Virus record (IMG/VR): IMGVR_UViG_3300050138_000259
Location: 1-31,961 of that record
DNA length: 31,961 nucleotides
Strand: one strand, 5' to 3'
Source: a virus
The notes under the pieces are model-generated. The model saw nothing but the letters and a program-made list of their open reading frames with translations. It ran no database searches and was not told where the DNA came from. A program made the translations under genes and the position numbers. Of this stretch, positions 1 to 31,961 are shown in pieces. Numbering within the stretch: the first letter of the stretch is position 1; every line of letters starts with the position of its first letter.

Positions 1-191
1 CGCACGAAGAGGTCGCCGAGAACATCGCGAAGCAGATCCCGTACGCCGAGAAGCCTGGTGCGATGCCGATCGCAGCCTACTTCTCCTTCGCCGGCATCGA
101 CAACCCGATCATGCAGGCCAGCATGCTCGCGCACACCACCATCCGCGTCGCTACCACCGAAGACTTCGACGCGATTTTCAAGGACCACTGA
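1..191 (+). CDS. Unknown structural-type protein, C-terminal 62 residues only
   Basis: An open frame enters from the left edge (first full codon at position 3) and stops with TGA at 189-191. The visible residues run from HEEVAENIAKQI to DFDAIFKDH. I do not recognise a family. It stops 9 bases before the tail sheath start and its 3' end supplies the GAGGAG ribosome binding site of that gene, so it is almost certainly in the same operon. In myophages the slot just before the sheath usually holds a neck, head-completion or tail-terminator protein, so that role is an inference from position only. The true start and length lie outside the window. Confidence 0.7.
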   Translation, partial: HEEVAENIAKQIPYAEKPGAMPIAAYFSFAGIDNPIMQASMLAHTTIRVATTEDFDAIFKDH

Positions 192-200
192 GGAGCGCAC

Positions 201-1982
201 ATGACACAGCAGGTCCTATTCAATGGTCAAGTCATCGTCCGCCCCGGCGCGTACACGAAGATCGACGCGTCACAGTTCCAGAACACGACGCTCTCAGGTC
301 TCGGGATCGTGGGTCTGATCGGAGAAGCCGACCAAGGTAAGCCGCGCACCGTCAACTCGTTCCTCACGCCGGCGGCGGTCAAGGCGTTCTACACCAGCGG
401 CGACCTCGTCGATGCCGCTGCGATGGTGGCCAACCCGGGCAACGATCCTCGCATCCCTACGGGCGCGCAACAGATCGTCTGTTACAAGGTCAACAGCTCG
501 ACGCAGTCGTCGCTGACCACGGCGCCGTTCGTGTTCACCTCGCTGCAGTACGGCGTGGCGATGAACAGCATCAGCATGTCGATCTCGGCCGGCGGTGGCG
601 GCTTCGTCGTCACCGTTCAGACGCTCGATGCATTCAACAACCTCCAGCAGGAGGTCAGCCCGACCCTCGGCGCGATCGGCAAGTTCACGATCCAGTACAC
701 CGGTACCGGCGCGGCAGCGACGTTGTCGACCACGGCGACGCAGCTCACCATCAACGTGACTGCGCCTGGCGTGGCCGATTCGCTGGCGCTCAACTACACC
801 GATTACCCGAACCTGACGCAACTGCTGCAGGCGATCTCGGTGAACGGCAAGTACACCGTCACGCCTCTGGTGACCAACGGTAATGCCATCGCGTCGAACT
901 CTCTCGACTCGGTCACTTCGGTCGACGTCAAGACTGCGCCGACCTCGATCTTCTCGAAGAACGCGGACATCTCGAACTACATCAACGCAAACAGCCAGAT
1001 CATCGGCTCGACGTTCACGCTGAATGCAGTGGCCTACACGGGTCCGCTCCTGACAACGGCGCTCGCAGGCGGCACGCGCGGTACGTCTGCGAATTCTGAT
1101 TGGGTGACGGGCTTCACGGCGTTGTCGACGACGCGCATCAATCAGATGATACCGCTTGCGTCCGCGGACGCGATCACCGCGCAAGGCACGTTCACGATCG
1201 TGTCGGTGCTCGCCGCTCTCGTCGCCTACGCGAAGCAGGCGTCGAGCACGGCAGGACAGAACGAAGTCCAAGGATGGGCTGGCATCGGTGGCACGCTCAC
1301 CGCGCTCATCACCGCGGCCAACCTCCAGAACAGCGAGCACTTGGTGCTGTTCGGTGAGAAGTCGGTTCGCGTTCGCAGTTCCGACGGTGCAGTGGTCTTC
1401 TTCCCCGAGTGGTCTACAGCGTGTGTCGCTGCCGGCATGCGTGCCGGCGCGCCGCTTGGTGAACCTCTCACGTGGAAGTTCGCCAACGTGCTCGGCGTCA
1501 GCTCGGATGCATCATGGTCCGAGACGAACAATGCGAACGTCGTGTCGTTGGAGTTGAACGGCGTCTCCGTGCTCAACACGATCTTGGGCAAGGGCTTCCG
1601 CTTCGACAAGATGATCACGACGTTCACGAAGCTCAACAACGATGCGTACACGGAGGAGACCATCGTCCAGATCTGGAAGCTGGTCTCCTACAACCTCCGT
1701 CAGGCGCTGCAGGATGCGTTCGTCGGTCGTGGTGGGACGCTCCAGCGCGTGTCCACCACTCCAGCTGTCGTCGCGTCGGTCATGCAGCCGCTGAAGCTCG
1801 CCGGCGCGATCACCGACAGTCTCGTGAACGGACAGCGTCTCAACGCATGGCGCAACGTCACGTGGGGCTTGAGCGGTGACACGATGACCGTTGCTGTCAC
1901 CGTCACACCCACCCCGGGCATCAACTACGTGCTCACCACGATCGTCCTCGTTCCTGCTCAGATCAGCGGGGCGGCGACCTAA
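201..1982 (+). CDS. Contractile tail sheath protein
   Basis: 593 residues, preceded by GAGGAG about 6 bases before the ATG. The sheath polymer surrounds the tail tube and contracts to drive it through the host envelope. The N-terminus (VIVRPGAYTKIDAS) matches the start of many phage sheath proteins. A central GTRGTSANSDW stretch near residues 292-302 precedes the conserved core. The C-terminal part has the family signature region with RFDKMITTF, NDAYTEETIVQIWKLV and LRQALQDAFVGRGG at residues 470-520, then a terminal beta strand arm (NYVLTTIVLVPA). Length is in the usual range for larger myophage sheaths. The tube gene follows 14 bases later, as in most contractile tails. Confidence 0.9.
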   Translation: MTQQVLFNGQVIVRPGAYTKIDASQFQNTTLSGLGIVGLIGEADQGKPRTVNSFLTPAAVKAFYTSGDLVDAAAMVANPGNDPRIPTGAQQIVCYKVNSSTQSSLTTAPFVFTSLQYGVAMNSISMSISAGGGGFVVTVQTLDAFNNLQQEVSPTLGAIGKFTIQYTGTGAAATLSTTATQLTINVTAPGVADSLALNYTDYPNLTQLLQAISVNGKYTVTPLVTNGNAIASNSLDSVTSVDVKTAPTSIFSKNADISNYINANSQIIGSTFTLNAVAYTGPLLTTALAGGTRGTSANSDWVTGFTALSTTRINQMIPLASADAITAQGTFTIVSVLAALVAYAKQASSTAGQNEVQGWAGIGGTLTALITAANLQNSEHLVLFGEKSVRVRSSDGAVVFFPEWSTACVAAGMRAGAPLGEPLTWKFANVLGVSSDASWSETNNANVVSLELNGVSVLNTILGKGFRFDKMITTFTKLNNDAYTEETIVQIWKLVSYNLRQALQDAFVGRGGTLQRVSTTPAVVASVMQPLKLAGAITDSLVNGQRLNAWRNVTWGLSGDTMTVAVTVTPTPGINYVLTTIVLVPAQISGAAT

Positions 1983-1996
1983 GGAGATGAACTGAG

Positions 1997-2488
1997 ATGG
2001 CGCGTCCAGCATTACCTTTGGGTCAAGGCACCCGCGTCTTCTCGGGCGCGCGGTGCATGTTCATCTTCAACGGTGACATCGTCGGATACTCCTCGGGCGT
2101 CTCGGGCTCGAAGGAGATCCAATACGAGCCGGTCAACATCCTCGATCACCTAGAAGTGGTCGAGTTCGTGCCGGTCGGGTTCCGCGTTGCCTTGTCGGCG
2201 CAGGTCTTCCGCACCGTCTCTCCAGGTGCAGGCAACGACAACAACTCGCCGGGTTCGTTGGAGCAGCAGCAGATCTTCCCGAAGTTCAACGACATCTTCC
2301 GCGTTCAAGGTGTGCAGGCGATCATCCAAGACGACTCGCAGGCAGGCAGCGGTGGCAAGATCATCGCGCAGTACGACGGTGTGAAGACCGCGAGCTACAA
2401 CTTCAACATCGCGCCGCGCAGCATCGTAGGTCAGAACGTGACGTTCGTGACGACGATGATGAGAGACGAGTCCGAAGTCGCTCCGTAG
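1997..2488 (+). CDS. Tail tube protein
   Basis: 163 residues. The start is the ATG at 1997 with AGGAG at 1982-1986. The tube is the inner rigid conduit of the contractile tail, made of stacked hexameric rings inside the sheath. The evidence is position directly after the sheath gene, the typical size, and the beta-rich pattern of the family: an early segment on cysteine and phenylalanine strands (RCMFIFNGDIVGYSSGVS), a long loop, and C-terminal strands that include YDGVKTASYNFNIAPR and NVTFVTTMM. GDIVGYSSGVSGSKEI fits a ring-forming strand-turn-strand. The call rests on gene order and fold pattern rather than on a diagnostic motif. Confidence 0.8.
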   Translation: MARPALPLGQGTRVFSGARCMFIFNGDIVGYSSGVSGSKEIQYEPVNILDHLEVVEFVPVGFRVALSAQVFRTVSPGAGNDNNSPGSLEQQQIFPKFNDIFRVQGVQAIIQDDSQAGSGGKIIAQYDGVKTASYNFNIAPRSIVGQNVTFVTTMMRDESEVAP

Positions 2489-2498
2489 CGACGTGAGA

Positions 2499-2512
2499 GC
2501 GACCACGGTCGC
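2499..2512 (+). other. Small hairpin between the tube and chaperone genes
   Basis: GCGAC (2499-2503), loop CACG, GTCGC (2508-2512) form a 5-bp stem in the 85-base gap after the tube stop codon. No T-run follows, so it is not a classic intrinsic terminator. It could be an RNA-processing or stabilising structure that separates high-level sheath/tube expression from the low-level chaperone genes. This role is inferred from position only. Confidence 0.35.
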
Positions 2513-2573
2513 ATGAGCATATGAGGGTGTCGGTCTGGGATGGGTGGCAGAAAGAGCAGCAGAGGAGATGACA

Positions 2574-3008
2574 ATGAGCGTAGTAGCAGCAGTACCGGCG
2601 GAGTCGCCGGATTCAGGCGTGCAAGATCCCGCCGAGAAAAAAGAGCGAGACATCGTCATCGTCGACGTCAACGGTGACGGCAAGACGATCCAGTACACCA
2701 CGTCGTTCACCATGACGTGGAAGGACAGGGAGACCGGCAAGGTCCAGGTCGGCACCTTCACCGCGCAACGTCCGAACCTCGGACAGCTCGGCCAGATCGA
2801 GGTGCTGCAGGCAAAGTTGAACGGTGGCGAGAAGGTCACCTTCCAGACCAACAACCTGCACATGATGATCGCGAGCCTGCAGATCATCCTCATCGACTAC
2901 CCCAAGTGGTGGACGCCCGAAGACTTCTTTACCGCTGACCCACTGCGTGAAGTGTGGGACCACGTGAGGTCGTGGGTGGATTCCTTTCGTAAACCACGCG
3001 TGGAATGA
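2574..3008 (+). CDS. Tail assembly chaperone, upstream frame (gpG-like)
   Basis: 144 residues from the ATG at 2574, chosen because AGGAG at 2563-2567 is 6 bases upstream. The in-frame GTG at 2544 and ATG at 2568 lack a suitably placed site. Tail assembly chaperones coat the tape measure protein before tube polymerisation and are absent from the finished virion. The call comes from position between the tube and tape measure genes, small size, and a second overlapping-frame ORF directly downstream, the layout seen for lambda G/GT and its analogues. The C-terminus (PKWWTPEDFFTADPLREVWDHV) is helical and acidic. The stop at 3006-3008 lies 6 codons beyond a candidate frameshift site. Confidence 0.7.
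   Translation: MSVVAAVPAESPDSGVQDPAEKKERDIVIVDVNGDGKTIQYTTSFTMTWKDRETGKVQVGTFTAQRPNLGQLGQIEVLQAKLNGGEKVTFQTNNLHMMIASLQIILIDYPKWWTPEDFFTADPLREVWDHVRSWVDSFRKPRVE
2982..2990 (+). promoter_or_regulatory. Candidate +1 ribosomal frameshift site (TCC TTT CGT)
   Basis: In the upstream chaperone frame the codons are TCC TTT CGT. A Phe tRNA on TTT (2985-2987) can re-pair with TTC one base downstream (2986-2988), which moves the ribosome to GTA AAC CAC in the frame of the next ORF. That frame is open from 2968 to 3438, and the site lies before the upstream stop at 3006. The relation of the two frames requires +1 (or -2), unlike the -1 shift of lambda. The site is inferred from frame relations and codon re-pairing; nothing here proves its use. 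Confidence 0.45.
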
Positions 3009-3051
3009 CGACCTCCGTGTACTGCGCGCGACTGCTGGTTCCCGTCTCCGC

Positions 3052-3438
3052 GTGGAGTGGCTCCAGCGGTGGTGGTGCAAGAAGTACAACCGACCGCGGA
3101 AGGATCCGCTGCTCAACGAGTACACGCTGGAGGAGCTGATGATCGAGTTTCTCGAAGACGAGATCGAAGAAAACCCTGTGATGGAATTTCCTGCCTCTGT
3201 CAGAGAGTCGGGACGCTACGTCAATCGCACCGGTGATGCGCTCGTCGACAAGTGGCAGGAGAAGTCTGCGCTCGGAGAACCGATCGACTTCAACGAGGCG
3301 TTCACGTCCGACGAGGCCCGGAAGCAGTTCGAGAGGATCAAGGAAGAGTCGCGGAAGAAGTACCGCGAGAAGCACCAGGTCCTCGAAGCTGTCGCCGAGG
3401 CCCCTGAAGACATCCACGACGACTACACGGGTGGGTGA
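3052..3438 (+). CDS. Tail assembly chaperone, downstream frame (gpT-like extension)
   Basis: 128 residues if read from the first possible start, a GTG at 3052 with no recognisable ribosome binding site. The same frame stays open upstream to 2968 and the extra residues (VNHAWNDDLRVLRATAGSRL) look coding-like. I therefore think it is made mainly as a frameshifted fusion to the preceding chaperone. The motif WWCKKYNRPRKDPLL followed by YTLEELMIEFLEDEIEENP resembles a conserved block I associate with phage proteins located just before the tape measure gene. The C-terminal half is highly charged and helical (EARKQFERIKEESRKKYREK). The stop TGA overlaps the ATG of the tape measure gene by one base. 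Confidence 0.65.
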   Translation: MEWLQRWWCKKYNRPRKDPLLNEYTLEELMIEFLEDEIEENPVMEFPASVRESGRYVNRTGDALVDKWQEKSALGEPIDFNEAFTSDEARKQFERIKEESRKKYREKHQVLEAVAEAPEDIHDDYTGG

Positions 3439-5750
3439 TGGCTGACGACGTAAAGATCCAGCTCGGCATCGACGTGGAGGCTCTGCAGCGGAGCGCCACG
3501 GAGGCGACGGGCATCCTGCAGAAGGCGTTCGAGTCGCAGAACTTAGGCTCGAATCTCCTCGGCTCTGGTGGGCCAGCTACGCAGATGCCGCAAGCCGGCA
3601 GCGGGCAGGACAGCTTCCGTGGCGTGATCGACGCGCTCGAACGCATCGAGAAGACGCTCACGGTCGGGTTCTTGTCGATCGGAGGTGTTGGCTCCACTGG
3701 CATCTCTACGTCGACCGGAGGTGGCGGCGGAGGCGCCGGCGGCGGAGGTGGAGGTGGCGGCGGAGGCGGTGGTGGTTCCACCAACGCGGGCGGGATGGGT
3801 GCGGCGTTGTCACGTGGCGGAGACCTCGCGTCGGCGCTGATGCCTTCGTCCATGAACATGTTCATGGGCGGCTTCTATGGCACGGACGTGTTCCAAGCCG
3901 TGACGAGCTTGGTGAAGCAAGTCCCTGTCGTTGGCAAACTCGCCGGCGCGATGCTCGATCCGTTCTTGGGAGAGCTGAAGGGCAACGACCAGTTCAAGAA
4001 CATGCAGTACGAGATGTACCGGGACGTCGGCAAAGGCGCGATGGACAACCTCACCGACCTGTGGACACCGCAGGAAGGTGACAACCGTGGTTCGTTCGAG
4101 CAGTTCACGAAGAAGTACGGGTTCTCGCGAGCAGAGACCGCAGGGATGCTCCGCGGTGGTGCACGGCAGGGTCTCAGCTACGGCGGCAACGGCGGCATGG
4201 ACGCCGTCATGAACATGCAGGGCGCGCTCGGCCTGGGCGACGCAGCCACTCAGACCGCAGGCGCATTTCGTCAGGCAGGTGGAGGCAAGGACGGCAGGGA
4301 GATGGACACGTTCGCTAGCGCGATCGGCGTCGCGGTGCAGACGGGTCTCGAACGTGGTCGGTGGGGAGAGATGCTGACCATGTGGCAACGCACGGCGCAG
4401 CAGAGCATCGACACGGACGTCTCTCTCAAGGGCATCACCGATCAAGCGGCAGGTATCGGATCGCTCGGCGATCGTTTCAAGGGAGACACGGCGTCGTCTC
4501 AACAGATGGCCGCTGCGCTCCAAGGCACGACGAGCGACACGGGTGATGCCTTGTCGTTGCGTAACGCGATGAGCCTGACCGGCGGCGACTACTTCAAAGC
4601 GACCGCACGCATGGCGCGCTCGGCACAGACTCCAGATCCGCAGCTGGATGACATGGCCGTCAACGACGTCATGGGACTCCCAGCGGTGCAGGCGTACATG
4701 AATTCGCCGAGCGAGGACGGGCTCGAAGGCGCTGCCGGTGCTGCAAACATGTATCACCGAGGCATCTCGCAGCTGAAGTTCATGGACCTTCTTCGCAAGA
4801 AGAAGTCGATCGGCGGTGGAAACTTGTTCGGCGATGGAGTGAGCGCGGCGAACGACAAGATCGCTCGCGGAGCGATCGCGCCTGACGACGACCTGTTTAC
4901 TCAAATAGTCGGGATCGCGATGGGTCCACGCATCGCCGAGACCATGAAGGAACGCGTCTCTGACCTGTCAGCCGGCGGCATACTTCATTTTCTTATCGGA
5001 GGTGCGAAAAACAATACTCCGGCGATCCAAGAGCCAGGTGGTCCTGGCGTCGTCAGAGGAGCTTCTGGAGGCGGTGGAGGAGGCGGAGGTGGAGGTGGTG
5101 GTGCTGGTGGGATCGGTTCGTTGACGGCTACCGACATCCAGTCTGCAGCCGAGACCGTCGGTGTTCCCGTCGAGACGATGTACAGCTGGTTCAGGATGGA
5201 GTCTGGCGGCGACATCCAGTCGAGGGATCACGGGCGCGGAGAAAGCGGCACAGGCGCACGAGGGTTTGGTCAGGTCACGCTTGAGGAAGCTAAAGAGCTT
5301 GGCTACTCCCAGGCTGAGTGGGTGCGGATGTCGTCGGACAAGAAGTTGTCTCTGGAGGCATCGACGAAGCTCGCCGCCAAGTATTACAAGGCGGCGAAGC
5401 AGCTGACTCCCACTGCTTGGAAGGAAGAGGGTCGTCTCCACATGATGAAGTACCAGCACGGAGGCTCCGGCTTCAGCGCTGCTGGCATGTCCGACTACAG
5501 GAGCCACCACGGTGGTCGAGACGCCGGTTCGTGGGATGAGTTCTACAACGCGGAGAGCACGTCGAAGACCCTCCATGGCAACCTGCGAGTGCCTGACGCC
5601 GAGAACCAGGCACATCGCGCCCTCAACAACGCGAACAACATCGAAGTCATCCACAAGATCGAAGTCACGACTCCGCCTGGTCACGTGGTCCGCAGCTCTA
5701 GTCCTCATGTCGTCTCAGCACCAGGCTCGAACAACGGAGCCAAGCGGTGA
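3438..5750 (+). CDS. Tail tape measure protein with lytic transglycosylase (SLT) domain
   Basis: 770 residues from the ATG at 3438, which overlaps the preceding TGA by one base; a GTG at 3435 is an alternative start. Tape measures set tail length and leave the tail ahead of DNA. The N-terminal part is helical, followed by a Gly tract at about residues 94-116, a long helical region with VVGKLAGAMLDPFLG, a second Gly-rich linker at about 543-558, and a C-terminal soluble lytic transglycosylase-like domain at about 565-690. Catalytic Glu is near residue 588 in FRMESGGD, and GARGFGQVT matches the conserved G-x-x-G-[LF]-x-Q motif. The domain would cut peptidoglycan during DNA entry. At about 1.5 angstrom per residue, the length suggests a tail of roughly 115 nm. 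Confidence 0.85.
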   Translation: MADDVKIQLGIDVEALQRSATEATGILQKAFESQNLGSNLLGSGGPATQMPQAGSGQDSFRGVIDALERIEKTLTVGFLSIGGVGSTGISTSTGGGGGGAGGGGGGGGGGGGGSTNAGGMGAALSRGGDLASALMPSSMNMFMGGFYGTDVFQAVTSLVKQVPVVGKLAGAMLDPFLGELKGNDQFKNMQYEMYRDVGKGAMDNLTDLWTPQEGDNRGSFEQFTKKYGFSRAETAGMLRGGARQGLSYGGNGGMDAVMNMQGALGLGDAATQTAGAFRQAGGGKDGREMDTFASAIGVAVQTGLERGRWGEMLTMWQRTAQQSIDTDVSLKGITDQAAGIGSLGDRFKGDTASSQQMAAALQGTTSDTGDALSLRNAMSLTGGDYFKATARMARSAQTPDPQLDDMAVNDVMGLPAVQAYMNSPSEDGLEGAAGAANMYHRGISQLKFMDLLRKKKSIGGGNLFGDGVSAANDKIARGAIAPDDDLFTQIVGIAMGPRIAETMKERVSDLSAGGILHFLIGGAKNNTPAIQEPGGPGVVRGASGGGGGGGGGGGGAGGIGSLTATDIQSAAETVGVPVETMYSWFRMESGGDIQSRDHGRGESGTGARGFGQVTLEEAKELGYSQAEWVRMSSDKKLSLEASTKLAAKYYKAAKQLTPTAWKEEGRLHMMKYQHGGSGFSAAGMSDYRSHHGGRDAGSWDEFYNAESTSKTLHGNLRVPDAENQAHRALNNANNIEVIHKIEVTTPPGHVVRSSSPHVVSAPGSNNGAKR
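3718..3777 (+). repeat. GGN-rich low-complexity tract coding for polyglycine
   Basis: A run of GGN codons, mixed GGC, GGT and GGA with one GCC, encodes about 20 near-continuous glycines in the tape measure protein. It looks like a flexible linker. The codons are mixed, so it is not a pure simple-sequence repeat likely to slip. Confidence 0.8.
5067..5111 (+). repeat. Second GGN-rich tract (Gly linker before the SLT domain)
   Basis: A second run of mixed GGN codons encodes a Gly-rich linker directly before the transglycosylase domain of the tape measure protein. It marks the boundary between the tail-length region and the enzyme domain. Confidence 0.8.
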
Positions 5751-7558
5751 CGAAGAAGATCACCACTTCGGCAGGAGGTGCTCGTCGCGTCAACAACACC
5801 TGCAACATCCTGCACGTGCCTCGCACGTCGCAGTTCAGCGCGAACGACGTCCTCAAGCAGGTCGACATCCTGGCCACCGGAGCGACGACGCCTGCCGACT
5901 TGAACGACACCTTCAAGAAGAAAGGCGGCGTGTCCTGGCTCGGCGAGGAGTCGAGCGACGTGCTCTCGTGCACGTGGTCGAAGGACATCGACGGAGTCAA
6001 CGGCACGTTGAGCTTCCAGCTCAAACCGCGTCCGGGCGGCGTCGACTACCTGGAGACCGTCTTTCCTGGGGACCTGCTGTTCGTGTACATGGACGACGCT
6101 GGCACCTACGACCCGAACAGCTGGTTCTCCGGCACCCTCGCTACCATCGCGATCATCGATCGCGTATCCGAGTCCACAACCGTTCAGAACATGGCGACCG
6201 TCAAGGTCATCAGCGTTGCGGCTAGGGACCTGGCTGTCATCCTGTCCGAGTCGTCGACCGTCATGGATCAAGCGTTCGCCGTGCTGGAGAACGCGATGTT
6301 CACCGGCGAGTACATCGGCAGGTTGTTCGGCGACAAGAAGCAGAACGCGTTGAGCCCGATGGAGAACATCCTCATCCTGTTGCTACTCCTCTACGACAAG
6401 AGCGAATCCGGCAGCAAGCTCAACGAGCTTCAGTGGAAGATGTCGCCTGGAGGCACGGAGACGATCGATGGTAGCGATGGCAGCGACGGCACCCTCAGTC
6501 AGCTGACGCAGCTCGTTTCGTTGATCGACGTCACGACCTACGTCCAGAACCCGATGCCCTTCTACTCGCTCGCAGAGCCGCCAGGGATCATCCAGGCCGG
6601 CAACGTGTGGTCGCTCTTGGAGAGCTACGCCAACACGTTGATCAACGAGTTCTTCGTCGACATCCGCGACGTCAATCAACAGGAACGTGACTTCAGCGAC
6701 TACCAGTCGAACAACTCGCTGGACACGTACTTCTCGACGAATCCAGATGACGTGAACAACCAGGATCAAGCGGTACAGAAGGCGCTCGAAAGCAACCTGT
6801 TCAGGGCCAACGTCACGCAGACCGGTGGAGCCGCTGGATCCAACGCCCTCCTCGAAGACGGGGCATCGGTCGCGGCTCTGGTCTTGCGGCAGCGTCCGTA
6901 CGACGACACGGCATTCTTCAAGCTGCCGTACACCGAGGTCGACTCCACCGAGATCGACTCATTGGAGATCGCGCGGTCTTCACACGACGTCTTCAACTGG
7001 TTCCGCATTCGATTCCCCAACATCGACGTCAAGATGCAGGAGGTGATCTCCGGCCTCCGCATCGTCCCTCAGTCGATCGCGAACTTCGGCTTTCGTCGCA
7101 TGGACGCCGAGACGCGTTACATGTTCACGTCGAGCGCTGGCTCACTCACCTTCAACAGCGGGAACACGAAGACGGACTTCAGCGACGTCTTCAACCACTA
7201 CACCGATCTCCTCACCTCGTGGTTCGCACAGAACGAGTATTGGTACGCGGGGCAGATGTCGATGCGATTCAAGCCGAGCATCCGTTGCGGAACGCGTCTA
7301 CGGCTCAACAAGGAGAACGGCCAGCAGTTCGACTTCTACGTCCAAGGCGTGCAGCACTCCTTCGTCAAGGATCCTGGCGGCAGCAGATCCACGTTCACGC
7401 TCACGCGTGGGCGTCAGTGGCCAGCGCCTGCGGTGGTCGCCACCGACTTCCAGCACGACAGCTTCACCGTTAGCACGCCTGAGCCGGAAGTTGCTGCGCC
7501 AGCAGCACCTGGGTTCGCAAACTTCAAGCAGGGTGTCATCCCGGGGCTCGGCGGATGA
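5747..7558 (+). CDS. Baseplate hub protein (gp27/gpD-like)
   Basis: 603 residues from the GTG at 5747, which overlaps the tape measure stop (GTGA) and has CGGAG 7-8 bases upstream. The hub trimer joins the tail tube to the spike. The first part is beta-rich (ESSDVLSCTWSKDIDGVNG, VFPGDLLFVYMDD), typical of hub tube-like domains in which a GDLL/Y strand precedes a barrel. The C-terminal region at about 490-570 (WYAGQMSMRFKPSIRCGTRL, then QFDFYVQGVQHSF and STFTLTRGRQW) is the second hub barrel, as in gpD and T4 gp27-like proteins. It lies between the tape measure and spike genes, the canonical order. A leucine-rich stretch (ILILLLLLYDK) near residue 209 is probably buried core rather than a membrane segment. 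Confidence 0.75.
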   Translation: MTKKITTSAGGARRVNNTCNILHVPRTSQFSANDVLKQVDILATGATTPADLNDTFKKKGGVSWLGEESSDVLSCTWSKDIDGVNGTLSFQLKPRPGGVDYLETVFPGDLLFVYMDDAGTYDPNSWFSGTLATIAIIDRVSESTTVQNMATVKVISVAARDLAVILSESSTVMDQAFAVLENAMFTGEYIGRLFGDKKQNALSPMENILILLLLLYDKSESGSKLNELQWKMSPGGTETIDGSDGSDGTLSQLTQLVSLIDVTTYVQNPMPFYSLAEPPGIIQAGNVWSLLESYANTLINEFFVDIRDVNQQERDFSDYQSNNSLDTYFSTNPDDVNNQDQAVQKALESNLFRANVTQTGGAAGSNALLEDGASVAALVLRQRPYDDTAFFKLPYTEVDSTEIDSLEIARSSHDVFNWFRIRFPNIDVKMQEVISGLRIVPQSIANFGFRRMDAETRYMFTSSAGSLTFNSGNTKTDFSDVFNHYTDLLTSWFAQNEYWYAGQMSMRFKPSIRCGTRLRLNKENGQQFDFYVQGVQHSFVKDPGGSRSTFTLTRGRQWPAPAVVATDFQHDSFTVSTPEPEVAAPAAPGFANFKQGVIPGLGG

Positions 7559-8382
7559 CCGAGTGGTCTTACGACGGCTCACCGATCCAGACCGGATCCG
7601 GAAGGAGTGCTACTGCGCTCACCGGACAGCGCGCGCACTTCTCGATTCTCGACCAACGCGAGATGGTGATCGTCGCGCGTTACTACGTCGACGATCCGAA
7701 CAACCGGTCGAAGCGGTTCGTCGAGTACACGGTGCGTGACCTCACCACGAGCGAGCTGTATCCCGGCGCGCGTCAGCTATCCGCGATGGGTGGTGTGGAC
7801 GACGGCGACGACAACACGCTTCGTCCGTCGATGTCGCTCCTGCCAGGGACGGTCGGTGCTTCAGGGTCGCTCGTCAACGAGCAGACGCCGGCGAACATCG
7901 TCGATGGCGATCAGGTGTACGTCGGTTTCATCCAAGGTTCTCGCTCTCGCCCCGTCATCATCGGCGCGTTCCGGCATTCTGGATCGGTTGCGTACGGAGC
8001 TACGGCTGCTCAAGGAGAACGCCGCCTCACGCAGCACAAGGGCACGACGATCGAGATCCAGAAAGACGGTCAGTACGTCATCACTCACAAGAGCGGATCG
8101 GTGGTGACGCTGTTGACGAGCGGCGACGTGCAGGTGAAACCTGCATCTGGCAAGGACGTGTTCATCGGTGACCAAGGCGCGACGGAGAACCTCGTCCTCG
8201 GTCAGCAGTTCAAGACGTTCGCGTCGAACCTGATCGACGCGCTCCTCTCCGCGACGTACCCGACCGGCGTTGGCCCATCAGGTCCGATGCTCCCTCCGTC
8301 GGCGACCACCCTCACCAGCCTGAAGGCAGCGCTCGACACGCTGCTGAGCGACATGGCCTTCACGCAGAAGGAGCAGACGTGA
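7555..8382 (+). CDS. Baseplate spike protein with OB fold (gp5/gpV-like)
   Basis: 275 residues, with ATGA overlap with the hub gene. The spike forms the puncturing tip of the contractile tail. Residues 45-140 carry the OB-fold pattern of gpV/gp5 N-domains, notably DGDQVYVGFIQGSRSRPVIIG, the strand pair that ends in a G-x-x-x-x-P-V-I-I-G motif. Residues 150-215 alternate short strands (GTTIEIQKDGQYVITHKSGS, VVTLLTSGDVQVKPASG), consistent with a short triple-stranded beta-helix or gp5-like C-terminal prism. The last 55 residues are helical. No lysozyme domain is present, and the enzymatic role may instead sit on the tape measure. Confidence 0.78.
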   Translation: MTEWSYDGSPIQTGSGRSATALTGQRAHFSILDQREMVIVARYYVDDPNNRSKRFVEYTVRDLTTSELYPGARQLSAMGGVDDGDDNTLRPSMSLLPGTVGASGSLVNEQTPANIVDGDQVYVGFIQGSRSRPVIIGAFRHSGSVAYGATAAQGERRLTQHKGTTIEIQKDGQYVITHKSGSVVTLLTSGDVQVKPASGKDVFIGDQGATENLVLGQQFKTFASNLIDALLSATYPTGVGPSGPMLPPSATTLTSLKAALDTLLSDMAFTQKEQT

Positions 8383-8855
8383 CGATGTCGCAGAGCGTGC
8401 TCGCCACGCAGCTCCTCAACCTCGTGCCTTCGGCGTCCGAGCTGTCGGCTGCCGTGGCGTTGGCCAACGCGTACGGCGTCTTCGCGACTGATGCGGTTGC
8501 CGGCGCGGTGCCGATCACGATCGCCGGCGTCGCGCTTGGGAAAGCCGCGATGCTGTCGGCGCTCACCGGCATGAGCATGCCTGGCGCAGGCGCTGCCGTG
8601 CTGACTGCTGCCGTGCAAGCTTTCTGGACCGCGGTCGCGGGCGGGCTGGCGACGTCGTTCGCAGCCGCGGCTGCGATCGTTCCGCCGCCGCATGCTGGCC
8701 TGCAAGCGCTCTTGTCATCGACGTTCATCACGAACACAGCTTCGGACGCCACTCAAGCCGCTGCTACCAACGTCGTCGCCACGAACTTCTTCAATCAAGT
8801 TCTCGTGGGAGGTAGTGTAACTTTCCCTGGTCCTGTCACTTCGCCGATCACCTGA
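8379..8855 (+). CDS. Ala-rich protein of unknown function in the spike region
   Basis: 158 residues from a GTG at 8379 (AAGGAG at 8368-8373, spacing 5); the ATG at 8385 is an alternative. It is unusually rich in Ala, Val and small residues, with long hydrophobic helices (SELSAAVALANAYGVFA, MPGAGAAVLTAAVQAFWTAV, GGLATSFAAAAAIV). It ends in a short beta-like tail, VLVGGSVTFPGPVTSP. I do not recognise the family. It overlaps the spike gene by four bases and precedes the LysM-wedge fusion, so it is likely a baseplate component or a dedicated chaperone. The hydrophobic helices could also suggest membrane interaction during infection, but they carry no charged flanks typical of a holin. Confidence 0.6.
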   Translation: MTMSQSVLATQLLNLVPSASELSAAVALANAYGVFATDAVAGAVPITIAGVALGKAAMLSALTGMSMPGAGAAVLTAAVQAFWTAVAGGLATSFAAAAAIVPPPHAGLQALLSSTFITNTASDATQAAATNVVATNFFNQVLVGGSVTFPGPVTSPIT

Positions 8856-8857
8856 TC

Positions 8858-10984
8858 ATGCCGTTCATCCCAACACAGCCTCCTGACGACTCGACCGGCA
8901 TTCGCTACGCGAAGGCTTACAAGTACGTCTTCTGCATGCTGCGAGCAGACGATGACGTCTCGGCTGTAGATCCGAACGCGACAACATCGGGCACTGGCCT
9001 CGCCGGCGACCTTGCGAATCGGTTCGTGGTGCTCTCCCTGCCGCAGCAGATCTCGCTCCGCGAGCCATACGCGACCGTCGTCACGGTGATGCAAGATGGT
9101 GGAAAGGTGATCGAGAGCAAAGGCCAAGTCCTGAAGATGGGATCCATCTCGGGCACCACCGGATTGTTGCCTCTGCTTCGACAGGCAGCAGAGCCGCTCA
9201 ACCCTCCGTACGGCGCGTTGATCCCGAACAACCCGGACCTCGACGACCAGCTCGGTCGGCTCTCCGGCTACCTGCAGTTCATCAAGCTCCGCTACTTGTT
9301 CCGCATGTACGGTGACGAACGTCGGCAAGGCAACCTCGACGTCGCGATGCACTTCTTCGACTACAAGAACGATGACTTCTGGCTGATCGAGCCGGAGTCG
9401 TTCGACATGCAGCGGTCGAGTCGCCGGCCGATGTCGTACGACTACAACATCGGCTTCAAGTGCATCGAGTACAGCGATCCACAGAACGGTGCAGTCTTCG
9501 TCAGCGACAACTCGTTCAAGGTCCTTCCGAGAGTCCTCGGAGCCAACGGCCCTCGCACGACCCAGAAGCCTCTGCTCGACACCGCGTCGCGCCTGACAGA
9601 CATGGTGAACAGCGCGCTCGCTTTCGTAGATCATTGTGACGCGGTCGTGCAGCAATCGTTTCAGGTGGTGCTCGGCAAGATCAACAGCGTCGTCGGGATC
9701 CTCACGGCAGTGAACGACGTGTTCCTAGGGCAGCTCAACCTGGCGCTCTCGCTCCTCTTCGACGCCAGCTCGGAACTAGACTTTCTGTGGGCCACGGCAG
9801 ATCGATTAGCGCCCGACAACATCAACCAAGAGATCAACGAGTGGTGCCTCGAAGTTCGCCCGCTCGTCGATCACCTCGGGTCGGCTCTCGCTACGACAAT
9901 CGGGTCCCTGCCGCAGCAGGACGTGGTCGACACGAACCAACGCTTCTCGCAGGGCAGAGGGAAGCAAGGATCGACGACCGACCTCATGCAGCCGACAGCT
10001 CGGAGCACAGGATCGCCGGACGCGAGCCCGTTCATCGGCACGTCTGGGTTGGGCCTCATCACCGACGTCGACAGCTTGGCCGGCAACAACCAGTACACCA
10101 CGGTCATCATCAACAACGGAGAAGACATCTACGCGATCGCTCGGCGGACTCTAGGATCGATCCAACGGTTCGTTGACCTGGTGCTCATCAACCGATTGGA
10201 GTTCCCGTTCATCGTGGCGAGCACGTCGCAGAAGCGGGCGAACACGCTCGCGTGGGGTGAGAGCATCCTCATCCCGTCGACGACTTCGACGACGACAGGG
10301 ACGACGATCGCAGGAGCGGTCGACACGTCGGTGGTCCCAACCGCAGGCGGCACGGTCTCGACGGCCTCATTGCCGAGTCAGCTGATCGACATCACCGCTG
10401 CATGGCTGCCCAACCAATGGACGGGCTACTCGGTCACGGCGACGATCGGTGGTTCGACGCAGACGCTCATCGCCAACGGCAACACGGCGACCCAGCTAAC
10501 GCTCAACGGCAATTGGACGATCACGATCACGCCGAGCGTGACGACGTACATCATCACGTACAACACGTTCCAACCGCGTCGTCCGATGACGCCTGCCGCA
10601 CGCGCCTACGGCACGGACTTCCTCGTGGTCTTCGATAGCAATGGTCGCGGCGACTTCGCGATCGGCGCGCAGGGAGACTTCGCCGCGGCGACCGGGTTCG
10701 ACAATTTCATCCAAGCGATCACGCTCCGCGCGCGCTGCCCGATCGGCTCTCACCCGTTCCACAAGTCATACGGGTTGCCTGCTCCGGTCGGTCGTCCCGT
10801 GACTGGCAGCGTGTTCGTGTTGAACTCGTTCTTCACTCGACGATCGCTGCTCGCCGATCCTCGCGTCGGCAAGGTGCGAAACATCCAGTATGCCGACGTC
10901 GGTGACACGACGACCTTGACCGCGGAGATACAACCCATCGACTCTCGCATCTCTCGACCGATCTCGGTCCAGGTTGGAACATGA
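8858..10984 (+). CDS. Baseplate protein: LysM domain fused to gp25-like wedge domain
   Basis: 708 residues. The ATG at 8858 lies two bases after the previous stop and has no clear ribosome binding site, so coupling is likely. The order is: a beta-rich N-terminal domain (QQISLREPYATVVTVMQDGG near residues 66-85), a helical middle, a LysM-like domain at about 412-472 (VIINNGEDIYAIARRTLGS, then NTLAWGESILIP), and a beta-sandwich linker at about 495-570. The C-terminal domain at about 583-700 looks like the gp25/DUF2634 wedge family (DFAAATGFDNFIQAITLRA, RRSLLADPRVGKVRNIQY). In T4-like baseplates gp53 carries LysM and gp25 is separate; here both lie in one chain. The domain calls are from pattern recognition. 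Confidence 0.72.
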   Translation: MPFIPTQPPDDSTGIRYAKAYKYVFCMLRADDDVSAVDPNATTSGTGLAGDLANRFVVLSLPQQISLREPYATVVTVMQDGGKVIESKGQVLKMGSISGTTGLLPLLRQAAEPLNPPYGALIPNNPDLDDQLGRLSGYLQFIKLRYLFRMYGDERRQGNLDVAMHFFDYKNDDFWLIEPESFDMQRSSRRPMSYDYNIGFKCIEYSDPQNGAVFVSDNSFKVLPRVLGANGPRTTQKPLLDTASRLTDMVNSALAFVDHCDAVVQQSFQVVLGKINSVVGILTAVNDVFLGQLNLALSLLFDASSELDFLWATADRLAPDNINQEINEWCLEVRPLVDHLGSALATTIGSLPQQDVVDTNQRFSQGRGKQGSTTDLMQPTARSTGSPDASPFIGTSGLGLITDVDSLAGNNQYTTVIINNGEDIYAIARRTLGSIQRFVDLVLINRLEFPFIVASTSQKRANTLAWGESILIPSTTSTTTGTTIAGAVDTSVVPTAGGTVSTASLPSQLIDITAAWLPNQWTGYSVTATIGGSTQTLIANGNTATQLTLNGNWTITITPSVTTYIITYNTFQPRRPMTPAARAYGTDFLVVFDSNGRGDFAIGAQGDFAAATGFDNFIQAITLRARCPIGSHPFHKSYGLPAPVGRPVTGSVFVLNSFFTRRSLLADPRVGKVRNIQYADVGDTTTLTAEIQPIDSRISRPISVQVGT

Positions 10985-13083
10985 CGACCGCTCTACGTTT
11001 TTTAACTTTTCCCGAGATCATCGCGAACATGTTCGCGCACGCACGTGCGCCGACGAGCCTCGGTCCTGACGTCGACCTCTTGCCAGGCTCCGGGATTCGC
11101 ACGACCTTGGAGTGCTCTGCGCTCTCCGACGCCGCGCAGTACGTGCAGATGAGTCGGTTGCTCAACCTGTTCTCGCTCGACAAGTGTCGTGGAGACGACC
11201 TCGACCAACGCGCCGTCGAGATCGGTTCGGACATCCTCACGTCGTTGCGTCGCCTTCCGGCGAACACGAGCGTCACCGACATCGTCGTTGGCAACGGTAC
11301 GTTCCTTCAGACCACGACCATCTTCGCGGACGTCAACTACGGCGTGACTTCGTTCAACGTCACCAACGGCAGTCTGTTCCCGACCTCTGGTGCGATCACG
11401 ATCTCGGCAGGCACGGCTAACGAAGAAGACCTGATCTACACGCGCATCGGCAACATCTTCACGGTCGTCCTCTCTAGTGGGTCGAACGTGCTGCAACGGA
11501 GTCACGCCGCTAACGAACCTGTGGTGAGCGTCTCGATCCGGACGACGATCGCGTCGTTGGTCAACGTCGGCACCTCCGTCGTCACCTTGCTCGCTGGGAC
11601 CGGAGCGGCGTGGCTTGCAGCTGGCACAGTCATCTTCGATCGTGGACTCACGACGCAGGAGAAGATCGCGTTCACGAGAGTCGGCGACGTGTTGGCGCTC
11701 GGCACTCCAGCTACGTTCGTGCACTCGATCGGCTCGGTCGTCATCCAGGGCACGACCGGCACTGACTTCGCGATCGCGACGGGCTCACAGCCGTACGTTC
11801 CTCCGACGCTATCCTCAGCGCAGGTCAACTTCAGCGTCACGCAGGCGGGCACGCTGTTCGACGGCGACTTCGTGTCAGGGCTCATCCCAGTGCAGTCTCT
11901 GCTCGTCGGAGCAGCTACGCGCGTCGGCTCCAACCAGATCACGAAGTGGACGACACCACCGTTCGCGAACGCCACCGTCACGAACCCTGCGTCGGCCACG
12001 CGCGGCACGGATCGCGAGAGCGACGATGACTTCAGACAGCGCCTCAAGGACTTCCTGCAGAGCTTGTCGCGAGGCACGCCGCTCGCGATCACGACGTTCG
12101 TCAAGGGACTCACCGATCCGAACACCGGAGCGTCCGTCGCCTTCGTGCAGATCGTCGAGCCGGTGCTCCCTGGCCGAAGCATCCTCTTCATCACTGATGG
12201 CACGAGCGCGTTCTCCTTGATGCAGCAGCCGTTCCTCGGTCGCGACGTGATCATCGCCGATGCTTCCGTCGGTGACAAACGCGGCAAGCTCGGCACGTTC
12301 GGACCTCCGTACAACTACTCGACGACCGCGCCGCTCGCGCCACGGCTGTTCTCCAGCGCAGTCACCATCCGCGGCGTGTCGACGTCGACCGGGACCAACT
12401 TCCTTGAAGACACCACACAGTCCATGGTGGTGAATGCGTTCGCCGGGATGTGGTTGAAGACCATCGACAACCAGTTCCGACAGATCTCATCTAACACGTC
12501 GGTGCGTTTCATCTTCACCACCGGCGACATCCCGAGCGCGGGCGTCTATTCGGTCTACAACTTCGCCGCTCCGCTCATTCCTGGCACCGACTTCCAGTTC
12601 AACCAGTCCACGGGCGACCTGGAGCTGACGAACGCGCTCGCCTTGCACGACGGGCTCGTAGCCGCGTCGGATGGCGCTTCTCCGTCGCTCGGTGCCTACC
12701 TGTACTCCAGCGGGCTCTCCGCGTTCGTCCAACGGTCGGTCAACGGCGACCCGGCTGACTTCAACGATTTTCCGGGATACCGCGCTGCTGGGTCGCAGGT
12801 GCTCGTCGCTGTCCCGACGACACAAGCACAAGCGTTCGTGATCTTGGTCGTGCCTGCACGTGGCTTCACGGTCACGCAGGTCACGTCCTCTGTGCAGGTC
12901 GCCGTCGAGACCTACGTGAATGCTCTCGGCATCGGTGACGACATCGTCATCGCCGAGGTGATCACCACCGTCATGGCGCTGCCTGGCATCTCGGACACGC
13001 AGGTCCTCACACCTCCGGCCAACGTCTCTATCCCGAGCGGCACGCTCGTTCGTATCACCGCGTCTAACATCAGCGTCGTATAG
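10981..13083 (+). CDS. Baseplate wedge protein, gpJ/gp6-like
   Basis: 700 residues, ATGA overlap with the preceding gene. Baseplate J proteins form the wedge lattice that connects the hub to the fibres. The N-terminus (DVDLLPGSGIRTTLECSALS) matches the family's start, where the chain lies beside gp25. Residues about 330-375 hold the most diagnostic block, ASATRGTDRESDDDFRQRL followed by SRGTPLAITTFVKGL. The C-terminus (VQVAVETYVNALGIGDDIVI, ALPGISDTQVLTPPANVSI) fits the J-protein end domain. A beta-rich insertion at about 90-300 and another at about 450-600 make it longer than P2 gpJ. It follows the gp25-like gene as in P2 and T4-type clusters. Confidence 0.85.
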   Translation: MTTALRFLTFPEIIANMFAHARAPTSLGPDVDLLPGSGIRTTLECSALSDAAQYVQMSRLLNLFSLDKCRGDDLDQRAVEIGSDILTSLRRLPANTSVTDIVVGNGTFLQTTTIFADVNYGVTSFNVTNGSLFPTSGAITISAGTANEEDLIYTRIGNIFTVVLSSGSNVLQRSHAANEPVVSVSIRTTIASLVNVGTSVVTLLAGTGAAWLAAGTVIFDRGLTTQEKIAFTRVGDVLALGTPATFVHSIGSVVIQGTTGTDFAIATGSQPYVPPTLSSAQVNFSVTQAGTLFDGDFVSGLIPVQSLLVGAATRVGSNQITKWTTPPFANATVTNPASATRGTDRESDDDFRQRLKDFLQSLSRGTPLAITTFVKGLTDPNTGASVAFVQIVEPVLPGRSILFITDGTSAFSLMQQPFLGRDVIIADASVGDKRGKLGTFGPPYNYSTTAPLAPRLFSSAVTIRGVSTSTGTNFLEDTTQSMVVNAFAGMWLKTIDNQFRQISSNTSVRFIFTTGDIPSAGVYSVYNFAAPLIPGTDFQFNQSTGDLELTNALALHDGLVAASDGASPSLGAYLYSSGLSAFVQRSVNGDPADFNDFPGYRAAGSQVLVAVPTTQAQAFVILVVPARGFTVTQVTSSVQVAVETYVNALGIGDDIVIAEVITTVMALPGISDTQVLTPPANVSIPSGTLVRITASNISVV

Positions 13084-13091
13084 GAGATCAG

Positions 13092-14072
13092 ATGAGCCTT
13101 CCCACACTGCAGAAGACCTGGTTGTTCTCGTTGAACAACCGCATCGCATACGTCTCGCTCATCGACGGGCTCTCAAGTCTTGTCTTTGGCGTGAAGGCCT
13201 ACCTCAAGACCCAGGGCTATGTCGTCAAGGGATCATGTGATGGCACGACTGGCGCGATGGATGCCGTCGATCGCATCGCATCCAAGACCAATTTCCAAAC
13301 GCGTAACGCTTCTGCGGGCGCTGCGCAGTCGTGGATCGTGCTCACTGACGCCAGCGGTGTCGACACCCTGATCACGTATAAAGGAGCCACCGATGACGCG
13401 GCTACGGTTGCGTTCTCACCTGGTGGGCACTACGTGGCTGCTGGTACTTCGAATCAGAAGCCAACTGCGACCGACGAGCTGATCAGCACGAGCGCGTTCA
13501 CGCTGATCGGAGCGACCACGTCAGGCGATCGCGTGTGGTCATGCATGGTCGACTCGACGCACAAGATGTTCCGCGTGCTCGTGGCATCTGGCGGTTCTTT
13601 CGTCGGCTCAGTTTGGGGAGTTGAGATCGTCCAGTCGCGCACGGTCAGCGTGACGTTTTCGCCTCCGGTCTGGGGCTTCCAATTCGATCCTTCCACCGCG
13701 GTCAACTGGAATGCGCTTTTCGCGACGCTGTACTCAGCCAACACCTGTGGCGGTCTCGCGCTCGCGAATGGCCATAACATTCAGGCGCTAGGCGGAATGG
13801 AGATGTTCGGTCAAGGCGCCGTCATCTCGAACACGACTTGGGGAAACATCAAGACTGAGCTGCAGGGTGCATCTGGTTACCCGATCTTTCCGTGGGCAAT
13901 CGGCAGCATCACTACTGGGGCGCAAGGTCCGATCGGAAACTTGTTCGACTGGTGGCTCGGCCGCACGTCCGGCGCGAACGATGGCGATGTCTACGGCTCA
14001 AACCAGTTCGTCACGACGAAAGGTGGAATGCTTTGGCCGTGGGATGGAGTCACTAACCCGGTGATGGCCTAA
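13092..14072 (+). CDS. Putative baseplate or tail appendage protein
   Basis: 326 residues, with GGAG five bases before the ATG. It begins MSLPTLQKTWLFSLNNRIAY, an opening I associate with a recurrent unassigned virion protein of tailed phages. The rest is a beta-rich globular protein with many Trp, Gly and Thr residues (TYKGATDDAATVAFSPGGHY, VWGVEIVQSRTVSVTFSPPV). No enzymatic motif is visible. It sits directly after the gpJ-like wedge and is followed by genes that abut or overlap its stop, so it is likely a peripheral baseplate component. It could also bind the receptor. The evidence for function is positional only. Confidence 0.65.
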   Translation: MSLPTLQKTWLFSLNNRIAYVSLIDGLSSLVFGVKAYLKTQGYVVKGSCDGTTGAMDAVDRIASKTNFQTRNASAGAAQSWIVLTDASGVDTLITYKGATDDAATVAFSPGGHYVAAGTSNQKPTATDELISTSAFTLIGATTSGDRVWSCMVDSTHKMFRVLVASGGSFVGSVWGVEIVQSRTVSVTFSPPVWGFQFDPSTAVNWNALFATLYSANTCGGLALANGHNIQALGGMEMFGQGAVISNTTWGNIKTELQGASGYPIFPWAIGSITTGAQGPIGNLFDWWLGRTSGANDGDVYGSNQFVTTKGGMLWPWDGVTNPVMA

Positions 14073-14516
14073 ATGGCGACGCAGCTCGACGGACCGCTCA
14101 TGAACACGCCAGGCGTCGGCGTGTTCTTCTCGAACCCGTGGGGCGGCGGCGTCCTCCAGAACCTCGCGCACTTCGCACCCTCGGTGAACCCGCCGGTGAT
14201 CACGATCGCGACGTCGTTGCCGCCGGCGACGGCCAACACACCGGTCGTCGTCACGATCACACCGACCAGTGGTGTTCCTCTACGCAAGGCGTGGATCGAC
14301 GCTCACTTCCCAGGGATCATCGGAGACGAGGCCATCCACACGGGCAATCGGTTCGGTGCCTATTACACGAATGGCGTGAACACGCGGGTCACGACCGTAG
14401 GCGGTGGGTTCACGTTCACGATCCTGCGCGACGGTGGTTGGCCTGTCGGATCGTTCCCACTCGTGACCTCATTCGATGTTTCTGCTACCGACACGATCGG
14501 TAACAGCACACCCTAA
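14073..14516 (+). CDS. Small beta-rich virion protein, unknown function
   Basis: 147 residues. The ATG follows the previous TAA with no gap, so it is probably translated by reinitiation. After a Gly/Pro-rich start (GVGVFFSNPWGGGV), residues 35-145 have alternating strands with Pro-Val turns (SVNPPVITIATSLPPATANT, VVVTITPTSG) that resemble an immunoglobulin or fibronectin-type beta sandwich. I do not recognise a specific family. The stop overlaps the next gene's ATG (TAATG). Placement between baseplate genes suggests an appendage or adaptor subunit. Confidence 0.6.
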   Translation: MATQLDGPLMNTPGVGVFFSNPWGGGVLQNLAHFAPSVNPPVITIATSLPPATANTPVVVTITPTSGVPLRKAWIDAHFPGIIGDEAIHTGNRFGAYYTNGVNTRVTTVGGGFTFTILRDGGWPVGSFPLVTSFDVSATDTIGNSTP

Positions 14517-15898
14517 TGTCGATCGTCACTCGCGACGCAACATCGGGATGGTGGGTTCCTGCAAGTGGTGCCGAGTGGACATCACTGCTCTCTGGTACTT
14601 CGCTCGCGATTCCTAACTTCGCGCTTCACGGATGTGGCGATGCGAGCGATCCGATCACCGATGCAATAGGTACCGATCCGCTAGGCGCAACAGGTGGGTT
14701 CCCTTCGTATCATCAGGCGGTAGCGGGCTGGTCACGTCTCGGATTTTCATTCCCTGATAATCAACCGTTTGTCGAAATAGGAAGCCACGCAGCGATCAAT
14801 CAGTCCACGTTGCAGCTCGTTTATGTAGCGCTAAATAACGTAGCCCCGTCATCTGGACGGACCGTTGTCTATGCACAAGGAGAGCTGCGTTTGCTGGCGA
14901 CCGGAGCGCTCCAATGGGTTGGGACTCCAGGTGGATCAACGTACGCAGCGGGATTTCACCCCATCCTGATTCGCGTCAATCAGACTGCGCTGACCAGCAA
15001 ATGCTTTACGGAGTTGGAAACGATCGTAGGTACGTACGCAGCGGTTTCAAATGCGATCCCGTTTTTTGGGGGTGCCGTCACTGGCAGCGCAGCCGCAACG
15101 TACCTCTATGGGGCGACGTGGAATGGTGCAGCGGCTGAATACTCCGATGCGAATATCGCGACACTCCAGGACCGACTAAAAAACGGCCCTGCGGTCACAT
15201 CGATCGCGGTCACGCCGACGAGCTTCTCGATCGCACCACTCGCCACGCAACAGATGACCGCGACGGCCACGCGTGCCGACGGGTCGACGTACGACTGCAC
15301 CGCGACCGCCACGTGGCTCAGCTCGGATCCCACGAAGGCGACGGTCAGCGCGACCGGGCTCGTTACCGGCGTCGCTGCGGGCACGGCGAACATCACCGCG
15401 TCGTTCACGAGCTTCAACGCGTCGATTGCAACGAGCCCTGCGCAAGTCGTGACGGTGGCCAGCGGTGCTGTGGTTCTCACATCGATCGCAGTCACGCCAG
15501 GTGGCTCGACCATCACCTTGCCTGGCACGCAACAGATGGTTGCAACCGGCACGTTCAGCGACACGCACACATCCGATCTCACTTCGACTGCGACGTGGGT
15601 GAGTTCTATTCCTGGCGTCGCGACGGTGAGCGCCACTGGTCTCGTGACCGGCATTTCTGCAGGGGTCACGAACATCACCGCGTCGCTCGGGTTGATCGTG
15701 TCGCCGCCACAGGCGCTCGACGTGATCAGCGCGACGAACGACAGCTACGGGGCGAAGGTGATGCGCCACATGCTACCTCCTCCGTACAAGCAAGACTTCA
15801 ACTCGCAGATCGGCAAGATCCTGACGGTAATCGGCCAGAGCGACAACATCATCGGAGGCCTCTTCGGTGCGGACGACTTCCTGCCTGATGAGGGATAG
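14516..15898 (+). CDS. Tail appendage protein with two bacterial Ig-like (BIg2) domains
   Basis: 460 residues, TAATG overlap with the preceding gene. Residues 1-215 resemble a concanavalin-like beta sandwich (WVGTPGGSTYAAGFHPILIR). Two Ig-like domains follow at about 227-316 and 321-401. Each opens with TSIAVTP and carries the BIg2 signature of ATWLSSDPTKATVSATGLVT or ATWVSSIPGVATVSATGLVT plus a G-[VI]-[AS]-A-G-x-[TA]-N-I-T-A-S end strand. Such domains decorate phage tails and bind carbohydrates weakly. The last 60 residues change style to a helical segment with MRHMLPPPYKQDFN and IGKILTVIGQSDNIIGGLFG, reminiscent of the start of tail wedge proteins of the gpI type. Use of less biased codons in the first half is noticeable. 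Confidence 0.7.
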   Translation: MSIVTRDATSGWWVPASGAEWTSLLSGTSLAIPNFALHGCGDASDPITDAIGTDPLGATGGFPSYHQAVAGWSRLGFSFPDNQPFVEIGSHAAINQSTLQLVYVALNNVAPSSGRTVVYAQGELRLLATGALQWVGTPGGSTYAAGFHPILIRVNQTALTSKCFTELETIVGTYAAVSNAIPFFGGAVTGSAAATYLYGATWNGAAAEYSDANIATLQDRLKNGPAVTSIAVTPTSFSIAPLATQQMTATATRADGSTYDCTATATWLSSDPTKATVSATGLVTGVAAGTANITASFTSFNASIATSPAQVVTVASGAVVLTSIAVTPGGSTITLPGTQQMVATGTFSDTHTSDLTSTATWVSSIPGVATVSATGLVTGISAGVTNITASLGLIVSPPQALDVISATNDSYGAKVMRHMLPPPYKQDFNSQIGKILTVIGQSDNIIGGLFGADDFLPDEG

Positions 15899-15907
15899 GG
15901 TCTAGAC

Positions 15908-16927
15908 ATGGGATCTTCCGACGCCACTTCCAGTCAGATCGACCTGCTCCGTCAGGCGCTGTTGGTGAACTACGCCGTCAGCACGCAGCTCGACGCGGTC
16001 GGCAACAACCACGGCGTGCCTCGACCGGAGGACACGCAGGACGACGAGCTGTATCGCGGCATCATCAAGGCGCTCGCGTGGCTGCCCAAGCAGGTCCTCC
16101 TATCGTACTACGCGTTGCTCACCGCGGTGTTCGGCACACAGGAGGCAGTGAATGCTGCCATCGGCAGATCGTGGAAGGTCTACGAGGTCAACGCTAACGA
16201 GGTGATCATCGAGATCCCGATCGCGCTCCTCTCAAGTCCTGAGATCTCGGCCTACCTGCACGGAGCGAGCGGCTTCGCGCGAGTACCCGCAGGGCCGTCG
16301 AACACGTTCACGACCGACTTCGACCTCAGCTTGTCGAGCGCGGTCACGATCGTCGGACTCAACATCTACGTGGAGACGGCGCTCGGCATCTGGACGACCT
16401 ACACGGTGACGAGCTACGCGTTCGCCGCAGGCGTCGCCACCGTCCAGGTGAGCGCAGCTACGCTGCCGACCGGTGGTGGGCGCTTCTACCTCGAAGTACC
16501 TGGCGACCTCATCGACAGCTATCGAGGCAAGTACCTCGCCACCGGCGGTTTCAACTCGACGTACTCGACGGCGGCTGGTCCCGCTACGAACACGCTCAGC
16601 GTGGTTGGAGATGCAACGAAGGACGTCCCGTTAAATGTCCAGGTAGTCATCAGCATCAACAACGTCTTCCAGACGCGTGTCGTGTCATCCCTCTTCTTCA
16701 ACAACTTCACGAACGTCACCACGGTGGTGATCAGCACCACTGACGTTCCCGGTGGTCAAGTCGGTCAACCATTCTTGCTTTCACAGGAGGTGGCGGATAC
16801 TGCCGTAACGCCCTCTCACAGCGACCGGATCTACCTCACGGGCACCGGGCTCTACCAGGTGGTGCAGTTCTATCTAGACCTGCTCGTGCGCACGGCTGGT
16901 ATCGTAGTCAGGTTGGAGATCATATGA
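15908..16927 (+). CDS. Putative baseplate wedge/fibre-attachment protein
   Basis: 339 residues. The ATG is 9 bases after the previous stop, with AGGG upstream. The N-terminal helical part (QLDAVGNNHGVPRPEDTQDD, ELYRGIIKALAWLPK) has the pattern 'LD-x-x-G-x-x-x-G-V-P-R ... DD-x-x-[YF]-R' common to gpJ/gpI-type wedge proteins. The remainder is beta-rich (TIVGLNIYVETALGIWTTY, RGKYLATGGFN), like a fibre-binding domain, and the end is a helix (YQVVQFYLDLLVRTAGIVVR). It sits between the Ig-domain protein and the fibre gene and probably links fibres to the baseplate. It might work together with the C-terminal segment of the preceding protein. Confidence 0.6.
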   Translation: MGSSDATSSQIDLLRQALLVNYAVSTQLDAVGNNHGVPRPEDTQDDELYRGIIKALAWLPKQVLLSYYALLTAVFGTQEAVNAAIGRSWKVYEVNANEVIIEIPIALLSSPEISAYLHGASGFARVPAGPSNTFTTDFDLSLSSAVTIVGLNIYVETALGIWTTYTVTSYAFAAGVATVQVSAATLPTGGGRFYLEVPGDLIDSYRGKYLATGGFNSTYSTAAGPATNTLSVVGDATKDVPLNVQVVISINNVFQTRVVSSLFFNNFTNVTTVVISTTDVPGGQVGQPFLLSQEVADTAVTPSHSDRIYLTGTGLYQVVQFYLDLLVRTAGIVVRLEII

Positions 16928-16965
16928 GCGCTGGCTATATCAGTCGAACCTGGAGGCGCATCTAA
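16924..16965 (+). other. 13-codon mini-ORF between the wedge and fibre genes
   Basis: ATG at 16924 overlaps the previous stop (ATGA), and TAA at 16963-16965 overlaps the fibre ATG (TAATG). It encodes MSAGYISRTWRRI and contains the GGAGG (16952-16956) that serves the fibre gene. Its first codons resemble the fibre gene's own start (MSAGYI against MSAGDI). It may be a coupling leader or a remnant of a duplicated start. Confidence 0.45.
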
Positions 16966-18578
16966 TGTCGGCTGGGGATATTTTAAATCCTTCGCGAGTC
17001 CGCACGCAGGCCAACGAGCGCCTCGACACGGTCGACGCTGACGCCTTGTCATCGTCCCCACGCGGATTCCTTGACGCGTTCTCTCGCGCGATTGCAGCGG
17101 CACCGCGCAACGTTGGTAGCAGCACACCGGTGGGTCTCATCTTCCAAGGCTTCGGGCTGACCCTCAACCCGACATCGGGCAGCGACAACAAGGTCCGCGT
17201 GCAGTCTCCAGTCGGTGTCGCCTTCGACTCCAACGGGCGGATGCTCATCAAGGAGAACGGGATCACCGTCGACCTCACGTTGGCGGCAGGCTCTTCGCAG
17301 ATCTACGCGTACTTCATCGAAGACAATGCATCGACGGTTGTGCGTCGTTTCATCTCGGTGACGTCTCCATACGCGGAAGCACCAAATGCGATCCCGACGC
17401 AGCTCAAAGGCGACGTCGGCTACTGGGTCCGCAGCGGCGACCAGACCTCGATCGTGTCGACCGACGTCGTCAACGGTCAGACGACACCGCTCTGCTTCCT
17501 CGGCGTCGCGATCAACACTGCCGGCGTCATCACGATGACCGGCTACGACGTCGTCAATGCACCCAACGGACAGTACGCGGTGAACAGGCTCACGAGCGTG
17601 CTTGCACCAACCACCGCGCCGCAAGGCAACGCCGCGAACGGATCCATCGCGCATCTGCACGGCCTCATCGTCGCTGCCCTCTACCAGATCGGCCAACATG
17701 CTTGGGCCGGCTCTGCGTTCCTGACACCAACGGCAGCGAACAACTTCGGGGCCTACCAGTCGCCGCAGTCGAGCGTTCAGTTTCTCTTCGAGAAGATCAG
17801 CGCAGGCATATTCGACAACGCGCTCGAAGCAACGATGCACTCGATCTTTCAATTCGCGAACTACCAGGGACACCCCAGGGTCGTGTTCGATCACCTCGGT
17901 TTCGAGACCGGCAACTATTCCGAGATCGAAGAGAACTGGCGTGCCGCTGCGCTCTCTAGCGACTGGTCGTTTTCAGCTGGCGGCGGCAGCGGCGGCGGAG
18001 CGGTGCCTGCAGATCCGACGGCTGCATTCACGCAGAGAAGTCTGGCTGTCACGTCTGGCACGACGACGATCACCCCTCCTGGGCTGTCATCGCAGTTCTT
18101 GAACTACGTCGACAACAACGCGTGCGTCGTACTCGAAGGGACGGTGCTCACACCAGCAGCGTTGCCGGTGCTCACCGACGACAATGCTTTTGGTTTTGTG
18201 TTCGCCAATGGCGCCGGCAACAACACACGCTTTGTCTTCTACTTCAGGTCCTCGCATCCAAACTGGCGCTGCCAGTTCTACTTGGCCAACACCCTCACCA
18301 CGGACACCGACTCTGGCATCGTCGTAGCGACCTCCACGCTCTATCGATTCCGGATCGAGTTGGTCGGCTCCAACAACAGCTCGGCAGCTGCCAACACGAT
18401 GACGGCGCGTTTCTTCATCAATGGCGCGTTGATCACGACGATCACCGCGGCGTCTTGGACTCCAGACAAAGTGAAGATCTACTTCGGCGAGATCCTCCTG
18501 AACACATCCAGTTTCATCTGGACGCTCGGTCGGGTCCGCTGCCAGTACATGCACATCCTGTCGAGCGACACGGTCTAG
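16965..18578 (+). CDS. Tail fibre-like protein with lectin-like C-terminal domain
   Basis: 537 residues from ATG 16965, with GGAGG 8 bases upstream. The N-terminal half (residues 1-337) contains an attachment-type region: LDAFSRAIAAAPRNVGSST, then beta strands with repeated Gly-Asn loops and AANGSIAHLHGLIVAALYQIG. A Gly/Ser linker (SAGGGSGGG) at about 338-346 separates it from a C-terminal jelly-roll-like domain (NAFGFVFANGAGNNTRFVFY, FYLANTLTTDTDSGIVVATS, TLYRFRIELVG, MTARFFINGALITTIT). That pattern is typical of concanavalin A-like domains and suggests glycan binding on the host surface. The gene ends on a CTAG shared with the stop of the convergent minus-strand gene. The receptor role is inferred. 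Confidence 0.68.
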   Translation: MSAGDILNPSRVRTQANERLDTVDADALSSSPRGFLDAFSRAIAAAPRNVGSSTPVGLIFQGFGLTLNPTSGSDNKVRVQSPVGVAFDSNGRMLIKENGITVDLTLAAGSSQIYAYFIEDNASTVVRRFISVTSPYAEAPNAIPTQLKGDVGYWVRSGDQTSIVSTDVVNGQTTPLCFLGVAINTAGVITMTGYDVVNAPNGQYAVNRLTSVLAPTTAPQGNAANGSIAHLHGLIVAALYQIGQHAWAGSAFLTPTAANNFGAYQSPQSSVQFLFEKISAGIFDNALEATMHSIFQFANYQGHPRVVFDHLGFETGNYSEIEENWRAAALSSDWSFSAGGGSGGGAVPADPTAAFTQRSLAVTSGTTTITPPGLSSQFLNYVDNNACVVLEGTVLTPAALPVLTDDNAFGFVFANGAGNNTRFVFYFRSSHPNWRCQFYLANTLTTDTDSGIVVATSTLYRFRIELVGSNNSSAAANTMTARFFINGALITTITAASWTPDKVKIYFGEILLNTSSFIWTLGRVRCQYMHILSSDTV

Positions 18579-19204
18579 TTCCTAAGTTTGATGACCACGT
18601 GCCACGTGGTGTTACCCATCGTGTTGTCGAGCTTCCAGACGATGTCACCGGTCCAGCTGTCTGTGGGCTCGACTAGCTCTAACGTCGTCGCAAGACGCGA
18701 CTCGTTGTTGTCTTGTCGAGCTGCGAGCACCAGCCCGCCGACTGCATCGAACACCTGAGGATCGGCCTTGGTCGCTCCGCTTGGGTCGTGCCAGATGATG
18801 TCGGTCAAGCTCGGCAAGATCGAGAGCGTGGTCGAGTTCAACTCGAACGGGCATCGCTGGTTCGCTGGCGAGCTGCCAACACCATCAGCCGTGCAGATCA
18901 CGGGACCGGGCCAACCCACCGAGTCGCTCTTGCCGTAGGCGCTCCACGTCACAGAGTAGTTGCCGGGCTCGGTCATCGGCGGGGCCTTCTGGTCGACGTC
19001 TACACAAGCTGCAGTCATGATCGCTAGGACGAGCAAGCCACCACGAATCGTCAGCTCGACGCTCTCTCGGATCACTGTGGCGAGCGTAGCGCCTCGTTTG
19101 TTAGCGAACGCCTGCCAGCGCTTGCGCTCGTTTTTGCTGACGCGAATCTCGATCCGATCGAGCGAAGTCTTGCCATCACGCGGCTTGGGGCCTGGTTTTG
19201 TCAT
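18575..19204 (-). CDS. RHH DNA-binding domain joined to lipoprotein-like segment (cargo gene)
   Basis: 209 residues on the minus strand, against the late operon. Residues 17-53 look like a ribbon-helix-helix domain: strand RIEIRVS, helix KNERKRWQAFANKRG, helix TLATVIRESVELTI, after a basic KPGPKPRDGK tail. Without a stop this runs into GGLLVLAIMTAAC, where Cys67 closes a lipobox-like motif. The rest (68-209) looks exported, with Cys104 and Cys118 able to pair. A GTG at 19075-19073 (codon 44) would give a protein starting MIRESVELTIRGG with a clean lipoprotein signal peptide. Either two products share one frame, or one membrane-tethered regulator is made. Position and orientation suggest a phage 'moron' affecting the host surface, for example superinfection exclusion; this is inference. 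Confidence 0.65.
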   Translation of the reverse strand: MTKPGPKPRDGKTSLDRIEIRVSKNERKRWQAFANKRGATLATVIRESVELTIRGGLLVLAIMTAACVDVDQKAPPMTEPGNYSVTWSAYGKSDSVGWPGPVICTADGVGSSPANQRCPFELNSTTLSILPSLTDIIWHDPSGATKADPQVFDAVGGLVLAARQDNNESRLATTLELVEPTDSWTGDIVWKLDNTMGNTTWHVVIKLRN

Positions 19205-19210
19205 GGGTGA

Positions 19211-19238
19211 ACTATAAATCGTCCGTACAAATTAACAA
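19211..19238 (-). promoter_or_regulatory. Minus-strand promoter for the RHH-lipoprotein gene
   Basis: On the minus strand TTGTTA (rc of 19233-19238), a 16-base spacer and TATAGT (rc of 19211-19216) fit a sigma70-type promoter (4/6 and 5/6 matches). The expected start of transcription falls at about 19204, the ATG itself, and there is no ribosome binding site, so the mRNA may be leaderless. Confidence 0.55.
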
Positions 19239-19254
19239 GGTAATTCGTCCGTAC
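19219..19254. promoter_or_regulatory. Direct-repeat operator candidate (TCGTCCGTAC twice)
   Basis: TCGTCCGTAC occurs at 19219-19228 and 19245-19254, 26 bases apart. The first copy lies inside the spacer of the minus-strand promoter and the second just upstream of its -35. RHH proteins bind short tandem sites and often repress their own promoter, so these are the likely autoregulatory sites of the adjacent RHH gene. They also lie upstream of the divergent + strand promoter. Confidence 0.5.
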
Positions 19255-19283
19255 GATTTACGATGACGCTGATCACCCCGAGG

Positions 19284-19312
19284 TTGCAGCAATAGCCGGC
19301 AACGTTTATGCT
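19284..19312 (+). promoter_or_regulatory. Plus-strand promoter candidate for the 19337 operon
   Basis: TTGCAG (19284-19289), a 17-base spacer and TATGCT (19307-19312) precede the gene at 19337 with a leader of about 18 bases. The hexamers match the sigma70 consensus only 3/6 and 4/6. The optimal spacing and the need to restart transcription after a minus-strand gene support it. Confidence 0.4.
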
Positions 19313-19336
19313 GCTTTAGCACCCGTAGGAGGTCCC

Positions 19337-19681
19337 ATGCTCGCAGTCCGAGGAACACCAGTGAACATCAACGGCCGGACCGGCGCACCCGCTGGTCAGC
19401 CTGGTCCTGCGGCTGTGACCGCGGTCCGCGTGCAGATCCCAGTTCCAAAGGGCCGACAGCTCGGCGGGACGCCGATCGCACCGGCTACTACGTACGCGCG
19501 CTACCTGCGCATCTTCAACACGGATGCCACCAACAACCTCCTGGTGAGCTTCCTGGACGACACACAGATCACCCTCAAGCCCGGCGTCGACAGGGAGTGG
19601 GCCGGCGAGATCCCGTTCTTCACGGTGCAAGCGTCAGCTGCTACCGTTCAATGGGAAGCGTACGCGATCGTAAGTGCTTGA
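19337..19681 (+). CDS. Small beta-rich protein, unknown function
   Basis: 114 residues, with AGGAGG four bases before the ATG. It starts with a Gly/Pro-rich stretch (GRTGAPAGQPGPAAV) followed by a compact beta pattern: VRVQIPVPKGRQLGG, RYLRIFNTDATNNLLVSFLD, TITLKPG-type turn and VQWEAYAIVSA. This resembles small virion decoration or collar-type proteins but I cannot assign a family. It is the first gene after the minus-strand cargo gene and likely starts a new transcript. The next gene begins 17 bases later. Confidence 0.6.
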   Translation: MLAVRGTPVNINGRTGAPAGQPGPAAVTAVRVQIPVPKGRQLGGTPIAPATTYARYLRIFNTDATNNLLVSFLDDTQITLKPGVDREWAGEIPFFTVQASAATVQWEAYAIVSA

Positions 19682-19697
19682 ACGTCCGAGGAGCTGT

Positions 19698-20249
19698 ATG
19701 GACGAAGACAAGAAGCCGCCCCAACGTCAGCACAAGGACTACGGTGGGTTTCCTCGTCCGAGAACCGGACCATTCGAGATCCCGGTCCCTCACGTCATCG
19801 CGTCGTCGAAGCCGGATCGCCATGATCCGACGCCTCCGCCGATCCCCGGGTCGGTGTCCAACGAGGACCTTGCGGTCAAGCTGAAGGACGTCGAGAAGGT
19901 CAACGCCGACTTTCAAGGCACCACGACGCAGCGGTTGTCCAACGTCGAATCGCAGGTCACGTCGGTCGTCAGCAAGGTCAGCTCGATGGACGTCAAGGTC
20001 GACAAGATGATCGGGTTGCAGCTCGATGCAGCGAAGGAGAAGCAGACGTTCACGCTGGACGTCATGAAGATGCACGGCGAGGTCGGAACGGCGAATGAGC
20101 TGGCCGACATCAAAGTCAAGGAGTCGAAGCAGCTCGACACGATCAACGCAGGTGCGGAGAAGCGGAAACGCGTCACCAAGGCCATCCTCACCGGGCTCAC
20201 CTTGATCGGTTCCGGCGGGATCCTCCACTGGCTGCTCGGGATGCTCTAG
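19698..20249 (+). CDS. Coiled-coil protein with C-terminal membrane anchor (XhlA-like holin accessory?)
   Basis: 183 residues from the ATG at 19698, chosen for GAGGAG at 19688-19693; an in-frame GTG at 19674 lacks this. Residues 1-50 are Pro/Lys-rich and likely disordered. Residues about 55-150 show heptad character (LAVKLKDVEKVNADFQ, QRLSNVESQVTSVVSKVSSM). A basic patch (KRKRVTK) precedes one C-terminal hydrophobic segment at about 161-183 (AILTGLTLIGSGGILHWLLG). This layout, cytoplasmic coiled coil plus one terminal membrane helix, is that of XhlA-type haemolysin/holin-associated proteins of phage lysis cassettes, but it is longer than those. A virion or membrane scaffold role is the alternative. 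No endolysin gene is adjacent. Confidence 0.6.
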   Translation: MDEDKKPPQRQHKDYGGFPRPRTGPFEIPVPHVIASSKPDRHDPTPPPIPGSVSNEDLAVKLKDVEKVNADFQGTTTQRLSNVESQVTSVVSKVSSMDVKVDKMIGLQLDAAKEKQTFTLDVMKMHGEVGTANELADIKVKESKQLDTINAGAEKRKRVTKAILTGLTLIGSGGILHWLLGML

Positions 20250-20267
20250 AGGACCCCCGCGGCAAGG

Positions 20268-20296
20268 TTGAACCCTTGAGGCTCCTGCTGTAGGCT
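20268..20296 (+). promoter_or_regulatory. Weak promoter candidate before the zinc-knuckle gene
   Basis: TTGAAC (20268-20273), 17 bases, TAGGCT (20291-20296). The expected start of transcription is about 13 bases before the ATG at 20316, which has no ribosome binding site. The hexamers are only partial matches, but TAGGCTGTTT resembles TATGCTGCTTT in the candidate at 19307. Confidence 0.3.
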
Positions 20297-20315
20297 GTTT
20301 GTCAAGCGACCCCGG

Positions 20316-20756
20316 ATGCTCGACCTCGACAAACAGTCCAACGACCTCCCCACGGTGAGCGGAGAGGTGATCACTCGCGACCCGTTGATCTCGAACGTGC
20401 TGCCATCGAGCGTGGCGCGCGAGATCAAGGGCGACCAGATGCGGAACGGGGTCAAGTGGATCCCGATCTTCTGCGCGAACTGTGGTGTCGACGGAGGGCA
20501 CGTCCCGGAGCCATCGAAGGACTTCGCGTTCTACCTCTGCGACGCACACCAGAACGGTTGCGCCGAGAAGTGGACCGACGTGGTCGGCCTCATGATCGTC
20601 CCGCAGGAGAAGTTCTGGGAAGTCGCTCGGCAGGAGCAGCTCGAACGTCTTGGGCGTGAGATGACGGTCACCGAAGTCGCGGATGCTTTGAAGGATCCGA
20701 ACCACTGGCTGCAGTCGCTCCTCAGGAGCGAGGGTAATTTTCTCAAGAGGAGATGA
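20316..20756 (+). CDS. Zinc-knuckle protein of unknown function
   Basis: 146 residues. The ATG at 20316 has no clear ribosome binding site. The centre has CANCG followed about 20 residues later by LCDAHQNGC, giving C-x2-C ... C-x2-H-x3-C, a plausible treble-clef or zinc-ribbon site. The form FCANCGVDGGHVPE ... FAFYLCD is one I have seen in short conserved phage proteins of unknown role. The C-terminus is helical (EVARQEQLERLGREMTVTEV). The TGA stop overlaps ATG 20753, but the next gene more likely starts at 20759. It may be a small nucleic-acid-binding or virion factor; function is open. Confidence 0.62.
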   Translation: MLDLDKQSNDLPTVSGEVITRDPLISNVLPSSVAREIKGDQMRNGVKWIPIFCANCGVDGGHVPEPSKDFAFYLCDAHQNGCAEKWTDVVGLMIVPQEKFWEVARQEQLERLGREMTVTEVADALKDPNHWLQSLLRSEGNFLKRR

Positions 20757-20758
20757 AC

Positions 20759-21025
20759 ATGGCGAAGGCAAGAGACAAGGTTTGGTTCTGTGATGACGAT
20801 GGCGACAAGGTGCCGGCCACCGTCACCAAGGGGCAGACCCTCGTGAATGGTCTGCCCGCCAAGGACTCGTACGACGCGGAGACCGTCGACTTGTCGATGC
20901 ACACCGAGTTCACCGATGAAGGTGGCACCACTCATTCGCAGATCCACGGTGGTTACACCGGTGCGAAGCAGGCGAAGACCGAGACCGACCAACAGACCCC
21001 GGGTCGTTGGTGGCCACGCAGCTAG
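20759..21025 (+). CDS. Small acidic hypothetical protein
   Basis: 88 residues from the ATG at 20759, chosen because AAGAGGAG ends at 20752, 6 bases upstream; the ATG at 20753 lies too close to that site. It starts MAKARDKVWFCDDDGDKVPA and has alternating short strands with Asp/Thr loops (AETVDLSMHTEFTDEGG). It ends in a basic/aromatic tail (GRWWPRS). I do not recognise it. Its stop codon sits inside a short hairpin that precedes the next gene. Confidence 0.55.
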   Translation: MAKARDKVWFCDDDGDKVPATVTKGQTLVNGLPAKDSYDAETVDLSMHTEFTDEGGTTHSQIHGGYTGAKQAKTETDQQTPGRWWPRS

Positions 21026-21038
21026 CCTTCGCGCTAGC
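21021..21038 (+). other. Hairpin at the stop codon of the 20759 gene
   Basis: GCTAGC (21021-21026), loop CTTCGC and GCTAGC (21033-21038) form a 6-bp stem with the TAG stop inside its left arm. No T-run follows. It lies just before the AAGGAG of the next gene and may modulate translation coupling there. Confidence 0.4.
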
Positions 21039-21056
21039 AAAAGGAGCATGCAAACA

Positions 21057-21524
21057 ATGATGGTCTATCGTTCATCTCTCGCGACCGCCGGTAACCTCAC
21101 GACGAGTGGCACCCCGAACACCGAGACCGAGGCTTTCTTCCTGAAGCCCGGCGTTCGTAACGCGGTGTTCGCTGCGATCTCGATGCTCGGCAAGGGAGCT
21201 GGCCTCACGCAGCTCTCAGGCATCGTCATGCGCATGGTTCGATGGGGTACCGCTTCGACCGCGGGCACCGGCATCACGCCGACTCCGGTCGATCCAGGCT
21301 TCCAGGCGGCGAAGGCGACAGCTGCCTCGCGCCCCACCTCGGGGACCACCCGGATCAACGACCTCATCACCGGCTGCTCGGGTACCAACCTCGGCGGCTG
21401 GACGATGCCGAACGTCGACGCCGGGCGCGTGCTCGAAGGCGGCGGTGCGCAGAGCGTCTCCGGCTTGGATGCCTCTGGCACCGCGTCGCTGAACTACGAG
21501 TTCAGCTTCGACCACCAGGAATAG
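21057..21524 (+). CDS. Hypothetical virion-type protein
   Basis: 155 residues from ATG 21057 (AAGGAG at 21041-21046, spacing 10). The same frame is open further upstream but only by overlap with the preceding gene. Other in-frame ATGs are at 21048 and 21060. The sequence is small-residue rich with Thr/Gly/Ala loops (SSLATAGNLTTSGTPNTETE, GTASTAGTGITPTPVDPGFQ) and ends in beta strands (GTASLNYEFSFDHQE). I recognise no enzyme motif. It directly precedes the four-paralogue array and probably belongs to the same structural unit, perhaps as an adaptor. Confidence 0.58.
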   Translation: MMVYRSSLATAGNLTTSGTPNTETEAFFLKPGVRNAVFAAISMLGKGAGLTQLSGIVMRMVRWGTASTAGTGITPTPVDPGFQAAKATAASRPTSGTTRINDLITGCSGTNLGGWTMPNVDAGRVLEGGGAQSVSGLDASGTASLNYEFSFDHQE

Positions 21525-21531
21525 CTCTAGG

Positions 21532-21561
21532 CAGCCTCCGGCTGAACCGTGCGGTGGAGGC
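21532..21561 (+). other. Inverted repeat in the gap after 21524
   Basis: GCCTCC (21534-21539) pairs with GGAGGC (21556-21561), and a smaller alternative stem CAGCC/GGCTG (21532-21536/21540-21544) overlaps it. No T-run follows. It occupies the 81-base gap between two small genes and may be an RNA processing or weak termination structure. Confidence 0.3.
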
Positions 21562-21605
21562 ATACTGCTTCTGCCGCGCTGTTGTATTGTCGTCTAGGAG
21601 GCTCA

Positions 21606-21887
21606 ATGTTGGACACACAAGTCGCGCAGCTGTTCGCGACCTATCCTCGCTTGCTGCAGCTCATGTCGGAGCCGACGTCGAATGGCGCGGCGCTGCACGT
21701 GTGGTACGCGCAAGACGGACACGAGCCATCCGACGATCCGACGACGTGGCTCTCTGACGCATGCGATCTGGACGACCTTCCTGACATGGGTGGGTCATCC
21801 AAAGCTGACTTGGACGCGTTCCGATCGTTGTGCGGAGCGCTCGACGTCACGACGATCTGGTACCGGCCTGCGGCGGTCGTCTCGTGA
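21606..21887 (+). CDS. Small hypothetical protein before the paralogue array
   Basis: 93 residues from ATG 21606, with AGGAGG at 21596-21601; an earlier in-frame start has no such site. It is acidic and mostly helical at first (TQVAQLFATYPRLLQLMSEP), then loop-rich (HEPSDDPTTWLSDACDLDDL), and ends in a possible strand (VTTIWYRPAAVV). I do not recognise a family. The stop overlaps the GTG of the first paralogue (GTGA), so the two are probably translationally coupled and functionally linked. Confidence 0.55.
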   Translation: MLDTQVAQLFATYPRLLQLMSEPTSNGAALHVWYAQDGHEPSDDPTTWLSDACDLDDLPDMGGSSKADLDAFRSLCGALDVTTIWYRPAAVVS

Positions 21888-23068
21888 TCACGCAACACGA
21901 TTTCCGTTCGCCCCACGTCCTCGGCGTGCTGCCGCGCTCGATCTACGACCACGACTTCGAGGTCAAGGCGATGGTCAGGGGCATCGAGATGGTAACGGGC
22001 TGTCTGCATCCCGTGTTCATCACTGCCGCGCGCCGCGTGATCGGCATCGCGCAGGGACGTGGTCCGTTCTCGGACAACGTCCGCTTCATGCGGCTACCAC
22101 GTCGACGGCAGCAGGGACAGAACCTCGCCGCGCTCAAGAGCTTCTACGAGATGCCTTGGCCGAGCGACGACGAGATGCGGCTGATGCCATTCATCGACTC
22201 GAACAACCTCATCAACGCACTCTCCGCAGGGCAGTTTGGCCGGACGTACTTCGCGAAGACGCCGACGACGACCGGCGTTGCGAACACTTGGTACGATCTC
22301 TGGCCGGTCGCCGGCAATCCAGCCTCTGGCCTGATCAACGGCACAGCGAAGACCGCGAACATCTTTACCGACGCGAGCACCGGCGCGATCAGCCACCGCG
22401 GCAACGTGTCGACGGCAACCAAGCACATGTTGTCGAAGTGGGCTGTGACGACGGCAAACACGCCGATGCTCATGCTCTACGACCGCGTGGTGTCGTACGA
22501 CCAGAATCCGTACTCGGCCTCCGTCAACGAGACGATGACCAACACGAACGTGGCGGCGCGTTACAACGCTGGAGCCCCGGGACTTTTGATCATCTGCTGC
22601 GTCTGCACGGTGAATGGAGCCACCGCCGTAACCTTCACGCAGCTTCGATACACGAACGATCAAGGCATCGCGCTGCAGACCATGCCGACGACACCGACGG
22701 TGAACATCGTGGTCTCTGGTGCAGCGCCTACCGCGACACTTGGTGCACGCGTGATCGCACCGAGCACGGGCGCGACTCCTTGCTGGGGACCGTTCCTGCC
22801 ACTTGCCAAGAACGACTACGGCACCCGACTGATCAACGACTACACGCCAAGTGCCGCGAATACCGGCACGGTCACGTTCGCACTGGTACACCCAATCACC
22901 GAGGTGATGCTTCCCGTCGCGGCCAGTCCGACAGAGATGGACTGCGTCTACCAGATCCCAGAGCTGGAGCAGATCTTCGACGGAGCGTGCATCGCGATGA
23001 TGGCCTACCAGGTCGCGACGACTCTCTACACCCTCCAGGGGAGCATCCGCTTCGGTTGGAGCACCTAG
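21884..23068 (+). CDS. Tandem virion-type paralogue 1
   Basis: 394 residues from the GTG at 21884 (GTGA overlap); upstream extension of the frame is only overlap with the previous gene. It is the first of four related consecutive genes. Shared landmarks are YDRVVSYDQNP near residues 200-210, a following MTNTN...ARY...PGLLI segment, a TYTN-type strand, and near the C-terminus LPLAKNDYGTRLINDYT with VTFALVHPIT. These beta-rich landmarks resemble a large-phage virion family that I cannot name. It has the longest N-terminal domain of the four (HVLGVLPRSIYDHDFEVKAM), which may attach it to a different site. It is probably a decoration or fibre subunit. Confidence 0.6.
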   Translation: MITQHDFRSPHVLGVLPRSIYDHDFEVKAMVRGIEMVTGCLHPVFITAARRVIGIAQGRGPFSDNVRFMRLPRRRQQGQNLAALKSFYEMPWPSDDEMRLMPFIDSNNLINALSAGQFGRTYFAKTPTTTGVANTWYDLWPVAGNPASGLINGTAKTANIFTDASTGAISHRGNVSTATKHMLSKWAVTTANTPMLMLYDRVVSYDQNPYSASVNETMTNTNVAARYNAGAPGLLIICCVCTVNGATAVTFTQLRYTNDQGIALQTMPTTPTVNIVVSGAAPTATLGARVIAPSTGATPCWGPFLPLAKNDYGTRLINDYTPSAANTGTVTFALVHPITEVMLPVAASPTEMDCVYQIPELEQIFDGACIAMMAYQVATTLYTLQGSIRFGWST

Positions 23069-24169
23069 GTGCAGCTCGCGCCTGCGATCCATAAAGTGCG
23101 GCGTAAGGCGCGCTACAGCGAATGCGATGATGCTCGCGCGATCGTGCGAGCGGCGCACGTGTGGCGCAACGAACGCGCATGGGTGGCCATCATGCACGGT
23201 GGGCGCGTCATCGCGAACATGAAGGGCGATCCGGAAAACAACCGGACGCTGATCCTCGGCACCGATGTTCCGTACGGGTCGTACGACGACGCAGTCGCGA
23301 AGTCGTCGGGCGGCAAGCAGTACGGACCGATCTACTTCATGGACTTCATCAGCACGTCGATCGTGATCGACTGCTGGTACGACACATGGGGCTGCAGCGG
23401 AATCCCGCAGGCTGGCAACTGGTCTGGTACCGCGCTCACCGCGCGTCCGTTCACAGCGTCAACACCAGGCGCGTTGTACACGGGCCCGGCAGTCTCGCCG
23501 CAGAAGAAGTACCTCAAGCGCGCCGCGTGTTTCAACGAAGACGCGACGATGCTGGCCACGCTGATCTACGACCGCGTGCTCGCGTACGACTCGTGCACGA
23601 TGACCGCGGGCTCGCAGTCGATGACGAACACGCTCCCAGCAACGCGCTACATCTCGACAGGCGACCCCGGGCTTCAGATCTTCATCGAAGGCCAGACCGT
23701 CCACAGCTCGACCGCGGCGAACCTGACGGTGCTCACGTATGCCAACCAGGCAGGCACTGGCGGGCAAACCGTACCGACGACGCCGACGCTGACCGTGATC
23801 CCGAGCATCGCAGCGCCGACTTCAACGCTTGGCGCGCTAGGCATCATCCAGCAGAACGGAATCACGACGAAGAACCTCGGGCAGATCTACCTCAACCTTC
23901 AAGCGGGTGACCTCGGCGTCAGGTCGATCACGAACTTCACGTTCTCGGCCGCGCCGACGGGCACGAACAGCTTCGTGCTTCAGTTCCCGCTGATGCTGAA
24001 CACGGACGTTGCGATCCAAGGGATGGTGTCGGACTACGAGTTCCTATCGGGGCTCGAAGCGATCAACAAGCGGATCTACGACGACGCTTGCCTGTCGCTC
24101 ATGACGAACAGCCACGTGACTGCGACGCCTGCGTTCCTCCATGGAATGATGGAGTTTGGATCCACGTGA
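23069..24169 (+). CDS. Tandem virion-type paralogue 2
   Basis: 366 residues from a GTG directly after the previous TAG, with TTGGAG about 8 bases upstream. It aligns by landmarks with its neighbours: MQLAPAIHKVRRKARYSECD at the start, IMHGGRVIANMKGD, YDRVLAYDSCTM, MTNTLPATRYISTGDPGLQI, LTYANQAGTGGQ and, near the end, LNLQAGDLGVRSITNFTFSA. The final third ends with IYDDACLSLMTNS, shared in form with paralogues 3 and 4. No enzyme motif is visible. Divergence among the copies is large at the N-terminus and in loops and small at the strand motifs, as expected for surface proteins diversified after duplication. Confidence 0.62.
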   Translation: MQLAPAIHKVRRKARYSECDDARAIVRAAHVWRNERAWVAIMHGGRVIANMKGDPENNRTLILGTDVPYGSYDDAVAKSSGGKQYGPIYFMDFISTSIVIDCWYDTWGCSGIPQAGNWSGTALTARPFTASTPGALYTGPAVSPQKKYLKRAACFNEDATMLATLIYDRVLAYDSCTMTAGSQSMTNTLPATRYISTGDPGLQIFIEGQTVHSSTAANLTVLTYANQAGTGGQTVPTTPTLTVIPSIAAPTSTLGALGIIQQNGITTKNLGQIYLNLQAGDLGVRSITNFTFSAAPTGTNSFVLQFPLMLNTDVAIQGMVSDYEFLSGLEAINKRIYDDACLSLMTNSHVTATPAFLHGMMEFGST

Positions 24170-25275
24170 TGGATGTCCAACACGCGCCGCACGTGCGCAC
24201 GCTCGCAAAGAGCCGGTGGAACCCGTCTGCTGTCGAACGTTCGATCACGCAGGCGGCCTTCAGCGCACGCGGGATCCCGCGGTGGATGCCCGCGATGCAC
24301 GACGGTCAGGTCGTCGCGGCAGTCCGCGGATACGCCGGTGGTGTCGGCACCGAAGTCGCGCCGCTCACACACAAGCAGTGGTGCGGCTTCCAAGACATCC
24401 CCAACATGCGTCAGCAGATCAAGAACGGGGCACACACCCGCGTCTTCATCTGGAAGGACAACTCGACTGGTGGCACTGGTCAGATCTGGGAAGACCTGTG
24501 GTGCTGCCAAGGCTCATCAGCAGCCGGCACGTACGCGGGCACTGCGAACACCCTTCGTCAGTTCGACAACACGACGGCAGGCGGCCTCTGGACCGGGCCA
24601 TTAATTCCGGCGACGAGCCAGACGCGACACGTCGTCGGCTGGAACATGTCGATGACCGTCGCCGAGAACATCTGCACGATGATTCTCTACGACCGAGTCG
24701 CGACGTACGACGGTTGCTCGATCACGACGAGCATCACAACGCTCGACAACACGCTACCTCCTCTGCGCTACGTCGCCGCGGGACAGGAAGGTCTCCTCGT
24801 GTCCGTCTCGGCCAGCGCAGCGTTTGGTGCCGTGGCATCGACGCTGTCGGCGATGACGTTCACCGACAACCAGGGCAACGCTGCCGTGTCGCAGACGCCG
24901 GGCTACACGCAGAACTACTTCACGAGCGCTCCGGCACCTACGACCACTAAAGCAGCATCGGTCTGCGTGCCCTTCGACACGTTGAGCCTCATAATTTTCA
25001 CGCCAGTACTACCGCTCGCAGCGAACTGCTCCGGCGTGCGAAAAGTCGAGTCCTTCACCGCGAGCGTCATCAACACCGGTACGACGTGCTGGGCGCTGAT
25101 CCACCCGATCGCAGTGATTCCGGTGATGGGCGGTTCAGAGCTTGCCGTCGAGCTGCACAAGACCATGCGTGCGATGGAGCGTGTCTACGACGACGCGTGT
25201 CTGTCGGTCCTGACTCAGACGGTCAACGGGACGGGCTCTGGCGTCTTTGGTCACGTGAAGATGGCACACGGATGA
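24169..25275 (+). CDS. Tandem virion-type paralogue 3
   Basis: 368 residues from ATG 24169, which overlaps the previous TGA by one base; GTG 24166 is an alternative. It keeps the array's landmarks: MPAMHDGQVVAAVRGY, YDRVATYDGCSI, LDNTLPPLRYVAAGQEGLLV, MTFTDNQGNAA and LPLAANCSGVRKVESFTASV, then VYDDACLSVLTQT. It has several Cys residues (WCGFQD, LWCCQGSS, ENICTMI), more than an average phage structural protein. Like the others it probably forms part of an outer virion structure; the precise role is unknown. Confidence 0.62.
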   Translation: MDVQHAPHVRTLAKSRWNPSAVERSITQAAFSARGIPRWMPAMHDGQVVAAVRGYAGGVGTEVAPLTHKQWCGFQDIPNMRQQIKNGAHTRVFIWKDNSTGGTGQIWEDLWCCQGSSAAGTYAGTANTLRQFDNTTAGGLWTGPLIPATSQTRHVVGWNMSMTVAENICTMILYDRVATYDGCSITTSITTLDNTLPPLRYVAAGQEGLLVSVSASAAFGAVASTLSAMTFTDNQGNAAVSQTPGYTQNYFTSAPAPTTTKAASVCVPFDTLSLIIFTPVLPLAANCSGVRKVESFTASVINTGTTCWALIHPIAVIPVMGGSELAVELHKTMRAMERVYDDACLSVLTQTVNGTGSGVFGHVKMAHG

Positions 25276-26402
25276 TGCACCCAGCTCCAGCCATCCACGT
25301 CGCACGACGAACGCGCACGAGCGATCACGATCTCGAACGCGTAGCCCGCAACGTCGCCAAGAACGCGTATGCGGTCGGGCGCTTGATGCCGATCGTCTAC
25401 GAGGGTCGGATCGTCGGCTGGTGTGGCTGGTCGTTCAGAGAGAACTGTGCGGTCACGCTTCATCACAAGCCGTGGATGCGGACGTGGATCGACCGCAATG
25501 GTTTGCTTCTTGGGTTTCCGTCAGTCGACGACATCATCAACCAGGTCACGAACAACGGATCTCTTCGACAGGTCTTGTGGTTCAAGTCGAACTACGGAAC
25601 AGCCGCCACCGCGAACGCGTGGTGCCACTACTACGCCGTCGGCGGATACCCATGCGCCGGGCTGTGGAATGGGACTACGTTCACGGCGCGTCGTCACGAC
25701 GACACTGAACAAGGCGCGATGATGCACGGCGGCAACGTGTCGCCGAAGACCAAGCACCTGCTCAGCACCGGGTTCTTCTCGGGAGCTACCGCGTCATCAG
25801 ACAACCCAGTGGCCGTCTTGTACGACATGGTGATCTCGTACGACGCGTGCGTGGTCACGTCGACGCCAACCAACTTCACGAACACGAACACCGCGCTCAG
25901 GTACATCGGCGCAGGCGACCCTGGTCTGCAGATCATGAACTGCGCGAACAGCGCGCTGACGGGATTGATCAACTTCACCACGTACAAGTACACGAGCATC
26001 GGAGGCACCGCAGGTCAGGCCGTGCCTGTCACGATGGTCGAGATGAGCGACTCCACGGTGCCATCTGATGGAACTCCGGCGATCACCGCGATGGGTCTCT
26101 TGAACACGAACCTGCGTTCTGTATTAAACGCTCCGCTCGTGAATGGTGACAGCGGCGTGAAGCAGCTCGACTCCCTAACGATGGCCAGCACCGTCACCGA
26201 CACGATCAATCACATCCTCGGTTTCCAACTCGCCTGGTTTCATGCGAGCGGCGGCACCGAGGCGCGCCACAGCTTCGACTTCGTCACTGGCGCGAACGCG
26301 TTGCCCCAGATCAAAGACGGTGCCTGCCTCACGCTCGCCATGATGCTCGAAGTTGTGGGTCATCAGTGGAACGCGAACCTGAACGTCGGCTGGAGTAGCT
26401 AG
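25272..26402 (+). CDS. Tandem virion-type paralogue 4
   Basis: 376 residues from ATG 25272 (ATGA overlap); a second ATG follows directly. The start, MMHPAPAIHVARRTRTSDHD, resembles that of paralogue 2 (LAPAIHKVRRKAR). Landmarks: MPIVYEGRIVGWCGW, LYDMVISYDACVV, FTNTNTALRYIGAGDPGLQI, TYKYTSIGGTAGQ, and APLVNGDSGVKQLDSLTMAS. The C-terminus (IKDGACLTLAMMLEV, then NLNVGWSS) parallels the ends of the other copies (SIRFGWST in paralogue 1). The stop overlaps the GTG of the repeat protein that follows, suggesting that the array and the repeat protein are expressed together. Confidence 0.62.
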   Translation: MMHPAPAIHVARRTRTSDHDLERVARNVAKNAYAVGRLMPIVYEGRIVGWCGWSFRENCAVTLHHKPWMRTWIDRNGLLLGFPSVDDIINQVTNNGSLRQVLWFKSNYGTAATANAWCHYYAVGGYPCAGLWNGTTFTARRHDDTEQGAMMHGGNVSPKTKHLLSTGFFSGATASSDNPVAVLYDMVISYDACVVTSTPTNFTNTNTALRYIGAGDPGLQIMNCANSALTGLINFTTYKYTSIGGTAGQAVPVTMVEMSDSTVPSDGTPAITAMGLLNTNLRSVLNAPLVNGDSGVKQLDSLTMASTVTDTINHILGFQLAWFHASGGTEARHSFDFVTGANALPQIKDGACLTLAMMLEVVGHQWNANLNVGWSS

Positions 26403-28774
26403 TGAACCTAGTACGCGGGCGCGCTGGGTTCCGTGTCGGGATCTCAGGCGGCACCGTCGGCGGGCGCATGCCCGGCTCGCAGTGGAACTCGCCGGGTGCG
26501 TTGATCACGACGCACGACGCGATCGTCAGCAACACGACGACAGTCATCACCGCCGCGAAGTGGCTGCTGCCGCAGTCCGCACCGATGGACGACGGAGGCT
26601 CGCAACGTCTCGTCGTGATGCAGGCCGCGCTCGACGCGAGCCGCGCTGCCCTCATCGACACGAACGAGGCTCCGGGCTCCGTAGCAGCGACAGCTCCGGG
26701 CGAAGATCGTGACATCCGCGACGTTCGCATGCTGGCGACGCTCGTGTGGGAAATCCGGTCGCAGGTGCTCATCGACACGGATGAGTATCCGACACCCGCC
26801 GCCGCGACGCAGCCTGCCGACGATGACGTCCACGCGAGCATCACGCCTCCACTCGACGCATCTGTTATTGCGAAAGCCGACCTCGAAGACTTCGCACCAA
26901 GCATCACGACTGGTGAAGATGACGTCCGCACGCAACCAACGCCTCCGCTGGCCCTGTCGGTCATCGCGAGTACGGACGTCTACGAGGCCATCGCCGCATC
27001 TACCGTCGAAGAAGAAGACCGCCGAGCAGGCATCACCGTTCCGCTCGATGCTTCGGTCGTTGCGCTTGTCGATCTCGAATCTGCGGTTGCTCGTTCAACG
27101 GTCGAAGAGAGCGATATCCGCGCAGGGATCACGACGGCGCTCGCTCCATCGTCGACTCAGTTCGCCGACAACAACGACGAACTTGCTCCGTCTCTATCCA
27201 CCGCCGAAGACGATGTCCGTCCGAACGTCACGACGCAGCCGATCACCGCGAGCGGCACGCAGCTCAGTGACAACAACGATGAGCTTGCACCTTCGCTCGC
27301 TACCGCTGAAGACGACGTTCGCGCCGGTGTCACGTCGCTCTTAACACAGAGCCTAGTCCAGCTCGCGGACAACAACGACGAGCTGAGCGTCGCCACGACA
27401 TCATCGACATCTGAAGATGACGTGCGGGTCGGTGTCACCGCGCCGTTTGCCTCATCACAGTTGTCGATCATCGACCCTGACGAAGCGGTCGTGAAGATCT
27501 TCGTCGAGGAAGAAGACCGTCGAGCTGGCACCACCGCTTGGCTCACACCATCAACTGTCCAATTGGTCGACAGCAACGATGAGGTCGCTTCTCCGCTGTC
27601 TACAGCTGAAGACGACGTACGCACGCTGCCGACCTCGGCGTTGATGGCATCCGCGGTCGCCATCACAGATCCAGAAGAAGCCGTCGCTCGATCCACGGTC
27701 GAGGAAGAAGACCGACGGGCCGGTGTCACCGTTCCGCTCGACGCTTCGGTAGTCGCGCTCGTCGACCTCGAATCTGCGCTTGCGCCCTCGCTCGCTACCG
27801 CTGAAGACGACGTTCGCGCCAACGTCACGGTGCAGCCACTCGCAGCTTCGGTTATCCAACTCGCGGACAACGACGACTCGCTCGCGCCTAGCGTGTCGAC
27901 CGCCGAGGACGACGTCCGCGCTCAACCGACGCAGCTGCTCGCCGCTTCAGTCATCCAGCTCGTCGACAACGACGACTCGCTGCCGATCGCGAACACAGCC
28001 ACGGTCGTCGGCGAAGAGGACGTCCGCACTCTGCCGACACTTCCGTTGGCAACGTCGTCGACCCAGCTATTCGACCGTGAGGATTCGGTGGCTCCGACCA
28101 CCGCGAACAGCGACGACGACGTCCGTACGTTACCGACGCAGCAGCTAAATCAGTCGACCATCGCACTCACTGACCTCGATGAGTCAATCGCAAGGTCTAC
28201 GGTCGAAGAAGAGGATCGTCGCACGTTGCCGACGTCACCTCTTGCATCGTCGACGCTGGCATCGATTGACCCAGATGAGTCGATCGCGCGCACGACGGTC
28301 GATGACGACATAGTCCGTATCTCCATCACGTGGCCTGCGATCCAGTCGCTCCCAACGTTCACGGACGACGCTACTTCCGTGATCGTTCCGCACGAAGAGG
28401 ATCGCGTCCCACCGTGGCCGATCGCGTTCCTGCCGCGGGACGTCCTCATCATCCAAGGGGACGAGAGGGTGCTCTCGGTCGCCGTCGACGAGAGCACGGC
28501 ATGGCCGCAGTACACGTTCCCGCTCTGGAAGCAGCCGGAACCGCTCCTTGGACCTGAGGACTGGTCGTCCGGCCTGCCTCCGTTCATCACGCCCGGCCCG
28601 AACCTGATCGCGTCCATCAAGAGCCTCGGGCAGCTCGCGGCCACGATGACGCTCCGCGACAGCGTCGCGGGCCTGTTCATCAACACCGACGCTCTCAAAG
28701 CAGGCATGTCAGAAGGCGTCGAGCTTGGTGGTACCATCGTGACCATGAACGGTCTGAAAGGCACGATCTCGTGA
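26402..28774 (+). CDS. Acidic repeat protein with about 18 units averaging 33 residues
   Basis: 790 residues from the GTG at 26402 (overlaps the previous TAG; TGGAG upstream). Residues about 68-670 are a tandem array. Each unit has an acidic-basic cluster (EDDVR or EEDRR), a short strand such as AGVT or TLPT, a hydrophobic stretch (PLDASVVAL, LLAASVIQL), then an acidic turn (DNDDSLAPS, DPEEAVARS) and ST[VA]E or STAE. Unit length is 32-36 residues. A distinct C-terminal domain (about 670-790) has FLPRDVLIIQGDERV and ends in helical IASIKSLGQLAATMTLRDSV. Regular acidic repeats suggest an elongated fibre or beta-solenoid-like rod, perhaps cation-binding. I recognise no named family. Its neighbours suggest a virion appendage. 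Confidence 0.7.
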   Translation: MNLVRGRAGFRVGISGGTVGGRMPGSQWNSPGALITTHDAIVSNTTTVITAAKWLLPQSAPMDDGGSQRLVVMQAALDASRAALIDTNEAPGSVAATAPGEDRDIRDVRMLATLVWEIRSQVLIDTDEYPTPAAATQPADDDVHASITPPLDASVIAKADLEDFAPSITTGEDDVRTQPTPPLALSVIASTDVYEAIAASTVEEEDRRAGITVPLDASVVALVDLESAVARSTVEESDIRAGITTALAPSSTQFADNNDELAPSLSTAEDDVRPNVTTQPITASGTQLSDNNDELAPSLATAEDDVRAGVTSLLTQSLVQLADNNDELSVATTSSTSEDDVRVGVTAPFASSQLSIIDPDEAVVKIFVEEEDRRAGTTAWLTPSTVQLVDSNDEVASPLSTAEDDVRTLPTSALMASAVAITDPEEAVARSTVEEEDRRAGVTVPLDASVVALVDLESALAPSLATAEDDVRANVTVQPLAASVIQLADNDDSLAPSVSTAEDDVRAQPTQLLAASVIQLVDNDDSLPIANTATVVGEEDVRTLPTLPLATSSTQLFDREDSVAPTTANSDDDVRTLPTQQLNQSTIALTDLDESIARSTVEEEDRRTLPTSPLASSTLASIDPDESIARTTVDDDIVRISITWPAIQSLPTFTDDATSVIVPHEEDRVPPWPIAFLPRDVLIIQGDERVLSVAVDESTAWPQYTFPLWKQPEPLLGPEDWSSGLPPFITPGPNLIASIKSLGQLAATMTLRDSVAGLFINTDALKAGMSEGVELGGTIVTMNGLKGTIS
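26605..28400 (+). repeat. Tandem coding repeats, period about 99 bp
   Basis: About 18 degenerate 96-108 bp units underlie the protein repeats. Two segments are still near-identical: a 33-base stretch occurs exactly at 27293-27325 and 27788-27820, 495 bp apart (5 x 99). A second related block starts at 27038 and 27731, 693 bp apart (7 x 99). The offsets are whole multiples of the period, consistent with unequal recombination or slippage in frame. Confidence 0.75.
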
Positions 28775-29181
28775 GCTGCACAGCGTGCGATGGCTCGACG
28801 ACTCTCCACATCACGCGCGGAGAGAGCGGGACGTTCCTCCTGACGGTGACCAACCAGACCACCAACGTCCCGATCGACATCACCGGGGCAAAGGTCTGGT
28901 TCACCGTCAAGAACCGCGTGGAAGACGTCAACGCGATCATCGCGAAGAAGAACCTCGCGGCTGGCGGCGTCGACGGCCAGATCCTCATCACCCTCCCACA
29001 GACCGGGCTCGCGATCGGACAGGCGCAGGTCTTCATCGACCCGGCAGACACCGCAGGGCTCGACCCCGAGCAGACGTACTGGTGCGACGCGTGGGTCCAG
29101 ATCACGACCAACAAGCGCTACCAGGTGATCGCCAACACGCCATTCACGATTGATCCCGCGGTCACTACTTCGTTCATCTAG
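28771..29181 (+). CDS. BppU-N-like baseplate/fibre domain protein
   Basis: 136 residues from the GTG at 28771 (GTGA overlap with the repeat gene). The pattern ITRGESGTFLLTVTNQTTNV, then PIDITGAKVWFTVKNRVED, a loop, ITLPQTGLAIGQAQVFIDPA and TYWCDAWVQITTNKRYQVI is the beta-sandwich signature of small phage proteins related to the N-terminal domain of BppU of lactococcal phages, which attaches receptor-binding parts to the baseplate. An initial CTAC motif is unusual. It probably links the repeat protein or a fibre to the tail. Confidence 0.65.
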   Translation: MSCTACDGSTTLHITRGESGTFLLTVTNQTTNVPIDITGAKVWFTVKNRVEDVNAIIAKKNLAAGGVDGQILITLPQTGLAIGQAQVFIDPADTAGLDPEQTYWCDAWVQITTNKRYQVIANTPFTIDPAVTTSFI

Positions 29182-29189
29182 GAGCCGAC

Positions 29190-29642
29190 ATGACGATCTC
29201 AGGCACAGTCCAGTTCTCCGGTCGCTTCAAGTACTCGGAGCCCGTCCCTTACCTCGACAGCTCGTCCAACCCGTTCTGGATCTCCGACGTCCTGGAGCAG
29301 ATGGCGTGCTCTGCTCGCAAGGAGGACGAGTACACGCTCGTCGCAGACGGCGACACCGCGATCTCGTTTGGCTCGCTGCCGTTCGGGGCGAACGTCATCA
29401 TCATCAAGGTCATGCCAAACCTCGGGCTCCCACCGACGCCGGGGAATCCGGCCGGCACCTTGGCGGTGGCAAACCCCATCATCGCCAAGCTCACGAGCGC
29501 TGCCGGTGCCGCGTCGCCGATCGCGATCGACGGTTTCCTTTTCTTGATGAGCCAATCAGTACCCTACACAGCACTGTCAATTGCAAGAACTCCAACAGTT
29601 CAGACTACTGTGAGGGTCCAATTGTTTTCTGTCGGTTCTTGA
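29190..29642 (+). CDS. Small virion-type protein, C-terminus overlapped by an HNH gene
   Basis: 150 residues from the ATG at 29190, with GGAG five bases upstream. Beta-rich, with TISGTVQFSGRFKYSEPV, ISFGSLPFGANVIIIKVMPN, a Pro-rich loop (PPTPGNPAG) and AIDGFLFLMSQS. I do not recognise a family. Its last 38 bases overlap, on the opposite strand, the end of the HNH endonuclease gene at 29605-30090. Base composition changes to lower GC around its end, so its last dozen or so residues may have been altered when the endonuclease gene arrived. Confidence 0.6.
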   Translation: MTISGTVQFSGRFKYSEPVPYLDSSSNPFWISDVLEQMACSARKEDEYTLVADGDTAISFGSLPFGANVIIIKVMPNLGLPPTPGNPAGTLAVANPIIAKLTSAAGAASPIAIDGFLFLMSQSVPYTALSIARTPTVQTTVRVQLFSVGS

Positions 29643-30090
29643 GTCTCCATCGCGCTTTCGCTTCTCGCGAACGCTTCGGGTGTTTGGCGCAGTAGCGCCG
29701 AACACTATCCCGCGTGCAGGTTCTGCAGCTTCGATGACCATTTGGTCTCACATAGAGGTTGTCTCCTTCATACAGGTGTCCTTGAGGGCAACGTGTCGTT
29801 CGTATCCCTGGCACTAGTCCACGCATCACATTCACTTTTCGTGTGACCTGTTCGAGGTGATCCGGGTTGCAGCACCAACGGTTTCTGCAGAGGTGATCAA
29901 GTTCGAGGCCTTTTTTGACGAACCCGATCAAGTATTCATAGATCACTCGGTGTGCGACGCGTTGATGTGAACCTTGCCAGATGTGGACGTAGCCTGACCA
30001 ATGCGGCTTCTTTGGGAGCCTCCAACAGCTAAACTTTCCGACGATTTTCACTTCGGAGAGTCTGGCGTCGATGGTCTTCAAGGGCGGCAT
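29605..30090 (-). CDS. HNH homing endonuclease (free-standing)
   Basis: 161 residues on the minus strand. The HNH core is at about 48-90: AHRVIYEYLIG, LELDHLCRNRWCCNPDHLEQ with Asp65-His66, Asn75 and His78, and zinc-ligand-like Cys68, Cys73 and Cys74. A second Cys/His set (CPQGH at 101-105 and CRTC at 122-125) may bind another zinc ion. The tail (EAKARWRLKNRQK) is basic, fitting DNA contact. Free-standing HNH genes cut homologous DNA lacking them and so spread into intergenic spots. It opposes the local operon, overlaps the neighbouring gene's 3' end, and is visibly less GC-rich (near 50%) than its surroundings, all signs of insertion. No ribosome binding site is visible. Confidence 0.85.
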   Translation of the reverse strand: MPPLKTIDARLSEVKIVGKFSCWRLPKKPHWSGYVHIWQGSHQRVAHRVIYEYLIGFVKKGLELDHLCRNRWCCNPDHLEQVTRKVNVMRGLVPGIRTTRCPQGHLYEGDNLYVRPNGHRSCRTCTRDSVRRYCAKHPKRSREAKARWRLKNRQKTIGPSQ

Positions 30091-30094
30091 GTGA

Positions 30095-30124
30095 TTGACG
30101 GTACCACTACTGATGGACTAACGT
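30095..30124 (+). promoter_or_regulatory. Promoter candidate for the helicase gene
   Basis: TTGACG (30095-30100, 5/6 match to -35), 18 bases, TAACGT (30119-30124, 3/6). Transcription would begin near the GTG at 30131, giving little or no leader. The gap between the divergent HNH and helicase genes is only 40 bases, so any promoter must lie here or inside the HNH gene. Confidence 0.35.
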
Positions 30125-30130
30125 CGTCAT

Positions 30131-31612
30131 GTGAAGGAGCCTGAGGAGCGACGAGCCACGGTCACCATCTTGAGCAACTCAAGGTGCGTGGTCAGCTTCC
30201 GCTACCCGGGTTGCGACAAGAAGAAGCTGCGTGTGAAGGCACGCAAGCGCATCATCAATCTTCTCGACGACGCGCTCGCCATCGAGAACAAGAACGCCCG
30301 CTTCAACACGGCGGTCCAACCCGGGAAGTGGGACGGACGCCGGCACATGTTCTACGCGGATGGGCGCACGTTCCCCAAGGGGATCATGCCTCGCGTGAAG
30401 AAGCTGCTCCGCGAGGCCGGCTACAAGGTCATGAAGACCAGGGACGAGCGCAAGCGACTGCCTGGTCCGTACTCCGGCAACCGCGTCCTGCGCGACATGC
30501 TGTCGGGCATCACCCTCCGACCAGACCAGATGAAGGTGATCCACGCGGCGCTGGAGAAGGGATCTGGTCTCCTGCATTGCGCGACCGGAGCAGGCAAGAC
30601 CGAGATCGCCGCGGCGATCATCAAGACGCTCGTCGAGAAGCGCACCTTGTTCCTCGTCCACACCAAGCAGCTCCTCAACCAAGCGCGCGAGCGCATCGCT
30701 CTCCGCCTAGGCACGATCGAGGAACACATCGGTGTCATCGGTGACGGTCGTTTCGAGCCGAAGCACATCACGATCGCGACCGTGCAGAGCCTCACCCGAG
30801 TCAACGGAACAGCGCAGAAGAGGATCATCGCGAAGTACCTCAAGACGATCGAGCTGCTGTTCCTCGACGAGACGCACCACGCGTCCGCGAAGTCGTTCTA
30901 CCGGCTCGTGCAGCGCATCGACGCACCCTGGAGGTACGGCATGTCAGGCACACCGTTCGGGCTCGCGGATGGCAAGGGTCTGATGGTCGAGTCCGCGTTC
31001 GGAGCGGTCGTCGCGAAGGTCACGAACCAGGAGCTGATCGACCTCGGCGTCAACGCGAAGCCCACCATCCTCATGGTCGAAGTCAACGAGCCGAAGCTCG
31101 ACACCGATCTCGACTGGCAGAGCGTGTACAAGGAGGGCATCGTCCTCAACGCACACCGCAACCAGTTCATCGTGGATTGGGCAGCGACCTTCGCGGGCAA
31201 GAAGTGGCCGACGCTCATCATCGTGAAGGAGCTGTGGCATGGCGACAACCTCGCGGAGATGCTGCGTCTTGCGAATATCAAGCACGCGTTCGTACACGGA
31301 CAGATGCCGACGTCCGAAGTCGAGCGCCAGAAGGTCCGACTCACCGAGGGCAAGGTCCACGTGCTCGTCGCGTCGCCGATCTTTGGTGAAGGCGTCGACA
31401 TCCCGTCCGTACGCGCGCTCATCATCGCTGACGGCGGTCAGTCAGCTGCGGCTGTGCTGCAGAAGATCGGCCGTGGCCTTCGGCGCAAGGCCGGAGACAA
31501 CCGTCTCAACGTGATTGACTTCAGCGACCAGACGCACAAGTGGTTGAGCCGTCATAGTCAAGAGCGACTTGTTCTTTACGAGAACGAAGGATTCGAAGTC
31601 GTCGCTGCATAA
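30131..31612 (+). CDS. uvsW: UvsW-like superfamily II DNA helicase
   Basis: 493 residues. It matches T4 UvsW, which unwinds R-loops and branched DNA and remodels forks, in both N-terminal and helicase parts. Residues 58-85 (NARFNTAVQPGKWDGRRHMF) resemble the UvsW N-domain block ending in G-N-W-D-G-R. Motif I is ATGAGKT at 151-157, motif II DETH at 246-249, motif III SGTP at 272-275, motif V near 412-425 (VLVASPIFGEGVDIPS) and motif VI QKIGRGLRRK at 444-453. The annotated GTG start has no ribosome binding site. It is transcribed divergently from the HNH gene. Related RecG/RIG-I-like phage helicases share these motifs, so the symbol is by similarity. Confidence 0.88.
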   Translation: MKEPEERRATVTILSNSRCVVSFRYPGCDKKKLRVKARKRIINLLDDALAIENKNARFNTAVQPGKWDGRRHMFYADGRTFPKGIMPRVKKLLREAGYKVMKTRDERKRLPGPYSGNRVLRDMLSGITLRPDQMKVIHAALEKGSGLLHCATGAGKTEIAAAIIKTLVEKRTLFLVHTKQLLNQARERIALRLGTIEEHIGVIGDGRFEPKHITIATVQSLTRVNGTAQKRIIAKYLKTIELLFLDETHHASAKSFYRLVQRIDAPWRYGMSGTPFGLADGKGLMVESAFGAVVAKVTNQELIDLGVNAKPTILMVEVNEPKLDTDLDWQSVYKEGIVLNAHRNQFIVDWAATFAGKKWPTLIIVKELWHGDNLAEMLRLANIKHAFVHGQMPTSEVERQKVRLTEGKVHVLVASPIFGEGVDIPSVRALIIADGGQSAAAVLQKIGRGLRRKAGDNRLNVIDFSDQTHKWLSRHSQERLVLYENEGFEVVAA

Positions 31613-31620
31613 AAGATCCC

Positions 31621-31673
31621 TGTGGACAGCTGTGGACTCACCGTCGACGATCTCTGTCCACAAGCTGTCGACA
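31621..31673. repeat. Long imperfect inverted repeat with DnaA-box-like motifs
   Basis: TGTGGACAGCTGTGGAC (31621-31637) and GTCCACAAGCTGTCGACA (31656-31673) pair over about 17 bp with one bulge and one mismatch around an 18-base loop that contains palindromic CGTCGACG. No T-run follows. CTGTCCACA and its inverse TGTGGACAG differ by one base from TTGTCCACA, the DnaA box form used in GC-rich bacteria. It could be a replication or protein-binding site, or a terminator-like structure for the helicase gene. Confidence 0.5.
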
Positions 31674-31710
31674 ACTGCGAACGCATAGATACTTGGTAGC
31701 AAGCAACTTG

Positions 31711-31758
31711 ACTCTCGTGTCCCGCGTGCGCTACGGACACAGAGTGATTTCTGTCCGT
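31711..31758 (+). other. Two mutually exclusive hairpins in the leader of the 31807 gene
   Basis: Hairpin A pairs ACTCT(C)GTGTCC (31711-31722) with GGACACAGAGT (31735-31745). Hairpin B pairs ACGGACACAGA (31733-31743) with TCTGTCCGT (31750-31758). They share 31735-31743, so only one can form at a time. TTGACT (31708-31713) could be a -35 element at the same place. The arrangement resembles an attenuator, but no ligand-binding core is recognisable. Confidence 0.4.
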
Positions 31759-31806
31759 GCTTCGACACCACAATCTGAAGTTCGAGACAAACCGGAGCGT
31801 GACAAC

Positions 31807-31961
31807 GTGGCACACCACAAGCGCAAGATCGCTGGAGAGCTGTGCGTCCTCTACCACGAGGCGATCCGCGGCGAGGTCGCCAAGGCCACCAAGGGTGGGC
31901 GCTCAATGACGTCGCGCGAGCTGGACGACGTCGACAAGCCGACCCGTAAGGCGTTCCTCGC
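31807..31961 (+). CDS. Unknown protein, N-terminal part only
   Basis: A GTG at 31807, with GGAG about 10 bases upstream, opens a frame that runs off the right edge. The visible 51 residues begin MAHHKRKIAGELCVLYHEAI and continue with a charged, helical segment (SRELDDVDKPTRKAFL). I do not recognise it. It follows the helicase gene after a 194-base non-coding stretch that holds an inverted repeat and two competing hairpins, so its expression may be controlled there. Confidence 0.6.
   Translation, partial: MAHHKRKIAGELCVLYHEAIRGEVAKATKGGRSMTSRELDDVDKPTRKAFL

Follow-up and report, generated by a model that had tools for sequence, protein, structure and literature searches.

How can one unbroken reading frame of a phage lead from a DNA-binding domain directly into a lipoprotein signal, and what could such a protein do? 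The question is raised by a minus-strand frame in the window (the whole stretch of 31,961 nt analysed here), carried by an uncultured contractile-tailed phage.

The gene and its insertion site

The gene and its immediate neighbours are arranged as follows:

16965-18578, plus strand: probable receptor-binding/tail-fibre gene beside the slot; its product is conserved over the N-terminal ~270 aa and variable in the C-terminal part
18575-18578: CTAG, the stop codons of two convergent genes overlapping by 4 nt (same overlap in the related locus L006 at 17024-17027)
18575-19204, minus strand: accessory gene, RHH (ribbon-helix-helix)-lipoprotein fusion of 209 aa with an ATG start and no internal stop; absent from relatives
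19337-19681, plus strand: conserved late gene that borders the slot at its far end and has a strong Shine-Dalgarno sequence (AGGAGG)

The length of the frame alone is no evidence of coding, since the window is GC-rich and long spurious ORFs (up to 376 aa) occur in it frequently. Scored with the codon usage of the neighbouring genes, it was the best of the six frames over the whole stretch, at 0.28 bits/codon (0.26-0.65 in accepted genes). The same frame was also the best in each part separately, with 0.12 for the RHH part and 0.32 for the C-terminal one, and therefore no frameshift joins them. Within a short stretch at the junction a plus-strand frame scored slightly higher (0.33 vs 0.18), which we regarded as noise. 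It should be noted that one of the training genes (21682-23094) had been read in a wrong frame (true frame 21830-23068), so that the contrast in codon score is probably weakened.

Homologues of the two flanking genes are separated by 9-32 bp in four lineages of relatives (L008, L009/L018, L019/L020 and L021); the same gap measures about 760 bp in the window, and in L006 it holds another minus-strand gene. Because the site is empty in four lineages, we interpret it as an accessory-gene slot located directly behind the probable receptor-binding gene. The initial annotation was right to describe the gene as cargo opposed to the late operon. The product of 16965-18578 has no Pfam or PHROG match, and its assignment follows from the conserved N-terminus and variable C-terminus, the usual pattern of receptor-binding and fibre proteins.

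The L006 gene (17024-17578, minus strand) encodes an orphan lipoprotein of 184 aa, beginning with MKKIIITLITTLVGC, without an RHH or any other DNA-binding domain; its upstream region is AT-rich and has no Shine-Dalgarno sequence. No relatedness between the window and L006 lipoproteins was detected, and the 4-nt CTAG stop-stop overlap is nevertheless identical in both. The L006 lipoprotein weakly resembles the fibre protein of the same locus.

Elsewhere in the window, the plus-strand genes 21830-23068, 23069-24169 and 25086-26402 form an expanded family of paralogues (29-37% identity) with no significant Pfam or PHROG match, and L008 carries at least two members of it. The product of 14516-15898 (plus strand) is an Ig-domain protein, of which several relatives keep just the C-terminal ~55 residues.

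Three independent tests, namely codon score, absence from relatives and the RHH matches described below, confirm that the ORF is real and runs from the RHH domain into the lipoprotein signal; the frame reported as unbroken in the initial annotation is intact. No relative of the whole protein, its N-terminal 80 residues or its C-terminal part was found in viral contigs, GTDB genomes, phages or plasmids. Neither the fusion join nor the C-terminal domain has a homologue in any collection searched, the fusion being present in a single contig, and we found no description of an RHH-lipoprotein fusion in the open-access literature. Scanning genomes with a baseplate alignment revealed no host; no tyrosine integrase was present across nine contigs, and a terminase search found nothing.

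Since the fusion is a singleton, a recent accidental joining of an RHH gene and a lipoprotein gene has to be weighed. A deletion or a lost stop, either in the phage itself or through the assembly, would have caused it, and one of the halves would no longer serve a purpose. The lack of any homologue with the same join and the solitary lipoprotein of L006 are in line with such an accident, but the codon bias is continuous in one frame across both halves, the RHH helix pattern stays in frame up to the signal, and the promoter and operator-like repeats look intact. We consider this origin unlikely.

The RHH domain and the lipoprotein-type signal

Three parts were distinguished within the protein:

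19046-19165, minus strand: ribbon-helix-helix domain, residues 14-53 (helices 24-37 and 41-55), from family matches, fold and PDB matches
19004-19054, minus strand: lipoprotein-type signal LTIRGGLLVLAIMTAAC, residues 51-67, from a lipobox rule and hydrophobicity
18578-19006, minus strand: predicted exported domain from Cys67, with Cys104 and Cys118; an orphan with no family match or relative

The RHH pattern, noted initially at residues about 17-53, is supported by weak but concordant matches at one place and by confidently predicted helices. Residues 13-51 match the RelB antitoxin family (E 0.0013; 19.0 bits vs a curated cut-off of 50), DUF6290 (E 0.0054; 17.3 bits vs a curated cut-off of 27), PHROGs 13890 and 14166 (E 0.0012-0.0015) and the Arc-like repressor family (E 0.03). 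Because all scores lie below the curated cut-offs where such exist, we claim only an RHH fold and no named RHH family. The best phage tblastn match to the region is annotated as ribbon-helix-helix (E 0.8), and among the nearest ones are Gordonia phage proteins that carry a ribbon-helix-helix or Arc-like repressor annotation (E 0.8-2).

An AF2 fold of residues 1-56, computed without an alignment, gave helices 24-37 and 41-55 with pLDDT of about 84-92; the RHH strand forms only in the dimer and was not modelled in this single chain. RHH proteins make up nearly all PDB matches of this fold, most of them at 0.8-1.5 A; they include ParG, PutA, CopG, ORF56, NikA, Arc, MatP, AmrZ and antitoxins. The E-values are 0.8 or higher because the chain is short. 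The strand-helix-helix core of ~45 residues that characterizes RHH proteins was recognized, and the usual hydrophobic positions of helix 2 (L41, V44, I45, V49 and I53) are read in the frame that also encodes the signal. The structure prediction proposed in the initial annotation was informative for the N-terminal part, whereas the full-length fold was not (mean pLDDT 36.7). In L010 a separate 259-aa protein (871-1650, minus strand) has an N-terminal RHH-like domain 33% identical to that of the window over residues 16-58, and no export signal was noticed in it.

Residues 55-68 form an uncharged hydrophobic run of 14 residues that ends in MTAAC-V, as the initial annotation had seen in placing Cys67 at the end of a hydrophobic segment. 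The sequence LLVLAIMTAAC fits the relaxed lipobox pattern, {DERK}(6)-[LIVMFWSTAG](2)-[LIVMFYSTAGCQ]-[AGS]-C, and fails the strict one, [LVI][ASTVI][GAS]C, owing to the T at -3, an unusual residue there. An equally good signal appeared in 36 of 20,000 shuffles of the 209-aa protein and in one of 488 ORFs besides the two at the slot. When a rule combining a hydrophobic stretch with the lipobox was applied to 490 six-frame ORFs of the window and eight related loci, it selected three: the 18575-19204 gene, L006 17024-17578 at the same site, and a weak one. These two selections at one site are the strongest support for a lipoprotein. Counted from the ATG, Cys67 lies beyond the distance of about 15-35 residues from the N-terminus that is expected of a lipoprotein cysteine, and initiation inside the ORF, at codon 44 or 51, would be needed to bring it into that range; for this reason we claim lipoprotein-like working and not membership among lipoproteins. 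The exported domain gave no match in Pfam, NCBIfam or PHROGs and no relative in phages or viral contigs, and nothing in its sequence points to a receptor.

The initial annotation regarded a DNA-binding fold and a lipoprotein signal as normally incompatible. This objection does not hold, since ToxR/CadC proteins share that layout; a cytoplasmic N-terminal domain does not prevent N-in insertion of the segment that follows, so the RHH domain and the export signal are topologically compatible. The same layout suggests a membrane-tethered regulator of the ToxR/CadC type, in which no cleavage would occur, the outside domain would sense and the RHH domain would act from the membrane. The order of parts is that of the transmembrane transcription regulators described in a large survey, which counts more than 100 kinds of DNA-binding domains among them (PMC10269533). 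Two cysteines would lie outside, and membrane insertion of residues 51-70 is roughly estimated at about 0.1 kcal/mol. The best 19-residue mean hydropathy is 1.72; a stable TM helix has about 18-22 residues. However, the uncharged run has only 14 residues and ends exactly in the lipobox, and the L006 gene at the same site encodes a lipoprotein without a DNA-binding domain. The run thus looks more like a signal peptide than like a ToxR-type anchor, which weakens the tethered regulator offered by the initial annotation, and we find it improbable.

Promoter, repeats and start codons

Upstream of the gene we revealed the following elements:

19211-19238, minus strand: sigma-70-like promoter TTGTTA-16-TATAGT, the -10 ending 6 nt before the ATG
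19215-19234: operator-like copy 1, which covers the promoter spacer and the adjoining ends of the -35 and -10 boxes
19241-19260: operator-like copy 2, a near-palindrome (16/20) just upstream of the -35

The promoter-like site is the only one in 18400-19500 (one found, 0.3 expected). No Shine-Dalgarno sequence above background precedes the ATG, and many neighbouring late genes have strong ones. Together with the distance of just 6 nt between the -10 and the ATG, this makes a leaderless mRNA probable; in bacteria, leaderless genes are marked by TA-like signals some 10-12 bp ahead of the start codon (PMC3160421; PMC3898074). The two 20-bp near-palindromes lie 26 bp apart and are identical at 17/20 positions, as compared with a maximum of 15/20 in 500 mononucleotide shuffles. 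Their exact core, TCGTACGGACGA, was absent from all the relatives' loci searched for it. Since relatives have just 9-32 bp between the flanking genes, the promoter-like site and the repeats arrived with the insert.

Two products might be made from the one frame, the full-length RHH protein and a lipoprotein from an internal start (GTG44 or CTG51). Cys67 would then become Cys24 or Cys17, respectively, in agreement with the classic length and charge rules, and CTG51 would give a textbook-like signal, MTIRGGLLVLAIMTAAC. The GTG at 19075 (codon 44), proposed initially as the start of a separate lipoprotein, does exist, but it has little support, its sole Shine-Dalgarno-like pairing being 12 nt away. 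At CTG51 (19054) GAGAGA stands 6-8 nt upstream (-4.2 kcal/mol), but CTG starts are rare, and neither internal site stands out from random positions, where the 5% and 10% quantiles are -6.5 and -5.8 kcal/mol. A second product is thus doubtful. We set aside the idea that a stop-start overlap of ATGA type had once stood at 19054, where the sequence is now CTGA, as the RHH helix pattern runs past it in frame.

Possible mode of action and comparison with known systems

Our preferred reading, to which we give a little less than an even chance, is an accessory gene that represses itself and supplies, from the C-terminal half of its product, a lipoprotein of the cell envelope. This lipoprotein would probably be a receptor blocker similar to Llp of T5. 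We infer its start site, export, cleavage and autorepression as follows. A moron-like gene, placed in the slot that separates the probable receptor-binding gene from the late gene after it, would be expressed from a promoter of its own in the direction opposite to both, probably as a leaderless mRNA. The RHH N-terminus would stay in the cytoplasm, followed by the lipoprotein signal at residues 51-67, and the C-terminal domain would be exported and lipid-anchored at Cys67; Lgt and LspA could act there behind a cytoplasmic N-terminal domain. After lipidation and cleavage the RHH part would remain inside and, as the full-length precursor or the cleaved fragment, would bind the two near-palindromes at the promoter and keep expression low. 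The envelope part would most likely keep other phages of this kind from adsorbing. Receptor blocking is suggested by the gene position and by analogy with Llp of T5 and BF23, which makes the superinfection exclusion proposed initially a sensible guess.

A bolder version, which seems improbable to us, is that the signal-peptide side of the precursor is itself the repressor, and that cleavage at Cys67 sends the lipoprotein out and leaves the RHH part behind in the cell, so that the rate of export is read directly as repression of this gene or its relief. If so, a signal peptide would also serve as a transcription factor, and the feedback from the synthesis of an envelope protein to the repression of its gene would be very short.

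The predicted N-terminal part resembles Arc/CopG-type repressors in its RHH-type fold of about 53 residues and in the paired near-palindromic sites over its own promoter, but differs from them in that the chain enters an export signal after the RHH domain. Known Arc/CopG-type RHH repressors end after this domain or continue into cytoplasmic domains. Its predicted layout also recalls ToxR/CadC regulators, with a DNA-binding domain in the cytoplasm at the N-terminus, a single segment that would cross the membrane, and two cysteines in the part outside; unlike them, it has RHH instead of a winged helix, a shorter hydrophobic segment with a lipobox, and no known target genes.

The putative product also resembles the Ltp lipoproteins of Streptococcus thermophilus phage TP-J34, which are phage-encoded surface lipoproteins that take part in superinfection exclusion (PMC3952083). 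Ltp lipoproteins come from temperate phages and are not known to carry an RHH domain.

In T5, llp is a neighbour of oad, the receptor-binding gene, but lies on the other strand; it has its own promoter and encodes a product that blocks the receptor FhuA (PMC9586334). Unlike the window protein with its RHH domain, Llp has no DNA-binding domain; llp diverges from oad, whereas 18575-19204 converges with its neighbour, and tblastn of the C-terminal part matched no T5-like phage. What the window shares with Llp of T5 and BF23, and with Cor of T1 and phi80, is a small gene, here for a putative lipoprotein, that has its own promoter and lies on the other strand beside a receptor-binding gene (here probable). 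In the Llp/Cor systems, too, the versions found in different phages are unrelated; BF23 Llp is unrelated in sequence to T5 Llp and has the same role (PMC4728585). If the proposed reading is true, these contractile-tailed phages may combine a receptor-binding gene with an exchangeable lipoprotein, as T5 and BF23 do, and exclusion proteins could then be found by position alone.
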